From Clostridia bacterium (lineage in GTDB: Bacteria; Bacillota; Clostridia; Oscillospirales; Acutalibacteraceae), in NCBI GenBank assembly GCA_017502085.1, contig JAFVVQ010000062.1, forward strand, positions 33,433 through 97,432: a DNA stretch of 64,000 nucleotides. The letters are read 5' to 3'. Shown in pieces: positions 1 through 64,000 of the stretch (position 1 is its first letter; each line of letters begins with the position of its first letter). The notes beneath the pieces are model-generated. The model did not search any database. It saw only the letters and a list, made by a program, of their open reading frames with translations, and had not been told where the DNA came from. The position numbers and the translations under genes are program-made.

Positions 1-2
1 TT

Positions 3-536
3 TACGGCGAAAACGGTGCGGCATATGTGTTTGCACCGCAGAAGGGTGCGGATTCTGATGCGGTTAAGAGACTTGATTCCGGTTTGCGCAGTATTGCCGG
101 GGTTATCAGAGACAGTATCGGCAAAGACGTAGCTTTTGTCAAAGGCTCAGGTGCGGCAGGCGGAATGGGTGCGGGAGCGCTGGCGTTTCTGGATGCAGAA
201 CTAAAAAAAGGGATTGATATCATTCTTGATGAATCGGGATTTGACACTCTGGTAAAAGAATGTGACCTGGTTGTAACGGGTGAAGGCAGACTCGACTTTC
301 AGTCGGCTGACGGCAAGGTTATTTCGGGCGTAGCCGAAAGAGCGGCAAAGCTCGGTAAAAAGGTTATTGCCGTTTGCGGATGCAGGGGAGAGGGCGCTGA
401 AAAAATCCTCGGATGCGGAGTCTCGGAAATGCATTTTTCCGCTGACGGTGAAAAAACGCTTTCTGAAATTCTGCCGACCTGCAAAGAAGATCTTTATAAA
501 GCCGCGTACAGGGCGGCGAAAGGAGTTTCGTTATGA
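3..536 (+). CDS. glycerate kinase, C-terminal part (5' end outside window)
   Basis: The open frame runs in from the left edge, so only the last 177 codons are present. The first visible residues (YGENGAAYVFAPQKGA) match the conserved segment of the GlxK/GarK family of glycerate kinases (glycerate plus ATP to phosphoglycerate). The later segments KGSGAAGGMGAGALAFLDA and DLVVTGEGRLDFQSADGKV are also hallmarks of that family. The full protein should be about 375 residues, so roughly half is missing. An internal ATG at 27 lies inside a conserved motif and is not the start. The stop overlaps the ATG of the next gene (ATGA, 533-536), which indicates translational coupling. Whether the product is 2- or 3-phosphoglycerate cannot be read from this part. 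Confidence 0.9.
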   Translation, partial: YGENGAAYVFAPQKGADSDAVKRLDSGLRSIAGVIRDSIGKDVAFVKGSGAAGGMGAGALAFLDAELKKGIDIILDESGFDTLVKECDLVVTGEGRLDFQSADGKVISGVAERAAKLGKKVIAVCGCRGEGAEKILGCGVSEMHFSADGEKTLSEILPTCKEDLYKAAYRAAKGVSL

Positions 537-1354
537 AAAAAATAGTTGCATTGATTATTGCATTCTGCTTGGCCTTCGGCGTTATGCCCGTCTGCCTTGC
601 ATATGAAAAGGAGATGCACGAATTGAAGGATTACGGTTTTGTTGACTGCGGAGATGTAAAAATCGAATACGGTGTATACGGTAATCTTAACGGCGAAGCA
701 CTTCTGCTTCTGCCTCCCAACGGCGGTGATATGCATTGCTTTGATGGCAGTATTCTTCCTGAAATGGCAAAGCATTTCAAGGTTATAACCGTTTCTCCCA
801 GAGGCACTGGTAATTCGGGATGGGTTGACGGTACAATGAATTTTGAAACCTTTGCCGATGACGTTGCCGCTGTGCTCGACTATCTCAAGGTTGAAAAAAC
901 TCATGTTTTCGGGTTCAGTGATGGTGGAAATCTCGGTTTTGTTTTCACCTTGAAATATCAGGAAAGAGTGCTTTCGCTGACGGTTATGGGCTCCAATATC
1001 AATACTCTCGGCACCAACACTTTCGACCAGATTCAGATAACCTATCAGTATATCGTGCTTGTCATCGAGGCATGGCTCAAGGGTGACGATGAAACGAAAA
1101 TCCGTCGCGATATCAAGGGTATGATGGTTGGTCAGCCGAGCCTTACATTCAAGGATATCTCTGCCATTAAAGTGCCGTTCTTTAACATATACGGTGAACA
1201 CGATATGATTCAGCGCTGGCATTCAAAGAAAATAACAAAATCAGTTGAAGGCGCAAGAGAACTGATGGTTATCGGCGGCGGTCACAGCACCTGCTTCGAT
1301 CAGACCCATACGGTTCTTCTGCCTGAGCTTCTCGATTTTTACGGTATCGAATAA
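533..1354 (+). CDS. secreted alpha/beta-hydrolase
   Basis: A 273-residue protein with an N-terminal signal peptide (positive MKK, hydrophobic core to about residue 20, cleavage probably near VCLA). The rest is an alpha/beta-hydrolase fold. SPRGTGNSG is the segment after strand beta-4, GFSDGG is the nucleophile elbow (Ser129 in GxSxG), and GGGHSTCF near the end supplies the candidate catalytic His251. It resembles the proline iminopeptidase/esterase branch, but the substrate cannot be told. The start overlaps the stop of the glycerate kinase gene, so the two are probably co-transcribed. An intrinsic terminator follows. The signal peptide places it outside the membrane. Confidence 0.8.
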   Translation: MKKIVALIIAFCLAFGVMPVCLAYEKEMHELKDYGFVDCGDVKIEYGVYGNLNGEALLLLPPNGGDMHCFDGSILPEMAKHFKVITVSPRGTGNSGWVDGTMNFETFADDVAAVLDYLKVEKTHVFGFSDGGNLGFVFTLKYQERVLSLTVMGSNINTLGTNTFDQIQITYQYIVLVIEAWLKGDDETKIRRDIKGMMVGQPSLTFKDISAIKVPFFNIYGEHDMIQRWHSKKITKSVEGARELMVIGGGHSTCFDQTHTVLLPELLDFYGIE

Positions 1355-1424
1355 TTTTTTTAAAACATTATATTAATGCGATGAAACAGAATTCACATAA
1401 AATTTGAATTTATGAAAAACATTT

Positions 1425-1450
1425 ACGGCGGATTTATCCGCCGTTTTTTT
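1425..1450 (+). terminator. intrinsic terminator
   Basis: ACGGCGGA/TCCGCCGT stem with a four-base loop followed by seven T. It closes the glycerate kinase-hydrolase unit. Confidence 0.85.
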
Positions 1451-1529
1451 ATTGTCGTATCGGGCAAAGTAATAGTGCTTCGTGTCGGATTTTCCGAAAC
1501 GGAGTAAAATTCAGACACGGAGGTGAAAG

Positions 1530-2660
1530 ATGAAACGTTTTTTTAAAAACCTGAGTGTGGTGCTTGCGGTGGCGGGAATTTTCATTTTTTCGTCAGTAAC
1601 GGATGGCGCTGTAAAGGTATCGAGCTTTACGAATCCGGACAGCGGAAATAAAGCAGAATCGGTAGCTTTTGATATGTTCTCCGCAAGAGAGGTGAGTGCC
1701 AATGCCGTCAAGAGAAAGTATGTTGGCATAGGCGGCGAAGTTTTCGGCATCAAGCTTTATACGAAAGGTGTTATGGTGGTTAAGATAGAATCTCTTGATG
1801 TTTCAACGGGGATGCAAAGCCCTGCCCAGCTTGCGGGCATCAGAATCGGAGACAGCATAACCCACGTTGACCGTTCAGTTATCGTTAATGCGGATGATTT
1901 TATTTCAACCATCAGAAGTTCGGGCGGCAAAGAGCTTACGCTGACCGTTGAAAGAGACGGAGAAACCATTTCGCTCAGACTCAGACCAAACCCGTCTGAA
2001 AACGGATACAGAGCGGGTCTTTGGGTCAGGGACAGTTCTGCAGGCATCGGAACGGTTACGTTTTATGATAACGAAAACGGAATTTTTGCGGGTCTCGGCC
2101 ACGGAGTATGCGACGTTGACACGGGCAGAATTATGTTGCTCTCGGGCGGTGAAGCGGTCAGAGCAACGGTCAACGGCTTTTATAAAAGCAGTCCGGGTGA
2201 TCCCGGTGAACTATGCGGTTCGTTTTCCGAAACTGTATTGGGCAGCCTTCGTGTTAACGGTGAAACGGGTATCTACGGCGAGCTGAAAAAGAGAGTAAAC
2301 GCCAAGCAGATGCCCGTTGCACTTGAATCGGAGGTGCGGGAAGGTGCGGCACAGATTGTTGCAACAGTTGATGACGGACTGCCGCGTTATTATGATGCGC
2401 AGATAACCAAAATTTATCCTGCATCGGGTGACGGCGAACGCAATCTGATAGTGAAAATTACCGATAAGGAGCTTTTGTCAAAAACGGGCGGAATTCTTCA
2501 GGGTATGTCGGGCAGCCCGATAATCCAGAATTCAATGCTTGTTGGTGCGGTAACCCATGTTTTTGTCAATGATCCGTCGCAGGGCTATGGCATTTTTGCC
2601 GAGCGGATGCTTGAAACTGCGGAGCATATTTCGGGTGCATCAATTGACGAAGCCGCGTGA
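1530..2660 (+). CDS. spoIVB: SpoIVB sporulation serine peptidase
   Basis: A 376-residue protein with one N-terminal membrane/signal segment (about residues 7-22), a PDZ domain (about 70-140; VMVVKIESL through the LAGIRIGDSI binding loop) and a C-terminal S55 peptidase domain. GLGHGVCDVDTG carries candidate catalytic His191, and GMSGSPII carries the candidate nucleophile Ser329. In Bacillus, SpoIVB is secreted from the forespore and cleaves SpoIVFA, which triggers pro-sigmaK processing. The ATG at 1530 sits 4 bases after the strong site GGAGGTGAA. The gene directly precedes spo0A, the classical order in endospore formers. It is shorter than the 426-residue B. subtilis protein, mainly in the N-terminal spacer. 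Confidence 0.95.
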   Translation: MKRFFKNLSVVLAVAGIFIFSSVTDGAVKVSSFTNPDSGNKAESVAFDMFSAREVSANAVKRKYVGIGGEVFGIKLYTKGVMVVKIESLDVSTGMQSPAQLAGIRIGDSITHVDRSVIVNADDFISTIRSSGGKELTLTVERDGETISLRLRPNPSENGYRAGLWVRDSSAGIGTVTFYDNENGIFAGLGHGVCDVDTGRIMLLSGGEAVRATVNGFYKSSPGDPGELCGSFSETVLGSLRVNGETGIYGELKKRVNAKQMPVALESEVREGAAQIVATVDDGLPRYYDAQITKIYPASGDGERNLIVKITDKELLSKTGGILQGMSGSPIIQNSMLVGAVTHVFVNDPSQGYGIFAERMLETAEHISGASIDEAA

Positions 2661-2704
2661 ATGCGGCAAAAAACACTTGAAACTCATATGAATTGCAGTT
2701 AAAG

Positions 2705-2723
2705 TGTCGCACTTTGCGACGAA
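2705..2723 (+). promoter_or_regulatory. possible 0A boxes (inverted repeat) upstream of spo0A
   Basis: A perfect inverted repeat GTCGCA-CTT-TGCGAC (2706-2720) overlaps two heptamers, TGTCGCA and CGACGAA. Each is one mismatch from the Spo0A box TGNCGAA. A third near-match, AGTCGAA, lies at 2813-2819. Autoregulation by Spo0A is an inference from position and similarity. Confidence 0.35.
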
Positions 2724-2760
2724 AAATGGCAGAAAATGGCAAAATAATAATTGGGAATTA

Positions 2761-2789
2761 TTGACAATTTTAATGGCATATGGTAACAT
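2761..2789 (+). promoter_or_regulatory. sigmaA-type promoter of spo0A
   Basis: TTGACA (2761-2766), 17-base spacer, TAACAT (2784-2789), lying 83 bases before the spo0A start. Confidence 0.7.
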
Positions 2790-2872
2790 CTTCGTGAAAT
2801 AAGGGCAACGGGAGTCGAACTTTAAAAGAATGGTTGTTCTGCTCCCGTAACTTGAATTACGGAGGTAAAACT

Positions 2873-3634
2873 ATGACAAAAGTGTTGAAAATTATGCTCA
2901 CCGAGGACGGAAGCGAAACCCTGCACGAGCTTGCGGGGATACTCAGAGGCAATGGCTGCGAGGTATCGACCGTCATCAAGGACGGCACGCAGATAATTGA
3001 AAAACTGCGTGCGGGGGAGAGACCTGACGTGCTTCTGATGGACGGCTTTATGTCCCGTCTCGACGCACTCGGAGTGCTTCGCGAAATTGATTCGATGCAC
3101 CTTGAAAAAAGACCGATGGTTATGGTGCTTTCATCTGCCGATAACGAAAGAATCGAGAGCGAAATCTTATCAAACGGTGCGGATTATTATTTTCTCAAGC
3201 CGTATAATCCCACTATGCTTGCGGAGAGAATCGTGCAGTTTGCGAGTATTCACAACGCATCCGAAAGCAAAAACGGACTCAAGGACCTTGAGGTTGTTGT
3301 CAGCCGCATAATGCATCAGATAGGCGTACCTGCCCATATCAGAGGCTATCAGTATCTGCGTGAGGCGATAATTCTTTCTGTGAATAACAGTGAGATGATC
3401 AGTTCTGTGACAAAAATCCTCTATCCGACGGTGGCGAAAACGTTCAAAACCACACCGTCGAGGGTTGAGAGGGCTATCCGTCACGCAATCGAGGTTGCGT
3501 GGGACAGAGGCGACGTCGACGTGCTGAGTTCATATTTCGGCTACACGATCCAGAATGAGAGAGGCAAACCAACAAACAGCGAATTCATTGCAATGATAAG
3601 CGATAATCTCAAATTGCAGATGAAAACAGTGTGA
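2873..3634 (+). CDS. spo0A: Spo0A sporulation master regulator
   Basis: A 253-residue response regulator. The N-terminal receiver domain (about 5-125) has acidic residues E11/D12, the likely phospho-acceptor D57 (in LLMDGFMSRLD) and a conserved lysine in FLKPYNP. The C-terminal Spo0A effector domain is nearly diagnostic: SRVERAIRHAIEVAWDRG followed by GKPTNSEFIAMI. Spo0A receives phosphate from sporulation kinases and activates or represses early sporulation genes at 0A boxes. I chose the ATG at 2873 because it follows GGAGGT (2861-2866) at normal spacing; an in-frame ATG at 2834 lies upstream of that site. A terminator follows. Confidence 0.96.
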   Translation: MTKVLKIMLTEDGSETLHELAGILRGNGCEVSTVIKDGTQIIEKLRAGERPDVLLMDGFMSRLDALGVLREIDSMHLEKRPMVMVLSSADNERIESEILSNGADYYFLKPYNPTMLAERIVQFASIHNASESKNGLKDLEVVVSRIMHQIGVPAHIRGYQYLREAIILSVNNSEMISSVTKILYPTVAKTFKTTPSRVERAIRHAIEVAWDRGDVDVLSSYFGYTIQNERGKPTNSEFIAMISDNLKLQMKTV

Positions 3635-3650
3635 ATCCGTACTGTTCCGA

Positions 3651-3682
3651 AAAAAAAGAGGAGCTGCTTTTATGCAGCTCCT
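3651..3682. terminator. bidirectional terminator between spo0A and a convergent gene
   Basis: AGGAGCTGC/GCAGCTCCT stem (3659-3667 with 3674-3682), six-base loop. A run of seven A to its left gives a perfect U tract for the minus-strand gene; the T-rich right flank is weaker. Confidence 0.75.
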
Positions 3683-3700
3683 TGAACTTTTTATGCGGTT

Positions 3701-4375
3701 TTATGCAACAGAGATGATTGAAAGAATCAGACCCGTAAGGATGGGCGAAAGGTCGAATGCGTTTGCGGGCACCTTGAAGAAATCGTCTGCAACGTCGAAG
3801 CTGATTTCGTCAAAATAGGTGTACTGAATTGAATGTGTGGATGAATCCTCAACCTTGAGCATAACAAGGTTGTCACCGTCGAAATAGAATTTGCTTGTCA
3901 CAAACTCTCTGTCGTTATATTCTTCAACAAAGTATTCCTTACCGTCAACGGTTTCGTTATAGCTGTCGATATACTGAATGAAGCCCTGAGTGAGGTTTGC
4001 GGCATCCTTGACGAGCTGCCAGATATCAGCGCCCTCAAGCGGATTGCGGTCAAGCTTTACGAAGAAGAAGGGGAGAGTCGGTACGAAAGCGTAGATGCCG
4101 TCTTCCGAAGCGATGACTCTGACCTTGAGAAAACCTGCGGTGTATTCATACGCGATGGAGTTGCCCTTGACCGCAACGGTGTTCTTGATGTCAGAGGGAA
4201 GGAATCCGAAAAGCATTGTGCTGCCTGAGTTGATGGTAACGAGTACCTCATCTTCGGTTTCGAGTCTGTCGAGAAGTGCGTCGGCTTTGGGCGTTTCGGC
4301 GGCAAATGCGCTTACGCAGAATACCGAAGTCATCATCACAACGGCTGCAAGAAGAATGCTTAAAAACTTTTTCAT
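3701..4375 (-). CDS. secreted protein of unknown function
   Basis: I do not recognise this 224-residue protein. It starts with a clear signal peptide (MKKFLSILLAAVVMM, cleavage near AFAAE), so it is exported. The mature part is predicted beta-rich (repeated short alternating stretches such as GKEYFVEEYNDREFVTSKFYF, positions about 145-165) and somewhat resembles outer-surface LolA/RseB-like folds that bind hydrophobic partners; that is speculative. It ends in a short hydrophobic tail (LTGLILSIISVA) with no basic residues after it. Start: ATG preceded by GGAGGA. It has its own promoter and the bidirectional terminator shared with spo0A, so it is a single-gene unit. Confidence 0.7.
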   Translation of the reverse strand: MKKFLSILLAAVVMMTSVFCVSAFAAETPKADALLDRLETEDEVLVTINSGSTMLFGFLPSDIKNTVAVKGNSIAYEYTAGFLKVRVIASEDGIYAFVPTLPFFFVKLDRNPLEGADIWQLVKDAANLTQGFIQYIDSYNETVDGKEYFVEEYNDREFVTSKFYFDGDNLVMLKVEDSSTHSIQYTYFDEISFDVADDFFKVPANAFDLSPILTGLILSIISVA

Positions 4376-4404
4376 AATGTAGTCCTCCGTTTTATTTTTT
4401 TTAC

Positions 4405-4433
4405 ATTATACCATATACATCAGTAAATTTCAA
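4405..4433 (-). promoter_or_regulatory. promoter of the secreted protein gene
   Basis: On the minus strand TTGAAA, 17-base spacer, TATAAT with a TG extension just upstream. The -35 box overlaps the last codons of hemW. Confidence 0.7.
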
Positions 4434-5532
4434 GGAGTGAGCAGATAACGGAATTAGAGAGCAGAAAGCCCTGTTTTGTGAGTGATATTTTTTCACTGTC
4501 GACAGTAACAAGACCGTGGTCCCTGAGAAATTTTGCTTTTTCAACAATACCGTCGGGTACGCTTTTGCCGAAGAGGGATTCGAATCTTGCAAAATTCAAG
4601 CCCTCCGTCAGGCGAAGTGCGAGCATAATGAATTCTTCTTCGTCGCCGCCTGCACCGTCGTCAATTGGCGGTGTTTCTGCTATGAAGTCGGCAATGCTGC
4701 GCTCATAATAAAACCTTTTTCCGTTTGCAAAGGAATGTGCCGCCGCACCGATACCGAGATATTCCTCGCATCGCCAGTATTTCAGATTGTGGCGGCTTTC
4801 GTATCCCTCTTTCGCAAAATTGGAAATCTCATACTGTATGAACCCCGATTCTTCGAGTGCTCTGGCAGCTTCAAGATAAAGCTCACCCGTTTCGTCATCG
4901 TCGGGTAGCGTCAGAGTATCTCTTTTTTTATGAAAGAATGTGCCTTCCTCGATTTTGAGAATGTATGCGCTCACGTGCGTTGCACCGCTTTTGCGACAGA
5001 ATTCAACGGATTCCAGCAGACTTTCTTTCGTCTGATTCGGGATTCCGAGCATCAGGTCAAGCGAAATATTCGTTATCCCGGCAGCTCTTGCTCTTGCAAT
5101 TGCTCTCTCAACGTCATCGCAACCGCCACGTCTGCCAAGGGCTTTTCGCTCGGTATCAACGGCGCTCTGCAGACCGAGAGAAATGCGGTTGACTCCGCTT
5201 TCTGCGACCTTCACAAAATCAAAAACGGAGTTGATTCCGCCTGTGTCGGATGGATTGCACTCGAGCGTGATTTCGCAGTTTTCGGTTGTCTGTACGTGTG
5301 AGAGTATGAGCGAAATATTATCTGCCCCGATCAGAGACGGAGTACCTCCGCCGAAATAAACGGTGTCATATATGCGGTTTTCTTCGTCGATTTTCTTGCA
5401 AAGAGCCGCAACGTAAGAATCCGTAACTCCCTTTTGGGGAGCTACGGAATAAAAATCGCAGTAAGGGCATTTGCCATTGCAGAACGGAATATGAAGATAG
5501 AGTCCGATGGGGTTTGAATTAATCATTGTCAT
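4420..5532 (-). CDS. hemW: HemW-type radical SAM protein
   Basis: A 370-residue radical SAM enzyme of the HemN/HemW family. The cluster-binding motif [10 protein letters not shown] (C18, C22, C25) follows LYLHIPF. GGGTPS and the LECNPSD segment are the SAM-binding strands, and the C-terminal HemN domain ends the protein. The CxxxCxYC spacing without the HemN N-terminal extension favours HemW, a heme chaperone, over coproporphyrinogen oxidase. The frame is open far upstream (to 5952), but that part is only a shadow of lepA. The start is ATG at 5532 or ATG at 5526, both overlapping the lepA stop, so translation is coupled; no strong ribosome site is visible. The lepA-hemW order is conserved in Firmicutes. 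Confidence 0.92.
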
Positions 5533-7333
5533 CAAGCTTGAGAACAGCCATAAATGCTTCCTGAGGAACTTCGACAGTACCGAAATGACGCATTCTCTTT
5601 TTGCCTTCCTTCTGCTTTTCAAGCAGCTTTTTCTTTCTTGTGATGTCGCCGCCGTAGCATTTTGCAAGAACGTCTTTGCGCATAGCCTTGACGGTTTCTC
5701 TTGCGATAACCTTGCCGCCGATAGCAACCTGAATCGGGATTTCAAACATCTGTCTCGGAATGTTATCCTTGAGCTTTTCGGCAATCTTCCTTGATTTGCT
5801 TCTTGCCTTGTCGTTGTGAATGATGAATGAAAGTGCGTCGATAAGATCGCCGTTGAGAAGAACGTCGAGCTTGACGAGATTCGAGCGGCGGTAATCGGAA
5901 ATTTCGTAGTCAAAGGAAGCGTAGCCTCGGGTTCTTGATTTGAGTGAATCAAAGAAATCGTAGATGATTTCGTTCAGCGGAAGCTCATAATGGATATCAA
6001 CTCGGTCAGGCGTGATGTAATCCATATTTTTGAAAATACCTCTGCGCTCCTGACAAAGATCCATAATCGCACCGACGTATTCGGCGGGGGAATAGATATG
6101 TGCATCGGTGAACGGTTCTTCGCAGTAATTGATGTGAGCGGGGTCGGGGTAATGGGTAGGGTTATCTATTTCGATCATCGTACCGTCGTTGAGATAGATT
6201 TTATAAATTACACTCGGGATGGTTGTTACAAGGTCGAGATCATATTCTCTTTCGAGTCTTTCCTGAATAATTTCAAGGTGGAGAAGACCGAGGAAGCCGC
6301 AGCGGAAACCGAAGCCAAGAGCGCCCGAAGTTTCGGGTTCATATGTCAGAGCCGCATCGTTTAGCTGAAGTTTTTCAAGCGCATCACGGAGATTTTCGTA
6401 GTCAGCACCGTCTGCGGGATAAACGCCGCAGAATACCATAGGATTGACCTTGCGGTAACCGGGGAGAGGCTCTTTTGCAGGATTTTCAACGATTGTAACC
6501 GTGTCACCGACTCTCGCATCGCCGACGGTTTTGATTGATGCGGTGATATAACCGACTTCGCCTGCTGTCAGTTCACTGCACGGCTCGGGTACGGTCGCAC
6601 GCATATAACCGGTTTCAACGATTGTGAATTCAGCGCCCGTTGCCATCATTCTCATTGTGTCACCGGGTTTTATTTTGCCTTCCTTAACTCTTACGTAAAC
6701 AATGACACCTTTGTAACTGTCATATACGGAGTCAAAAATCAGTGCTCGGGGAGGAAGATTATCGTTTGCCTCGGGAGAGGGAATATTCTTGACGATGCTT
6801 TCAAGCACCTGCTCGATGTTGATACCCGTCTTTGCCGAAACTCTCGGAGCTTCGGAGCAGTCAAGACCGATAACCTCTTCAACCTCTGCGGCAACTCTGT
6901 CAGGCTCTGCGGAGGGAAGGTCGATTTTGTTGATAACGGGAACAATTTCGAGGTTGTGGTCGAGCGCAAGATATGTGTTTGCGAGTGTCTGTGCCTCGAC
7001 ACCCTGAGATGCGTCGACGATAAGCACCGCACCTTCACAGGCTGCAAGTGAGCGCGATACCTCGTAGTTGAAGTCGACGTGACCGGGAGTGTCAATGAGG
7101 TTGAGGATATATTCCTCGCCGTCTTCTGCGAGATAGTTGAGCTTGACTGCGTGAGCCTTGATGGTGATGCCTCTTTCTCTTTCAAGGTCCATCTTGTCGA
7201 GAAGCTGAGCGGTCATTTCGCGCAATGCAACAGACTTTGTCTTTTCAAGAAGTCTGTCGGCGAGGGTTGATTTGCCGTGGTCAATATGTGCAATAATGCA
7301 AAAATTTCTGATTTTATCTTTTGAAACTGCCAA
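5519..7333 (-). CDS. lepA: elongation factor 4 (LepA)
   Basis: A 604-residue translational GTPase. G1 is AHIDHGKST (residues 15-23), followed by the G2 region RERGITI, G3 DTPGH and G4 NKID. The C-terminal LepA-specific domain is complete, ending KLDDND. EF4 acts on stalled or mis-translocated ribosomes. I chose the TTG at 7333: it gives [12 protein letters not shown], the normal LepA N-terminus, and has AGGAGA seven bases upstream; the longer open frame runs into the preceding transporter gene. The gene lies 17 bases after the GPH transporter and overlaps hemW. Confidence 0.96.
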
Positions 7334-7350
7334 TTTGTATTCTCCTAATA

Positions 7351-8916
7351 TTATAAATCTAAAGCTTCTTCGAGGTTTCTGTTGACGTTGCTTCTGCCTA
7401 TCCACATATCTTCCCAACGGTGACCCGCAATTTCTTCAAGACGTTTTTTATCGGCTGAAGAAATTTCGCAGGTACCTGTTTCGTGCTTCTGGGCGATAAC
7501 GGACTGGATAACTTCGTGGTCATGCTTCTTCATTCTGAAACGGAAGATGAGAATGAGAGAAACAATGGCGAATATTGTGGGCAGCCAGCTTACGATAAGT
7601 CTCAGACCGAATTCAGTCTGTGAACTGAGTGCACCGTATTCGACTTTGCTCAGGTCGGTTGTGTCGTAGCCGACAAACTGCAGGAAGAAGCCGAGAAAAC
7701 CGGTAACGAAGCTGTTGATTGTTTTTCTGACGAATGAATAAAATGTGGTGATAACGCCTTCGCGTCTTCTGCCCGTGATAAGCTCGTCAACATCTGTGAC
7801 GTCGGGCTGAATGTTGTTGATAACAAAACCGGGACCTGAGAATCCGAAATTATAAAGTATTGTTGCAACGTAAAGGATAAACACGGGAGTGCCCGGGGTG
7901 ACAAATCCGTTGATAAACAGGCCGGCAACCATCATGGGCATCATAATAAGACCGCACGTACGCTTATCAAGGTAACGGGTGAGAAAATAGTTGGCGGGAC
8001 CGCCCGCTATTTCCGCAACGCCGCCGATGGTGTTGAGGTTTGCAAAATGATTGTATCTGTTTGCAATGCTTCTGATATAGAACTGATCGGCGTAGCTGTA
8101 AAAACTCTTTGAAAAGCCGTAGAAAAGGTTGATAAGGAAATATTGCCTGAAAGACTTGTTTCTGAAAACCTGAATGTATTCTCTGATGAAATATTTATAA
8201 TCAATGGGAGGGTTTTTGAGGTCGAGGGAACTTTTTTCTTTTGTGGTGAAGAAAGTAACAAGCGGTGCCCAGCAGAAATAAATAACGAACACAATGCCGC
8301 ATATCAGATATTTGTTTCTGTCAGCAGGGGTGGGGTTATCCATATTCGTGCCGCCCAGAACGATACTCATAAAGATAAAGGATGGCAGCATACCGAACAT
8401 ATTGAAGATGTATTCAACTATTTTATACTGCGCTCTTTCAAAATATCCGGGAGCAATGGACGGAAGCATCGCAACATGGGGGATGTTTATCATCGTATAG
8501 CCTGAGCTGTAGATAAGCGAAGCCATAAGATAATAGATGAAAAGTGCGGTTGAGTTGCCCGTACCCGAAATGCCGAAGGAATACCACTTCATGAAATAGC
8601 CGATAAGAAGCACGGGGAGACCTGCGAGAATCCATACTCTGTGTTTGCCGAAGCGTGATTTTGTTCTGTCTGTTATGAATCCCATGGAAAGGTCTGTTAT
8701 AGCATCAAAAACACCGCCGATAGTGCTGATGAGACCCGACATACCCGTGCTCATACCTTCAACGAAATTGAGAAACTGCTGATGGTACATACTGATGGGG
8801 TTTGTGACACCGCCCGTTGTTATACACGCAACGTTATAACCGATGATTGGTCTCAGGTATTCGACGGTATTGCCTTCAATGCCTACGGCATCTTTGATTT
8901 TATTACCCAATCCCAT
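7351..8916 (-). CDS. GPH-family sugar:cation symporter (MFS)
   Basis: A 521-residue membrane protein with about 12 hydrophobic segments. The segment [20 protein letters not shown] is the signature of the glycoside-pentoside-hexuronide:cation symporter family (MelB/XynB-like), repeated weakly in the second half. It should import a sugar or glycoside with Na+ or H+; the substrate cannot be read. The start is the ATG at 8916 after AAGGAGG; upstream in-frame codons lie before that site. It is the first gene of the run transporter-lepA-hemW. A promoter-proximal 15-base repeat is shared with the divergent gene to the right. Confidence 0.88.
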
Positions 8917-8938
8917 AGTTTTCCTCCTTGTAGTCAAA

Positions 8939-9050
8939 ATTATATCACTTTATAATAACAAATTATAATAGCAAGGTCAAGATTTTTAATGTTTTTTTCA
9001 GCGTCAATTTTATTCATCGTCTTGAATTGCGTTTGATAAAGTGATATAAT
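8939..9050. repeat. 15-base inverted repeat spanning divergent promoters
   Basis: ATTATATCACTTTAT (8939-8953) and its exact reverse complement ATAAAGTGATATAAT (9036-9050) lie in the intergenic space between the divergent transporter and InlB-repeat genes. Each copy contains a TATAAT that would serve as the -10 box of the gene it faces. Confidence 0.8.
9022..9050 (+). promoter_or_regulatory. promoter of the InlB-repeat protein gene
   Basis: TTGAAT (9022-9027), 17-base spacer, TATAAT (9045-9050). The -10 lies inside the right arm of the 15-base inverted repeat. Confidence 0.65.
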
Positions 9051-9078
9051 AAACCGCATATATTTTAAAAAGGAGATT

Positions 9079-11031
9079 GTGATTGATTTGAAACTCAGAA
9101 AGATTATTGCGTTGCTTCTTGCGGTTGCCATAACCGTTACAGCAATGGGAATGACGGTTTTTGCATCACAGATTGACGGTACACTTTCAGCTGAAACAAA
9201 ATTCTTCCGCGAGGTTGACGGTGCATGGGTTGAGGCGGATACTGTTGCCAACGGTGAAAAAGTTAAAGTCAGACTGTATCTCGATACCAGCTTTTACACC
9301 AATACAGGTGATCTGATTTTCTTCTATAACAACGATTTCTTTGAGGATTCATATGAGAAGGATAAGGTTATTCTTCTGCCCTCAAACGATTATTACAAGA
9401 ATCTCGGCGGTATCAACGGTCTTGAAACCTGTTTCTTCTCATCGGACAGCAAGGCGATGGAAAACTTTATCAACAAGGGATATTTTGACCGTGAATACAT
9501 TGATAATCATACCTGTGTTACCACAGTTTATTATCTTGCACCCGATAAAACAAATATCAGGCTCAACGGTGAAGAATGGTTTGTTGAATTTGAACTGACT
9601 GCAAAGGCGGATATCGGTGCATCAGAAGGTGCGATCGATATTCTCCCCTCAACAATCCAGAGCCCCGCAAACAAAGGCGGTCGTTTCAATGTTTCCTTCG
9701 GTGAAGAGGGCGGCTATAATGAAGACGTTGTTTCGATGGCATTTGTCAACATTGAGTTCAGTTATGAAGCGGGTTCGGTAAAAAACTATACGGAATATAA
9801 GTATGACCTCGGCGGCGGTACGGTCGACGGAGAGAGTGAATACATCGAAAAGGTGCTTATCGGTAATGAGTCGGCGCCCGATTCCGTTGTACCCGACAAA
9901 GAGGGACACACTTTCCTCGGTTGGACGGATAACGGTGATAATTCATACACTGCAGACTGGAGTGTCAACAGCTATACACTTACTTTCAACACGAACGGCG
10001 GAAGCCCCGTCGAATCGCAGATTCTCGACTACGGCGAGGAAATCACTCTGCCTTCAACAACAAAAACGGGATATAAATTCTCTTACTGGACAATGGGTGT
10101 CTCCAATTTCTTCAAAGCGGGTCAGAAATTCACAATGCCTGCAAAGAATATAACGCTCACCGCAAACTGGCTTATCAATTCACACATTCTTACGTACAGC
10201 GTCGGAGGTGAAAAATTCACCCACAGTGTAGCTGTCGGCTCGGCTCTCCCCGAGGTTGATATGACGGGAATGGAAAACATCGAAATCCTTTATTGGCTCG
10301 ATGAAAACGGCAACAGAACCGAACTTCCCGAAACAATGCCCGAGAAGAATATCAGTTTCACCGCTGTTATCAAATATAATTTCGAAGGTGCCGACGGAAT
10401 CACCGCGACTTTTGATGAAGGTGCGTTCAGCAACGGAAACGGAGTTGAATTCATCGGTTCATCCAAGTCTTTTGTTCCCGCACAGGGCGGCACTGATTTC
10501 GGTGGTGCAAACCATAAGCAGATTGCAAGTTTTGGTATCGGATTCAACAAAAACGGCTCAACCGTAACACCCGATGGCAAGGTTGAAATCAGCATTCCTC
10601 TCGGTGAAAGCTATGCAGACAGAAGCGGAATCGTTATTGCGCTTAAAAAAGCTGACGGATCATATGAAAAGGTCAACGCAACCGTAACTGACGGCAAACT
10701 TGTTTTTAAGACGGATAAATTCGGAACTTTCGATGTTTTCGTACCTTCGGGTATGCGTGTAAAGACTCAGCCCGCAAAGGCTTCTTATTACTATAAAGAA
10801 AGCTTCAATATCAGCGGCCTTGAACTTGAATTCATAAATGAAAACGGTGAGACCGAAACAGTTACCGATACTTCCGCAATGACCGTAACGGGCTTCAATC
10901 CCAAGAAAGTCGGCGCACAGAAGCTGACCGTTGAATATGACGGAATGTCAACGTCTTTCACCGTCAACGTATCATATGCGTGGTGGCAGATGATAATCCG
11001 TATTCTTCTTCTCGGCTTCCTCTGGTATTAA
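9079..11031 (+). CDS. large secreted protein with InlB-type repeats and Ig-like domain
   Basis: A 650-residue exported protein. After a signal peptide (LALLLAVAITVTAM-like core, cleavage near VFAS) comes an about 200-residue domain that may be cohesin-like (beta-rich, alternating acidic and aromatic residues). Then follow two to three Listeria-Bacteroides/InlB B-repeats (about 250-430; key pieces LTFNTNGGSPV and TLTANW) and an Ig-like domain near 570-630. The last 16 residues are strongly aromatic and hydrophobic (WWQMIIRILLLGFLWY). There is no LPXTG sorting signal. Likely role: surface adhesin or glycan-binding protein. The start is uncertain: GTG at 9079 sits only 3 bases after AGGAG, while TTG at 9088 is about 12 bases away and gives a cleaner signal peptide (MKLRKII). 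Confidence 0.75.
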   Translation: MIDLKLRKIIALLLAVAITVTAMGMTVFASQIDGTLSAETKFFREVDGAWVEADTVANGEKVKVRLYLDTSFYTNTGDLIFFYNNDFFEDSYEKDKVILLPSNDYYKNLGGINGLETCFFSSDSKAMENFINKGYFDREYIDNHTCVTTVYYLAPDKTNIRLNGEEWFVEFELTAKADIGASEGAIDILPSTIQSPANKGGRFNVSFGEEGGYNEDVVSMAFVNIEFSYEAGSVKNYTEYKYDLGGGTVDGESEYIEKVLIGNESAPDSVVPDKEGHTFLGWTDNGDNSYTADWSVNSYTLTFNTNGGSPVESQILDYGEEITLPSTTKTGYKFSYWTMGVSNFFKAGQKFTMPAKNITLTANWLINSHILTYSVGGEKFTHSVAVGSALPEVDMTGMENIEILYWLDENGNRTELPETMPEKNISFTAVIKYNFEGADGITATFDEGAFSNGNGVEFIGSSKSFVPAQGGTDFGGANHKQIASFGIGFNKNGSTVTPDGKVEISIPLGESYADRSGIVIALKKADGSYEKVNATVTDGKLVFKTDKFGTFDVFVPSGMRVKTQPAKASYYYKESFNISGLELEFINENGETETVTDTSAMTVTGFNPKKVGAQKLTVEYDGMSTSFTVNVSYAWWQMIIRILLLGFLWY

Positions 11032-11038
11032 GAATTGT

Positions 11039-11068
11039 GCAGAGCATCTTCGGGTGCTCTGCTTTTTT
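11039..11068 (+). terminator. intrinsic terminator
   Basis: Ten-base-pair stem GCAGAGCATC/GGTGCTCTGC closed by a TTCG tetraloop, then six T. Confidence 0.92.
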
Positions 11069-11094
11069 GCTTTTTTTGCGAAAAAGCCTTTCGG

Positions 11095-11123
11095 TTGACT
11101 TTGTGATTCTTATTTGTTATAAT
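11095..11123 (+). promoter_or_regulatory. promoter of the glycosyltransferase gene
   Basis: TTGACT, 17-base spacer, TATAAT; 63 bases before the start codon. Confidence 0.8.
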
Positions 11124-11186
11124 TATCAAATATATAACCAAAATAATCAGAGAGGATATACCGTATAAGACAAAGAGGTGACTGCA

Positions 11187-12131
11187 ATGAGATTATCGCT
11201 GATTGTTCCCTGTTATAACGAAGAGGGCAACGTCGAAAAATTTTTCAGCGAGGTAAACCGTGTTTTTGAAAATAAGGTTGAGGACTATGAGTTTGTGTTT
11301 GTCAATGACGGCAGCACCGATAACACATATAAAAAACTGAAATATATTTATAGTGAGCTTAACAAAAAGAATAACGTTCAGGTGCTGACGTTCAGCCGTA
11401 ATTTCGGTAAGGAATCCGCAATCTATGCGGGTCTGACCAAGGCGAAGGGCGACCTTGTCTGCCTTATAGATGCGGATTTGCAGCAGAGACCCGAGGTTGT
11501 TCTTGAAATGCTTGACGTTCTGAACTCCGACGAAGAATATGATTGCGTGACTGCGTATCAGGAGAAAAGAAAAGAGAATGCGGCAATTTCTTTTGTGAAA
11601 TCCGCATTCTACAAAATAATCAATAAAATATCTGCCGTTGATTTTGTGAACGGCGCATCCGATTTCAGACTTATGAAACGTCCGATGGTTGACGCAATTC
11701 TCTCGATGAGCGAATTTCATCGTTTCTCAAAGGGTATTTTCAGTTACGTTGGTTTCAACACACAGTATATTCCCTATGAGGTTGCCGAAAGAGAAAGCGG
11801 TGAAACCAAATGGGGCACAAGAAAGCTTATCAAATATGCGCTTGAGGGTATCTTTGCTTTCTCGACAATGCCGCTTAAAATTTCAACGTTTGTCGGATTG
11901 TTTACGTCATTCTGCTCGATAGTTTATCTTCTTGTTGTTATCATTCAGAAGATTTTCTTCGGAATCGACGTGCCCGGCTACGCAACGATTGTTACGTTGC
12001 TTCTTCTTCTCGGCGGACTCATTCTTTTCAGCCTCGGCATCATCGGTGAATATCTTTCCAAAATGTACGTTCAGGTCAAGAACAGACCAATTTATATTCT
12101 CAAGGAACACCTTGATGACAAAGACGATTAA
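11187..12131 (+). CDS. GT2 glycosyltransferase, GtrB/DPM1-like
   Basis: A 314-residue protein. An N-terminal GT-A fold opens with LIVPCYNEEGNV and contains the DADLQQRPE metal site and the family segment SRNFGKESA. Two transmembrane helices near the C-terminus (about 230-255 and 265-290) anchor it. This is the layout of GtrB-like polyprenyl-phosphate glucosyl- or mannosyltransferases, which load a sugar onto a lipid carrier at the inner face of the membrane for surface glycan modification. The start is ATG 11187 with AGAGGTG six bases upstream; an in-frame GTG at 11178 overlaps that site. It is monocistronic: its own promoter and terminator flank it, and no flippase or acceptor transferase gene adjoins. 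Confidence 0.88.
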   Translation: MRLSLIVPCYNEEGNVEKFFSEVNRVFENKVEDYEFVFVNDGSTDNTYKKLKYIYSELNKKNNVQVLTFSRNFGKESAIYAGLTKAKGDLVCLIDADLQQRPEVVLEMLDVLNSDEEYDCVTAYQEKRKENAAISFVKSAFYKIINKISAVDFVNGASDFRLMKRPMVDAILSMSEFHRFSKGIFSYVGFNTQYIPYEVAERESGETKWGTRKLIKYALEGIFAFSTMPLKISTFVGLFTSFCSIVYLLVVIIQKIFFGIDVPGYATIVTLLLLLGGLILFSLGIIGEYLSKMYVQVKNRPIYILKEHLDDKDD

Positions 12132-12134
12132 CAA

Positions 12135-12166
12135 AAAAGGGATTGCAAACGCAATCCCTTTTCTTT
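12135..12166. terminator. bidirectional terminator
   Basis: AAAAGGGATTGC/GCAATCCCTTTT stem, AAAC loop, flanked by A-rich and T-rich runs, between two convergent genes. Confidence 0.9.
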
Positions 12167-12657
12167 TATCCTTTTTTCGGTGCAGGTCTGTGCTTTGCGG
12201 TGAATTCCGCAACGTCAATTCGGATGATGCTTACAACCTCCGCAAGTTTATCGTCAAATTCAAAATCCTTGCCCGTCTGCGTTTTCATCAGGATTGAAAG
12301 CGCGGATTTTTTTGTTTCAATATCTTCAACGATTTCGGCAACACCTCTGCCCATAACCGATGCGTACGTGATTCCGTATTTGCACGCAACCTCACCTTCA
12401 AAAGGAGTGATGCCGCATTCCATTTCAAAAAACACCTTCGGATTGGCTCTGATAACGTCAAGCTTTCTGCCTCTTTTTGCGCCGTGAAGCCAGATTGTAA
12501 GTCTGCCGTTTTCAAGAGTATATCCGTAATTCATCGGCACGACGTAAGGTTCGTCGCCGTCAACCATTCCGAGGTGAAGCACCTTCGATTCGTCAAGTAT
12601 TTTTATTATTTCATTTATATCCGTAACTTCTCTTTCGCGTCTTGTCATACCGTTCAT
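12166..12657 (-). CDS. NimA-like FMN-binding protein (pyridoxamine 5'-phosphate oxidase family)
   Basis: A 163-residue split-barrel flavoprotein. The motif EVTDINEIIKILDESKVLHLG followed by EPYVVPMNYGY is typical of the pyridoxamine 5'-phosphate oxidase-like group that includes 5-nitroimidazole reductase NimA; KVFFEME and YASVMGRG are further conserved blocks. Members bind FMN or heme and most have no proven physiological substrate, so resistance to nitroimidazoles should not be assumed. The ATG at 12657 follows GGAGGT; the longer frame is upstream of it. The gene is transcribed alone. Confidence 0.82.
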   Translation of the reverse strand: MNGMTRREREVTDINEIIKILDESKVLHLGMVDGDEPYVVPMNYGYTLENGRLTIWLHGAKRGRKLDVIRANPKVFFEMECGITPFEGEVACKYGITYASVMGRGVAEIVEDIETKKSALSILMKTQTGKDFEFDDKLAEVVSIIRIDVAEFTAKHRPAPKKG

Positions 12658-12755
12658 ATTAAAAACCTCCGTTTTATGCTGTGAAATAATATTAGCATAT
12701 TTTTTACGGCTTTTCAATGATAATGTTGCAATGCAATGAAATCCCGCGCTTCATC

Positions 12756-12784
12756 TTGTTTTTTGACATTTTCTATGGTATAAT
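12756..12784 (+). promoter_or_regulatory. promoter of the small membrane protein gene
   Basis: TTGTTT, 17-base spacer, extended -10 TGGTATAAT. It lies 34 bases before the start codon. Confidence 0.6.
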
Positions 12785-12817
12785 AAACAGCATAATAACG
12801 AGAGGAGCGGAAACTGA

Positions 12818-12985
12818 ATGAAATATGCTTTGATATCGATTGTCAGCTTCGTTTGTTTTGCGTTGCTTATGGTTATCGGACCGTTGCAGGAGGTTGAAAT
12901 TGCCCACTGCATTTTAGCGGGACTGCTTGGAGTTGTCATTGCTTTGCTTTCGGTTGTTATTTATAAGCTTGATAAAAAGAACTGA
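12818..12985 (+). CDS. 55-residue two-helix membrane protein
   Basis: A short reading frame with a good promoter and a ribosome site (GAGGAG) about 10 bases upstream. The product has two hydrophobic segments, residues 4-20 (LISIVSFVCFALLMVIG) and 29-48, separated by a short acidic turn (PLQEVEIAH). It ends in a basic tail (YKLDKKN). That pattern fits a small integral membrane hairpin with both ends inside. I do not recognise a family. The two clean membrane segments, the AT-rich promoter and the non-overlapping position argue that it is real, but short frames of this size can arise by chance. Confidence 0.6.
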   Translation: MKYALISIVSFVCFALLMVIGPLQEVEIAHCILAGLLGVVIALLSVVIYKLDKKN

Positions 12986-13096
12986 TTTGTTTTTGTTTAT
13001 ACGAATTAATTCAGACCTTTGCCGTTGTTTCATCGGTGAGGGTCTGATTTTTTGAAAATTCATCCATATTTTAACAAAGTGTTTACAATTGAAATA

Positions 13097-13125
13097 TTGA
13101 CAAATCCTGTTTTTGGGGGTATAGT
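13097..13125 (+). promoter_or_regulatory. promoter of the hrcA-grpE-dnaK-dnaJ operon
   Basis: TTGACA (13097-13102), 17-base spacer, TATAGT (13120-13125), just upstream of the CIRCE operator. Confidence 0.85.
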
Positions 13126-13136
13126 AATAACTGTGG

Positions 13137-13163
13137 TTAGCACTCTTGCTTTTTGAGTGCTAA
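13137..13163 (+). promoter_or_regulatory. CIRCE operator (HrcA binding site)
   Basis: TTAGCACTC, nine-base spacer, GAGTGCTAA: an exact match to the CIRCE consensus. It starts 12 bases after the -10 box, so bound HrcA would block initiation. A third perfect half-site, TTAGCACTC, follows at 13166-13174. Confidence 0.98.
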
Positions 13164-13194
13164 AATTAGCACTCGCAGAAAAGGTGGTGAGGAA

Positions 13195-14223
13195 ATGGCA
13201 GAAATGAGTGACAGAAAAAAAGCAATATTGGCGGCTGTTATTGAGCGGTATATCAAAACCGGTGAGCCCGTCGGTTCCAAAGAATTGCTTACTCTCACGG
13301 GTATGTCGGTTTCCTCGGCAACGGTGCGAAACGAGATGAGCGAGCTTTCATCTCTCGGCTACCTTGAACAGCCTCATACTTCTGCGGGCAGAATTCCATC
13401 TCAGAAGGGTTACAGATATTACGTTGATAACCTGATGAAAAACCGCGAAATCGATGAGCTCAACAAACGTCTTATTGAAGCGGGTATCTCTTCTGCGGCG
13501 GGCGACCCCGAAAGGCTTATCGCTCAGGCGGGTGAGGTTCTTGCAGACCTGACGAAATGTGCGTGTGTTTCAGCCACTCAATGCGGCGATTCAACGGTTA
13601 TCCGCAAAATCGAGCTGGTTCCCGTCGGATGCCATACGGCGATGCTTGTATTGCTCACGTCAAACGGCTTCCTCAAGAGCCGTCTCTGCAGACTCGACAG
13701 TGAGCTTAACGTGAGAATCATTGAGGAGTTTTACAAAATCGTCGATTCTTCGATAATCGGCAAATCTGCATCGGATATCAACATTGTTTCGATGCAGACG
13801 GTAGCTGCTTCCGTGGACAGCGATCCTCTTGCGATGCTTCCGCTGATTGCGGCGGTGTGTGAGCTTGCGGGCAGCACGGCGAAATCGAAAATAGTCCTCG
13901 GCGGCAGTTCAAATATCTTCTCGCATAAGGATTACGGATCATCGGCGGTTGAGCTTCTCGAATTTCTCAACAGAGAAGAGCCTATTTCGGCGGTTATGAA
14001 TAATACAGACGGACCGCTTAATGTTAAAATCGGTAAAGAAAATCTTTACCGTCAGCTTGAAAATTCAAGCGTTATCGTGGCAAAATATTCCTTGGGCGGC
14101 AGTGATACAGGTACAATCGGTATCATCGGACCTACCCGAATGGATTATGAAAATATAATACCCAGCGTCAGATATCTGACCGATTTTGTCGGCAGGCTGA
14201 TAACTCAGGCTTTGGATGACTGA
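13195..14223 (+). CDS. hrcA: heat-inducible transcription repressor HrcA
   Basis: A 342-residue repressor. The N-terminal winged helix (about 5-75) contains the conserved pieces VGSKEL, SSATVRNEMSEL and YLEQPHTSAGRIPS, and the C-terminal GAF-like HrcA domain ends with IGPTRMDYENIIP and VRYLTDFV. HrcA binds CIRCE and represses the chaperone operon until heat or misfolded protein titrates GroE. I chose the ATG at 13195, which gives MAEMSDRKKAIL and has GGTGGTGAGG upstream; the longer frame runs into the CIRCE element. It is the first gene of the operon, followed 17 bases later by grpE. Confidence 0.97.
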   Translation: MAEMSDRKKAILAAVIERYIKTGEPVGSKELLTLTGMSVSSATVRNEMSELSSLGYLEQPHTSAGRIPSQKGYRYYVDNLMKNREIDELNKRLIEAGISSAAGDPERLIAQAGEVLADLTKCACVSATQCGDSTVIRKIELVPVGCHTAMLVLLTSNGFLKSRLCRLDSELNVRIIEEFYKIVDSSIIGKSASDINIVSMQTVAASVDSDPLAMLPLIAAVCELAGSTAKSKIVLGGSSNIFSHKDYGSSAVELLEFLNREEPISAVMNNTDGPLNVKIGKENLYRQLENSSVIVAKYSLGGSDTGTIGIIGPTRMDYENIIPSVRYLTDFVGRLITQALDD

Positions 14224-14240
14224 GGCAGAAAGGATGCATA

Positions 14241-14750
14241 ATGAAAAAGGAAAAAAAGACTCCCGAAACAGTTGAAGAGATGAAGGAAGAAGCTGTGCCC
14301 GAGGTTTCGAAGGAAGAAGAACTTCAGAAGGCGCTCGACGAAAAAAACGATCAGTTTCTCCGCATCTGTGCTGAATACGACAATTTCCGCAAACGTTCCC
14401 AGAAAGAGAAGCAGGATATCTATTCATCATCCCGCGCGGATGTTTTCAAGGATCTGCTTCCCGTTCTCGATAATTTCGACAGAGCCGCAAGCAATAAGGG
14501 CGCAGGTCTCGAAGCATATTCAAAGGGTATCGATCTTATCTTTCAGCAGTTTTCCGATATTCTCAAGAAGAACGGTGTTGAAAGCTTCGGTGAACCCGGC
14601 GACGAATTCGACCCCAATATCCACAATGCCGTAATGAGCGTTGAGGATGAAAACTTCGGTGAAAACACTGTTGCAGAGGTATTTTCAAAGGGCTACAGAC
14701 TCGGCGATAAGGTTATCCGTGAAGCTGTTGTCAAAGTAGCAAATTCATAA
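14241..14750 (+). CDS. grpE: nucleotide exchange factor GrpE
   Basis: A 169-residue protein. It has a charged N-terminal coiled-coil region (residues 1-60, rich in E and K), the conserved AEYDNFRKRSQKE helix and the C-terminal beta-domain with DPNIHNAVM and GYRLGDKVIREA. GrpE releases ADP from DnaK. It is somewhat shorter than B. subtilis GrpE at the N-terminus, which is normal variation. It lies between hrcA and dnaK and shares their promoter. Confidence 0.97.
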   Translation: MKKEKKTPETVEEMKEEAVPEVSKEEELQKALDEKNDQFLRICAEYDNFRKRSQKEKQDIYSSSRADVFKDLLPVLDNFDRAASNKGAGLEAYSKGIDLIFQQFSDILKKNGVESFGEPGDEFDPNIHNAVMSVEDENFGENTVAEVFSKGYRLGDKVIREAVVKVANS

Positions 14751-14793
14751 ATAAGTTTTAAATTATCATTTACCATACAGGAGGAAAAATTTT

Positions 14794-16620
14794 ATGTCAA
14801 AGGTAATCGGTATCGACTTAGGTACAACAAACTCATGCGTCGCAGTTATTGAAGGCGGCGAACCCGTAGTTATCTCAAACGCAGAAGGCGCAAGAACAAC
14901 TCCTTCAGTTGTTGCTTTCGGCAAGACAGGCGAAAGAATGGTTGGTCAGGTAGCAAAGAGACAGGCAATCACCAATCCCGATAAGACTGTTTCTTCCATC
15001 AAGAGACAGATGGGTACAGACTACAAGGTAACTATCGACGATAAGAAGTATACTCCTCAGGAAATCTCTGCTATGATTCTTCAGAAGCTCAAGACAGATG
15101 CTGAAGCATATCTCGGCGAGAAGGTAACAGAGGCAGTTATCACCGTTCCCGCATATTTCACAGACGCTCAGCGTCAGGCAACAAAGGACGCAGGTAAGAT
15201 TGCGGGTCTTGACGTAAAGCGAATCATCAACGAACCCACAGCAGCTGCTCTTGCATACGGCATCGATAAGGAAACAGACCAGAAGATTATGGTTTATGAC
15301 CTTGGCGGCGGTACTTTCGACGTTTCAATCATCGAAATGGGTGACGGCGTTCAGGAAGTTCTTGCAACCGCAGGTAACAACCGTCTCGGCGGTGACGACT
15401 TCGACCAGAGAGTAATTGACTGGCTTGCTGACGGTTTCAAGGCAGAGCAGGGTATCGACCTCAGAGGCGATAAGATGGCTATGCAGAGACTCAAGGAAGC
15501 TGCAGAAAAGGCAAAGATCGAGCTTTCTGGTGTAACAACCTCAAACATCAGCCTTCCTTTCATTACCGCTGATGCAACAGGTCCCAAGCATCTTGAAATG
15601 ACTCTCACAAGAGCAAAGTTCAACGAACTCACCGCTGACCTTGTTGAAGCAACTATGGGTCCCGTCCGTCAGGCAATGAGCGACTCAGGTCTCAACACAA
15701 GCGAAATCAATAAGGTTCTTATGGTAGGCGGTTCATCAAGAATCCCCGCCGTTCAGGAAGCAATCAAGAAGTATCTCGGCGCAGAACCCTTCAAGGGCAT
15801 CAATCCCGATGAATGCGTTGCAATCGGTGCAGCAATTCAGGGCGGCGTTCTTGGCGGCGAGGTCAAGGGTCTCCTTCTTCTTGACGTTACTCCTCTCTCA
15901 CTCGGTATTGAAACAATGGGCGGCATCAACACCAAGATTATTGACAGAAACACAACAATTCCCGTTAAGAAGAGCCAGATTTTCTCAACTGCAGCCGACA
16001 ATCAGCCTTCAGTTGAAGTTCACGTTCTTCAGGGCGAAAGAGAATTTGCAAAGGATAACAAGACTCTCGGTATTTTCCACCTTGACGGAATCATGCCTGC
16101 ACGCAGAGGTGTTCCTCAGATCGAAGTAACCTTTGATATTGATGCAAACGGTATCGTTCACGTTTCGGCAAAGGATCTCGGCACTCAGAAGGAGCAGTCA
16201 ATTTCAATCACGTCATCCACCAATATGTCCAAGGAAGACATTGAAAAGGCTGTTCAGGAAGCTGAAAGATTTGCTCAGGAAGATAAGCAGCGCCGTGAAG
16301 ACGTTGATACACGCAACAACGCTGACCAGATGGTATATCAGTGTGAAAAGCTTATCAGCGAAGAAGGCGATAAGTTCAGCGAAGATGAAAAGACTGCTCT
16401 CAATGAGAAAGTTGATGCACTTAAGGAAGCTCTTAAGGGCGAGGATATCAACCTCATCAAGAGCCGTCAGGAAGAGCTGACACAGAAGTTCTATGAGGTT
16501 TCGGAGAAGCTTTATAAGGCTGCTCAGGAAGCTGCTGCAGCTCAGGGCGGCGCAGCACCCGGTGCAGATGCAGGCTACACAGAGGCAGACTTCACAGAGG
16601 TTGACGGCGACCAGCAGTAA
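14794..16620 (+). CDS. dnaK: molecular chaperone DnaK (Hsp70)
   Basis: A 608-residue protein of full family length. The N-terminal ATPase opens with [18 protein letters not shown] and contains the phosphate-binding loops [12 protein letters not shown] and [12 protein letters not shown]. The substrate-binding domain begins after [18 protein letters not shown], and the C-terminal helical lid ends in an acidic tail ([13 protein letters not shown]). Codon choice is noticeably more biased than in neighbours (many GCA, ACA, AAG, CTC), as expected for a highly expressed gene. The start has AGGAGG upstream. A GC-rich hairpin separates it from dnaJ. Confidence 0.98.
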
Positions 16621-16634
16621 TTTACGGTAAATAA

Positions 16635-16653
16635 GGGCGGCTTCGTGCCGCCC
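16635..16653 (+). other. GC-rich hairpin between dnaK and dnaJ, no U tract
   Basis: GGGCGGC/GCCGCCC stem with loop TTCGT followed by GAAAACT, not T. It cannot be a standard terminator. It more likely stabilises the dnaK message or marks a processing site, giving more DnaK than DnaJ; this is inference. Confidence 0.7.
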
Positions 16654-16681
16654 GAAAACTGTCTAAAAGGAGAAAACTCCC

Positions 16682-17842
16682 TTGGAAGATAAAAGAGACT
16701 ATTATGAAGTCCTCGGTGTATCAAAAAACGCAACCGAGGATGAATTAAAAAAAGCATACAGAAAAAAAGCCAAAGAGTATCATCCCGACCTTAATCCGGG
16801 CGATGCTCAGGCAGAAGCCAAATTCAAAGAGGCAAACGAAGCCTACGAAGTGCTTTCCGACAGCCAGAAAAGAGCCCGTTATGACCAGTTCGGTCACGCA
16901 GGTGTAGATCCTAATTACGGTGCGGGCGGAGCAGGCGGTTACGGCGGTGGTTTCGGCGGAGGTGGATTTGACTTTGACCTCGGTGACATATTCGGGTCGT
17001 TTTTCGGCGGCGGTTTCGGCGGAGGCGGCAGACAGTCTAACCCCAATGCTCCCCGCAGAGGTGAAGATATCCAGACAAGAGTCACAATTTCGTTCGAAGA
17101 TGCCGCAAAGGGCTGCAAGAGAACTGTTGATATCAACCGTGTTGATACCTGTACGGATTGCGGCGGCTCGGGTGCAAAGACGGGCACAACCGCTCAAAGC
17201 TGTCCCGAATGCGGCGGCAGAGGCTACGTGACGGTTGATCAGAGGACTCCTTTCGGCGTTATGCAGACTCAGAAAACCTGTTCTCGTTGCTCAGGTAAGG
17301 GTAAGATTATTACCGACCCTTGCGCAAAGTGTCACGGTGCGGGAAGAGTTTCAACAAAAACCTCGGTGGAGGTCAACATACCCGCAGGTATTGATGACAG
17401 ACAGATGTTCAGTGTCAGGGGCGCAGGTAACGCAGGCACTAACGGAGGTCCCAAGGGCGACCTTAAGGTTGCTGTTTTCGTCAGACCCCATCCCCGTTTC
17501 GAGCGTGACGGCTACAACGTATGGCTCGAAGAAAAGGTCAGCTTCACTCAGGCGGCACTCGGTGACAGCATCAGAATTCCGACTCTTGACGGCGATGTTA
17601 AGTTTGATCTGCCGGCAGGTACACAGTCCGGTGCAGTGTTCAGCCTGAAGGGTAAGGGTATCCAGATTCTCAATGGCAGAGGCAGAGGCGATCAGCTTGT
17701 CAAAATCATCGTTGAGGTGCCTAAAAATCTGACCCAGCGCCAGAGAGAACTTATGCTCGAACTCGAAAAAGAGATGGGTATCAAGCGTGGTGCTCCCGCA
17801 AACTCAAAGAAGAGCGGATTTTTTGATAAATTCAAGAATTAA
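16682..17842 (+). CDS. dnaJ: co-chaperone DnaJ (Hsp40)
   Basis: A 386-residue type I Hsp40. The J domain (3-68) has HPD at 34-36; a Gly/Phe-rich linker follows (about 75-125, many GGGF). Four zinc-finger repeats ([32 protein letters not shown]) precede the C-terminal substrate domain. It delivers unfolded clients to DnaK and stimulates its ATPase. The start codon is TTG, with AAGGAG nine bases upstream; the first codons ([11 protein letters not shown]) match the usual DnaJ N-terminus, so no ATG start is missed. A hairpin resembling a weak terminator follows. Confidence 0.97.
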
Positions 17843-17847
17843 AAAGG

Positions 17848-17875
17848 AGCCGTGTCATTTTTTGATGCGGCTTTT
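17848..17875 (+). terminator. terminator or attenuator after dnaJ
   Basis: Ten-pair stem AGCCGTGTCA/TGATGCGGCT (two G-U type pairs), T5 loop, then only four T. Partial read-through into the next gene is likely. Confidence 0.6.
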
Positions 17876-17886
17876 CGGGTGATATT

Positions 17887-18537
17887 ATGAGAAAATTTGA
17901 TGCTGTTGTTTTTGACCTTGACGGTACTCTGATCGATACTCTCGATGACCTTATGGACAGTGTGAATTTTGCACTTGCCAAGTTCGGATTCCCGTCAAGA
18001 AACATCGATGAAATCCGTTCCTTCGTGGGCAACGGAGTAAAAAGACTTGTTTATCTCAGTGTACCTGACGGTACGGATGAGGCAACGAGCGAAAAATGCC
18101 TTGAAATTTTCAAGGAGCATTATAAAGGCAATTCAAAAAACAAAACCGCACCCTATAAAGGCATTCAGGAGATGCTTGAGGGTGTCAGGACGGCAGGCTA
18201 CAAGACTGCGGTTGTTACAAACAAGATTCAGGATGCTGCTATCGAAATCATAACTGATTTCTTCGGCGACAAAATCGACGTTATTATCGGTCAGATTGAC
18301 GGCGTTGCACAGAAACCTGAGCCTGACGGCGTATGGCTTGCTCTCGAAAAGCTCGGTGCGTCAAGGGATAAGGCTGTCTATATCGGCGACTCGGAGGTTG
18401 ACTGTATGACCGCCCATAATGCGGGGTTGCCCTGTATCGGCGTAACGTGGGGGTTCCGTGCAAGAGAAGTTCTTGAGGAAAATAATGCCGAGTTTATCGT
18501 CGATTCGCCCGAAAAAATCGTGGATTGTCTGCAATAA
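17887..18537 (+). CDS. HAD hydrolase, phosphoglycolate phosphatase-like
   Basis: A 216-residue HAD-superfamily phosphatase. Motif I is VVFDLDGTLIDTL (nucleophile D10, acid D12), motif II includes AVVTNK, and motif III/IV is YIGDSEVDCMTAHNAG. The alpha-helical cap sits between motifs I and II (subclass C1). This arrangement is that of Gph/PpaX-type enzymes that hydrolyse 2-phosphoglycolate or pyrophosphate. Substrate is uncertain. No strong ribosome site precedes the ATG; with a weak terminator between it and dnaJ it may be partly co-transcribed with the chaperones. Confidence 0.85.
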   Translation: MRKFDAVVFDLDGTLIDTLDDLMDSVNFALAKFGFPSRNIDEIRSFVGNGVKRLVYLSVPDGTDEATSEKCLEIFKEHYKGNSKNKTAPYKGIQEMLEGVRTAGYKTAVVTNKIQDAAIEIITDFFGDKIDVIIGQIDGVAQKPEPDGVWLALEKLGASRDKAVYIGDSEVDCMTAHNAGLPCIGVTWGFRAREVLEENNAEFIVDSPEKIVDCLQ

Positions 18538-18564
18538 TTCTATGTTTGCGCAACTCCACGGGTG

Positions 18565-18593
18565 TTGACAAAACACCCTTACCGTTATATAAT
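18565..18593 (+). promoter_or_regulatory. promoter of the SAM riboswitch-metK transcript
   Basis: Consensus TTGACA, 17-base spacer, consensus TATAAT. The inverted repeat GGGTGTT/AACACCC (18560-18566 with 18572-18578) straddles the -35 box. Confidence 0.88.
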
Positions 18594-18614
18594 TATTAAG
18601 TCAATAGAATATGT

Positions 18615-18710
18615 CCTTATTAAGAGAGGCAGAGGGACAGGCCCTGTGAAGCCCGGCAACCTGTGTTAAGCAAGGTGCTAATTCCTGCGGATCAAATCCG
18701 GAAAATAAGG
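18615..18710 (+). promoter_or_regulatory. SAM-I riboswitch (S-box)
   Basis: P1 is CCTTATT (18615-18621) with AATAAGG (18704-18710). Between them lie the signature AAGAGAGGCAGAGGGACAG, GCCCTGTGAAGCCCGGCAACC (18640-18661) and the GGTGCTAATTCCTGC core. A terminator hairpin directly follows, so SAM binding should switch transcription off. This is feedback control of metK, whose product makes SAM. Confidence 0.97.
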
Positions 18711-18718
18711 TGTTTTCT

Positions 18719-18751
18719 GCCGCTGAAGACTCCTTCGGCGGCTTAATTTTT
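18719..18751 (+). terminator. riboswitch-controlled terminator
   Basis: Ten-pair stem GCCGCTGAAG/CTTCGGCGGC, loop ACTC, then TTAATTTTT. It sits 9 bases past P1 of the SAM-I element and 46 bases before metK. Confidence 0.9.
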
Positions 18752-18796
18752 GAGGACTTATGGTTGATAGTTAAAAAGAGAAAGGTAAAAAACACT

Positions 18797-19942
18797 ATGG
18801 CACATTATTTCTTTACTTCCGAATCCGTAACCGGCGGTCATCCCGATAAAATCTGTGACCAGATTTCCGATGCGGTGCTTGATGCAATCCTTGCTCAGGA
18901 CCCTATGGGCAGAGTTGCCTGCGAAACCTGCTGCACAACGGGTATGGTGCTTGTTATGGGCGAAATTACAACAACCGCTGATATCGACATTCCCAAGCTT
19001 GTTAGAGAAACAGTTAATGAAATCGGCTATAACAACGCCGAATTCGGTTTTGACTGCAACACTTGTGCCGTTATGACTGCTCTTGATAAGCAGTCAGGCG
19101 ACATTGCAATGGGTGTTGACAGACTCGGTGCAGGCGACCAGGGTATGATGTTCGGTTTTGCGTGTGACGAAACTCCCGAACTTATGCCTCTTCCCATTTC
19201 CCTTGCGCACAAGCTCTGCGCAAAGCTTACCGAGGTACGCAAGAACGGAACACTTCCTTATCTCCGTCCCGACGGAAAGAGCCAGGTTACAATCGAATAT
19301 GACGAAAACAACAAGCCCGTCAGAGTTGATACGGTTGTTATTTCTTCACAGCACGCTGCAGACGTTACTCTTGAGCAGATCAGAGAGGATATTGCCGAGA
19401 AGGTAATCAAGGCAACAATTCCCGCAGAAATGATGGATGAAAATACAATCTTCCATATCAATCCCACAGGCAGATTCGTAACGGGCGGACCTATGGGTGA
19501 CAGCGGTCTCACAGGCAGAAAGATTATCGTTGATACATACGGCGGTTATGCACGTCACGGCGGCGGTGCATTCAGCGGCAAGGACCCCACAAAGGTTGAC
19601 CGTTCCGCAGCTTATGCCGCACGTTACGTTGCAAAGAATATCGTTGCTGCAGGTCTTGCTTCAAAGTGTGAGGTTGAACTTGCGTATGCAATCGGTGTTG
19701 AACAGCCCGTATCCGTTTTCGTTGATACTTTCGGTACAAGTAAGATGGCTGATACAGATATTGCTGAAATCATCAAGAAACTCTTTGGCCTCAGCCCCGC
19801 AGGCATTATCAGGACTCTCGATCTGAGAAAGCCCATCTACAAGCAGATTGCGGCTCTCGGTCACATCGGCAGAACAGACGTTGACCTTCCCTGGGAAAGA
19901 ACAGACAGAGTTGACGATATCAAGGCTGCTGCAAATATCTGA
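18797..19942 (+). CDS. metK: S-adenosylmethionine synthase
   Basis: A 381-residue enzyme that makes SAM from methionine and ATP. Hallmarks are the N-terminal [20 protein letters not shown], the ATP motif [10 protein letters not shown] and the P-loop-like [16 protein letters not shown]. Length is slightly under the 390-400 typical of the family but no block is missing. The open frame extends upstream through the riboswitch terminator; I chose the ATG at 18797 (MAHYFFTSE) with AAAGG upstream. It is expressed alone under the SAM-I riboswitch. Confidence 0.97.
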
Positions 19943-19953
19943 ATATAAAAAGC

Positions 19954-19986
19954 AATCCGCTGACTTTGACGGTCAGCGGATTTTTT
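19954..19986. terminator. bidirectional terminator after metK
   Basis: Eleven-pair stem AATCCGCTGAC/GTCAGCGGATT with seven-base loop; T6 to the right and AAAAA to the left. The next gene is convergent. Confidence 0.9.
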
Positions 19987-19990
19987 GTTA

Positions 19991-21283
19991 TTATTCCCAC
20001 TCAGACTGTGTTCTTCCCGAGTTTTTTCTTGCAAGGAACTCCTTGTAAAGTTTTTCTTTATATTCATCGGTGTATTCATAGCACCAGAGATTGAAAATTC
20101 CGTTGAAATCCTCGAAGGTTTCATCGGGCAGAATTTTCGTCTGACCGAATTTATAGGGCAGGAGAATTTCTGCCGCACCGTTGGATGCGATGTGATATTC
20201 CTTTGCGATTGAGATTGCGACACGGTTTGCCTCTTGCCTGGGAAGCTCCTCGTCAAACTTGATTTCCGTTATCGGGAAAAGCAGACATTCCGCAGCCGAT
20301 CTGCGGTAGAATTCGGGAGAAGTGCCGGTATGACCGTGGTGTGACATCTGCATAACGTCGCATTTCAGGGTGTCTGCGGAATATCTTCTGATAAGAACTC
20401 TGTCACTCTCGCCCATACTGTCGCCGGGAAACGAAACCTTGCAGTTTCCGACCCTCATCATCAGCGAAATCGTGGTGTCGTTAAAATTCTCGAGACTTCT
20501 CGGAAATACGTCTTCGTGGGTGCAGAGCACGGTGAATTCAAGATTATCGACGTAGAATCTTTGCCCCGTGTGCATCTTGTATTTTTTGATATCGGTTCTT
20601 CTTTCAAGTTCGTTCTGAAAGTCTTTCATAATGTTGTTGCCTGCATCACCCCAGCCTTTGCTTTCCTTGAGTTCAAGTGACGGCAGATTATGATAGACGG
20701 CTCTGATTTCGAGTTCATCCTCATGATATTTAAGAATATCCTTGATTTTTCCGACGTGGTCCTCGTGGCCGTGAGAGATAAACCATCCTTCAACAACGGG
20801 TTTTTGACCGTCGGAATGTTTTTTTAGGAAATCAATGATTCTGAAATCATCTCTTACGGAATAAGGGTGTGCGCTGTCAATGACGAAGAACTTTCCGCTT
20901 GCGGTCCTGATTATGTAACACATACCGCAGTCGATCAGCGAATGGTCAACCTCGAATTGCCAGAGTGTGGCGGTGTCTGCGGAGCTTATCGGCTTATTCG
21001 GGTATTTTTCAAATCTGTCGGATGCAACGATGCGCAGAGCTTTTTCGATTCCGCAATAATAAACGTGAACCATCATTCCCGTTGCATACGTTCTGTGTAT
21101 CGAGTTCTCGATTATCAAAGAATCGTAAAGCTTGAAATGTTCGTATTCAAAGCGTTGGCAGAGTTTATCGAAAACATCTCTTTCGACGTCTGAATAAAGA
21201 AGCATATGTGTGTTGTCGCCGCAGTCGTATTCGCGGAAAGGCAGACCATCGGGAAGAGGGATTGTATAAAATATACTGTTCAC
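19991..21283 (-). CDS. MBL-fold hydrolase of unknown substrate
   Basis: A 430-residue protein with an N-terminal about 130-residue region of unknown fold, then a metallo-beta-lactamase domain. The metal motif is SHGHEDHVGK (HxHxDH); FPGDS provides the bridging Asp and MSHHGH a further His. The ComEC-like spacing (FPGDS then MSHHG) suggests phosphodiesterase chemistry, but no membrane helices are present and no partner gene is adjacent. The start is GTG at 21283, preceded by GAGGTG at good spacing. It is a single gene ending in a terminator shared with metK. Confidence 0.78.
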   Translation of the reverse strand: MNSIFYTIPLPDGLPFREYDCGDNTHMLLYSDVERDVFDKLCQRFEYEHFKLYDSLIIENSIHRTYATGMMVHVYYCGIEKALRIVASDRFEKYPNKPISSADTATLWQFEVDHSLIDCGMCYIIRTASGKFFVIDSAHPYSVRDDFRIIDFLKKHSDGQKPVVEGWFISHGHEDHVGKIKDILKYHEDELEIRAVYHNLPSLELKESKGWGDAGNNIMKDFQNELERRTDIKKYKMHTGQRFYVDNLEFTVLCTHEDVFPRSLENFNDTTISLMMRVGNCKVSFPGDSMGESDRVLIRRYSADTLKCDVMQMSHHGHTGTSPEFYRRSAAECLLFPITEIKFDEELPRQEANRVAISIAKEYHIASNGAAEILLPYKFGQTKILPDETFEDFNGIFNLWCYEYTDEYKEKLYKEFLARKNSGRTQSEWE

Positions 21284-21425
21284 GGTATCACCTCGTAATG
21301 TCGGATATATGCGTTTATTTTATCATATATATTCTCAAACGGCAAGATTTCATCCGAAAATAGTTGAAATATACGGGCGTTTTGTGATAGAATTATCTGC
21401 AGAAAGCAATGAAAGGATAATGAAT

Positions 21426-22271
21426 ATGTTTTACAAAATAGAAAACGAATTTTTCACCTGCGAAATCGACGATATGGGTGCCCAGCTTCATTCGCTCAAG
21501 TCAAAGGAAAACGGCAAGGAATATATCTGGTACGGCAAAACTGAAATCTGGTACGGTCAGGCACCCGTGCTTTTCCCCGTTATCGGTCAGCTTATCGACG
21601 ATAAATACCGTTATAACGGCAAGGAATATACTATGCCCAAGCACGGTCTCGCAAGAAAGCTTCTTTTCAACGTGAAGGAATGCGAGGGGGCAAAGGCGGT
21701 TTTCAGTCTTGAAAGCGATGAGAATACACTCAAAAACTATCCTTTTGATTTTGAACTGCTTATCACTTTTGAGCTTATCGGCAAATCCCTCAGAAACACA
21801 ATGAAGGTTATCAATAAGACCAAGGGCGAAATGTATTTTTCAATCGGTGCGCATCCCGGATTTAACTGTGCGGTCGGCGACGTTATTGAATTCGAAATGC
21901 CCGAAACTCTTGCAACCGAAAGAATCGACAGCGATAACCTCATCATCGATAAAAAATTCCCCCTGCTTGAAAACGGCAGAGAGATTGAAATCACAGAGGA
22001 TATTTTTAAGGCGGATGCTCTTATTCTCTCGGATATCAAGTCCGAAAAACTTCGTATCAAGGGTGAAAACGAAATTGAATTCACGTTCGGCAAGTGTCCT
22101 TTCCTCGGCATCTGGGCGAAACCCGGTGCACCCTACGTCTGCATTGAACCCTGGTACGGCGTGAATGACGGCAGAGATGTCAAAGCGGATATCTCCGAAA
22201 AGAGAGGCATTGAAAGACTTGCGGAGGGTGAAACCTTCGAATTCTTCTGGAATGCAGAAATAATTAAATAA
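21426..22271 (+). CDS. aldose 1-epimerase family protein (LacX-like)
   Basis: A 281-residue galactose mutarotase-like protein. The segments VLFPVIGQL, YTMPKHGLAR and GAHPGFNC are characteristic of the LacX branch of the aldose 1-epimerase superfamily; WAKPGAPYVCIEPWYG closes the beta-sandwich. LacX-type proteins are thought to interconvert sugar anomers, though activity has been shown for few. Starts: ATG 21426 is 8 bases after AAAGGA and is preferred over ATG 21420, which is too close. It stands alone between divergent genes and has a strong terminator. It fits the sugar-use theme of the region. Confidence 0.86.
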   Translation: MFYKIENEFFTCEIDDMGAQLHSLKSKENGKEYIWYGKTEIWYGQAPVLFPVIGQLIDDKYRYNGKEYTMPKHGLARKLLFNVKECEGAKAVFSLESDENTLKNYPFDFELLITFELIGKSLRNTMKVINKTKGEMYFSIGAHPGFNCAVGDVIEFEMPETLATERIDSDNLIIDKKFPLLENGREIEITEDIFKADALILSDIKSEKLRIKGENEIEFTFGKCPFLGIWAKPGAPYVCIEPWYGVNDGRDVKADISEKRGIERLAEGETFEFFWNAEIIK

Positions 22272-22285
22272 CGTGTAAAATACAA

Positions 22286-22317
22286 CACCCGTCGGGCAAC
22301 CGACGGGTGAATTTTTA
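22286..22317 (+). terminator. intrinsic terminator
   Basis: Ten-pair stem CACCCGTCGG/CCGACGGGTG with a GCAA tetraloop, then AATTTTTATTTTA. Its right end touches the stop region of the convergent gene. Confidence 0.9.
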
Positions 22318-23457
22318 TTTTATTCTGATGACCGTTTTTCTTTCACCGAATGAGAGCACGTAGCTTTCGGCGGTGTTGTCTGTTCTCGGAGGATAGTCGG
22401 ATGAAACGATATGAGCCTTGCAACCGAGAGCATCTTCTGCTTTTTTCTCGGAGACGTTTGCGTAACTGTCAGCTCTTGTGCGGACAATCAGGTTCTTTTC
22501 GCAGACGATATAATCCTGCGTTTTCAGGAATTTCGTCGGGTTGTTTGAGATGATAAATGAGGCATAATCCTTTTCTGCATCATTTTCACGGAGCATCGGG
22601 AACATTGCCTGTGTCTTAAGTGATGTGTCAGTGCCGATATAATCCTGTGTAGCACCGCAATCGTGAAGCAGAATCAGTACCTTGCCGAGCATATCTTTCA
22701 CTTCACACCAGCCGTTGTCAGTCCTCAGTTCGCCGAATGATTTGTAATCTCCCAGCATATCTGCGGGAGTGAAAAGTCTGTCACCCAGAGTTTCGCGCAG
22801 AGCAGAGTCAAGTTCAAGCGCATAGTCATAGCTGAAACCTTTCATATCTTCAAGCGGAACGATAATGCTTTTCGGCTCAATGATAACGGTGATAGGCAAG
22901 TGATTCGGATTGTTGTCAGACCACATTGCGATTTCTTTCATCGCAAGTGAAAAGTCGTAGCAGGTGGTAGTCATTTCGAGATAAGGCGAATGCATACAGG
23001 TGAACGAAACTTCTCCGTTACGGTCAAAGGTTTCGATATCCATTTCGATGCTCCTCACACCGTTGTTGAACTGGTCGGTGAGGGTTTCGCTTTTGAATTC
23101 GCCAAGAGCCTCGGGCACAAGACCGAAGGTGACGTCGGAAAGATTACGGTAAAGCTTTTTTGTGGCTTCAGTTGCCTCCGACTGATAACTGTTATGCGTT
23201 GCGATGAACCTCAATTCGTTGAATCTGAGACCCGCTTCGAGGTCTGCGTTGAGATCACCCGCATAAAACGAAGCCTCGTCAACGGAAGCGATTTCACCGT
23301 TGGCATAGCTTCGGGTAAGCGCTTCAATGCGTTCAATCTGAGAAACGATATCCGCCTCAAGTCTCTGTGGATTAACTGAAAAAAGCGAAACGAAGGTAAT
23401 TGCGGTTGAAATCAGTGCGGGTATGAATCTGATGAGATGCTTTAAAAATCCAAGCAT
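22315..23457 (-). CDS. exported PI-PLC-like phosphodiesterase
   Basis: A 380-residue protein with an N-terminal hydrophobic segment (about 8-28, IRFIPALISTAITFVSLF) and no clear cleavage site, so it is probably membrane-anchored facing outside. The catalytic part resembles the calcium-dependent phosphatidylinositol-specific phospholipase C1 family: FIATHNSYQ (first catalytic His), GVRSIEMDIETF (metal acids) and FTCMHSPY (second His). IIEPKS is another conserved acid segment. The reaction would be cleavage of a phosphodiester-linked head group. The actual substrate is unknown. ATG has GGAGA upstream. Confidence 0.75.
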   Translation of the reverse strand: MLGFLKHLIRFIPALISTAITFVSLFSVNPQRLEADIVSQIERIEALTRSYANGEIASVDEASFYAGDLNADLEAGLRFNELRFIATHNSYQSEATEATKKLYRNLSDVTFGLVPEALGEFKSETLTDQFNNGVRSIEMDIETFDRNGEVSFTCMHSPYLEMTTTCYDFSLAMKEIAMWSDNNPNHLPITVIIEPKSIIVPLEDMKGFSYDYALELDSALRETLGDRLFTPADMLGDYKSFGELRTDNGWCEVKDMLGKVLILLHDCGATQDYIGTDTSLKTQAMFPMLRENDAEKDYASFIISNNPTKFLKTQDYIVCEKNLIVRTRADSYANVSEKKAEDALGCKAHIVSSDYPPRTDNTAESYVLSFGERKTVIRIK

Positions 23458-23470
23458 AGTTTTTCTCCGT

Positions 23471-23947
23471 TTATTCCTTGATTATTTTCCACGCATCAAC
23501 AAGTTTTTCAATGCTCCATGCGGCATTTGCGGGGCTTGTTGACGGCAGACAGATTGCTTTGATTCCTGTTTTCGGATAAGTATATTTGTTATAGTGTTTT
23601 TCTGCGGTCTTGCCGTTGACGATAATTTTGTCAACCTTACTGTTTTTCAGTATGACAGAGAGATCGTTTGCGGTTACGTTTCTTATTGTGCTGTCAGCAG
23701 AGCCTTCAATATCGCAGGACTCGATAACGTCCCACATTGCAAGGTGATTCTCAAGAATCATCTTCTTTTTTTCTTCAACGGTTTCAGGCTTCGGACAGCC
23801 GAGGACTTTTGCTGCAACAATCCAGAATCTGTTTTGCGGATGACCGTAGAAAAATGCGGTTTCCCTTGATTTGACGGAGGGAAAAGAGCCGAGGATCAGA
23901 GTTTTTGATTCGCCGTCAAAGAGTGGCGGAATAGGATGCACTGTCAT
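23471..23947 (-). CDS. DNA-deoxyinosine (hypoxanthine) glycosylase, UDG family 6
   Basis: A 158-residue base-excision repair enzyme. The defining block is ILGSFPSVKSRE followed by AFFYGHPQNRFW, the active-site motif of the HDG/family 6 branch of the uracil-DNA glycosylase superfamily, which removes hypoxanthine (deaminated adenine). LPSTSPANA near the C-terminus is the second conserved loop. The start is ATG 23947, one base after the stop of ribU (TGATATG), so it is translated by coupling. Its placement behind the FMN riboswitch-ribU unit means it probably responds to flavin levels, perhaps only incidentally. Confidence 0.88.
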   Translation of the reverse strand: MTVHPIPPLFDGESKTLILGSFPSVKSRETAFFYGHPQNRFWIVAAKVLGCPKPETVEEKKKMILENHLAMWDVIESCDIEGSADSTIRNVTANDLSVILKNSKVDKIIVNGKTAEKHYNKYTYPKTGIKAICLPSTSPANAAWSIEKLVDAWKIIKE

Positions 23948-23948
23948 A

Positions 23949-24503
23949 TCAGACCACCGTGTATCTCGGCAGAATTTTTGAAAGGGGAGTGAAAACCACA
24001 AAGGTAACAACTGCGTTGATTGCGGCTTTTGCTAGGTTGAACGGAATGATTGCGGGGATGAGAAGCGATGCAACCGTCTGAACGCCCGTACCCATAAAAA
24101 TGCCCGTGAATATGAGATTCAGCGGAATCATAACAGCCGTCATAGCGATAACGCCGAGAACAAGACCTAGGATAAGAGACGGAATTGTTTTCTTGCGTCT
24201 GTAGATGATTGAAGGAATAAGAACGAGAACGCTTGAAGCCACGAAATGCATGACGAAGCCAATCCAGCCGCTTGCCGCACTGACTGTGAGCGCCTGAATC
24301 ACGCATACCGCAAAGAGAATAAGGATCCCCGAAACGGGTCCGAGCATCATTGCACCGATAAGAACGGGTATGTCGGCAGGGTCATATTCAAGAAATGCGA
24401 AGCCGGGTATAAGCGGCAGATGAATAAAATAAACAAGAACGATCGAAACTGCGGTCAGCATTGCCATAAGTGAGGTGCCGACGATCTTTTGCGGTTTTTT
24501 CAT
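23949..24503 (-). CDS. ribU: riboflavin ECF transporter S component (RibU)
   Basis: A 184-residue membrane protein with about six hydrophobic segments. LEYDPADIPVLIGAMMLGP is the typical RibU/ECF S-component loop between helices 1 and 2. The N-terminus (KIVGTSLMAMLTAVSIVLVYF) carries the conserved helix that packs against EcfT. It binds riboflavin and imports it with the shared EcfA-EcfA'-EcfT module, which is not encoded in this window. An FMN riboswitch sits directly upstream, which fixes the vitamin. The start is ATG 24503, with GGAGA upstream. Confidence 0.95.
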   Translation of the reverse strand: MKKPQKIVGTSLMAMLTAVSIVLVYFIHLPLIPGFAFLEYDPADIPVLIGAMMLGPVSGILILFAVCVIQALTVSAASGWIGFVMHFVASSVLVLIPSIIYRRKKTIPSLILGLVLGVIAMTAVMIPLNLIFTGIFMGTGVQTVASLLIPAIIPFNLAKAAINAVVTFVVFTPLSKILPRYTVV

Positions 24504-24529
24504 ATTACTACTCTCCAATCTCTCGGTAT

Positions 24530-24566
24530 GCTGAAAAACAAAAAACGCCCCGTGAAAACAGAGCAT
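24530..24566 (-). terminator. riboswitch expression platform terminator
   Basis: On the minus strand, ATGCTCTG/CGGGGCGT form an eight-pair stem with three G-U pairs around loop TTTTCA, followed by TTTTTGTTTTT. It lies between the FMN aptamer and ribU. Confidence 0.7.
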
Positions 24567-24586
24567 AAATGTCGAAAAATATCGGC

Positions 24587-24716
24587 ATTCTCTTTTATCC
24601 GGACTGTTACCGTCGGTTGCGGAATCTCACCGCATCAATAATCTTCCGATGAGTCGTGGTCTCATGTTTTTCAAAACCATTACCACCGGTGGGGAATCTC
24701 ACCCCGCCCCGAGAAT
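24587..24716 (-). promoter_or_regulatory. FMN riboswitch (RFN element)
   Basis: Read on the minus strand, the element opens with ATTCTCGGGGCGGGGTGAGA, then CCCCACCGGTGGTAATGG, a middle arm, GCGGTGAGATTCCGCAACCG and ACGGTAACAGTCCGGATAAAA, and closes with AGAGAAT pairing to the 5' ATTCTC. All conserved RFN blocks are present in order. FMN should promote termination and lower riboflavin uptake. Confidence 0.97.
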
Positions 24717-24727
24717 TTCTTAATTTT

Positions 24728-24755
24728 ATTATAAACCGACGGGATGTTTTGTCAA
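24728..24755 (-). promoter_or_regulatory. promoter of the FMN riboswitch-ribU transcript
   Basis: Minus strand TTGACA (24755-24750), 16-base spacer, TATAAT (24733-24728), about 12 bases before the aptamer. Confidence 0.82.
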
Positions 24756-24798
24756 TAGTTTCAGGTTAAATTTTGTTGCGTAATTAATGATTTTTTGT

Positions 24799-24827
24799 TT
24801 GTAATTTTTTTATTAATATGGTAAAAT
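24799..24827 (+). promoter_or_regulatory. promoter of the yhaM operon
   Basis: TTGTAA, 17-base spacer, TAAAAT, 43 bases before the start codon. Confidence 0.55.
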
Positions 24828-24870
24828 AAATCTAACTGTAAATAATTGCTCTGTATCGGAGGTTATACAT

Positions 24871-25845
24871 ATGAATTTCACTGCAATCGGCTCGGGACAG
24901 TCGCACGAAGGCTTCTGCCTGATCAAATCCGTCGATAAAAAGATTACCGCCAAGGGAGTGCCGTATCTCGACCTCATCCTTGCGGATAATGACGGCGAAA
25001 TCAGTGCGAAACTCTGGGATTATAAGGAGTCGCCCTCGAATACTTTTGAAAAGTTTGATTTTGTTAAGGTGAGAGGCAGTTACGTGCCTTTTAACGATAT
25101 GATTCAGTTCAGAGTCGAAAGAATCCGTTGCGTAATACCCGAGGATAACGTCAGAATCGAGGACTACGTGCCTTCAGCCTGCCATTCGGGTGAAGCGATG
25201 CTTGAAGAAATTGAAAAAATCGTGGAGAATTTCGACGATGGCGAGCTTAAACTGCTTGTTTCAAGGGTGATTGAAGAATACAGAGAGAAGCTTCTTTACT
25301 GGCCTGCGGCAAAGAATCTCCATCACGCCGTGCGAAGCGGTCTGCTGATGCATACTCTTTCCATTCTCCGCCTTGCAAAGGGCGTCTGCTCGATTTACCG
25401 CTACGTTAATTATGATTTGCTTTGTGCGGGTGCAATTCTGCACGATATTGCAAAGATTGAAGAAATTGAGGTTGCATCAACGGGCATTGCAGGTGAGTAT
25501 ACCGTCAAGGGCAACCTTCTGGGTCATCTGGTTATGGGTGCTGTCAATATCGACCGAATCGGCAGAGCGAACGGCATTTCGGACGAAACCCTGACTCTTG
25601 TTGAGCATATGCTCATTTCTCACCACGGCACCCCCGAATTCGGGGCTGCAAAAATGCCGATGTTTATTGAAGCGGAGCTTCTTTCACAGCTTGACCTTCT
25701 CGATGCAAGGCTTTATGAAATGCATCATGCCGTCAGCGAAGTGGAAGTCGGCTCGTTCACACCCCGTCAGTGGGCGCTCGAAAACCGTAATCTGTATAAT
25801 CACGGCAGATTCGGCGGCGAGGGAATCAATCTGATTGAAGAATAA
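24871..25845 (+). CDS. yhaM: YhaM-like 3'-5' exoribonuclease
   Basis: A 324-residue protein with an N-terminal OB-fold (about 1-110: EGFCLIKSVDKKITAKGVPYL) and a C-terminal HD domain (about 140-300: HHAVRSGLLMHTLSI, ILHDIAKIEE, ISHHGTPEFG). This order is that of YhaM/CBF1, an Mn-dependent 3'-to-5' exonuclease for RNA and single-stranded DNA that trims short 3' ends. Length agrees with the family (about 314). The start follows GGAGGT. It is the first gene of a long plus-strand unit reaching the terminator at 32.4 kb. Confidence 0.9.
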   Translation: MNFTAIGSGQSHEGFCLIKSVDKKITAKGVPYLDLILADNDGEISAKLWDYKESPSNTFEKFDFVKVRGSYVPFNDMIQFRVERIRCVIPEDNVRIEDYVPSACHSGEAMLEEIEKIVENFDDGELKLLVSRVIEEYREKLLYWPAAKNLHHAVRSGLLMHTLSILRLAKGVCSIYRYVNYDLLCAGAILHDIAKIEEIEVASTGIAGEYTVKGNLLGHLVMGAVNIDRIGRANGISDETLTLVEHMLISHHGTPEFGAAKMPMFIEAELLSQLDLLDARLYEMHHAVSEVEVGSFTPRQWALENRNLYNHGRFGGEGINLIEE

Positions 25846-25875
25846 TCAAAACTTGAATATACAGGAGGAACGATT

Positions 25876-26904
25876 ATGAGAAACCACGAAGTTACAAAAG
25901 TTCAGCCCCTTCTTAAAGAAGACGGAAGTCTCAGGGAACCCGGTTGGTCAAGAAAGCTTGTTCAGGTTTATGACCGCAACGCAATCAAGGCTCCCAAGTT
26001 CAGAATCAAGGAATGGGATTATTATCTTGTTTTGTCCGAAAAGAATAATTTCGGCGTAGCGTTCACAATTTCGGATGACGGCTATATCGGTCTGCAGTCA
26101 GTCAGCCTTCTCGATTTTTCAAAACCCTGGGAGCATACCGAAACAATCCTCAATTTCCTGCCGATGGGCAAATTCAAGCTCCCTCCCACAAGCGAAAAAG
26201 GTGACACCGTTTATCACGATAAGAGACTTGATATGGAATTCAGAGTCACCGAGGGTCAGCGCAGAATTGTCTGCAATTTTAAGAATTTCCTTGACGGCAA
26301 GACCTTCTCCTGCGATATTACACTTGCACAGCCTGAAATGGATACAATGGTTATCGCAACTCCCTGGAAAGAAAAGAAAACCGCTTTCTACTACAATCAG
26401 AAAATCAACTGTATGAGAGCAAGCGGTAAGGTTAATTTCGACGGCAAGGAATATATTTTCGATCCCTCAACCGATTTCGGTACTCTTGACTGGGGCAGAG
26501 GCGTATGGACTTACGATAACACATGGTACTGGGGATCAGGAAATATGGATATTGACGGTCATTCTTTCGGCTTCAATATCGGCTACGGTTTCGGCGATAC
26601 AACTGCCGCAAGCGAAAACATTCTTTTCTATGACGGTGTTGCGCATAAGCTTGATGACGTCAAGTTCCACATTCCCGAAAACAGCTATACAGACCCGTGG
26701 AAATTCACCTCGAATAACGGCAGATTCGAAATGGATTTCGTTCCGATTATCGACAGAGCTGCAAAGATTGATATCAAGGTCATCATCACAGACCAGCATC
26801 AGGTATTCGGCAGACTCAGCGGTAAGGTGGTGCTTGATAACGGCAAGGTTATCGAGGTCAAGAATATGCTCTGTTTTGCGGAAGACGTACACAATAAATA
26901 TTGA
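25876..26904 (+). CDS. DUF2804 family protein
   Basis: A 342-residue protein whose opening (HEVTKVQPLLKEDGSLREPG, then GWSRKLVQVYDR) matches the DUF2804 family. It has many aromatic-glycine strands (DWGRGVWTYDNTWYWGSG, then FGFNIGYGFGD), suggesting a large beta-barrel or lipocalin-like fold as in CrtC/AttH relatives. No signal peptide or membrane segment. The function is unknown and members often sit with metabolic genes. It lies 30 bases after yhaM and 13 before prmA, with AGGAGG before its ATG. Confidence 0.8.
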   Translation: MRNHEVTKVQPLLKEDGSLREPGWSRKLVQVYDRNAIKAPKFRIKEWDYYLVLSEKNNFGVAFTISDDGYIGLQSVSLLDFSKPWEHTETILNFLPMGKFKLPPTSEKGDTVYHDKRLDMEFRVTEGQRRIVCNFKNFLDGKTFSCDITLAQPEMDTMVIATPWKEKKTAFYYNQKINCMRASGKVNFDGKEYIFDPSTDFGTLDWGRGVWTYDNTWYWGSGNMDIDGHSFGFNIGYGFGDTTAASENILFYDGVAHKLDDVKFHIPENSYTDPWKFTSNNGRFEMDFVPIIDRAAKIDIKVIITDQHQVFGRLSGKVVLDNGKVIEVKNMLCFAEDVHNKY

Positions 26905-26917
26905 TTTGGAGAACAGT

Positions 26918-27844
26918 ATGGATTGGACAGAAATTAAAATAACAGTCAACGCAGACGATGTTGACAGAGCGGGGGATATCGCCCATATGGTGGTGCCCTA
27001 CGGCATTTACATAGAGGATTACAGAACTCTTGAAGAAGAAGCATGGCAGATTGCAAGAATCGACCTCATAGACGAGGATTTACTTGCAAAGGACAGAACG
27101 AAGGGTATCGTTCACATTTATATTTCTCCCGAAGAAAATCCCGCCGAAGCAGTTTCGTTCCTTTCGGAAAGACTTACGGCAGAGGGCATTGGCTACGAAA
27201 TCGACGAAGCCGTGTGCAAAAATGCGGATTGGGAGAATAACTGGAAGAAATATTTCAAGCCTATGCCCGTTGGTGAGCGTCTTCTTATCCGTCCCATCTG
27301 GGAGCAGGAATTTGAAGCGGGCAACAGAGCGGTTATACATCTTGAGCCTGGTCTAGCATTCGGCTCAGGTACTCACGACACAACCAGACTTTGCCTTGAA
27401 AGTATCGAGAAATATGCGGAAAACGGCAAAACTATGCTCGATATCGGTTGCGGAAGCGGTATTCTTTCCGTTGCCGGTCTTCTTCTCGGAGCGGATTCTG
27501 CAGTCGGTGTTGATATTGATGCTCTTGCCGTTAAAACCGCAAGGGAAAACGGCGAAACAAACGGCTTCACCGAGCCGCAGTATACCGTATTGCAAGGCTC
27601 GACGACCGACAAGGTCAGCGGCAGATTTGATATTGTTGCCGCAAATATTGTTGCAGATATCATCGTTATGCTCTGTGAAAACGTCAAGGATTATATGAAT
27701 CCCGATGCGGTATTCATCACTTCGGGCATCATTGTGCCCCGTGAGGATGATGTTCTTGCGGCATTCGAAAAGAACGGTTTTGAGGTTATCGCACGTCACG
27801 AAAGCGGCGGATGGCTCTGCTTCGAAACAAAGGTGAAAAGCTGA
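26918..27844 (+). CDS. prmA: ribosomal protein L11 methyltransferase
   Basis: A 308-residue enzyme that trimethylates ribosomal protein L11. The N-terminal substrate-recognition domain (MDWTEIKITVNADDVD to about 110) contains NWENNWKKYFKPM-like residues, and the SAM domain contains GLAFGSGTHDTTRLCLE, LDIGCGSGILSV and AANIVADII. A long open frame to the left is out of phase with the DUF2804 gene and is not part of this protein. The ATG at 26918 has TTGGAGA upstream. In many Firmicutes prmA follows dnaJ; here it lies 9 kb away. Confidence 0.95.
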   Translation: MDWTEIKITVNADDVDRAGDIAHMVVPYGIYIEDYRTLEEEAWQIARIDLIDEDLLAKDRTKGIVHIYISPEENPAEAVSFLSERLTAEGIGYEIDEAVCKNADWENNWKKYFKPMPVGERLLIRPIWEQEFEAGNRAVIHLEPGLAFGSGTHDTTRLCLESIEKYAENGKTMLDIGCGSGILSVAGLLLGADSAVGVDIDALAVKTARENGETNGFTEPQYTVLQGSTTDKVSGRFDIVAANIVADIIVMLCENVKDYMNPDAVFITSGIIVPREDDVLAAFEKNGFEVIARHESGGWLCFETKVKS

Positions 27845-28503
27845 TGCGTATTCAGGATGAACTCAGGGAGTTCCTGCTTGAAAAAGGAGTTTCCGACGTC
27901 GGATTCTTTGTTGCGGATGACGGGCCGCTCCCTTTCGGTGTGAGTATTGTTGTCAGGCTTTCCGAAGCGATAATAGAGGAGATCGAAGATGAGCCGACGC
28001 ATACCTATTTCAACCATTACCGCAACATCAACGCATTTATCGATGCAATGCTTCTGCAAACGGGACTTTTTCTGCAAAGAAAAGGTTATCGCTATATAAC
28101 GGTAGCGGCATCGCAGAGCATCAATAAGGACGGTTGGAATTATTCGGGCAGATATTCCCACAAAAAAGCAGCCTGCCTTGCGGGGCTTGGCTCGGTCGGC
28201 AGAAATTCGTTGTTTCTTCATTCGGAATACGGCAGCTTCGTGCGTCTCGGAACAGTTTTCACAGACTGTGAATTTGACGTTTCCGATGTTGAAATCAAGA
28301 ATATCTGCAACGGGTGCGATCTGTGTGTGAAAGCTTGTCCTGCAAAGGCAATCAAGGGTATTGACTGGTATCCGGGCATCCCAAGGGAAGAAGTGTTTGA
28401 TCCCGAAGCCTGCAGTACCTTTATGAAAACAAAATTTCAGAAAATAGGCAGAGGCTCCGTTTGCGGAATATGTATGAGCGTCTGCCCGATGAACAAAAGA
28501 TAA
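27844..28503 (+). CDS. QueG-like double [4Fe-4S] protein
   Basis: A 219-residue protein. The C-terminal part holds two ferredoxin-type clusters: CNGCDLCVKACP and CGICMSVCP. The segment KKAACLAGLGSVGRNSLFLH is the typical QueG (epoxyqueuosine reductase) block next to the clusters. However, the protein is much shorter than QueG (about 340-380) and lacks the C-terminal HEAT region, so it is probably one of the stand-alone QueG-like iron-sulfur proteins of unknown role rather than a tRNA-modifying reductase. The start ATG shares one base with the prmA stop (TGATG), indicating coupling. Confidence 0.78.
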   Translation: MRIQDELREFLLEKGVSDVGFFVADDGPLPFGVSIVVRLSEAIIEEIEDEPTHTYFNHYRNINAFIDAMLLQTGLFLQRKGYRYITVAASQSINKDGWNYSGRYSHKKAACLAGLGSVGRNSLFLHSEYGSFVRLGTVFTDCEFDVSDVEIKNICNGCDLCVKACPAKAIKGIDWYPGIPREEVFDPEACSTFMKTKFQKIGRGSVCGICMSVCPMNKR

Positions 28504-28528
28504 ATCATTACAAGGAAGATAAAAAACT

Positions 28529-31500
28529 ATGCTTGCCGAAAAACAAGTTGAGCGAATGCTCAATAAACTCAAAAGGCTTGAGGAGACACTCAATCCGATG
28601 CTTTTCAAAAAGGTGGGACGCATTGATAACGTACTTGCCTATGAAACGCTCGACAGACTTTACGAAATCCCCGATCCGGCAATGATGTCTCCTGTTGAAA
28701 GCGGATGGGTATGGGGCGCAGAGGAATCGTTCTGCTGGTTTAAAACGGATTTCGCCGTACCTGAAGAGCTTGACGGTCAGAATCTGTATCTTATGCCGCA
28801 CACCGAAGGATATGAAACTCTGCTCTGGGTCAACGGAAAGCCTTTCGGTACTTTCTGTACAAAGATCGTTTTCACGGGTCACGGCAATCACTATTGTGAT
28901 CTGCTGAAAATGAATGTTAAGTCGGGCGAAAAAATCGATATTGCCCTCGAGGTTTATTCGGGTCATACCCATCTCGGTACACAGCCTTTCGAAACAAACA
29001 GACTTATCAAAGAATACAGATATACTTTCGGCGGAATGGATATCTGCGTCAAAGATGAGCTTATAAATGATTTCTATTTTGACCTCAAAGTCATCAATGA
29101 ACTTGTTGAAAGTCTGCCCGGAAGCTCTTTCAGAAGAGGAGACCTTGTCAATGCACTCTATGAGGTGCATAAGAGAGTTTGTTATGCACCCGAAGACGTT
29201 GATGAAGAAACGTTCCGTGAGTGTCTCAAGGCGGCTCATCCCTTCCTCAAGGAAATGCTTGCCGTCAAAAACGGTCCCGAAGCAGCAGAAGTCTGCGTAA
29301 TCGGTCACTCGCATCTTGATACCGCCTGGCTTTGGAAGGCAACCGAAACAATCAAAAAGAGTGCAAGAACCTACTCAAATGCGATTTCGATGATGGAGCA
29401 GTACCCTGAATTCCTTTTTGTGCAGAGTTCGGCTTGTCATTCCGATATGATCCGCAAACACTATCCCTCACTTTTTGAAGATATCAGAAAAAAAGTTGCC
29501 GAGCACAGATATGAACCCAACGGTGCTGTCTGGGTTGAGTGCGACTGCAACATAACCTCAGGCGAGGCAATGGTGAGACAATTCCTCTGGGGTCAGCGTT
29601 TTACAAGAAAATATTTTGATTTCACTTCAAACTGTTTCTGGCTGCCGGATACCTTCGGTTACAGCGCCGCAATTCCGCAGATTATGAAGGGGTGCAAGGT
29701 TGATTATTTCCTCACGACAAAAATCGACTGGAATGACGTTAACCGTTTCCCTTACGATACCTTCTATTGGAAGGGCATTGACGGTACAACGGTGTTTACA
29801 CATTTCAACAAAATTCCTGCGTGGCCTTCACCTGCAGACCTGCATTACGCAGTAACGGGAGACACTAAAGACGGTATGCGTTCGCTCAATGAAAGAAGTG
29901 TCACAAGAAAACGTATCTGTGCTTTCGGTCACGGTGACGGCGGCGGAGGACCGCAGTTCGAAATGGTTGAAACCGCACGCAGAATCAAGGATCTCAACGG
30001 CTGTGCAAAGGCGGAGTTTTCGTTTGTCGGCGATTATATGAAGAAGATTGAAGCCGACGTGAAGAATCCCTCGACTTATGCGGGCGAGCTCTATCTTGAA
30101 CTTCACAGAGGTACTCTGACCAATCAGCATAATATAAAACATAATAACAGAAAAGCGGAATTAGCTCTGCATGACCTTGAATATCTGACTGTCAGCAAGG
30201 CGGTCAGCGAGGGAGCGGTTGCAGAGGATACAAGAATCCGTCCGCTTTATGAGAAGCTTCTTCTCAACCAGTTCCACGATATTCTTCCGGGCACGTGCAT
30301 CCCGTCTGCACATAAGCTTTCGCTTGAAGAAACGGGAGAGGTGCTTAAAAAGGCGGCGGAATATATCGCTGAAACGGTTGACGGCAACGAAAATTATGTT
30401 TCCGTAACCAACACTCTTTCGTTTGACAGAAACGATGCGATTTTCCTCGAATGCGAAGAGGGACTTGTCGCAGATATTCCTTGCAGACAGCAGACATATA
30501 AAAACCTCGACGGCAAGAATATTCTTATCATCAGCGGTGTGTCCGTTCCTGCATTCTCAACAGTAAAAATCAGACTTGTTGAAGGTGTTCCCGATGAAAA
30601 GAGTGCGATTACGGTTTCTGATGATGCGGTTTCAACTCCGTTCGCAGATATCCGTTTCAACGAAAAAGGTTATATGGAATCCTTCTTTGACAAGCGTGTG
30701 AACCGTGAGGTCAGAGGTGAAGGTTATGCGCTCAATACCTTCCTTATGGCGGAGGATCTTCCGAGTGCTTGGGATAACTGGGATATAGATGCTGACCTCG
30801 AAAGCAAGTTTGCCGATGATTCCGTTCTTATCTCCAGAGAGGTTATTTCGCACGGTGCTGCTGCACTGATAATCAGAAGCAGATATGCAATCTCGAAGAA
30901 ATCGACAGTTACTCAGGATGCGATTTATTTTGCAGATTCGCCTGAAATCCGTTTCGATACAGTTATGGATTGGCAGGATAACCACCGTTTCCTCAAGACT
31001 GCATTTGATACTGCGGTTCAGAGCAGCTTTGCACGATTTGAGATTCAGTTCGGTAACGTTATGCGTCCCACAACGAGAAACGATTCAGTCGAAAAAGCAA
31101 AATTTGAGGTTGTCAATCATAAATATACCGACCTCTCCGAAACCCGTTTTGGTGTTGCAATTCTCAATGACAGTAAATACGGTATATCCGTTAACGGCGG
31201 TCAGATGAGACTTTCTCTCCATAAGGGCGGCACAAGACCCGACTTCGAGGGTGACAGAGGCGTTCACAGAACTGTTTATTCATTCCTTCCCCACATCGGA
31301 GGTTTCGGTGCGGGAAACGTTATCAGACCCGCATATGAGCTGAATCTTCCCGTTGTTGCGGGCAGAGGCGATTTTGAGGCGATTGCACTTGTTGTTCCCG
31401 AGGCGGAAAACGTTATTGTTGAGGCAATCAAGCCCTGCGAGGATAACGAAAAAGCATTCATTGCCCGTCTCTATGAGGCTGAAGGTACTTATACAAGATG

Positions 31501-31633
31501 TCCCGTTAAGTTCTTCGACGGTGCAGCGAAAATTGAAGTTACCAATATGCTTGAAGAGGTTGAAGGCGAACTTGAAGGCAATCTTCTTGAATTCCGTCCC
31601 TTTGAAATCAAGACTTTGAAAATCAGCTATTAA
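28529..31633 (+). CDS. GH38 alpha-mannosidase
   Basis: A 1034-residue cytoplasmic enzyme (no signal peptide). The N-terminal beta domain is followed by the GH38 catalytic barrel: VIGHSHLDTAWLWK provides zinc ligands (H260, H262 region, D264), and FWLPDTFGYSAAIPQI carries the presumed nucleophile Asp374. The DILPGTCI block and the C-terminal beta-sandwich domains follow. Family length (about 1000-1050) is met. GH38 enzymes remove terminal alpha-mannose, so this protein would act on imported manno-oligosaccharides, for instance from N-glycans or yeast mannan. It is co-transcribed with an esterase 12 bases downstream. Confidence 0.95.
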   Translation: MLAEKQVERMLNKLKRLEETLNPMLFKKVGRIDNVLAYETLDRLYEIPDPAMMSPVESGWVWGAEESFCWFKTDFAVPEELDGQNLYLMPHTEGYETLLWVNGKPFGTFCTKIVFTGHGNHYCDLLKMNVKSGEKIDIALEVYSGHTHLGTQPFETNRLIKEYRYTFGGMDICVKDELINDFYFDLKVINELVESLPGSSFRRGDLVNALYEVHKRVCYAPEDVDEETFRECLKAAHPFLKEMLAVKNGPEAAEVCVIGHSHLDTAWLWKATETIKKSARTYSNAISMMEQYPEFLFVQSSACHSDMIRKHYPSLFEDIRKKVAEHRYEPNGAVWVECDCNITSGEAMVRQFLWGQRFTRKYFDFTSNCFWLPDTFGYSAAIPQIMKGCKVDYFLTTKIDWNDVNRFPYDTFYWKGIDGTTVFTHFNKIPAWPSPADLHYAVTGDTKDGMRSLNERSVTRKRICAFGHGDGGGGPQFEMVETARRIKDLNGCAKAEFSFVGDYMKKIEADVKNPSTYAGELYLELHRGTLTNQHNIKHNNRKAELALHDLEYLTVSKAVSEGAVAEDTRIRPLYEKLLLNQFHDILPGTCIPSAHKLSLEETGEVLKKAAEYIAETVDGNENYVSVTNTLSFDRNDAIFLECEEGLVADIPCRQQTYKNLDGKNILIISGVSVPAFSTVKIRLVEGVPDEKSAITVSDDAVSTPFADIRFNEKGYMESFFDKRVNREVRGEGYALNTFLMAEDLPSAWDNWDIDADLESKFADDSVLISREVISHGAAALIIRSRYAISKKSTVTQDAIYFADSPEIRFDTVMDWQDNHRFLKTAFDTAVQSSFARFEIQFGNVMRPTTRNDSVEKAKFEVVNHKYTDLSETRFGVAILNDSKYGISVNGGQMRLSLHKGGTRPDFEGDRGVHRTVYSFLPHIGGFGAGNVIRPAYELNLPVVAGRGDFEAIALVVPEAENVIVEAIKPCEDNEKAFIARLYEAEGTYTRCPVKFFDGAAKIEVTNMLEEVEGELEGNLLEFRPFEIKTLKISY

Positions 31634-31645
31634 AGGGTGAATTAT

Positions 31646-32383
31646 ATGAGAGTATTTACTGAAACACTAACGGATGACGGCGTAACCTTAACCGCCTATC
31701 TGCCCGATTATTCCCCCGAAATGAAGCATCTGACAAAGCGTCCCACGATGCTTGTGCTTCCGGGCGGAGCATATATGTTCTGCTCTGACAGAGAGGCTGA
31801 GCCGATTGCATTTGCCTATAATGCTCAGGGTTACAACGCTTTTGTTCTGCGTTACACAGTCGGTAAAGAAAAGGCGGCTTTTCCGAGACCGCTTGAGGAT
31901 GCCGATCTTGCAATGCAGAAGATAGTTGAGAATGCCGAGGAATGGAACGTCGATACCGATAAAATTGCGGCAATCGGATTTTCTGCAGGAGGTCACCTTT
32001 GTGCGGCACTGGCAACGATGGGAAAAATCAGACCTGCCGCCGTTATTCTCGGATATCCCTGCATCCTCGAATCAATCAGCCATATTCTTGCCGAGCCCGT
32101 GCCTTCGCTCGATGAAAAGGTTGATGCCAATACCCCTCCTGCGTTTATTTTCCACGCCGCAGAGGATGACTGCGTACCCGTTGAGCATTCTCTTGCATTC
32201 GGTACGGCTCTGGCAAAAGCGGGCATTCCCTTTGAAATGCATATTTTCGAGAAGGGTTATCACGGCTTCTCAATCGCAAACAACTATGTTTACGACAGTC
32301 AGGAGCACGTGGATTATCTTGCTCACGTCAAGTGCTGGGTTGAGATGAGCGTACGCTGGCTTGATAAGAGATTCAACGGATAA
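31646..32383 (+). CDS. alpha/beta-hydrolase, acetyl-esterase type
   Basis: A 245-residue cytoplasmic hydrolase. LVLPGGAYMFCSDREAEPIA provides the oxyanion loop, IGFSAGGHLCA the nucleophile elbow (GxSxG), EDDCVPVEHS the acid and GYHGFS the His. This pattern matches the BD-FAE/acetyl xylan esterase group that removes acetyl or other acyl groups from sugars. Its place just after GH38 suggests it clears acyl groups from the same oligosaccharide. I prefer ATG 31646 over an in-frame GTG at 31637, because AAAGGGTG then lies at normal distance. A terminator follows. Confidence 0.85.
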   Translation: MRVFTETLTDDGVTLTAYLPDYSPEMKHLTKRPTMLVLPGGAYMFCSDREAEPIAFAYNAQGYNAFVLRYTVGKEKAAFPRPLEDADLAMQKIVENAEEWNVDTDKIAAIGFSAGGHLCAALATMGKIRPAAVILGYPCILESISHILAEPVPSLDEKVDANTPPAFIFHAAEDDCVPVEHSLAFGTALAKAGIPFEMHIFEKGYHGFSIANNYVYDSQEHVDYLAHVKCWVEMSVRWLDKRFNG

Positions 32384-32406
32384 ATAATTTCATAAAATTA
32401 ATTCAG

Positions 32407-32449
32407 ATCGGTTTTGTCGGATATTATGCCTGATGAAACCGATTTTTTT
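32407..32449 (+). terminator. intrinsic terminator
   Basis: Stem ATCGGTTT/AAACCGAT with an inner TCGG/CTGA helix, then seven T. It ends the yhaM-to-esterase unit. Confidence 0.85.
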
Positions 32450-32521
32450 CGTTTTTGAATTAACCGTGATTTTTATGTGCATAATAATAGCAATTATGAT
32501 TGGAATTACGGAGGTAATTTT

Positions 32522-33877
32522 ATGAAAAAAAGAATTATTGCAGTTCTTACCGCAGTTGTTGTTGCGGCGGGTCTTTTTGCATCCTGCACCCGTATGAAAC
32601 CGTCGGAAAACAACGGCCCGGGCACAACGGTTACCGAAATCCGATATCTCAATTTTAAGCCTGAGATTGCCGAGGTTTATAAAAGGGTATCCGCAGCATA
32701 CGAAAAGGAAACGGGTGTCAGACTGATTGTCGAAACTGCTGCTTCAGGCACCTATGAATCCACTCTCACCGCCCGTATGGCAACAGACGAAGCTCCCACA
32801 ATATTTCAGATTAACGGTCCTGTCGGCTATGCATCGTGGTCGGATTACTGTGCTGACCTGAGCGGCACCGAGCTATATAAGCACCTCAATGATAAGTCCC
32901 TTGCGATTACTTCAGGCGGTAAGGTCTATGGTATTCCTTATGTTGTTGAAGGTTACGGGATTATCTACAACAAGGCAATTCTTGCAAAGTATTTTGCTCT
33001 GTCCACGAAGGCAACCGCATACAAATCCGTCGATGAAATAACCTCATTTGCCGCTCTTAAGGCGGTAGTCGAAGATATGCAGAAGCATAAAGCAGAGCTT
33101 GGCATTGAAGGTGTTTTTGCTTCAACGTCTCTCAAAACGGGTGAAGACTGGCGCTGGCAGACCCATCTTATGAATATCCCCGTCACGCTCGAATTCCTCG
33201 ATAAAAAAATCGATCTTACAGGTGACGGTTATAAGAATATTGATTTCAAATATTCCGATAATTTCAGAAACATCTTCGATTTGTATATCAATAATTCCAC
33301 AACAGACAAAACTAAACTCGGTACAGTTGACGTGACTACCTCTATGGCAGAGTTTGCTCTCGGCAAATGTGCAATGGTGCAGAACGGCAACTGGGGCGCA
33401 TCGCAGATTCTCGGTGTGACAGGCAATACCGTTTCCGCCGATGAAATCGGATTTATGCCGATTTATACGGGAACTCAGGGCGAAGAAAAGCTTGGTCTCT
33501 GTATCGGAACGGAGAATTTCATCTGTATCAATGCCAAGGCATCCGAAGCTCAGCAGCAGGCGGCGGCAGATTTTCTCTGGTGGCTTTTCAGTTCGGAAAC
33601 GGGCAAAAAATATGTTTCCGAAGAACTCGGCTTCATTGCACCCTTTGACACCTTCGGCGAAAACGAAGGTCCCGATGACCCGCTCGCAAAAGAAGTTATG
33701 CGGTGGATGAACCGAGAGGGTATAACGAATATTCCGTGGAATTTCACGGTGTTTCCCAGCCAGAATTATAAAGACAGCCTCGGTACGGCGCTTCTGAGAT
33801 ATGCGCAGGGTGTGATGAGCTGGGATGAATTCAAAAAACACGCCGTCAACGAATGGAAGAGGGAATTCGGAGCATAA
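32522..33877 (+). CDS. sugar ABC transporter substrate-binding lipoprotein (CUT1)
   Basis: A 451-residue lipoprotein: positive start MKKR, hydrophobic core, lipobox LFASC (Cys about residue 22), acidic/proline linker. The rest is a type-B extracellular solute-binding protein: VKRVSAAYEKETGV-like N-lobe, TIFQINGPVGYASWSDY and GIPYVVEGYGIIYNK are conserved blocks of the carbohydrate group. The ATG at 32522 follows GGAGGT (an upstream in-frame ATG is before that site). It binds an oligosaccharide outside the cell and hands it to the two permeases encoded next. The MalQ gene at the end of the operon favours maltodextrin-like ligands, but this is inference. Confidence 0.92.
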   Translation: MKKRIIAVLTAVVVAAGLFASCTRMKPSENNGPGTTVTEIRYLNFKPEIAEVYKRVSAAYEKETGVRLIVETAASGTYESTLTARMATDEAPTIFQINGPVGYASWSDYCADLSGTELYKHLNDKSLAITSGGKVYGIPYVVEGYGIIYNKAILAKYFALSTKATAYKSVDEITSFAALKAVVEDMQKHKAELGIEGVFASTSLKTGEDWRWQTHLMNIPVTLEFLDKKIDLTGDGYKNIDFKYSDNFRNIFDLYINNSTTDKTKLGTVDVTTSMAEFALGKCAMVQNGNWGASQILGVTGNTVSADEIGFMPIYTGTQGEEKLGLCIGTENFICINAKASEAQQQAAADFLWWLFSSETGKKYVSEELGFIAPFDTFGENEGPDDPLAKEVMRWMNREGITNIPWNFTVFPSQNYKDSLGTALLRYAQGVMSWDEFKKHAVNEWKREFGA

Positions 33878-33926
33878 TATAGCTGAAATCGGGGCTGAAT
33901 TTCAGCCCCGAAACGGAGTTGATTGA

Positions 33927-34781
33927 ATGCATAAATCCCTGAAAAAATATTTTCCGATATTTGTTTTTCCCGTACTTGCGGCGTTTGCGGTTTCGTTTCT
34001 GATTCCGTTTGCAGCAGGTGTTTACCTTTCGTTCACTGAGTTCAGAACGGTTGACACAAGCACCTGGGTCGGTCTCGATAACTATATAAGAATTTTCACT
34101 GAAGACGAAACGTTTTTGAACGCTCTGTGGCTTACTGTCAGATTTACTTTTGTTTCGATTATTTCGGTTAACGTAATTGCGTTTTCACTTGCGCTGCTTC
34201 TTACAAGGGGGCTGAAAGCGACAGGTTTTTTCAGAACGGTGTTTTTTATGCCGAATCTCATCGGAGGAATTGTTCTCGGTCACATCTGGAGCCTTATTAT
34301 CAACGGTGTTCTGGGCTTTTTCGGAGTTGACATCACATATGACCCGAGCTACGGCTTCTGGGGTCTTGTGGTGCTTATGAATTGGCAGATGATCGGATAT
34401 ATGATGATTATTTATATAGCGGGGCTTCAGAATATTCCGGACCAGATTCATGAAGCGGCGTCACTCGACGGTGCTTCTCCCGCTAAAACACTTTTCAGCA
34501 TAACAATTCCGATGGTTATGCCGTCGGTCACAATTTGCACGTTTCTGACACTGGCAAATTCGTTCAAGCTTTTTGACCAGAATCTTGCGCTCAACGGTAA
34601 ATCACCCGATACCTCGCTTCTCGCGCTCGATATTTATAAAACATTCTATGACCATACAGGTCTCAGACTTGCTGAATGGCACGGAACGGGTCAGGCGAAA
34701 GCGGTTATTTTCTTTTTGCTTGTGGCGGTGATTGCGTTTATTCAGCTTCGGGCAACGGGAAGAAAGGAGACAGAGCATTGA
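33927..34781 (+). CDS. sugar ABC transporter permease (MalF type)
   Basis: A 284-residue inner-membrane protein with about six helices. The EAA loop that contacts the ATPase is HEAASLDGASPAKTLFSITI (about 170-190). The FEAT-like short periplasmic region is typical for CUT1 MalF/UgpA homologues. Its stop TGA shares its last base with the start of the next permease (ATTGATG), indicating coupled translation. It is 49 bases after the binding protein gene. Confidence 0.93.
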   Translation: MHKSLKKYFPIFVFPVLAAFAVSFLIPFAAGVYLSFTEFRTVDTSTWVGLDNYIRIFTEDETFLNALWLTVRFTFVSIISVNVIAFSLALLLTRGLKATGFFRTVFFMPNLIGGIVLGHIWSLIINGVLGFFGVDITYDPSYGFWGLVVLMNWQMIGYMMIIYIAGLQNIPDQIHEAASLDGASPAKTLFSITIPMVMPSVTICTFLTLANSFKLFDQNLALNGKSPDTSLLALDIYKTFYDHTGLRLAEWHGTGQAKAVIFFLLVAVIAFIQLRATGRKETEH

Positions 34782-35623
34782 TGAAAGCGAAACAAAAAGT
34801 GTTCAATGTGGCGGTATATACGGTGCTTCTGCTTCTGACAGCGGTATTTCTTGCTCCGATATTCATTATTCTGATGAACTCGGTGAAGGGGAATTTTTAT
34901 ATTTCTGACGAACCGTTTTCATTGCCTCTGGGAGAAAAATTCGTATCTTTCGATAATTTTCTGAAAGGCTTTACACAGTCGGATTTTTTGCAGGCATTTA
35001 TGAATTCAGCAATCATAACGGTTCTTTCAGTCGCAGGCATTGTCGTTCTGACTTCGATGGCGGCATGGTATATCGTAAGGGTAAAAAACCGTTTAACAAA
35101 AATGCTCTATTATGCGTTCACGTTCAGTATGATAGTGCCGTTTCAGATGGTTATGTATACGGTGACTTATCTTGCGTTTGAACTTGACCTTAACAGTATA
35201 TGGGGTATGGTTTTTCTTTACGTCGGATTCGGGTCGGGACTGTCTGTGTTTATGTTCAGCGGTTTTATCAGAAGCATACCTGCAGAAATCGAGGAAGCGG
35301 CAGTCATTGACGGCTGTGACCCGATAAGAACGTTTTTTCTGATTGTTTTTCCGATTCTCAGACCCACGGCGATAACCGTTGCTATCGTCGATGCAATGTG
35401 GATATGGAATGATTATCTGCTGCCGTATCTGATTCTCGGTTCAGGAAGAAACAGAACTCTGCCCGTTGCGGTTCAGATGGCGCTGACAGGCGGTTACGGT
35501 AACAAGGATATGGGTGCGTTGATGGCGATGCTTGTTCTTGCTATTGTGCCGATAATCGTGTTCTATCTTTTCTGTCAGAAATATATTATAAGAGGCGTTG
35601 TTGCAGGCGCAGTCAAAGGATAG
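34781..35623 (+). CDS. sugar ABC transporter permease (MalG type)
   Basis: A 280-residue membrane protein with six helices. EIEEAAVIDGCDPIRTFFLI is the EAA loop, ending in the VFPILRP segment usual for MalG/UgpE. The ATG at 34781 (AGAAAGGAGAC upstream) gives a normal N-terminus MKAKQKVFNVAVYTVLLLL. It forms the heterodimeric channel with the preceding permease. Confidence 0.93.
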   Translation: MKAKQKVFNVAVYTVLLLLTAVFLAPIFIILMNSVKGNFYISDEPFSLPLGEKFVSFDNFLKGFTQSDFLQAFMNSAIITVLSVAGIVVLTSMAAWYIVRVKNRLTKMLYYAFTFSMIVPFQMVMYTVTYLAFELDLNSIWGMVFLYVGFGSGLSVFMFSGFIRSIPAEIEEAAVIDGCDPIRTFFLIVFPILRPTAITVAIVDAMWIWNDYLLPYLILGSGRNRTLPVAVQMALTGGYGNKDMGALMAMLVLAIVPIIVFYLFCQKYIIRGVVAGAVKG

Positions 35624-35631
35624 GTGGTCAG

Positions 35632-36741
35632 GTGGCGGCTATAAAATTCAGAAACGTGGTCAAAAGCTTTGATGACGGTAAGGTGACTGTCATTCCGGAT
35701 TTGTCACTTGATATAAAAGATAAGGAGTTCGTGGTGCTCGTCGGACCGTCGGGCTGCGGCAAGTCAACGACTCTGCGGATGATTGCGGGGCTTGAAGAAA
35801 TCAGCGGCGGCGAACTTTTTATTGACGACAAGAAGGTTAATGACGTTGCACCGAAGGACAGGGATATTGCGATGGTTTTTCAGAATTACGCACTCTATCC
35901 GCATATGAACGTCTATAAGAATCTGGCATTTGCGCTCAGACTTCGTAAAATGCCGAAAAAGGAAATCGATGAAAAGGTCCGCTGGGCTGCGTCCGTGCTT
36001 GAGATTGAGCCTTATCTTGACCGCAAACCTAGAGCTCTTTCGGGCGGTCAACGGCAGAGAGTTGCTCTCGGAAGGGCAATGGTCAGAAATCCGAAGGTGT
36101 TTCTGCTCGACGAGCCTCTTTCCAATCTTGATGCAAAACTCCGCACCGAAATGCGCAGTCAGATAACGATGCTTCATAAACGGCTGCAGACCACTTTTGT
36201 TTACGTTACTCATGACCAGACAGAGGCGATGACGATGGCAGACAGAATCGTCATTATGGATAAGGGTGTTGTCAGGCAATTTGATACTCCGCAGAAGCTG
36301 TGGTCGGAGCCTGCCGATATGTTTGTAGCGGGTTTTATCGGGTCACCCGGTATGAATTTCATTGATTGTCTGATAGTCAGACGGGGCGAATCGCTTTGCG
36401 CGGAATTTGCGGGAAACAGGCTGAGGATACCGTCTGCAAAGGTGAAAATGCTTGAGCCGTATGAGGGTAAAAATGTTGTTCTCGGAATCAGACCTGAGCA
36501 TATTTCCGCATATACCGGAGGCATCAACACACGTGAAAGCTGTGTGATTACCGTAAAAGCGGATATTGCAGAAATGACGGGTGGTGACGTGAACGTTTAT
36601 TTCAACCTCGGTGAAAGCCGATGCATTGCCCGTATCGGTACCGAAAAGAAAATATCTGCGGGGGACTCCGTGCCGCTTCTGTTTGACGGCAATTCGGCAC
36701 ATTTTTTTGATAAAGTCACATCAAAGGCGATCGGTATATGA
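35632..36741 (+). CDS. sugar ABC transporter ATPase (MalK/MsmX type)
   Basis: A 369-residue ATPase. Walker A is GPSGCGKST, the signature is LSGGQRQRVALGRA, Walker B is FLLDEPLSNLDA and the switch His is in YVTHDQTEAMTMADRI. The C-terminal TOBE-type regulatory domain includes LGIRPEHI. The start is GTG at 35632. Many clostridia share one MsmX-like ATPase among several importers; here each operon gene is present, so this system is self-contained. The stop overlaps the ATG of malQ. Confidence 0.94.
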   Translation: MAAIKFRNVVKSFDDGKVTVIPDLSLDIKDKEFVVLVGPSGCGKSTTLRMIAGLEEISGGELFIDDKKVNDVAPKDRDIAMVFQNYALYPHMNVYKNLAFALRLRKMPKKEIDEKVRWAASVLEIEPYLDRKPRALSGGQRQRVALGRAMVRNPKVFLLDEPLSNLDAKLRTEMRSQITMLHKRLQTTFVYVTHDQTEAMTMADRIVIMDKGVVRQFDTPQKLWSEPADMFVAGFIGSPGMNFIDCLIVRRGESLCAEFAGNRLRIPSAKVKMLEPYEGKNVVLGIRPEHISAYTGGINTRESCVITVKADIAEMTGGDVNVYFNLGESRCIARIGTEKKISAGDSVPLLFDGNSAHFFDKVTSKAIGI

Positions 36742-38171
36742 GAGGAAGCGGAATATTGCTCCACATAACCTCTTTGCCGTCTCCCTTCGGTATCGGCACA
36801 CTGGGTCGGTCGGCATATGATTTTGCGGATTTTCTTGAAAAATCGGGCCAGAGATATTGGCAGATACTTCCCGTCGGACATACGGGCTTCGGTGATTCGC
36901 CGTATCAGGCTTTCTCTGCATTTGCAGGCAATCCATATATGATCGACCTGGATTTGCTCTGCGAAAAGGAACTGCTCAGACCGGAAGAATATGTTGATAT
37001 CGATTGGGGTGAAAAATCCCGTCAGGTGGATTACGGTAAGATTTTCAGAAACAGAACGGCGGTGCTGCGCAATGTTGCCCAAAGGTTTAAAAAAACCGAA
37101 GCTTTTGAGCTTTTCTGTTCCGAAAACGCCTTCTGGTTGGAGGATTATTCTGTTTTTATGTCTCTCAAGGAAAGATTTTCGGGCAGACCTTTTTTTGAAT
37201 GGAAAAAACCGTATCCTGACCCTGACAAAAAGGAATGCGATTTCTGGAAAATACTGCAGTTTATCTTTTATTCTCAATGGTATGACCTGAAAAAATACGT
37301 CAATTCCAAAGGTATACAAATTATCGGCGACCTGCCGATATACGTTGCGCACGACAGCTCTGATGTTATGGGAAATCCCGAACTTTTTGAACTTGATTTA
37401 AACGGTAATCCCGTCAGCGTTGCGGGTGTACCGCCTGACGGATTCAGTCCCCGCGGGCAGCTTTGGGGCAATCCTGTTTTTGACTGGAATTATATGCGCA
37501 GAAACGGTTACCGCTGGTGGATAAAACGTATAAGTCATTCGATGAAACTGTTTGACAGAATCAGGATTGACCATTTCAGAGGATTTTCAAGCTATTATTC
37601 CGTGCCGTCGGGCAATACGGATGCGGTTAACGGCTTTTGGCGGGCGGGTCCGTCGTCAGAACTTTTCGAGGCAATCGAGTCTGAAATCGGCAAGGTTAAT
37701 ATAATCGCCGAAGATCTGGGCTTTATTGATAACGGAGTTCGGGACCTGATGAAAAAAACAGGTTTTCCCGGAATGAAAATTCTGCAGTTTGCGTTTGACA
37801 GTCGTGAAGGGAGCGACTATCTGCCGCATAACTACGGAAAAAACTGTGTGGTTTATATCGGCACTCACGATAACGATACCCTTGCGGGATGGTTTGATAA
37901 TGCGCCCGAAAAGGACGTGGAGTTTGCAAAAAAGTATCTTCGTTTGAGCAACGGCGAGGGGATGATTGACGGAGTTATAAAATCCGCAATGGCAAGTGTC
38001 GGTGAAACGGTGATTTTCACGATGCAGGATTTGCTCGGTCTCGGAAGCGCGGCGAGAATGAATACCCCGTCGCAGCCCTGCGGAAATTGGCGGTGGCGTG
38101 CGCTCAAAAGCGATTTTTCACCCGCTCTTGCAGAAAAACTTTTGTCGCTCACAAGACTTTACGGCAGATAA
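36738..38171 (+). CDS. malQ: 4-alpha-glucanotransferase (amylomaltase, GH77)
   Basis: A 477-residue enzyme. The opening RGSGILLHITSLPSPFGIGTLG is the classical MalQ N-terminus. RIDHFRGF carries the nucleophile Asp, AEDLG the acid/base Glu and THDNDT the third carboxylate. It transfers alpha-1,4-glucan segments between maltodextrins, yielding glucose and longer chains for phosphorylase. It is slightly shorter than most family members (about 500). ATGA overlap with the ATPase gene means coupled translation; intracellular location fits import of maltodextrins by the same operon. Confidence 0.95.
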   Translation: MRGSGILLHITSLPSPFGIGTLGRSAYDFADFLEKSGQRYWQILPVGHTGFGDSPYQAFSAFAGNPYMIDLDLLCEKELLRPEEYVDIDWGEKSRQVDYGKIFRNRTAVLRNVAQRFKKTEAFELFCSENAFWLEDYSVFMSLKERFSGRPFFEWKKPYPDPDKKECDFWKILQFIFYSQWYDLKKYVNSKGIQIIGDLPIYVAHDSSDVMGNPELFELDLNGNPVSVAGVPPDGFSPRGQLWGNPVFDWNYMRRNGYRWWIKRISHSMKLFDRIRIDHFRGFSSYYSVPSGNTDAVNGFWRAGPSSELFEAIESEIGKVNIIAEDLGFIDNGVRDLMKKTGFPGMKILQFAFDSREGSDYLPHNYGKNCVVYIGTHDNDTLAGWFDNAPEKDVEFAKKYLRLSNGEGMIDGVIKSAMASVGETVIFTMQDLLGLGSAARMNTPSQPCGNWRWRALKSDFSPALAEKLLSLTRLYGR

Positions 38172-38211
38172 GTTCAACGGGATGCGGGCAGAATTTGTCC
38201 CGAAAATTACG

Positions 38212-38300
38212 CTTTTCACTCAATATACTCTTCACTGAAAATGGGCAAGGGCGAAGCTCTTCCGAAACTATTCACTATTCACTATTCACTTTTCACTCAA
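38212..38300 (+). repeat. 7-base tandem and 12-base direct repeats downstream of malQ
   Basis: CTTTTCACTCAA occurs at 38212-38223 and again, unchanged, at 38289-38300, exactly 77 bases (11 times 7) apart. Just before the second copy, three ATTCACT and one TTTCACT stand in tandem (38270-38297). The segment is non-coding and lies before a terminator. Confidence 0.85.
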
Positions 38301-38326
38301 AAGACGGTATCAACCGTCTTTTTATT
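38299..38326 (+). terminator. intrinsic terminator of the ABC-malQ operon
   Basis: AAAAGACGGT/ACCGTCTTTT stem with ATCA loop, then TTATTTT. Confidence 0.88.
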
Positions 38327-38329
38327 TTG

Positions 38330-38358
38330 TTGACTTTTGCCCGCTTAAAATTTATAAT
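38330..38358 (+). promoter_or_regulatory. promoter of the GH71/99-like gene
   Basis: TTGACT, 17-base spacer, TATAAT, 27 bases before the ATG. Confidence 0.85.
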
Positions 38359-38385
38359 GATATTATATTAATCGGAGGTGGTCTG

Positions 38386-40260
38386 ATGTCAGCGTTTATC
38401 AAAGCGATAATTTCATTTTTTACGGCGATTTGTATGATTCCGTCAATGCTGAACGTTTATCTTTTCGGCACAAACAATATCAATGAAAACGAATACGGGA
38501 AAGTCAGACCCGACACCTGGGTAGCCGTTGACGGTCTTGGCAGAAGCCTGCCGACTTATACCGAGGTCGGTGAAACTGATAAAGAAAAATTCGTCGGTCT
38601 TTTTTATTGGACCTGGCATTATAATTTCGCTTCAACCAACGAAGCGGATAACGTTACGGAAATCCTGAGCGAAACTCCCGAAGCCGTCTGGGATTTCAAC
38701 CATCCCGTCTGGGAAAATACATATGACGGTAAGCCATATCATTGGAACAAGCCTCTTTTCGGCTACTATCAGAATCTCGATGAATACGTTGTCAGAAAAC
38801 ACGCCGAGATGATTGCCGATGCGGGTGTTGATGTTATAATTTTTGACTGCACCAACGGCAGCTACACCTGGCAGCCTGCCTACGAAGTCCTTTTCAGGGT
38901 GTTTGATGAAGCAATTGCAGAAGGTGTCAACGTGCCGCAGATTGCATTTATGCTTCCTTTCGCAGCATCGGATGAAGCGGCTGTTTCGATGCGTGACTTG
39001 TATAACAATGTATATTCCAAGGGCAGATATAAGCACCTGTGGTTTATGTGGGATGGCAAACCGCTTATTATGGCGCATGCTGATGCACTGAACAAAAAGG
39101 ATGCAACCGACAAGGCAATATCGGAATTCTTCACTTTCAGAGAAAATTATGCCGCATATTTCGGTTCAGATCAGAGTATGACGAAAAGTGCGTGGGGCTG
39201 GTGCAGTGACTATCCGCAGATGAAATTCGGCACAACTCCTTTCGGCAATCCCGAGCAGATGTGCGTTTCCGTTGCGCAGAATGCGGCGGACGGTAAGCTT
39301 GTTGCAATGAATAACGGCGGTAACGTTCAGGGCCGAAGCTTCACAAAGGGGAATTACTCATATACTTATCAGAAGGGTGCGGAAACCGTTACCGTTGACG
39401 CATCAACCGAAAACGCAATTCTTTACGGTCTTAATTTCCAGCAACAATGGGATTATGCGATCGAATGCGATCCCGATTTCATTTTTGTAACGGGCTGGAA
39501 CGAATGGATTGCGGGCAGATTCAGTGAATGGCAGGGAACAACAAATGCTTTCCCCGATCAGTTCTGCGATGAATACAGCCGCGATATCGAACCTTCGGCA
39601 GGCATTCTCAAGGATCATTATTATTATCAGCTTTGTGCGAATATCCGTCGCTTCAAGGGTGTCGGCGCACCGACGGAAACGGTCGGCGGAACGACAATCA
39701 ATATAAACGGTGCCGACAGTCAGTGGAATGCGGTTCCGAATGAATATTTCCACTATACGGGAAGCACCCGTGACAGAGATGCCGACGGTTGGGTAGGTCT
39801 GCACTATGAAAACACAACGATGCGTAATGATTTCAGAAGTGTCAAGGTGACCAACGACAATGAAAACATCTATTTCAGAATTGAAACCGTTGATGATATC
39901 ACTCCTTATACCGATTCTGCGTGGATGAGAATTCTCATTGATACAGATTCAAGCGGTGTCAGTGCAAACTGGGAAGGCTTTGAATACGTTATCAACCGTG
40001 ATTCTGCAACCGATTCCGCACTGGGTGTTGAAAAATCAACGGGCGGCTGGCAGTTTGAAGAAACCGGCACGGCGACTTATACCGTCAGCGGTAACGTGAT
40101 GCAGGTCAGCATTCCGAGAAGTGCCCTCGGTCTTGCCGAAGGCGATGAAGTCCATTTCAACTTCAAGCTTTCAGATAATATGCAGACAGATGGCGATATT
40201 ATGGATTTTTATCAGAACGGTGACGTTGCACCGGGCGGCAGATTTATGTTCACATATTAA
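38386..40260 (+). CDS. exported glycoside hydrolase of the GH71/99-like group
   Basis: A 624-residue protein. Residues 1-28 form a hydrophobic leader (AIISFFTAICMIPSMLNVYLF) without a clear cleavage site. Residues about 60-420 resemble the (beta/alpha)8 GH71/GH99-like domain: VGLFYWTWHYNF, MIADAGVDVIIFDCTNG, FVTGWNEWIAGR. GH99 enzymes are endo-alpha-mannosidases and GH71 are alpha-1,3-glucanases; which one applies is not decided here. The last 170 residues form a CBM9/DOMON-like beta-sandwich (INGADSQWNAVPNEYFHYTG, then IYFRIETVDD), a carbohydrate-binding module. It has its own promoter, and a transporter follows 12 bases later. Confidence 0.78.
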   Translation: MSAFIKAIISFFTAICMIPSMLNVYLFGTNNINENEYGKVRPDTWVAVDGLGRSLPTYTEVGETDKEKFVGLFYWTWHYNFASTNEADNVTEILSETPEAVWDFNHPVWENTYDGKPYHWNKPLFGYYQNLDEYVVRKHAEMIADAGVDVIIFDCTNGSYTWQPAYEVLFRVFDEAIAEGVNVPQIAFMLPFAASDEAAVSMRDLYNNVYSKGRYKHLWFMWDGKPLIMAHADALNKKDATDKAISEFFTFRENYAAYFGSDQSMTKSAWGWCSDYPQMKFGTTPFGNPEQMCVSVAQNAADGKLVAMNNGGNVQGRSFTKGNYSYTYQKGAETVTVDASTENAILYGLNFQQQWDYAIECDPDFIFVTGWNEWIAGRFSEWQGTTNAFPDQFCDEYSRDIEPSAGILKDHYYYQLCANIRRFKGVGAPTETVGGTTININGADSQWNAVPNEYFHYTGSTRDRDADGWVGLHYENTTMRNDFRSVKVTNDNENIYFRIETVDDITPYTDSAWMRILIDTDSSGVSANWEGFEYVINRDSATDSALGVEKSTGGWQFEETGTATYTVSGNVMQVSIPRSALGLAEGDEVHFNFKLSDNMQTDGDIMDFYQNGDVAPGGRFMFTY

Positions 40261-40272
40261 CGGAGGATTTAT

Positions 40273-41709
40273 ATGAAACTTCTTGAAAAACTTAAATATA
40301 CTCCCGACGGCTGGGAAACTTCTCCGCTTGAGAGAAAAAGCTATTATCTTTATTTTGCGGGTCAGAATGCCATCTATTTTCTGCTTGCAAACTATCTCAA
40401 TACCTATCTGATTTTTCTCGGCATCAATCCGCTCAAAACCGCGGGTGTTATGCTTGCAGTCAAAATCTGGGATGCAATCAACGATGCGGTTTTCGGTGCG
40501 ATATTCGACTCTGTCAAATTTAAGAGCGGCAAGAAATATCTGCCTTGGCTCAAGATTTCAACTGCGCTCACTCCGGCAGCAACGCTTTTGCTTTTCTGCA
40601 TTCCGAGAGGCTCGGGCGAAACTGTCAAGCTTATCTGGTTTGCGGTTGCCTACATTATCTGGGATACGGTTTATACACTCTGTGACGTGCCGATTTACGG
40701 TTCTATCACCGCAATGACTCTCAACCTTGACGAGCGAAACACGATGCTTTCGTACAAGAGCATCTGGGCGGGCGTCGGCATTGTTTTTATTACCGTTGCA
40801 GGTACCGTTCTTGTCAGCGAACACGTCGGTATGAGCTACAGCTGGGTTGCTCTTGCAGTTGCAATATTTGCGGTTGTGACGATGGTGCCCGTTCTGAAAA
40901 CACTTCAGGAAAGACACGTTCCCGAGGAAGAGGAAGCCTTCACTCTCGGCAGAATGTTCAGCTATCTTTTCAAGAACAAATATCTCCTTATCTATTATTT
41001 CGGATATTTCTTTTATTCAGCCGCCAATATCAGCGGTGCGCTCAACCTTTTCGTTTCGTATTATCTTTTCAACGACACTCTGTTTTCGCTTGTTGTCGGT
41101 GCGTGCGGAACCGTTCCCTCGCTTATTGCCTCGCTTCTCGTACCCCACGTTATGAGAAAATTCGATAAGATGAAGATCTATAAGCTTTGCTCGGTGCTTA
41201 TGGTGGTGCTCAGCGTTATTATGTGGGTTGTCGGCTATAACAATCTTATTCTTCATATCGTACTCTATGTTCTGCGCTCGATTCCTCTTTCGGTTATCGG
41301 TGTTATTATGTTCATCTTTACCCCTGACTGTGCAGAATACGGTAAATACAAGACGGGTATTGATGCAAAAGGTATCACATTTGCAATCCAGACCTTTATG
41401 GTCAAGCTTACCGCTGCAGTTTCGGGTGCGTTGAGTATCGGTATTCTCGGTCTTAAGTCCACGGGCTGGGTTACCGTCGAGGTTCAGAGCTTTGAAGAAC
41501 TCCAGACTCTCGGTGTCGTTCAGAGTGAGCACGCACTTAACGTTCTCTGGTTCAGCTACGTTATGGTTCCCGCTATCGGATGTCTTCTTGCATATATTTG
41601 CTGGATGTTCTATAAACTTAATGACAAAGACGTTCAGATTATGGCAGATTGCAATGCAGGTAAAATTACCCGTGAAGAAGCAGAAAAAATGCTCAGCAGA
41701 AAATATTGA
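40273..41709 (+). CDS. GPH-family sugar:cation symporter (MFS), second copy
   Basis: A 478-residue membrane protein of about 12 helices. KIWDAINDAVFGAIFDSVKF and KSGKKYLPWLK match the GPH family signature DAxxDPxxGxxxDxxxxxxGRxRP loosely. ATG follows GGAGG. It is only 12 bases downstream of the secreted hydrolase, so the pair probably forms a two-step release-and-import unit. It differs clearly in sequence from the GPH transporter at 7.4-8.9 kb. Confidence 0.88.
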   Translation: MKLLEKLKYTPDGWETSPLERKSYYLYFAGQNAIYFLLANYLNTYLIFLGINPLKTAGVMLAVKIWDAINDAVFGAIFDSVKFKSGKKYLPWLKISTALTPAATLLLFCIPRGSGETVKLIWFAVAYIIWDTVYTLCDVPIYGSITAMTLNLDERNTMLSYKSIWAGVGIVFITVAGTVLVSEHVGMSYSWVALAVAIFAVVTMVPVLKTLQERHVPEEEEAFTLGRMFSYLFKNKYLLIYYFGYFFYSAANISGALNLFVSYYLFNDTLFSLVVGACGTVPSLIASLLVPHVMRKFDKMKIYKLCSVLMVVLSVIMWVVGYNNLILHIVLYVLRSIPLSVIGVIMFIFTPDCAEYGKYKTGIDAKGITFAIQTFMVKLTAAVSGALSIGILGLKSTGWVTVEVQSFEELQTLGVVQSEHALNVLWFSYVMVPAIGCLLAYICWMFYKLNDKDVQIMADCNAGKITREEAEKMLSRKY

Positions 41710-41721
41710 TTGAAAAGAAAG

Positions 41722-41753
41722 CCTGTGCGGAAAAATATCTGCACAGGTTTTTT
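41722..41753 (+). terminator. intrinsic terminator
   Basis: CCTGTGC/GCACAGG stem, 12-base loop, then six T. Confidence 0.82.
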
Positions 41754-41823
41754 GAAATATGTGAGAGTTTTTTTGGAATTCTGCGACTAAAGAGTGAAAG
41801 TGTTGACACGGAGGTTAAAACCT

Positions 41824-42369
41824 ATGGATAACGGTGAAAGTAGCTACCGCCGTTTTCTTGACGGTGACGGTGACGCCTTCGGCGAAATCGTCACAATCTA
41901 TAAAGATAATCTGATATTCTTCATCAACCGCTATGTGCATAACCTTGCGGTTGCAGAGGAGCTGGCACAGGATGTTTTTGTTGAAATTCTTCTTCATAAG
42001 AGAAGATACAATTTCAAAGCGTCGCTGAAGACTTATATCTTCACTATTGGCAGAAATCTTGCTGTCAGCTACGTCAGAAAATGTGCAAGAAAACCGGAAT
42101 GCGCTTATGAATTCATTGAAAATGAACAGGATGCGGTGCTGCTGGAGGATGAGTTTCTCAAAGAGGAAGAAAGACGCAGACTCCACGAGGCACTCGGTGC
42201 GATAGCGGATGATTATTCAACTGCGCTCCATCTTGTTTATTTTGAAGGGATGAGTAACGAGCAGGTCGGTAAGGTAATGAAAAAGAGTAAAAAGCAAGTG
42301 GAAAACATACTTTACAGAGCCAAAAAGGCATTAAAAAAAGAACTGGAGAAGGAGGCGGAGCTTAATTGA
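41824..42369 (+). CDS. ECF-type RNA polymerase sigma factor
   Basis: A 181-residue sigma-70 family protein with only regions 2 and 4. Region 2 (about 10-85) includes HNLAVAEELAQDVFVEILLH and LKTYIFTIGRNLAVSYVRK; region 4 (about 120-175) ends LVYFEGMSNEQVGKVMKKS and KKQVENILYRAKKAL. This is the extracytoplasmic-function class, usually held by a membrane anti-sigma factor. The ATG at 41824 has GGAGGT 9 bases upstream; an earlier GTG is not used. The stop overlaps the start of the next gene (TTGA). Confidence 0.92.
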   Translation: MDNGESSYRRFLDGDGDAFGEIVTIYKDNLIFFINRYVHNLAVAEELAQDVFVEILLHKRRYNFKASLKTYIFTIGRNLAVSYVRKCARKPECAYEFIENEQDAVLLEDEFLKEEERRRLHEALGAIADDYSTALHLVYFEGMSNEQVGKVMKKSKKQVENILYRAKKALKKELEKEAELN

Positions 42370-43112
42370 AGACCAATGAAGAATTTCTTGACGGAATTTA
42401 TGATAAACACAGCGCTCTGCTGAAAAAGCGAAAAAAGAGGATTTCCGCCATCGCAACAACAGTATGTGCAGCTGTCTGCATTGTTGTTGCCGTCGGAGCG
42501 TTCAACTCCGAAGAGCCGAATATTGTTATTGAACTCTATAACGATATCAGAAAATCAGGTGCGGCATTCACCCGTCCCGAGACCGACAGCATAGAAAAGC
42601 CGGCTGTTGAAAATGCAGAGGGTGAAGTTTCAACCTCTGCGCCTGAGGATGACGAACACCTGACCATGGCTGAGATTTATACCAAGCCGACAAAACTCTC
42701 GTCGGAAAACGCAAAGGATAACAAAACTCAGCAGGAGCAGTTTGCTGCAAAACCTGAGGTGCTGACCGTTGTTGCTGAAGACATATCGTCAGTTGACGGT
42801 GAAATGGGTTTCGCTCCCGAAATTCCTGATTCGGGTGGCGATTCAGTATCGGCAACACAGTCTTTACCTGCGAAGAAACCGATGTCCTCGACCGAAGAAA
42901 TAATTGAAGCGGCGTACGGTATTCTGTCCGAAGAGGACAGACAGAGTGTCATAAAAGACAATGCAGTGGCAACCGTTACGAGATATGCTGACGGTACGCA
43001 AATATATGAGGTTACTTTTACCGTGACAGAATCTCTTCAGAGTCCTGTTGCAGAACACATTACGGTTCAGATGGATCCGGAACTGAATGAGATACGTACG
43101 TTGCACTTTTAA
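42366..43112 (+). CDS. single-pass membrane protein, candidate anti-sigma factor
   Basis: A 248-residue protein overlapping the sigma factor gene by four bases (TTG start, with AAGGAGG 8 bases upstream). Residues 1-27 are cytoplasmic and highly charged (KHSALLKKRKKR); about 28-46 form one membrane helix (ISAIATTVCAAVCIVVAVGAF); the remaining about 200 residues are outside, acidic and Ser/Thr/Glu-rich, with a small C-terminal beta domain (YADGTQIYEVTFTVTE). Position argues for an anti-sigma role, but no zinc-binding ZAS motif is present and the cytoplasmic part is very short. I do not recognise a named family. Confidence 0.7.
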   Translation: MKTNEEFLDGIYDKHSALLKKRKKRISAIATTVCAAVCIVVAVGAFNSEEPNIVIELYNDIRKSGAAFTRPETDSIEKPAVENAEGEVSTSAPEDDEHLTMAEIYTKPTKLSSENAKDNKTQQEQFAAKPEVLTVVAEDISSVDGEMGFAPEIPDSGGDSVSATQSLPAKKPMSSTEEIIEAAYGILSEEDRQSVIKDNAVATVTRYADGTQIYEVTFTVTESLQSPVAEHITVQMDPELNEIRTLHF

Positions 43113-43125
43113 AGGAGTTGATTGA

Positions 43126-44439
43126 ATGAAAAAATTTGTTGCAGTTATCTGTTCTGTGTTTCTTTTACTGATTCTTGCTTCGTGCAACGGAGAAAAGATT
43201 ATAGACGATATCACAACCACCGTTGTCGATGCAACAAATGCAATCAACAAGGTTGTTGATACGTTTGAAAACGTTGTTCTCAGACCGCTTGGTAAGGAAG
43301 ATGACGAGGATTCCGTGAAGGGTCCGATGAACGAAAGAATCAGCAACAAAAATATAGCCGATGCAACTGCAGATTTCGGCTTTGAACTTTTCGGATATGC
43401 GCTTCAGTCGGATGGCAATGCGCTTATTTCGCCCGTTTCGGTTATGGCAGCACTTGCCATGACCGCAGACGGTGCCAACGGTCAGACTCTTGCCGAAATG
43501 GAAGCTGTTCTCGGCATGACAAACGAGAATCTGCGCAAGAATTACGGCAGTTACGTTCATCCCGCCAATTCGGATGAACAGCTTGAGTTTGCGAATTCTC
43601 TGTGGCTTCGCAACGACGGTGCTCTTCAGGTCAACAAGAATTTTGTTGACAGAACGGTTGAAGCCTACGGTGCCGACGTTTTCAGCGAGCCGTTCAATAG
43701 TTCGACCTGCAGAAAAATCAATTATTGGATAAGTGAAAATACCGACGGTGAAATCAGGAAAATGCTTTCCGAAATACCGTCGTCAACCGTCTCTTATATC
43801 ATCAACACCGTTCTTTTTGAAGCTGAATGGCAGAATCCTTACCGTGGAAATTCAGTCAGGAAAAATCAGGTTTTCACCAATGCAAACGGTGAAAAGCAGA
43901 AGGTGACGATGCTCGCTTCGGGTGAATACGGTCTTGTTGAACTCGGCAAGACCAAGGGCTTCATCAAGCGGTATGATGATTGCGATTATGCTTTTGTGGG
44001 ACTTCTGCCGAATGAAGGCGTGACCGTCGGCGAAGCACTTGCTTCTTTCAACGGTGAGAATTTTGTTGATGCGGTCAACAATCCGAAACCGATGAAGGTT
44101 GTTGTCAATATCCCGAAATTCAACCTTGAATGCAAATTCGAGCTTAACGATGCCCTCAGATCAATGGGTATGCCCACGGCGTTTTCGTCAGCCGCCGATT
44201 TCACGAATCTCGGGGTTTCGCCCTTCGGTAATATCTATATAGGGAAAGTTTATCATAATACTTTTATCCGTTTTGATGAAAAGGGAACAAAGGCGGGGGC
44301 GGCAACCGTTGTGCAGATGGATGCCGAAAGTGCGCCCGTTGAAATCGAATATCTGACCTTTGACAGACCGTTCATTTATGCTGTAATAGACACAGCGAGC
44401 GGTATGCCGATTTTTATCGGCGCGGTGCAGAACTTGTAA
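43126..44439 (+). CDS. lipoprotein serpin (serine protease inhibitor)
   Basis: A 437-residue exported lipoprotein: MKKFVAVICSVFLLLILASC with lipobox LASC. A linker of about 50 residues precedes a full serpin fold: NALISPVSVMAALAMTADGA is the conserved helix B region, and FIRFDEKGTKAGAATVVQM is the reactive-centre hinge (small residues after Thr, as in inhibitory serpins). DRPFIYAVIDTASGMPIFIG is the serpin C-terminal signature. Such proteins trap serine or cysteine proteases covalently. The inhibited enzyme and exact P1 residue (near QMDAES) are not certain. It is 13 bases after the membrane protein gene. Confidence 0.93.
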   Translation: MKKFVAVICSVFLLLILASCNGEKIIDDITTTVVDATNAINKVVDTFENVVLRPLGKEDDEDSVKGPMNERISNKNIADATADFGFELFGYALQSDGNALISPVSVMAALAMTADGANGQTLAEMEAVLGMTNENLRKNYGSYVHPANSDEQLEFANSLWLRNDGALQVNKNFVDRTVEAYGADVFSEPFNSSTCRKINYWISENTDGEIRKMLSEIPSSTVSYIINTVLFEAEWQNPYRGNSVRKNQVFTNANGEKQKVTMLASGEYGLVELGKTKGFIKRYDDCDYAFVGLLPNEGVTVGEALASFNGENFVDAVNNPKPMKVVVNIPKFNLECKFELNDALRSMGMPTAFSSAADFTNLGVSPFGNIYIGKVYHNTFIRFDEKGTKAGAATVVQMDAESAPVEIEYLTFDRPFIYAVIDTASGMPIFIGAVQNL

Positions 44440-44463
44440 ACCATCATCGGAAGGAGTTTTATT

Positions 44464-45396
44464 ATGGCAATTTTACAAAAAATTGTTTCCGCAATAATGG
44501 CACTTATTATGTCACTTTTCAGCTTCATTATTTCGCCTGTTGAGATTGACGTTCTTAACATCGCAGGAGAAGTTATATCATCGGGATCAGGTTCACGTCC
44601 GAGCGTGAATACACCTGTTATCTGCAGAAGCTATGGTGAATTTGAGTTGTTCTGCAAGTCGAGCAACAGTAAAGAGCTTGAGAGATATCTCTCGGAAATC
44701 AATCGTGATTTGTTTGATGATTACTGTGTTGTTGCAGTGAATTTTATGGTTCCCAACCCGTCCTATAAAGCTTATGTTACCTCTGCTGAATATGACGGAA
44801 AAACTCTCAGCCTTGATTATTTTCTTGCGGAATTCAGAAATATGGTTACCGCGTGTGTGATTTCATACAATACCCTCATTCTCGTCACGGATAAACATAT
44901 CAAAAAGGTTGAGTTGAACAAAGGTGAGACCGAAAAGATGGATTTCTTCCCGAGGGATTCGATGTTCGGTTGTCAGATAGGAACTATAAATCGGATTGAC
45001 CCCTGTTATGTTGATGAAAACGGGTGCTTTGAAGGGTGCTTCGTATTTGAAGATTATGATAGTTGGTTGAATTTCCTTGATAACGGCAAATGGGAAATCA
45101 GCAACAGTATTGAAATCGGAAAGAATTTCTTTGAAAATTCAAACCTTGCTGTGGCGATAACAACGCATTCAAGCGGCGGATACAGTCTTTATTTTTCCGA
45201 TTGTATTGAAGATGGCAACAATGCGGAAATCAAGCTTTTCTCGGCTTATGAGCCGGGCATTCACACAGATGCTGTATGGTATGAGGCGGCGTTTGTTGCT
45301 GTCGGCAAGGATATCAAAACCGCAGATGTGGAGATTGAATATATTGACCTTCCGTTCAGAGTTGATGGGGATTTATTTTTTGAGATTGTTTGCTGA
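44464..45396 (+). CDS. exported protein with PrcB-like domains
   Basis: A 310-residue protein whose leader (residues 1-28, hydrophobic, MALIMSLFSFIISP) has no standard cleavage site. Two similar segments follow, about 50-150 and 185-300. The second contains HSSGGYSLYFSDCIEDG and EPGIHTDAVWYEAAFVAV, the pattern of the PrcB C-terminal domain, which in spirochetes is part of a secreted protease complex. Family assignment rests on this weak pattern only. It lies 24 bases after the serpin gene, as last member of the sigma-factor operon, and a terminator follows. Confidence 0.62.
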   Translation: MAILQKIVSAIMALIMSLFSFIISPVEIDVLNIAGEVISSGSGSRPSVNTPVICRSYGEFELFCKSSNSKELERYLSEINRDLFDDYCVVAVNFMVPNPSYKAYVTSAEYDGKTLSLDYFLAEFRNMVTACVISYNTLILVTDKHIKKVELNKGETEKMDFFPRDSMFGCQIGTINRIDPCYVDENGCFEGCFVFEDYDSWLNFLDNGKWEISNSIEIGKNFFENSNLAVAITTHSSGGYSLYFSDCIEDGNNAEIKLFSAYEPGIHTDAVWYEAAFVAVGKDIKTADVEIEYIDLPFRVDGDLFFEIVC

Positions 45397-45401
45397 TATA
45401 T

Positions 45402-45435
45402 AAAAAGAGGATGCAACCTTCGGGCTGCATCCTCT
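45402..45435. terminator. bidirectional terminator
   Basis: AGAGGATGCA/TGCATCCTCT stem with a CC-TTCG-GG inner loop. AAAAA on the left gives a U tract for the minus-strand HAD gene. Confidence 0.8.
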
Positions 45436-45484
45436 GCTTTATTGCTGTGCAACAAGGTTCTCGAACGCAAAGCGTGAGAGGTCC

Positions 45485-46078
45485 TTATTTCTTCACTTTT
45501 GCTCTGATTTCTTCGATTGTCATTTCTGTCAGATTTCCTTTTTCGGCGTGGAAACATCTCTGCCCCATCTCAAAAATATAGATATCATTCTTGAATGAAT
45601 CCGAATAAACGTTGATGAATTCGGCATCCGGCAGGGTTTCTGCAAGTCTTATCGGTTTTTGCTTATCCTTGCAGTTCCTGCCGTTGATTTTTCCCGTTTT
45701 CGGATTCATCGGGGTTGCAATCAGTGTGTGTACGCCGTATTTTTCGCAAATCGGTTTAAGAAAGAATTCGGGAGAAGCGGAGCAGACAACAACGGGTCTG
45801 CCGCTTCTGTTTTTTTCTTCAAATATCGGATAGATCTTTTTCTGCTGATTCTCCCAGAATTCTCTTGCCATCTTTTCGCCGTCAACAAAGCGGAGAAAAG
45901 AGAAGCATCTCCCCTTGAAGCTGTCGCCGAAGCCGAGAAAGAAAAGAATCAGATTCAGCAGAAGCCAGGGTGCAAGAAGAATCAGATAGGGTCTTCTTGC
46001 GAGACAGTAGAAAAGAAACACCGTCTCCGAATCTACGGGATAAACCGTTTTGTCAAAATCATAAAGGTCGAATTTCAT
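45485..46078 (-). CDS. HAD-IB hydrolase, membrane-associated
   Basis: A 197-residue HAD phosphatase of the SerB-like IB class. Motif I is YDFDKTVYPVDS (nucleophile and acid Asp), motif II is VVCSASPEFF, and motif III-IV is NVYSDSFKNDIYIF. Between motifs I and II lies a strongly hydrophobic stretch (YLILLAPWLLLNLILFFLGF), so the cap is probably membrane-inserted. Related proteins act on lipid-linked or head-group phosphates. The ATG directly follows the stop of the GH95 gene (TAAATG), so the two are one operon. Confidence 0.78.
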   Translation of the reverse strand: MKFDLYDFDKTVYPVDSETVFLFYCLARRPYLILLAPWLLLNLILFFLGFGDSFKGRCFSFLRFVDGEKMAREFWENQQKKIYPIFEEKNRSGRPVVVCSASPEFFLKPICEKYGVHTLIATPMNPKTGKINGRNCKDKQKPIRLAETLPDAEFINVYSDSFKNDIYIFEMGQRCFHAEKGNLTEMTIEEIRAKVKK

Positions 46079-48376
46079 TTAAGCTTTAACCGTTTTCTTC
46101 TTTCCGTTGAGAGAAACGGCTTTTTCCTTTCCGTCAATGATGAGGGTGAAGTTGCCTTCGCCTTCAAGGGTGCAGCTTGCGAATTTGCCATCTTTCCACT
46201 CGATATCAACGATAACGTTGCCTTTTGCAAGCAGACCCTTTATGCTGCCGTTTTTCCACTTTGAGGGAAGAGCGGGGAGAATATAGATTCTTCCGTCACG
46301 GCTCTGCATAAGCATTTCCGTAATGCCGCTGACAAAACCGAAGTTGCCGTCAATCTGGAAGGGCGGATGTGCGTCGAAAAGGTTTTCGTAGGTGCCGCCG
46401 CCTCTTGTGTAGTTGATGCCGACACTCTTGACGGGACGGAGCTGCATTTCGATGAGCTTGAGTGCGTGGTCACCGTCAAACAGTCTTGCCCAGAAATTGA
46501 TTTTCCAACCAAGACTCCAGCCCGTACCGTTATCGCCTCTGCGCTCAAGAGTTTTGCGGCAGGCTGCTGCAAGCTCGGGAGTGCCGTCGACCGTGATGAT
46601 GTTTGCGGGATGAAGCGCATAGAGGTGAGAAACGTGTCTGTGATGGATCTCTTTTTCGGGGTAGTCATCGTCGAATTCGAGAAGCTGACCTTCGCTGCCG
46701 AGCTTGAATCCTGCAAGGCGGGAAAGTGTTTCCTTGAGGGTTGCGGCAAATTCAGCGTCTGTGCCGAGAATTTCACAAGCCTTCACGCAATTCTCGAAAA
46801 GCTCTCTTGCGATGCTCATTGACATTGTGGAGTATTTACCCACGGAGCAGGCTTTGCCTTCGTACCAGAAATCGTTTTCGGGTGAAGTGCCGGGAGCAAG
46901 AACAAGCATACCGTTGTATTCGACGAGAATATCAAGATAGAATTCAGCCGCTTTCTTCATAAGAGGATATGCGGTTTCACGAAGATAATCAATGTCGTTG
47001 GTGTATTCGTAGTGCTGATAAACGTGTTCGCAGAGCCAACCCGATGAGCCGTGCCAGAATGCCCACTGAGCGTTACCTGCAACGGGAGTGGACTGTCTCC
47101 AGAGGTCAACGTTGTGGTGGCTTGTCCAGCCTTTTGCATTATACTGACCCTTTGCGGTTCTTTCGCCGCTGATGCTGAGATCTTTGACCATCTCGATGAG
47201 GGGCAGATTGACTTCGGGCATACGGCACATAAGTACGGGCCAGTAGTTCATTTCCGTGTTGATGTTTACTGTGTAATTCGAACGCCAGGGAGGACAGGTT
47301 TTGTCATTCCAGATGCCCTGAAGAGTTGAGGGCTGAGTGCCTTTTCTTGAGGAAGTGATCGCAAGGAATCTGCCGAAGTTATATACGAGTTCGATGAGGC
47401 CGTCATCGTTCTTCTTTTTCTTGAAACGCTGGAGTCTCTTGTCTGTGGGGATGTCTTCGTCATCGCTACCCAAGTCAAGATTCACTCTGTTATAAAGCTC
47501 GGTGTAGTCGGCAATGTGAGCGGATTTTACAGCTTCGTAATCGTATTCCTTACCGAGGATTTCGGCTACGGGAGCCTTATATTCCTTGCCCTCGAGGTAG
47601 GGGTGCTTGTCCCAACCGTTGAATGATGTTGCGGCAGTGAAATAGATTTCCGCATACGTTGCTTCTTTGACGATGAGATGGTCGTCTGCTCTGCGGATTT
47701 CACCGTCGGTAACAACCTTGATACCGCCTCTGTAACGGATACCTCTGTTCTGCGGATCATCGGAGTAACCGAAGTTCTCTTCAAATCCGTCGACGTCGGG
47801 TATGCCGGGACATTCGCCGTCGAGATAAACAATGGCATCTTTGTCGGAAACGATACTTGCACCGCGGAGCTTTGTTGAAAACTGTGCTTCGAAGGTCATT
47901 TTTCCGCCGTCTGCGGTCATACGCACAGCAATAAGATTGTCGGGATTCGATGCGAAATATTCTTTTTTGTATGTAACTTTGCCGCAAGTGTATTCAGTAT
48001 GTGCGACAGCTGTTCTGAGGTCGAGCGAACGCTTGTAGTTCTTGACTCTGCCCTTTGTCTGAAGGGTGATTTCAAGATTTCCGAAAGGAACGTATGCGTT
48101 GGTGAATACACTCTGGAAATTATCCTGAATTTCTGTCTGAGCTTCGTTGAGTCTGCCTTCAAGAGCAAGCTTCTGGGCTTTTTTGTAGGATTCGGGTGCA
48201 CCTTTGCGGATTGTGTCTCGGGGTGTACCTGTCCAGAGCTCGTCGTGATTGAGACAGAGGATATCTTTTTCAACGCCGCCGTAAATCATTGCACCGAGAG
48301 TACCGTTGCCGATGGGCAGACTCTGTGTCCATGCTTTGGCGGGCGATTTGTACCATAAAACCGATGTGTTGGACAT
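46079..48376 (-). CDS. GH95 alpha-L-fucosidase-type enzyme
   Basis: A 765-residue cytoplasmic enzyme. LWYKSPAKAWTQSLPIGNG and LGAMIYGG form the N-terminal GH95 block (catalytic domain flanked by beta-domains), and GTSPENDFWYEG and HHRHVSHLYALHPANII carry family active-site residues. GH95 members release alpha-1,2-linked L-fucose (or L-galactose) from glycans by an inverting mechanism. Without a signal peptide it would act on imported fucosylated oligosaccharides. It has a good minus-strand promoter (48411-48439) and shares the intergenic region with a divergent RpiR-type regulator. The cleaved linkage is inferred from the family. Confidence 0.92.
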   Translation of the reverse strand: MSNTSVLWYKSPAKAWTQSLPIGNGTLGAMIYGGVEKDILCLNHDELWTGTPRDTIRKGAPESYKKAQKLALEGRLNEAQTEIQDNFQSVFTNAYVPFGNLEITLQTKGRVKNYKRSLDLRTAVAHTEYTCGKVTYKKEYFASNPDNLIAVRMTADGGKMTFEAQFSTKLRGASIVSDKDAIVYLDGECPGIPDVDGFEENFGYSDDPQNRGIRYRGGIKVVTDGEIRRADDHLIVKEATYAEIYFTAATSFNGWDKHPYLEGKEYKAPVAEILGKEYDYEAVKSAHIADYTELYNRVNLDLGSDDEDIPTDKRLQRFKKKKNDDGLIELVYNFGRFLAITSSRKGTQPSTLQGIWNDKTCPPWRSNYTVNINTEMNYWPVLMCRMPEVNLPLIEMVKDLSISGERTAKGQYNAKGWTSHHNVDLWRQSTPVAGNAQWAFWHGSSGWLCEHVYQHYEYTNDIDYLRETAYPLMKKAAEFYLDILVEYNGMLVLAPGTSPENDFWYEGKACSVGKYSTMSMSIARELFENCVKACEILGTDAEFAATLKETLSRLAGFKLGSEGQLLEFDDDYPEKEIHHRHVSHLYALHPANIITVDGTPELAAACRKTLERRGDNGTGWSLGWKINFWARLFDGDHALKLIEMQLRPVKSVGINYTRGGGTYENLFDAHPPFQIDGNFGFVSGITEMLMQSRDGRIYILPALPSKWKNGSIKGLLAKGNVIVDIEWKDGKFASCTLEGEGNFTLIIDGKEKAVSLNGKKKTVKA

Positions 48377-48410
48377 AGGAAAATATCTCCTTTATATACA
48401 TAATGACTAT

Positions 48411-48439
48411 ATTATACAACATCAGGGAAGCAAGGTCAA
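48411..48439 (-). promoter_or_regulatory. promoter of the GH95-HAD operon
   Basis: Minus strand TTGACC, 17-base spacer, TATAAT. Confidence 0.75.
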
Positions 48440-48492
48440 TCCGAAAGCAATGAAATATTTCTTGCATTTTTTCGGATGAAAATAAATCGCAC

Positions 48493-48521
48493 TTGCATTT
48501 TGATGCCGAATGGTGTAAAAT
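48493..48521 (+). promoter_or_regulatory. promoter of the RpiR-BaiN-cmk operon
   Basis: TTGCAT, 17-base spacer, TAAAAT, 32 bases before the start codon. Confidence 0.65.
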
Positions 48522-48553
48522 AAACTACATATGAGTCTTCAGAGGTGTCATTT

Positions 48554-49426
48554 ATGGCAGAAAACTTTCAAACCAGAATAGAGGCGGTTTACGGTACTCT
48601 TTCCAAGGGTCACAAAAAAATTGCCGATTATATAATCAGCCATTATCAGAAAGCTTCGTTTATGACCGCCGCCAAACTCGGTGAAACGGTTGGTGTGAGC
48701 GAATCAACGGTTGTCCGCTTTGCCACAAACATCGGATTCGACGGCTATCCCGAGCTTCAGAAATACCTTCAGGAAATGGTCAAGAGCCATCTTACAAGCG
48801 TTCAGCGTATGGAGGTTGCCGCAACCAGATATGAGGGCAGTGACCTTGTTGATAAAGCATTTCTGGGGGATGCCGAGCTTATTAAGGCGACAAGAGAAAG
48901 CATTTCCAGAGAGGCTTTTGCGGGCAGCGTTGAGGCAATCAACAAGGCTAAAAAAATATATATTCTCGGAGTCAGAAGTTCTGCGGCGATAGCAAGTTTT
49001 GCTGCGTTTTATTTCAGATTCCTCAACGATAACGTTGTGTTGATTGACACCTCTTCATCGAGCGAACTTTTTGAGCAGATGTTCAGAATTACGGATGAAG
49101 ACGTTTGTCTTGCTGTCAGTTTCCCAAGATACTCCAACCAGACAATCAACGCCCTCTCGTTTGCAAAAAGCAGGGGAGCGACGATAATTTCTGTAACCGA
49201 TGGCGAATCTTCTCCGATTGCTCCGTTTGCAACACATCTGCTCGTTGCAAAGAGCAGTATGGTTTCTTTTGTGGATTCACTCGTTGCACCGCTGAGCGTC
49301 ATCAATGCTCTCATTGCTGCGTGTGCAAGAGAAAAGAAGGATCTGGTCTACGATAACCTCAGAATGCTTGAGGAAATCTGGGATGAATACAGAGTTTACA
49401 GCACCGACAGGGAGGAAAATGAATGA
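48554..49426 (+). CDS. RpiR-family transcriptional regulator
   Basis: A 290-residue regulator. The N-terminal RpiR helix-turn-helix (about 1-80: KIADYIISHYQKASFMTAA, GVSESTVVRFATNIG) is followed by a SIS domain (about 120-260: IYILGVRSSAAIASFAAFYF, AVSFPRYSNQT), which binds a phosphosugar. Such proteins control sugar or amino-sugar genes. The start ATG 48554 has AGAGGT 7 bases upstream. The gene diverges from GH95-HAD, so this regulator probably controls that operon; its stop overlaps the start of the BaiN-like gene (ATGA). Confidence 0.93.
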   Translation: MAENFQTRIEAVYGTLSKGHKKIADYIISHYQKASFMTAAKLGETVGVSESTVVRFATNIGFDGYPELQKYLQEMVKSHLTSVQRMEVAATRYEGSDLVDKAFLGDAELIKATRESISREAFAGSVEAINKAKKIYILGVRSSAAIASFAAFYFRFLNDNVVLIDTSSSSELFEQMFRITDEDVCLAVSFPRYSNQTINALSFAKSRGATIISVTDGESSPIAPFATHLLVAKSSMVSFVDSLVAPLSVINALIAACAREKKDLVYDNLRMLEEIWDEYRVYSTDREENE

Positions 49427-50670
49427 AAACCTCTTTGCTTGTAATCGGCGGCGGTGCGGCAGGACTCATGGCGGCGGGATTTGCGGCAGCTTCAGGTGTT
49501 GAAACCGTTGTGCTGGAACGCAATGACCGACCCGCACGCAAGGTTATGATAACGGGTAAGGGCAGATGCAACGTCACCAATAACTGCGCTTCGCTTGATG
49601 CACTTATTGCAAACGTGCCGCAGAACGGCAGATTCCTTTACGGTGCATTTTCAAGATTTATGCCCGCTGACGTTATTGAATTTTTTGAGAGCAGGGGAGT
49701 TGCCCTGAAAACCGAAAGAGGAAACAGAGTTTTTCCGGTTTCGGATAACGCGGTTGAAATCGTTGATGCTCTGACGGATTTTGCACGAAGAAGGGCAAAA
49801 ATCATCAAGGGCAGAGCACTTAAACTGATAGTTGAAAACAGTAAAATAAAAGGTTGCGTTACCGAAGACGGCGAAGAAATTCTTGCCGACAGAGTGATTA
49901 TCGCAACGGGCGGACTTTCGTATCCGGGTACGGGCTCGACGGGGGACGGATATGACCTCGCAAGGCAGGTGGGTCATAAGATAACCGATATCAGACCCTC
50001 GCTTGTACCTCTCGAAATCCACGAAGGTTTCTGCACGAATCTTATGGGTCTTTCGCTTCGCAACATTGCCGTGAAGGTGATTGATACCAAGAAAAACAAC
50101 AAAGAAATATATTCCGATTTCGGTGAAATGCTTTTCACTCATTTCGGCGTATCGGGTCCCGTAATCCTCAGCGCCAGTGCACATATGCGTAATATGGAAA
50201 GCGGAAGATATATAATATCGATTGACCTCAAACCTGCGTTGACGGTTGAGCAGCTTGATGCAAGAATTCTGCGTGATTTCTCAGAGAATATCAACAGAAA
50301 TTTTATCAATGCGCTCAATTCGCTTCTTCCGAAAAAGCTTGTCCCCGTTATCGTTAAACTCAGCGGTATTCCGATGTCAACGAAGGTCAATCAGGTCACA
50401 AAGGAGCAGCGTCGCAATCTTGCGATTCTCCTCAAGAATCTCACCGTCACTGTAACGGGTTTCCGCCCTGTAGCCGAAGCGATAGTCACTTCGGGCGGTG
50501 TTGATGTTTCGCAGATTAATCCCAAAACAATGGAATCAAAGCTTGTCGGAGGACTTTATTTTGCAGGCGAGGTTATCGACGCCGATGCCTATACGGGCGG
50601 CTTCAACCTTCAGATTGCATTTTCAACAGGCAGACTTGCGGGTATAAGTGCCGCAGAGTCTTTAAAGTGA
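49423..50670 (+). CDS. BaiN/RdsA-family NAD(P)/FAD-dependent oxidoreductase
   Basis: A 415-residue flavoprotein of the HI0933/YhiN/BaiN type. The FAD site LLVIGGGAAGLMAAGFAA opens it; GKGRCNVTNNC and ATGGLSYPGTGSTGDGY are strict family blocks; the C-terminal AGEVIDADAYTGGFNLQIAF is the second FAD block. Function in vivo is poorly known (some members reduce bile acid intermediates, others act in redox of tRNA precursors). It commonly precedes cmk in clostridia, as here. It is translationally coupled to the RpiR gene. Confidence 0.92.
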   Translation: MKTSLLVIGGGAAGLMAAGFAAASGVETVVLERNDRPARKVMITGKGRCNVTNNCASLDALIANVPQNGRFLYGAFSRFMPADVIEFFESRGVALKTERGNRVFPVSDNAVEIVDALTDFARRRAKIIKGRALKLIVENSKIKGCVTEDGEEILADRVIIATGGLSYPGTGSTGDGYDLARQVGHKITDIRPSLVPLEIHEGFCTNLMGLSLRNIAVKVIDTKKNNKEIYSDFGEMLFTHFGVSGPVILSASAHMRNMESGRYIISIDLKPALTVEQLDARILRDFSENINRNFINALNSLLPKKLVPVIVKLSGIPMSTKVNQVTKEQRRNLAILLKNLTVTVTGFRPVAEAIVTSGGVDVSQINPKTMESKLVGGLYFAGEVIDADAYTGGFNLQIAFSTGRLAGISAAESLK

Positions 50671-50683
50671 ATGGAGGATTACT

Positions 50684-51361
50684 ATGAGCAATACTGTTAT
50701 CAACGTTGCTATTGACGGCCCCGGCGGTGCAGGAAAAAGCACCAGCGCAAGAGCCGCTGCAAAGGAACTCGGATTCATTTATGTTGATACGGGTGCACTT
50801 TACAGAGCAATAGGTGTTAATGCATTGAGAAAAAATATAGATACGAAGGATGTTTCTGCCGTTGCGGCAAGTCTTGAAGGTATCAGCGTTGATCTTGTTT
50901 TTGAAAACGGCGAACAGAAAGTTCTTCTCAACGGTGAGGATGTTTCCACCGAAATCAGAACCCCTCCCGCATCTATGGCGGCATCCGATGTTTCGGCTGT
51001 TCCCGAGGTCAGAGCATTTCTCTTTGATTTACAGAGAGATATTGCATCCAGAAACAGCTGCATTATGGACGGAAGAGATATCGGTACGGTTGTTCTTCCT
51101 GATGCGCAGGTCAAGATTTTCCTTACTGCATCTGCGGAGGAACGTGCTCAGAGAAGATTTGCGGAGCTTCAGGCAAAAGGATCCTCTTCAACTTATCAGC
51201 AGGTTCTTGACGAACTGATTGAAAGGGATTATAACGATTCTCACCGCGAAATCGCACCTCTCAAGCCCGCAGAAGACAGCGTTCTGCTTGACACAACGGG
51301 CGTTTCCCTGGAAGAGCAGGTTGAGAAAATCATCAACATCATAAAGGAGAAGATTTCATGA
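50684..51361 (+). CDS. cmk: cytidylate kinase
   Basis: A 225-residue kinase converting CMP (and dCMP) to the diphosphate. The P-loop is IDGPGGAGKSTSARAAA; the FIYVDTGALYRAIG segment is the CMP-binding region; MDGRDIGTVVLPDA is a family hallmark. Length is normal. Its stop overlaps the ATG of plsC. Confidence 0.96.
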   Translation: MSNTVINVAIDGPGGAGKSTSARAAAKELGFIYVDTGALYRAIGVNALRKNIDTKDVSAVAASLEGISVDLVFENGEQKVLLNGEDVSTEIRTPPASMAASDVSAVPEVRAFLFDLQRDIASRNSCIMDGRDIGTVVLPDAQVKIFLTASAEERAQRRFAELQAKGSSSTYQQVLDELIERDYNDSHREIAPLKPAEDSVLLDTTGVSLEEQVEKIINIIKEKIS

Positions 51362-52005
51362 AAGGCTTCAACTACGATAAAGAAATAACAAACAGTAAGC
51401 TTTATGACAGAATGAGAGTTTTTGCTCCTCTGCTGAACAAGAGAAGATATAAAGTAACTTACGTTGGTCTTGAGAATATTCCTGCAGAAGGCGGTTTCAT
51501 TCTGGCGAGTAACCACATGAATGCTCTCGACCCCGCTATTATCGGAAGCGGTATTCCGAACAGACAGCTTCATTTTATGGGTAAAAAGGAGCTTTTTGAA
51601 AACAAGCTTGTAGCATATCTTTTCACAAAGGCAAACGGCTTCCCAGTTGCAAGAGGTGCAATGGATACCAGGGCTCTCGATTATGCCGCAAGAGTAGTCA
51701 AAGAGGGTCACGTTCTCGGTATCTTCCCTGAAGGAACACGTTCCAAAGACTGCAAACCCAAGAACGCCAAGAGAGGTGTTTCTGTAATTGCCAGAGCTGC
51801 AAAAGCGGATATTCTTCCTGTTTCGATTTATACCGAAACCGATATGTCAAGAGGCGTGAAGCTTACGGTCCGTTTCGGCGAACTCATTCCTTATGAAAAA
51901 CTCGGAATCAGCGGAGACGATTGCACAAAGCAGGATCTCAGTGATGCGGCAAATCTTGTTATGGCTGAAATTGTCAAGCTCTGGGAGGCAGGACATTGCG
52001 AATAA
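51358..52005 (+). CDS. plsC: 1-acyl-sn-glycerol-3-phosphate acyltransferase (PlsC family)
   Basis: A 215-residue lysophosphatidic acid acyltransferase. Motif I is NHMNALDPAII (HxxxxD), motif III is IFPEGTRSKD, and AKADILPVSIY supports the family. It is membrane-peripheral and makes phosphatidic acid. The last 10 bases overlap the start of the ispH/S1 gene; the order cmk-plsC-ispH-S1 is a known clostridial cluster. Confidence 0.93.
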   Translation: MKGFNYDKEITNSKLYDRMRVFAPLLNKRRYKVTYVGLENIPAEGGFILASNHMNALDPAIIGSGIPNRQLHFMGKKELFENKLVAYLFTKANGFPVARGAMDTRALDYAARVVKEGHVLGIFPEGTRSKDCKPKNAKRGVSVIARAAKADILPVSIYTETDMSRGVKLTVRFGELIPYEKLGISGDDCTKQDLSDAANLVMAEIVKLWEAGHCE

Positions 52006-54029
52006 AACTTGCCGAAACCGCAGGCTTTTGCTTCGGCGTTGACAGAGCTGTCAATATGGCATATGAACTTGCAGAAAAAGGATGCAGAGCAGTTACTCTC
52101 GGTCAGCTCATACATAATCCTACGGTGACCGAAGACCTTGAGGCAAAAGGTATGAGGGTGATTGAAAATCCCTGCGATGCCGCCGAGGGCGAAACTGTCG
52201 TTATCAGGGCACACGGAGTCAAAAAGAGCGTTTGCACCGAGCTTGAAAATATGGGTGCATCAATCTGCGATGCAACTTGCCCGTTTGTTAAAAAAATTCA
52301 TAATATCGTTGAGGAGAATTCCGGAAAAGATACACCCGTAATCATCGGCGGAGACCCGAATCACCCCGAGGTTATCGGAATAACCGGTTACTGCAAAGGC
52401 GAATGTTTTGTGTTCAGCACGGCGGATGAAGCTGAAAGATTTTTCGGTGAAAACGCATCAATTTGCGAAAAAAGAATTATCGCTGTTTCACAGACAACTT
52501 TTTCGCAAAATGAGTGGAAAAAAATAAAAGAAAAAATAAAAATATACTGTACAAACGCAAAAATATTTGATACAATATGTTCTGCTACCCGAAAAAGGCA
52601 GGAAGAAGCAGCCGAGCTTTCAAAACAGAGCGACTGCATGATTGTCATCGGCGGCAGACACAGTTCAAACACGGTCAAGCTTAAAGCCGTGTGCAGTGAA
52701 AACTGCGATACTTTTTTGGTGGAAAGAGCCAGCGAGCTCAGGACCATAGATTTTTCCCAATACACCGATATCGGTGTGACGGCGGGGGCGTCAACCCCTT
52801 CCGCAATAATTAAGGAGGTACTTTTTAAAATGTCCGAAATCGTAAACGAAACCACAAATATGCAGGTAGAGGAGGTGCCTTCTGAAGCAATGACAACCGA
52901 AGAAATGGACTTTTCAGCAGCTCTTGAGGCATCACTCAGCAGCATGAGCACAGACCAGAAGGTCAAAGGCGTTGTTATGGGTATCACACCCACAGAAATT
53001 CAGGTTGATATCGGCAGAAAGCATGCCGGTTATGTTCCTATGGATGAATACAGCGCAGACCCCACAGCAAATGCAGCAGCAGAGCTTAAGGTAGGCGATG
53101 AGATCGATCTCATCATCATGAAAACAAACGATGCAGAAGGAACCGTTATGCTCTCCAAGAAGCGCTTTGACGCTCAGAAGGCATGGGTTGATATCATTGA
53201 AGCAGAAGAAGACGGCAGAATCCTCGAAGGCACAGTTGTCGAGGTTATCAAGGGCGGCGTTCTTGTTGTTACAAACAGTGTCCGCGTTTTCATCCCCGCT
53301 TCACTCGCAACCGAGCGCCGTGACGAAGATCTTGAAAGCCTTCTCAAGAAGACAGTTAAGTTCCGCATCATCGAAGTAAATAAGCAGCGCAAGAGAGCTG
53401 TCGGCTCAGTCCGTGCAGTTCTTAAGGAAGCTAAGAAGGAAGCAGCAGAAGCTTTCTGGGCACAGGCAGAAGTCGGTCAGAAGTACAGCGGTGTTGTTAA
53501 GTCAATGACCAACTACGGTGCATTCGTTGATATCGGTGGCATCGACGGTATGGTACATATTTCCGAAATGTCCTGGAAGAGAATCAAGAATCCTGCAGAG
53601 GTTTTCGAAATCGGTCAGGAAGTTGACGTTTACATCAAGGCTCTCGATGCTGAGAACAAGAAGATTTCTCTCGGCTACAGAAGAGACGAAGATAATCCCT
53701 GGGAAATCCTTAAGAAGAACTACCCCGAAGGAACAGTTATCGAAACCGAAATCGTCGGTCTCACAACCTTCGGCGCATTCGCAAAGGTTATTCCCGGCAT
53801 CGACGGTCTTATCCATATTTCACAGATCGCTGACCGTCACATCAGCAAGCCCCAGGATGTTCTCAAGGCAGGCGACAAGGTTACTTGCAAGATCACAGGT
53901 ATCGACTATGATAAGAAGCGCGTAAGCCTTTCAATCCGTGCTCTCCTTGAGCCCGAAACAGCAGAAGCTGCTGAGGAAGCTCCCGCAGAAGTTGCAGCTG
54001 AAGAAGTTGCAGAAGAAGCTGCTGAATAA
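51996..54029 (+). CDS. fusion of IspH reductase with ribosomal protein S1
   Basis: A 677-residue protein. Residues 1 to about 275 form IspH (HMBPP reductase of the MEP isoprenoid pathway), with the three cluster cysteines in GFCFGVDRA, CDATCPFVK and CSATRKRQ. Residues about 310-650 carry four S1 domains: VVMGITPTEIQVDIG, VVEVIKGGVLVV, VVKSMTNYGAFVDIGGIDG and IVGLTTFGAFAKV. An acidic alanine-rich tail ends it. Fusions of this type are known in Clostridia. The start is TTG at 51996 with GGGAGG 7 bases upstream. Codon use changes at the junction: the S1 half is as biased as dnaK. A separate start for S1 exists within the gene (52830). Confidence 0.95.
   Translation: MRIKLAETAGFCFGVDRAVNMAYELAEKGCRAVTLGQLIHNPTVTEDLEAKGMRVIENPCDAAEGETVVIRAHGVKKSVCTELENMGASICDATCPFVKKIHNIVEENSGKDTPVIIGGDPNHPEVIGITGYCKGECFVFSTADEAERFFGENASICEKRIIAVSQTTFSQNEWKKIKEKIKIYCTNAKIFDTICSATRKRQEEAAELSKQSDCMIVIGGRHSSNTVKLKAVCSENCDTFLVERASELRTIDFSQYTDIGVTAGASTPSAIIKEVLFKMSEIVNETTNMQVEEVPSEAMTTEEMDFSAALEASLSSMSTDQKVKGVVMGITPTEIQVDIGRKHAGYVPMDEYSADPTANAAAELKVGDEIDLIIMKTNDAEGTVMLSKKRFDAQKAWVDIIEAEEDGRILEGTVVEVIKGGVLVVTNSVRVFIPASLATERRDEDLESLLKKTVKFRIIEVNKQRKRAVGSVRAVLKEAKKEAAEAFWAQAEVGQKYSGVVKSMTNYGAFVDIGGIDGMVHISEMSWKRIKNPAEVFEIGQEVDVYIKALDAENKKISLGYRRDEDNPWEILKKNYPEGTVIETEIVGLTTFGAFAKVIPGIDGLIHISQIADRHISKPQDVLKAGDKVTCKITGIDYDKKRVSLSIRALLEPETAEAAEEAPAEVAAEEVAEEAAE
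52812..52832 (+). promoter_or_regulatory. rpsA: internal ribosome binding site and ATG for stand-alone S1
   Basis: TAAGGAGGT ends at 52819 and an in-frame ATG lies at 52830-52832, ten bases further. It begins MSEIVNETTNMQVEE, giving a 399-residue S1 product with all four S1 domains, ending at the same stop (54029). The SD match is essentially perfect, unlike any other internal site seen in this gene. Confidence 0.85.
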
Positions 54030-54041
54030 TTAAGTTTTTTG

Positions 54042-54075
54042 CCGCCCGCAGTTTTTTCTGTGGGCGGTTTTGTTT
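54042..54075 (+). terminator. intrinsic terminator
   Basis: Ten-pair stem CCGCCCGCAG/CTGTGGGCGG, T6 loop, TTTTGTTT after it. Ends the RpiR-to-S1 operon. Confidence 0.85.
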
Positions 54076-54088
54076 GGAGTGGTAGTTT

Positions 54089-55006
54089 ATCAAAAAGGAA
54101 AAAATTCTCGGACCTTTTTATTGCATCCTCGCGGCAGTGGTATGGGGTCTTTCGTTTGTTGCACAGAGCGAGGGTGCGTCAATCGGCACGTTCACTTTTA
54201 ACGGTTTGAGAACGCTTCTCGGAGGCATTGTTCTCCTTCCGCTCGTTGCGTTCAGATTCAGAAAAGAAAATTCAAAGTTGCCTGTAGCTGAAAAACAGAA
54301 ATTTCCTTTTAAAGACGTGATTATCGGTGGCATTTGCTGCGGTATTCCGCTTTTTATCGGCGGCAATCTTCAGCAGCACGCTTTTAATTATCTTTATGTC
54401 GGCAAGGTCGGATTCATAACTGCACTCTATATGGTTATTGTTCCGCTTTTTGGCATTTTCCTCAAAAGAAAACTGAAAATCAATATCTGGGCAGGTGTTG
54501 CTCTTGGTGTTGTCGGTCTTTATTTCCTCAGCATCAAGCCGGGCGATTTCTCTGTCGGCACGGGTGAATTGGTAACGATTCTCTGCTCAATCGCGTTTGC
54601 GGCGCATGTACTTGTTATCGACCATTTCTGCCAGAAGGTCGACAGTATGGCGCTCTCCTGTGCACAGTTTTTCTTCGCGGGCTTGCTGTCGATAGTATGT
54701 ATGTTTATTTTTGAAGAGCCAAAAACCGATGAGATTCTGAGCGCATGGATTCCTCTCGCTTATGCGGGTGTTATGAGTTGCGGCGTTGCATTTACCGCTC
54801 AGATATTCGGTCAGAAATATACCAATCCCACGGTTGCGTCCGTTTTGCTTTGCCTTGAATCCGTATTTTCAGTTATTTTTGGCTGGCTTCTTCTCGATCA
54901 GAGACTCGATTCAAGAGGCTATCTCGGATGCGTTATTATGTTCACTGCGGTTATTCTCACACAGCTTCCGCAGGAATGGTTTGATTTCAAAAAGAAAAAA
55001 GTTTGA
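54089..55006 (+). CDS. EamA/DMT-family permease
   Basis: A membrane protein of about 10 helices in two EamA repeats, with GPFYCILAAVVWGLSFVAQS as helix 1 and GVALGVVGLYFL as an internal motif. Substrate is unknown (often amino acids, nucleosides or metabolites). The start is unusual: no ATG, GTG or TTG exists before helix 1. The first acceptable codon is GTG 54137, which would cut helix 1 in half, while the sequence IKKEKILGPFYC begins with an ATC codon at 54089, 10 bases after TTTGGAG. ATC may be a non-standard start or an ATG changed by an error. I give 54089 as the likely start. Confidence 0.72.
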   Translation: MKKEKILGPFYCILAAVVWGLSFVAQSEGASIGTFTFNGLRTLLGGIVLLPLVAFRFRKENSKLPVAEKQKFPFKDVIIGGICCGIPLFIGGNLQQHAFNYLYVGKVGFITALYMVIVPLFGIFLKRKLKINIWAGVALGVVGLYFLSIKPGDFSVGTGELVTILCSIAFAAHVLVIDHFCQKVDSMALSCAQFFFAGLLSIVCMFIFEEPKTDEILSAWIPLAYAGVMSCGVAFTAQIFGQKYTNPTVASVLLCLESVFSVIFGWLLLDQRLDSRGYLGCVIMFTAVILTQLPQEWFDFKKKKV

Positions 55007-55024
55007 TCATAAGGAGTTGTCAGT

Positions 55025-56770
55025 ATGCCGATGCGAATTATTTCGTTTGTTCTGTCATTGATTATGTCTGTCTCAGGCGGTGCGGCAAGTTTTTTTGCCT
55101 CGGCAATTGACAGCGTAGCCGAAATTATCTGCGGTATTCCTTATACAGCGTCTGCGGTTAAGGATGAGTTGTTCAGCGAATTTGATGCTGATGACATCGG
55201 CTTTATTGATAACGAAAACGGATATATCAGAAACACTCTTGCGGTTTTTGTTGAACCCCGTCTCGGCTTTTTTGAGAGACTCGGAATTTTCAGAAACTGC
55301 GGCGGTGCGGTTATCGGCTGGTGTGCTCCCGCGGAGCTTTATATCATCAGAACTGCTGATATGTCGCACGAAGAAGCTCTTGAAAAGTGCCAAAGAATCG
55401 GAGAGACAGATGGTGTTGAACTTGCAATGCCCCTCTATCTGAGCAAAACGGCAGATCAGCTTACTCCCGATGATCCGTTTGACTATATGTTCGAGGAGGA
55501 TGCGTTCTATCCCGAAAATCCGGTCGTCTGGGATGAACTCGACCCCAACGGCAGAAACTGGTGGCTTGAAGCAATCAATGCAAGGCAGGCGTGGGATTAC
55601 GAGTCGTATTTTCAGCCCGTCAATATAGGTGTTCTTGACAGCGGTTTTGATCCCGAACATCCTGATCTTGAGGGTCAGATTACATTTCCGAACGAAAAAA
55701 GGGCGAGGAAAAACCGTCCATCCGACCACGGGTGCCACGTTTCAGGTATTATAGCAGCAAAACGGAATAATGCTACGGGTATTTCGGGTATATGCGACCA
55801 CGCTCAGCTTATCTGTGTAGACTGGAATCCCGATCTGTTTCAGTTCTGGTTTACCGAAATTGCAATTTATTTCGGCTTCACGGAGCTTGTTCAGGCGGGT
55901 GCAAAGGTAATCAATATGTCTTTTGGAATTGCTTCTTCGGTAAGCGGCGGTACGGCAAGTCTTTATGACAGAGTTCTGAAACCGATGGCGACCTCGCTCA
56001 CGATGGCTTCACTTCTTAGCAAGGGTTATGATTTTCTCGTTGTTCAGTCGGCAGGCAACGGCAACAGTATGGGCATACCGATTGATTCAACAAATAACGG
56101 TCATTTCGCCGCCGTAACAGAAAAAAATATTTATACGGGTAAGCACAAAATTGCAAAGGAAGAAATCCTCGGAAGAATTCTTACGGTGTCCGCCGCGTCT
56201 GACGGTTTTTCGGGTGAGTTCGAACTGGCATCGTACTCCAACGTCGGCAGATATGTCGGTATTGCAGCTCCGGGATCAATGGTTTTCAGTTGCGGATATC
56301 CTCTGATAAATGATTATGATTATAAATCGGGTACGTCGATGGCGGCGCCTTGTGTTACGGGTGTTGCGGGTCTCGTGTGGTCTGTCAATCCGTCATTTAC
56401 CGGCAGAGAGGTCAGAGAGATTATTGTGAATTCGACTGACAGAATGGCGAAAGTGAGTGAATTTGCGGAATATATTTATTGCGATGAAGTTGCGGATTAT
56501 CCGATGCTCAACGCAAAGCTTGCCGTTGAAGAAGCAATCAGAAGAACGGATTCAGCCGTCGGTACGGTCAGCGGAGCTGTCGGCGCGGAAGGTGCGGCAA
56601 CGATTGAATTCAGCGGCATAGCGCATACCGTTTTCAGTGACGGCAGTTTCTCTTTTGTAGCTCATGAAGGTGACGGAACAGCGGTTATCCGAAACGCATC
56701 GGGAGATGAAATCGGTTCGTTTGAACTGACCGTCATTGCAGGAGAAACGACAGATACAGGTATCGTCTGA
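55025..56770 (+). CDS. exported subtilisin-like serine protease (S8)
   Basis: A 581-residue protease. A hydrophobic leader (residues 1-26) lacks a clear cleavage site. A pro-region (about 40-150) precedes the S8 domain: NIGVLDSGFDPEHPD (Asp), DHGCHVSGIIAAK (His), QSAGNGNSMG (oxyanion Asn) and KSGTSMAAPCVTGVAG (Ser). The order Asp-His-Ser is as usual. After about 490 comes a small beta domain ending at 581. The leader and S8 fold put it outside the cell. It lies between EamA and a GH13 enzyme, with a spacing of 18 and 24 bases, so the three form one unit. Confidence 0.92.
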   Translation: MPMRIISFVLSLIMSVSGGAASFFASAIDSVAEIICGIPYTASAVKDELFSEFDADDIGFIDNENGYIRNTLAVFVEPRLGFFERLGIFRNCGGAVIGWCAPAELYIIRTADMSHEEALEKCQRIGETDGVELAMPLYLSKTADQLTPDDPFDYMFEEDAFYPENPVVWDELDPNGRNWWLEAINARQAWDYESYFQPVNIGVLDSGFDPEHPDLEGQITFPNEKRARKNRPSDHGCHVSGIIAAKRNNATGISGICDHAQLICVDWNPDLFQFWFTEIAIYFGFTELVQAGAKVINMSFGIASSVSGGTASLYDRVLKPMATSLTMASLLSKGYDFLVVQSAGNGNSMGIPIDSTNNGHFAAVTEKNIYTGKHKIAKEEILGRILTVSAASDGFSGEFELASYSNVGRYVGIAAPGSMVFSCGYPLINDYDYKSGTSMAAPCVTGVAGLVWSVNPSFTGREVREIIVNSTDRMAKVSEFAEYIYCDEVADYPMLNAKLAVEEAIRRTDSAVGTVSGAVGAEGAATIEFSGIAHTVFSDGSFSFVAHEGDGTAVIRNASGDEIGSFELTVIAGETTDTGIV

Positions 56771-56794
56771 TTTATATATGAAAGGAAGAAAGTT

Positions 56795-58477
56795 ATGGCA
56801 GAAATCAAAAAGCATTGGTATAAGGAAATGGCGGTTTATCAGGTGTGGCCGAGAAGCTTCCGTGACGGTAACGGCGACGGAATCGGTGACATCAAGGGCG
56901 TTATGGAAAAACTCGATTATATCAAAAGTATCGGTGTTGATGCGATCTGGTTTTCGCCTCTTTATAAATCTCCCCAGCATGATTACGGCTACGATATAGC
57001 TGATTATAAATCAATCGCGCCCGAATACGGTACGGTTGAAGAGTTCAAAGAACTGCTTGATGCAGCTCACAGCAAGGGACTCAAAATTATTATGGACCTT
57101 GTCATCAACCATACCTCTGATGAACATGAATGGTTTATTGAAAGCAAAAAAGGTAAGGATAACCCTTATCACGATTATTATTTCTGGCGTTCAGGCAAAA
57201 AGCCGAACGGAAAAAAGCCTCCCAACAACTGGCTTTCGACCTTTGCAGGTCCGGGCTGGCACTATAACGAGAATCTCGATGAATGGTATCTCACTCTTTT
57301 TGCAAAAGAGCAGCCCGACCTCAATATGGATAACCCCAAGGTGCGTGAAGAAATCAAGGATATCATACGCTTCTGGCTTGACATGGGAGTAGATGGCTTC
57401 CGTGAGGATGTTATCACCTTCATTTCAAAGAAAGACGGTCTGCCCAACGGATTCCCGATTCCCGTTGCCTGCGGTATGGAGCATTATAAATGCGGACCCA
57501 GACTTGACGAGTATCTTGCGGAATTCAGAAAAGTTACCGATGATTACGACTGTATGACCGTCGGTGAAGCCCCGATGATGACTCCGAAGCTTGCACTCCG
57601 ATTCATTAAGGAGGGTCCCGGTCAGACGCTCAATATGATGTTCAATTTCCAGCATATGGAGGCAGACAGCTTTATGGTCAGCTGGGTGCCTATGCCTTTC
57701 AGTCTCAAAAAGCTCAAAAATGCATATAACAGATGGCAGAAGAAACTTTACGGTATTGCCTGGAATGCAAACTATATTGAGAATCACGATCAGCCCAGAG
57801 TCATCAACCGCTACGGCGATCTGAATTACAGAGTTGAAAGCGGCAAGATGCTTGCAACGATGTATATCTGTCAGAGCGGTACACCCTTTATTTATCAGGG
57901 TCAGGAAATCGGCATGACCAACATTCATTTTGATTCTGTTGATGATTATACCGACACTCAGGTTAAAAGCACCTATCAGCTTTTCAAAAAGCTCGGTTTT
58001 TCGGATAAGATGTTCCTTAAGGTTGCCAACCGTGCATCCCGAGATAATTCGAGAACTCCCGTTCAGTGGAGTGCGGAGAAAAATGCAGGTTTCACAACTG
58101 CCGATAAGCCTTGGTTTACCGTTAACCCCAACTATACTGAAATCAACGTTGAGGCCGCTGAAAAGGATGAAAACTCGATTCTCAATTATTACCGTAAGCT
58201 CCTTAAATTCCGTAAGGAAAACGAAATATGTATCTACGGTGATTTTAAACTGCATTATAAAAACAGCCGAAATCTTTTCGTTTACGAAAGAAATTATGAG
58301 GGAAAGAGAATGCTTGTTATCAATTCTTTCACTGATAAGCCTGTCAACTTCACCGCGCCCGCGGGATTTGAACTCAGCAAAGGTAAACTGATGCTTTCAA
58401 ACTACGAGGTTACAGATAACTCTCTTAATAGCTTCGTCACAAATCCATACGAAACAAGAGTGTATTTGTTCGGATAA
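56795..58477 (+). CDS. GH13 alpha-glucosidase (oligo-1,6-glucosidase type)
   Basis: A 560-residue intracellular enzyme. YQVWPRSFRDGNGDGIGDIKG is the GH13 opening; GVDGFREDVI carries the nucleophile Asp; TVGEAPMM the acid/base Glu; NHDQPRVINRYG the third Asp. The QPDLNMDNPKVREEI segment is typical of the oligo-1,6-glucosidase/trehalose-6-phosphate hydrolase branch. It would split isomalto- or malto-oligosaccharides. ATG follows GAAAGGAAG. A strong terminator follows. Confidence 0.93.
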   Translation: MAEIKKHWYKEMAVYQVWPRSFRDGNGDGIGDIKGVMEKLDYIKSIGVDAIWFSPLYKSPQHDYGYDIADYKSIAPEYGTVEEFKELLDAAHSKGLKIIMDLVINHTSDEHEWFIESKKGKDNPYHDYYFWRSGKKPNGKKPPNNWLSTFAGPGWHYNENLDEWYLTLFAKEQPDLNMDNPKVREEIKDIIRFWLDMGVDGFREDVITFISKKDGLPNGFPIPVACGMEHYKCGPRLDEYLAEFRKVTDDYDCMTVGEAPMMTPKLALRFIKEGPGQTLNMMFNFQHMEADSFMVSWVPMPFSLKKLKNAYNRWQKKLYGIAWNANYIENHDQPRVINRYGDLNYRVESGKMLATMYICQSGTPFIYQGQEIGMTNIHFDSVDDYTDTQVKSTYQLFKKLGFSDKMFLKVANRASRDNSRTPVQWSAEKNAGFTTADKPWFTVNPNYTEINVEAAEKDENSILNYYRKLLKFRKENEICIYGDFKLHYKNSRNLFVYERNYEGKRMLVINSFTDKPVNFTAPAGFELSKGKLMLSNYEVTDNSLNSFVTNPYETRVYLFG

Positions 58478-58488
58478 TAAAACAATAA

Positions 58489-58520
58489 CGCCCTGACCGA
58501 TAAGGTCGGGGCGCTTTTTT
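58489..58520 (+). terminator. intrinsic terminator
   Basis: CGCCCTGACC/GGTCGGGGCG stem, loop GATAA, then CTTTTTT. Confidence 0.9.
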
Positions 58521-58550
58521 GTCAAGCTTTCGGTGTGTAACGCATACGAT
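58521..58550 (+). promoter_or_regulatory. possible sigmaE-type sporulation promoter
   Basis: CATACGAT (58543-58550) is one base off the sigmaE -10 consensus CATACAAT. Upstream GTCAAGCT (58521-58528) has a weak fit to the -35. No good sigmaA -35 box lies at the right distance for the overlapping TATAAT at 58550-58555. Confidence 0.35.
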
Positions 58551-58583
58551 ATAATAATGATATTATATGGAGGGAATCATTGG

Positions 58584-58865
58584 ATGAACTGTTGTATCAC
58601 CGAGCTTCGGTGCAAGGAGATAATTAATAAATCCAACGGCTGCAGACTCGGATTTGTCAGCGATATCGAGGTCGATAAAAGCTGCGGCAAGGTAACGGCG
58701 CTGATTGTTTACGGCAGACCTAAATTCTTCGGCATCTGCGGCAAAAGGGAAAGAATACGTATTTGCTGGGAGGATATTGATGTTATCGGTAACGATACGA
58801 TTCTCGTTTGCAAAACCTGTTGCGATAACGGTGAGCATCGTCGGGACAGATTTATATCAACATAA
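58584..58865 (+). CDS. YlmC/YmxH-family sporulation protein
   Basis: A 93-residue PRC-barrel protein. The family block is TELRCKEIINKSNGCRLGF followed by GFVSDIEVD, and YGRPKFFGICGKRERIRIC and WEDIDVIGNDTILV follow. The family is confined to endospore formers and is induced during sporulation; its biochemical role is unknown. ATG 58584 follows GGAGGG at 9 bases; an in-frame ATG at 58533 lies before that site. It is a single gene between terminators. Confidence 0.9.
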   Translation: MNCCITELRCKEIINKSNGCRLGFVSDIEVDKSCGKVTALIVYGRPKFFGICGKRERIRICWEDIDVIGNDTILVCKTCCDNGEHRRDRFIST

Positions 58866-58866
58866 C

Positions 58867-58904
58867 AAAATCGGCTTGAGCAAGATTTTGCCCAAGCCGA
58901 TTCC
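58867..58904. terminator. bidirectional terminator
   Basis: AATCGGCTTG/CAAGCCGATT outer stem, inner GCAA/TTGC helix. It separates ylmC from the convergent lipoprotein gene. Confidence 0.8.
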
Positions 58905-58947
58905 TTAATTATTCATTGTCTTTTCAGTTTTGTTGAGAAGCTTCTGA

Positions 58948-59841
58948 TCAATACTTGAAGTTCTTGTAGGATATGTGTGTTGAACCTGTTGCGTTACCGC
59001 CGCCTGCTGCATCGATAATAACGCTGATATCAAATTCAACGGTAAGGCTTACAAGGTGACCTGTTGCGCCGTCGATTACTGCTTTAACAACTGCGTTGTT
59101 GTAGCTTTCTTCGATAACTGCGCCCTTAACAACCTGACCAACTGCACTGTAGATAACGGGAGCAGTCTTGTGGTCAAAGTAGCTCTTGTCTGCATCGCCT
59201 ACGCAGATGCCGCACTTGTCAATGGGAGCCTTTGTCCAGCTTTCGGACTTTGAAGCCTTGCTGGTACCGCCCTTAACGTTGAGAACGATTGTGTACTGGC
59301 CGTTAGCCTCTGTGCAGACCGCATCCTTTGTAAGGTCAGCCTGTGTAAGAGTGCTCTTGCGGAGGTAGTGGTGAGGAACGTCGCCTTCCCACTGACCCTT
59401 TGTAACGTCCATTGTGTACTTGTTTTCAGCGCCGATGCCCATGAAGGAATAAACGAGATCGCCGAACATCTTGAGAAGAGCACCTGCATTAAGCTTTTCG
59501 TTATCGGTGTAACGGACTTTGTTGAAGCCGACTTTTGCCGCATAAGCATCGTTGATTGTCTTGTTGTAGAGAGCGATGATTTCTTCTGATGTTGCGGGAG
59601 CAGCTGTGATAGCGTTGCCTGCGGGAGCAGAAGGATCAACTGCGGGAGCGGAGGGGTCTGCGGGAGCTGAAGGATCAACAACGGGTGCTGAAGGATCAAC
59701 AACGGGTGCGTCTGTTACGGGAGCATCTGTTGATTCTTCAACGGGTGCAGCTGTGGTTGTGGGTGTTTCTTCTTTGCCGCCGCAAGCTGCGAAGCTGAGA
59801 AGCATTGCAACTGCAAGCATGAGTGCGAGAATTCTTTTCAT
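58948..59841 (-). CDS. lipoprotein of unknown function with Pro/Ala/Thr linker
   Basis: A 297-residue lipoprotein: MKRILALMLAVAMLLSFAAC with lipobox FAAC. Residues 25-80 are a low-complexity linker of VDPSAP-type repeats, typical of a spacer through the cell wall. The remaining about 210 residues form an uncharacterised domain containing two cysteines (KCGICVGD) and a Gly-rich C-terminal strand (DAAGGGNATGS). I do not recognise the family. Start: ATG after GGAGT. Confidence 0.72.
   Translation of the reverse strand: MKRILALMLAVAMLLSFAACGGKEETPTTTAAPVEESTDAPVTDAPVVDPSAPVVDPSAPADPSAPAVDPSAPAGNAITAAPATSEEIIALYNKTINDAYAAKVGFNKVRYTDNEKLNAGALLKMFGDLVYSFMGIGAENKYTMDVTKGQWEGDVPHHYLRKSTLTQADLTKDAVCTEANGQYTIVLNVKGGTSKASKSESWTKAPIDKCGICVGDADKSYFDHKTAPVIYSAVGQVVKGAVIEESYNNAVVKAVIDGATGHLVSLTVEFDISVIIDAAGGGNATGSTHISYKNFKY
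59623..59709 (-). repeat. tandem repeat encoding the lipoprotein linker
   Basis: About four to five copies of an 18-21 base unit encoding (V/A)DPSAP, such as GGTGCTGAAGGATCAACAAC on the plus strand repeated with few changes. Copy number may vary between strains. Confidence 0.75.
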
Positions 59842-59892
59842 GGTTTTTACTCCTTTGAAATTTATTGTTATGCCATCGGCATAGTTTACTGA

Positions 59893-61380
59893 TTAAACGG
59901 ATTCGATGAATCTGATGAAGGCTGCCTTGCCTTCTTCGGTGCGCTTATAAACGCCTGCGTGTTCGAGTACGGTTGCGAAAACCTTGCCGACCTCGTCGCG
60001 GATGATATCCATCGCATTGTCGGCGTTGATTTCGTCATACTCTTTTATGAACTCCTCAGCCCAGTCGGCGTGGCTTGCGGTCAGTTTGTTTGCACGGAGG
60101 TCTTCGCCGTTTACGATAGCATCGGCTAGTGCTTCAAGTTCGGGTTTGAGTCTGGGCGGGAGTACCGCAAGACCCATAACTTCAATAAGACCGATGTTTT
60201 CCTTCTTGATATGATGAAGCTCTGCGTGGGGATGATAAACGCCCATGGGATGCTCATCAGTTGTTATGTTGTTGCGAAGCACAAGGTCGAGCTCAAACTT
60301 TTCGCCTCTGCGTCTTGCAATAGGCGTTATTGTGTTGTGGGCATCACCCTTTGTTTCTGCAAAAATGAAAGCACTTTCGTCGGTGTAGTTTCTCCATTTT
60401 GTGAGGATTTTATCCGCAAGGTCAACAAGTCTTTCGGGGTTATCGGAAAGAAGGCGGATTGTTGACATCGGCCATTTGACAATACCGGCCTCAACGTCTC
60501 CGAAGCCGTTGAATTCAACCTTCGTTTCTATCGGAGCTCTCTCCATTGCGAATTCGTATCTGCCGCCCTGAAAATGCTCGTGGCTGAGAATTGAGCCGCC
60601 GACAATCGGAAGATCGGCATTTGAACCGATGAAATAGTGGGGGAATTTTGCGGTGAATTCAAGCAGCTTTGCGAAGGCTGACTTGTCAATGGTCATCGGT
60701 GTGTGTTTGCTGTTGAAAACGATGCAGTGCTCATTATAGTAAACGTAAGGCGAGTACTGCATAAACCACGGTGAACCTGCGATTGTTATAGGGATGATTC
60801 TGTGATTCTGTCTTGCGGGGAAGTCCACTCTGCCGGCATAACCCTCGCACTCTCTGCAGAGCATACATTTGGGATAGCCCGACTGAGGCGCATTCTTTGC
60901 GTCGGAAATCGCCTTGGGGTCTTTTTCGGGTTTTGAGAGATTGACGGTGATGTCTATCGTTCCGTACTCACCCGTCTGCCGCCACTTGAGGATTTTTGCA
61001 ATTCTGTCTCTGCGGATGTAATTGGTATCTCCGCTGAGTTTGTAGTAATAATCCGTTGCGGCTTCGGGGGAATCAGCGTAGAGAGAATTGAATTTTTCGA
61101 TAACCTGAGACGGTCTGGGGGTGAGTGCGCCCATAATTGCAGTATCGAAAAGGTCTCTGTATGTAATTGAATCTGTAATGATTCCTTTTTCTGCAGCGAC
61201 ATCGCAAAGCTTATCGAGAATCTCGTTGATTTCGCCCTCAGCTGCTTCGCACGATGCGTTGTAGGAATCAAGCTTCAGCAGCGACATAACGGCATTGGTG
61301 CAGTAAACCCTGTCGGATTCTTCAATCAGCTTGTTGCTGACTGCGTAATTTATCAAAGCTTTGATATATGAGTCTGCCAT
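59893..61380 (-). CDS. galT: UDP-glucose--hexose-1-phosphate uridylyltransferase (GalT, class II)
   Basis: A 495-residue enzyme of the class II (Firmicutes-type) GalT family, longer than the about 350-residue class I. The opening IKALINYAVSNKLIEESD is typical, PYVYYNEHCIVFNSKHTPM is the substrate core, and GGSILSHEHFQGG plus PHAELHHIKKE carry His residues of the active and metal sites. It interconverts galactose-1-P and UDP-glucose in the Leloir pathway. No galK or galE adjoins. It is divergent from yerC. Confidence 0.94.
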   Translation of the reverse strand: MADSYIKALINYAVSNKLIEESDRVYCTNAVMSLLKLDSYNASCEAAEGEINEILDKLCDVAAEKGIITDSITYRDLFDTAIMGALTPRPSQVIEKFNSLYADSPEAATDYYYKLSGDTNYIRRDRIAKILKWRQTGEYGTIDITVNLSKPEKDPKAISDAKNAPQSGYPKCMLCRECEGYAGRVDFPARQNHRIIPITIAGSPWFMQYSPYVYYNEHCIVFNSKHTPMTIDKSAFAKLLEFTAKFPHYFIGSNADLPIVGGSILSHEHFQGGRYEFAMERAPIETKVEFNGFGDVEAGIVKWPMSTIRLLSDNPERLVDLADKILTKWRNYTDESAFIFAETKGDAHNTITPIARRRGEKFELDLVLRNNITTDEHPMGVYHPHAELHHIKKENIGLIEVMGLAVLPPRLKPELEALADAIVNGEDLRANKLTASHADWAEEFIKEYDEINADNAMDIIRDEVGKVFATVLEHAGVYKRTEEGKAAFIRFIESV

Positions 61381-61687
61381 ATCAAACCTCGGCTTTCATT
61401 AAGGATACTCATATTATATACATTTTATAACAGTTGTGCAAGTATAAAATTGATTTAATGTATACTTTTTATAAAATATGTTGTATTATTTTGGCAATGT
61501 GATAAAAATAACAGTATTGTCTGCGTTTATTCTTGCTGTTTAGGGATAGCTTAACTGTGACGTGTGCCGGGATTATATCCGCATAGTATAAAATATTTTT
61601 CGTTTAGTCTTTACTTTTTGCGTTTCACGTGTTAAAATGCTAAAGTATAAAAGCGTAAATATACGGCAATCTGAAAGGCGGTTAACA
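61381..61687. other. 307-base divergent non-coding region (galT/yerC)
   Basis: AT-rich and without a reading frame. It holds an imperfect palindrome AGTATA...TATACT (61441-61466), three copies of AGTATAAAA (61441, 61586 and 61644), and a weak promoter TTTACT-17-TAAAAT (61610-61638) facing yerC. The galT side has TATATACATTTTATAA near 61415-61430. No RNA gene is recognised. Confidence 0.6.
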
Positions 61688-61972
61688 ATGAGCAAGATTA
61701 AAGATAAAAACGTTGATTTTCTTTTTGAAGCAATTCTTAATTTGCAGACGATGGAAGAGTGCTACGATTTCTTTGAGGATCTTTGCACCGTAACCGAAAT
61801 TAAATCCATTTCTCAGAGAATCGTTGTTGCAAAAATGCTTCGCGATAAAAAGGTTTACAGCGATATCGTGAACGAAACGGGTGCAAGTACCGCAACAATC
61901 AGCCGAGTCAACCGTTCGCTGCAGTACGGATGCAACGGCTACGAAGAGATTTTCAAGAGGATGGAAGAATAA
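61688..61972 (+). CDS. YerC/YecD-family TrpR-like regulator
   Basis: A 94-residue DNA-binding protein of the TrpR/YerC/YecD group: LFEAILNLQTMEECYDFFED and LCTVTEIKSISQRI followed by the helix-turn-helix VNETGASTATISRVNRSLQYG. The ligand is not tryptophan in most YerC members and is unknown. The ATG at 61688 follows AAAGGCGG. Its stop overlaps the start of the next gene (TAATG). Confidence 0.9.
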   Translation: MSKIKDKNVDFLFEAILNLQTMEECYDFFEDLCTVTEIKSISQRIVVAKMLRDKKVYSDIVNETGASTATISRVNRSLQYGCNGYEEIFKRMEE

Positions 61973-62712
61973 TGCCCTATGATAATTTTTCCCGATTCTA
62001 TGACTTCCTGACGGATAACGTGGAATATGAGAAGCGTGCAGATTATTTTTGCAGGCTTCTTTCACTGTGCGGGATCAGAGACGGAATCCTCCTTGACCTT
62101 GCCTGCGGTACGGGCAGCATTTCGGTTGAAATGGCGAAAAGGGGATTTGAGGTGATCGGTGTCGATTCCAGCATCGGTATGCTTAATGCGGCAAGGCAGA
62201 AGTCATATGAAAGCGGTGAACAGATTCTTCTGCTCAATCAGAGTATGGATGATATCGACCTCTACGGTACGGTTGACTGTGCGGTATGTGTGCTTGACAG
62301 TATCAATCATCTTTCCGATGCGGAGCAGGTGAAACGCACGTTTGAAAAGGTTTCTCTCTTTATGAATCCCGGCGGGGCGTTTGCGTTCGACGTAAATACA
62401 TTATATAAACATAAGAATATTCTTGCCGATAATGCGTTTGTTTACGACATTGATGAGCTTTACTGCGTGTGGCAGAATAATTTCAACGAGGACGATGGCA
62501 GCGTTGATATCTCGCTTGATTTCTTTGAGGAGGAAGACGGCGTATATTACCGCTCTTGCGAAAGCTTTACGGAAAAAGCCTATGACCTCACGGATATTGA
62601 AAAATGGCTTGAGGAATCGGGTTTTGAGGTTATCGGAATATTCGACGATATGACAATGGAAAAAGTGCATCCGGAAACGGAGCGCGCAGTATTTTTAGCG
62701 AAAAAGAAGTGA
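61972..62712 (+). CDS. SAM-dependent methyltransferase
   Basis: A 246-residue class I methyltransferase. Motif I is LDLACGTGSISVEMAKRG, followed by the acidic loop VIGVDSSIGML and the motif IV region VCVLDSINHL. The opening MPYDNFSRFYDFLTD with VEYEKRADYFC is a feature of the YqeM-like clostridial group. Substrate unknown. Translation is coupled to yerC by a one-base overlap. Confidence 0.86.
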   Translation: MPYDNFSRFYDFLTDNVEYEKRADYFCRLLSLCGIRDGILLDLACGTGSISVEMAKRGFEVIGVDSSIGMLNAARQKSYESGEQILLLNQSMDDIDLYGTVDCAVCVLDSINHLSDAEQVKRTFEKVSLFMNPGGAFAFDVNTLYKHKNILADNAFVYDIDELYCVWQNNFNEDDGSVDISLDFFEEEDGVYYRSCESFTEKAYDLTDIEKWLEESGFEVIGIFDDMTMEKVHPETERAVFLAKKK

Positions 62713-62716
62713 TATT

Positions 62717-63583
62717 ATGAGTGAACTTATCAGAATGATTTCAGTGGACGGTACTCTTACCGTTATGGCGGTTGATTCAACCGATATGATTAACAGAATG
62801 GAGCAGATTCATCAGACTTCGGCAGTAACGTCGGCAGCTCTGGGCAGACTGCTTACGGCGGCATCGATGATGGGTGCTGTTCTCAAGGGAAAAGACAACA
62901 GCATAACTCTGCGTATTAACGGCGACGGACCTGCGGGTTCGGTTATTGCGGTTTCCGATTATTCGGGCAACGTCAGAGGCTACGTCGCAAACCCGATTGT
63001 TGAGATTCCTCTCAATGAAAAGGGCAAACTTGACGTTGCGGGTGCGATAGGTAAAAACGGTACACTCACCGTTATGAAAGACCTCGGACTCAAAGAGCCT
63101 TATATCGGTCAAGTGCCGATTGTTTCGGGCGAAATCGCAGAGGATATTACCAGTTATTACGCAACGAGCGAGCAGACTCCCACAGTCTGTGCTCTCGGTG
63201 TGCTTGTTAATCCCGATCTTACAATCAAAGCGGCGGGCGGATTTATCATTCAGCTTCTGCCGACTGCGATGGATGATACGATTGATAAGGTTGAGGAATG
63301 CATCAAGGATATCCCTTCGGTGACTCAGATGCTTACCGACGGTATGACTCCCGAACAGATTTGCCGAAGCGTACTTAAATTGTTTGAGCTTGATGCGCTC
63401 GACAGTTCAAGTCCCGAGTATAAGTGCAACTGTTCAAAAGACAGAGTTGCAAAGGCATTGTTGACTCTGGGCAAGGATGAACTTAAAGAAATGGCGAATG
63501 ATCCCGTGACGGAGGTCAACTGTCATTTCTGTGACAAGCGATACAGATTCGCTCCTGCAGAGATTCTGAAACTTGCCGAATAA
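62717..63583 (+). CDS. hslO: redox-regulated chaperone Hsp33
   Basis: A 288-residue chaperone. The N-terminal domain (MISVDGTLTVMAVDSTDMI; NRMEQIHQTSAVTSAALGR) and the C-terminal zinc switch CNCSKDRV plus CHFCDKRY (CxC and CxxC) define Hsp33. In oxidising conditions the cysteines form disulfides and the chaperone is activated. Complete and of family length. It ends the yerC operon. Confidence 0.96.
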   Translation: MSELIRMISVDGTLTVMAVDSTDMINRMEQIHQTSAVTSAALGRLLTAASMMGAVLKGKDNSITLRINGDGPAGSVIAVSDYSGNVRGYVANPIVEIPLNEKGKLDVAGAIGKNGTLTVMKDLGLKEPYIGQVPIVSGEIAEDITSYYATSEQTPTVCALGVLVNPDLTIKAAGGFIIQLLPTAMDDTIDKVEECIKDIPSVTQMLTDGMTPEQICRSVLKLFELDALDSSSPEYKCNCSKDRVAKALLTLGKDELKEMANDPVTEVNCHFCDKRYRFAPAEILKLAE

Positions 63584-63594
63584 GAAGGAAAAAC

Positions 63595-63670
63595 ACCGCC
63601 CTCAGACCGACGGTTTGCGGGCGGTATGCCCCCTTGGAACGACCTGGAAATTATTCTTCAAAAGAATAAT
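63595..63670 (+). other. non-coding hairpins after hslO
   Basis: ACCGCCC/GGGCGGT (63595-63601 with 63619-63625) and ATTATTCTT/AAGAATAAT (63650-63670) are two hairpins. Neither has a U tract on the plus strand, so they are not clear terminators. The 63661-63710 stretch is A/T runs. I see no gene here. Confidence 0.5.
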
Positions 63671-63710
63671 AAAAAAATCAAAAAATTTTTAAATTTTTTC
63701 AAAAAAAGGG

Positions 63711-63739
63711 TTGACAATTCCGAAAAAGTAGTGTATTAT
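63711..63739 (+). promoter_or_regulatory. strong promoter of the tRNA cluster
   Basis: TTGACA, 17-base spacer, TATTAT, 39 bases before the first tRNA, preceded by a long A/T tract that may act as an UP element. Confidence 0.88.
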
Positions 63740-63777
63740 ATAGCACGTCGCTTGACGAAAGTGAAGCGCAGAAATGT

Positions 63778-63853
63778 GGGAGCATAGCTCAGCTGGGAGA
63801 GCATCTGCCTTACAAGCAGAGGGTCACAGGTTCGAGCCCTGTTGTTCCCACCA
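63778..63853 (+). tRNA. tRNA-Val (UAC anticodon)
   Basis: 76 bases with encoded CCA. Acceptor GGGAGCA/TGTTCCC pairs fully, the anticodon loop is TTACAAG with anticodon TAC, and the T loop is GGTTCGAGCC. Confidence 0.96.
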
Positions 63854-63855
63854 AT

Positions 63856-63932
63856 GGCCCGGTAGTTCAGTTGGTTAGAACGCTAGCCTGTCACGCTAGA
63901 GGTCGACGGTTCGAGCCCGTTCCGGGTCGCCA
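63856..63932 (+). tRNA. tRNA-Asp (GUC anticodon)
   Basis: 77 bases with encoded CCA. Acceptor GGCCCGG/CCGGGTC (one G-U pair), anticodon arm CTAGC/GCTAG with anticodon GTC, T loop GGTTCGAGCC. Two bases after tRNA-Val. Confidence 0.96.
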
Positions 63933-63942
63933 TTGTTTTTCG

Positions 63943-63965
63943 GCCTGTAAATTTTATTTACAGGC
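63943..63965 (+). other. perfect spacer hairpin between tRNAs
   Basis: GCCTGTAAAT/ATTTACAGGC, ten pairs, three-base loop. It has no U tract after it and could be an RNase processing signal. Confidence 0.6.
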
Positions 63966-63974
63966 TGAACTTAT

Positions 63975-64000
63975 GCCTCTGTAGCTCAGTTGGTAGAGCA
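63975..64000 (+). tRNA. 5' part of a third tRNA (isotype not readable)
   Basis: GCCTCTGTAGCTCAGTTGGT followed by AGAGCA: acceptor 5' strand, T8-A9 and a normal D-arm. The window ends before the anticodon. Confidence 0.85.

Follow-up and report, generated by a model that had tools for sequence, protein, structure and literature searches.

Operon led by an ECF sigma factor

The window that we have analyzed, a stretch of 64,000 nucleotides from a gut bacterium of the Clostridia, carries on its + strand a tight operon of four genes, the first two overlapping by 4 bases and the following ones separated by gaps of 13 and 24 bases, a layout confirmed by the sequence and its ORFs. The first gene (41824..42369, +) codes for an ECF sigma factor of the type MDNGxSSYRRFLDGD. 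Its short product (181 aa) matched regions 2 and 4 in Pfam (Sigma70_r2, 2e-10; Sigma70_r4_2, 1.2e-8) and TIGR02937 in NCBIfam (91 bits, cut-off 42.9), in all cases over the cut-off, which settles the identity proposed from the sequence alone. An ECF-type promoter, TGAGNGTTTT-N12-CGAMTAA, is found without mismatches at 41762..41790 (+), 33 nt 5' of the sigma ATG, and is conserved 5' of the sigma gene in relatives. As the pattern was derived from sequences of the same genus where it was counted, the independent test is the count over the whole genome, in which five sites had at most one mismatch, the exact one being found only at the sigma operon, and the reversed control gave none. This conserved promoter of the autoregulatory type (TGAG...CGAMTAA) agrees with the private sigma control suggested before for these genes. 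The same genome gave 10 matches for ECF-like genes, and in two paralogous ECF/partner pairs that it contains, a similar promoter is found at one mismatch and no serpin adjoins.

The second gene (42366..43112, +; 248 aa, TTG start) codes for a membrane protein in which about 27 residues (42366..42446, +), inferred to be cytoplasmic, are followed by one hydrophobic helix starting at residue 28. The helix was called with a hydrophobicity window applied to the N-terminal part and the single-pass topology was judged by eye; both agree with the description in the sequence-only reading. Residues 50–170 are 64% D/E/S/T/P/N/Q/G/K, and the alignment indicates a small C-terminal domain at the end. No Pfam or NCBIfam family was found over the cut-off in this protein and the sequence search of solved structures gave no match, while PADLOC gave none at E ≤ 0.01 for three window proteins and NCBIfam only matches below the cut-off for six proteins of relatives. 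A comparison with anti-sigma types had been proposed, and a profile built on the N-termini of serpin-free ECF partners did retrieve the window protein (E 2.8e-9, rank 7 of 2231). Since this segment is common to serpin-free ECF partners, the membrane protein is very probably the anti-sigma factor of the sigma, a prediction with which its position 3' of the sigma gene and its helix are consistent. The outer parts of the partners vary widely between the loci compared, as if they sensed different things.

The third gene (43126..44439, +) codes for a serpin of 437 aa (PF00079, 1.4e-74), the nearest solved relative of which is tengpin (PDB 2pee, 2.1e-84). A lipobox (LASC, 43174..43185, +) and an intact hinge of the inhibitory type (P15–P8, GTKAGAAT, 44284..44307, +) support the lipoprotein serpin recognized earlier and predict an inhibitor; by counting from the hinge, the bond cut by the protease would be Glu-Ser. 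Over 66 pairs of 12 serpins of the genus, the mean identity was 0.34 in the reactive loop versus 0.52 in the core and 0.88 in the hinge. A strong diversification of the loop was considered and discarded, the effect being modest (38 of 344 sequence windows had lower identity).

The fourth gene (44464..45396, +) codes for an exported protein of 310 aa made of two tandem, putatively PrcB_C-like domains of about 100 aa (aa 53–152 and 194–289; profile–profile probability 99.0). At E ≤ 1 it had no Pfam or NCBIfam match, the PF14343 (PrcB_C) model included, and at E ≤ 0.01 PF14343 was found in 0 of 60 genomes, among them the own one; the best hit among solved structures, by sequence search, was 0.058, nothing usable. 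The PrcB-like pattern noted from the sequence may reflect a remote relationship, with a profile that pooled 39 repeats scoring 91.6 against PrcB_C (E 8.1e-7; two unrelated controls ≤0.3) and the single domains 45.8 and 1.5. Stand-alone PrcB-like genes were tried as extra members of the regulon and rejected, as 0 of 9 loci had a promoter site at up to two mismatches. Between the fourth gene and a convergent HAD gene there is a hairpin (45406..45435; −21.3 kcal/mol, z −3.92) with its T run on the − strand, which makes it at best a shared terminator.

Linkage of sigma factor and serpin in other genomes

We found the serpin in 13 of 45 genomes of the genus, and in all 13 the sigma gene and its partner head the gene run, either directly upstream of the serpin or with a gene of the fourth family alone intervening. 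The fourth family is within the operon in seven of the 13. Had the four genes not been adjacent in any relative, the proposed operon would have been in doubt; six genomes of the same genus hold all four families together, always in the order sigma–partner–PrcB-like–serpin. When 28 genus genomes were searched for the sigma gene, four had sigma and partner with no serpin match. The third gene of the serpin-free G015 codes for a lipoprotein (close homologue in G001) with weak PrcB-like repeats, scored with a profile that already included this very protein, and lipoproteins with BsuPI matches below the cut-off of 22.9 bits are encoded by the third genes of G022 (19.5 bits) and, more weakly, G020 (14.1 bits, E 0.047).

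We have also examined 169 serpin loci, what remained of 186 non-redundant ones after leaving out 17 with less than 1.5 kb upstream (ORFs below 330 aa were also discarded, as were loci sharing an identical stretch of the core). An ECF gene on the same strand was located at most 1.3 kb upstream in 51 of the 169 and downstream in 1 of 173, in a sample that was hand-picked, not random, from relatives selected by similarity to the window serpin, and with one ECF profile for both sides that was built on the sigma genes of the sampled loci and is thus biased to the sigma types seen there. The order sample alone, 80 stretches of which were hand-picked among the best-scoring matches listed (many untaken, two at contig ends), gave 26 of 85 versus 1 of 85; the further contig loci were retrieved with an alignment already containing ECF-linked and fused serpins. 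From the sigma gene to the serpin the gap was 445–1243 bp (44 unfused cases), and in 49 of 53 unfused cases within 2.2 kb the script found an intervening ORF with an N-terminal hydrophobic helix, again called with a hydrophobicity window. Among the four cases that it missed, an ORF in between was seen for L061, L122 and L192 and none for L183. The tandem serpins (L179 and L310) had one partner in common. No ECF gene was present within 2.2 kb upstream in 109 of the 169 loci (a count that includes L167, a fusion), indicating that the ECF system is dispensable for serpins.

Serpins apparently joined to an anti-sigma factor

In eight loci the serpin ORF directly follows the sigma gene. Its product starts with a short segment of cytoplasmic type, next to a hydrophobic helix, which makes anti-sigma factor and serpin look like a single protein. 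The fusions span two or three ECF types, and the seven labelled as such (the tree scored L167 as non-ECF-linked) correspond to five changes on one FastTree tree. The hinge of inhibitory type was kept in all eight; a pattern detected it in seven, and in L167 it was recognized by eye. Among the seven fusions other than L167, matches to the N-terminal profile were borderline for L140 (0.011) and L151 (0.014) and not significant for L123 (0.23), L197 (5.1), L081 (8.7) and L169 (74), with L159 unmatched; the putative anti-sigma role of most fusions rests on gene position, helix and N-terminal segment. L081 is a weaker case, given that the neighboring sigma ORF has just 98 aa as read. Ahead of the serpin body, six of the seven labelled fusions have an NLMxGI-like motif, as do 28 of 53 other ECF-linked serpins and 45 of 109 unlinked ones; the window serpin lacks it. 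The apparent joining of a serpin to a part of the regulator suggests that in such cells a one-shot protease trap may serve as a protease sensor.

Comparison with known systems

The lysozyme receptor SigV/RsiV of Bacillus subtilis likewise combines an ECF sigma factor with a membrane anti-sigma factor whose outer part meets the attacking enzyme. Its signal-peptidase site lies past the helix, guarded by amphipathic helices (PMC6066255), and three fusions (L081, L123 and L151, by eye) carry an AxA-Q stretch where RsiV has that site. Here, in contrast, the outer part is a serpin or an uncharacterised domain and the suggested ligand is a protease. The domains typical of the RsiV family, DUF4179 and DUF3298, had no match in the window partner; among 10 proteins of relatives, DUF4179 matched only below the cut-off (L151 0.11, L133 0.12, L310 0.032), and no other known regulator domain was over the cut-off in the window partner or in these 10. 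In SigI/RsgI of Clostridium thermocellum the membrane anti-sigma factor has outer CBM and GH modules that detect the targets of the regulated genes, the same logic as in the anti-sigma–serpin fusion. The sigma here differs in being an ECF one (by Pfam and by the best 25 of 97 NCBIfam matches), and Pfam gave no RsgI_N match at E ≤ 1 in the window partner.

Concerning serpins, papain raises serpin production in Bifidobacterium breve via a neighboring regulatory system (PMC8012564), a protease-inducible case of a serpin that has an adjoining regulator. That regulator is a two-component system, whereas here there is an ECF/anti-sigma pair, at times apparently fused to the serpin, and none of the seven window-region proteins scanned was a histidine kinase beside the serpin. 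Tengpin, the closest solved relative, belongs with the siropins to the group T serpins, and its native state is stabilised by the N-terminal tail, which docks on the body of the serpin (PMC8233489). Unlike in our fusions, the accessible accounts of tengpin and siropins describe no regulatory fusion, and the window serpin differs in its own way by the missing NLMxGI-like motif. As for PrcB of the dentilisin complex of Treponema denticola, the pooled repeats of the fourth protein give a possible remote match to PrcB_C and the protein is exported, but here there are two repeats, no lipobox by eye and no PF14343 match, and the window operon has no protease gene.

Proposed mechanism and alternatives

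Our main reading, to which we would give a probability of roughly 0.55, is that an autoregulated operon of ECF sigma factor and membrane anti-sigma factor answers extracellular protease attack with surface inhibitors; it is derived from sequence comparisons, and the sensing of proteases is the step that we infer. At rest, the inner end of the partner, of about 27 residues, would hold the sigma, as homology with ECF partners suggests, while outside a long, probably flexible stalk would end in a small domain. Once this stalk, or a serpin coupled to it, came under attack, a site-1 cut would be exposed, after which a putative site-2 protease, by analogy with RsiV, would release the sigma. Through the TGAG...CGAMTAA promoter, the free sigma would drive the operon that encodes it, and the surface would gain more of the lipoprotein serpin, a suicide trap, together with the PrcB-like protein. 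In the eight relatives with fusions, the trap would be the outer portion of the receptor. The envelope response first proposed for this operon is partly supported, namely as regards promoter, linkage, anti-sigma-type partner, serpin hinge and PrcB-like protein; a special link to the subtilase of the cell, at 55 kb of the window, is not supported.

More tentatively, the serpin itself may be the receptor, with cleavage of its loop triggering sigma release in the fusions. The protease would cut the reactive loop, the serpin would flip irreversibly to its relaxed form and the N-terminal tail joining it to the membrane helix would be let go (compare the tengpin tail); the site-1 cut would come next and the freed sigma would have a new receptor-trap made. 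One molecule would in this way count and kill one protease. The window operon would have these parts as two proteins, the lipoprotein serpin on the one hand and the anti-sigma factor on the other.

The differing outer parts of the partners and the two paralogous pairs without serpin would also fit an ECF factor that senses some other envelope or nutritional cue, with serpin and PrcB-like protein as the mere response and the fusion as mere membrane anchoring, and the Bifidobacterium longum serpin is under sugar and not protease control. However, lipobox anchoring is already open to unfused serpins, and this and the repeated fusion to the partner of the regulator (five changes on one tree), with the hinge kept in 8 of 8, speak against this explanation, which we regard as rather doubtful. 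For the fusions, activation could cut past the membrane helix, freeing the sigma and releasing the serpin at once, as the AxA-Q stretches of three of them and the role of signal peptidase as the site-1 enzyme for RsiV might suggest. No such stretch was noticed by eye in the other five, and this scheme is confined to the fusions, the window serpin being a separate lipoprotein; we consider it unlikely. Still less probable is that the inhibitors curb the extracellular subtilase of the cell itself. Treponema PrcB interacts with a subtilisin-family protease, cellulosomal serpins are described in a review as inhibitors of subtilisin-like proteases, and PrcB-like genes are found near an orthologous subtilase–amylase pair in G032 and G006. 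Against this, the subtilase is present in 40 of 45 genus genomes versus 13 of 45 for the serpin, and a PrcB-like gene is near it in just 2 of 22 relatives examined, and the own subtilase as the general target was rejected as the main reading. That the genes are functionally unlinked chance neighbors is hardly credible given the ECF gene upstream in 51 of 169 loci versus downstream in 1 of 173 and the existence of fusions, the several ECF-like genes per genome being nothing of weight in its favor.

Significance

Gut bacteria are surrounded by host and microbial proteases. The open literature searched, in its accessible parts, held no ECF–serpin system, in line with the earlier remark that this gene set was not described, and the only account met there of a gut bacterium that senses extracellular proteolysis and responds with an inhibitor was the two-component system of B. 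breve. If our reading is true, a sigma module partnered by a suicide inhibitor would be a new type of input for ECF signalling, in which the serpin would sometimes perhaps be the receptor itself, and which might find use as a protease biosensor. It would also explain the control of serpins in part of the gut Clostridia.

An ECF sigma factor operon with a serpin gene

Four tightly packed genes on the forward strand of the window (41824-45396; a 4-base overlap followed by gaps of 13 and 24 bases) code for an ECF sigma factor recognized by Pfam and NCBIfam (41824-42369), a membrane protein with a single N-terminal helix (42366-43112), a lipoprotein serpin (43126-44439; PF00079, 1.4e-74) and an exported protein (44464-45396) that neither Pfam nor NCBIfam matched at E<=1. 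On the 5' side the operon is flanked by genes for an MFS transporter and for a large protein to which no Pfam family matched, and on the 3' side by a convergent HAD gene, from which it is separated by a strong hairpin (-21.3 kcal/mol, z -3.92) with the T run on the HAD strand. The genome that includes the window is a draft (2.63 Mb, 66 contigs), and the nearest named relatives of its serpin among those found were Clostridia MAGs from goat and water deer gut.

The membrane protein is taken here, on sequence grounds, as a putative anti-sigma factor. A profile limited to N-termini, taken from 15 ECF partners that had not been observed beside serpins, matched it at E 2.8e-9, ranking it seventh among 2231 sequences, and among the 70 best other matches 55 start directly 3' of an ECF gene. 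In this protein and its genus relatives the outer part consists of a long stretch of variable sequence together with a small domain at the end.

Serpin loci across the order and apparent fusions with an anti-sigma segment

Of 394 genomes from the order, 181 contained PF00079. We compared 169 non-redundant serpin loci, each with at least 1.5 kb upstream, a set that is not a random sample. A same-strand ECF gene within 1.3 kb was found upstream of the serpin in 51 of them and downstream in 1 of the 173 loci with room; one on the opposite strand appeared at 1 of 186 loci. By source, the upstream gene was present in the window (1/1), in 11/23 relatives, in 26/85 loci of the order sample and in 13/60 from contig searches. 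The gap between sigma gene and serpin in 44 unfused cases was 445-1243 bp (median 725), the size of one gene, and in 49 of the 53 unfused cases with an ECF gene within 2.2 kb an ORF coding for an N-terminal hydrophobic helix lay between the two. Mapped on the serpin tree, ECF linkage took 30 changes, against a mean of 49 (lowest 41) in 200 shuffles. No ECF gene lay within 2.2 kb at 109 of the 169 loci, a count that includes the fusion L167 described below. Tandem serpin pairs after one ECF gene were seen in three places (L053 10528-13524, L179 2039-4597 and L310 4255-6769).

In seven loci (L081, L123, L140, L151, L159, L169 and L197) the sigma gene is directly joined or overlapped by the serpin ORF itself (-19 to +1 bases), in which some 29-56 residues precede a hydrophobic helix, so that anti-sigma factor and serpin are apparently one protein. 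The N-terminal profile was borderline for L140 (0.011) and L151 (0.014) and did not reach the other five. An eighth fusion, L167 (4010-6490, 779 aa), has a Ser/Thr/Glu/Pro-rich stalk and C-terminal parts without assigned type. Leaving L167 out, the fusions amounted to 5 changes on one FastTree tree. The sigma factors linked to the fusions are of the types that we named MDNGxSSYRRF and DEKIIELYF, and a third that is SigW-like in look. The serpin hinge is retained in all eight, seven by pattern and L167 by eye. Also by eye, an AxA-Q stretch follows the helix in L081, L123 and L151; in RsiV, according to the available text of PMC6066255, amphipathic helices guard a signal-peptidase site after the helix until lysozyme binds. 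An NLMxGI-like motif directly before the serpin body was present in 6 of the 7 fusions other than L167, 28/53 other ECF-linked serpins and 45/109 unlinked ones, and absent from the window serpin. We infer that it could be the counterpart of the stabilising N-terminal tail of tengpin, as this is presented in the accessible part of PMC8233489.

Conservation within the genus and the fourth gene

The serpin was present in 13 of 45 genomes of the genus (the window's own counted; many are incomplete), and in all 13 the sigma and membrane protein genes head its gene run. When the sigma gene was sought in 28 genomes of the genus, four had sigma factor and partner without a serpin match (G001, G015, G020 and G022); the sigma factors of G001 and G015 are only 51% identical to that of the window. 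The third gene of G015 codes for a lipoprotein with weak, measured fourth-family repeats, and G001 has a close homologue of it, while in G020 and G022 it codes for one that matches BsuPI, a proteinase inhibitor family, below the threshold. Such a lipoprotein takes the serpin's place behind sigma factor and partner in L230 (4844-5818) and L231 (5011-5985). In G014 sigma factor and partner lie at a contig end.

Homologues of the fourth protein occur within the operon in 7 of the 13 serpin-holding genomes, 3' of the serpin in the window and between membrane protein and serpin in G002, G011, G024, G028, G039 and G041, those of G024 and G039 being one-repeat versions. In a tree the window copy grouped with a stand-alone copy of G032 (support 100/100). 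Its position among further stand-alone copies, apart from those in the operons of other species, was less well supported (86/90); more than one entry of the family into the operon is therefore possible.

The two halves of the fourth protein match one another at 99.0. A sequence-only reading had called it PrcB-like, a label that appears reasonable because a pooled profile of 39 repeats from 19 proteins matched a PrcB_C profile (15 proteins from other classes of the phylum) at 91.6 (E 8.1e-7), while two control comparisons stayed at or below 0.3; nevertheless, the Pfam PrcB_C model itself gave no match, and the unpooled halves reached 45.8 and 1.5. Proteins with five PrcB_C-like repeats were seen in L075 (6678-8651) and L077 (7118-9037). 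PrcB of T. denticola interacts with PrtP, a subtilisin-family protease, according to the available text of PMC8167434. The window also has an S8 subtilase gene followed by an alpha-amylase-like gene (55025-58477); such subtilases are found in 40 of 45 genus genomes, and the two genes are adjacent in the window and in 22/22 relatives inspected. Fourth-family genes are close to the orthologous pair in G032 and G006; the remaining 20 relatives inspected, some of which had only short flanking sequence, showed none there.

Promoter motif

Upstream of the sigma genes of the genus, in otherwise dissimilar DNA, we found the common motif TGAGNGTTTT-N12-CGAMTAA. Among the 13 serpin operons it was exact in 11, had one mismatch in G011 and was absent at up to two mismatches from G035. 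Its distance to the start was 31-40 nt in those operons measured; in G024 an exact copy lies about 320 nt before the start. The window's genome holds five sites at up to one mismatch, that of the operon being the only exact one, and none for the reversed pattern. Given the motif before the sigma gene and these few sites, autoregulation of the operon and a small regulon are probable. No sites were found near nine stand-alone fourth-family loci.

Two of the one-mismatch sites precede paralogous ECF genes on contig 26, where two tandem sigma factor/membrane partner pairs (L249 4281-7575) differ in their outside parts. Other one-mismatch copies (L331 ~1501 and L334 ~1501, on contigs 25 and 62) are followed by one gene for an exported-looking protein and one flavoprotein-like gene; a similar flavoprotein gene adjoins the sigma-partner-lipoprotein run of G015 (L232 3702-5270).

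Possible mechanism

Protease-inducible serpins under two-component control are already known in B. breve (PMC8012564, in its available text). A search of the open PMC library brought up no description of an ECF-serpin operon or fusion, and none is given in the accessible portions of PMC10059941, PMC3413522, PMC12484212, PMC3990059 and the siropin paper (PMC5127057).

What the sequences establish is an operon with its promoter, an anti-sigma-type partner, a serpin with an inhibitory-type hinge, and repeated fusion. The partner would hold the sigma factor until attack by an extracellular protease begins regulated proteolysis, and the operon would then produce inhibitors. The serpin might be output only; the fusions suggest instead that it participates in sensing.
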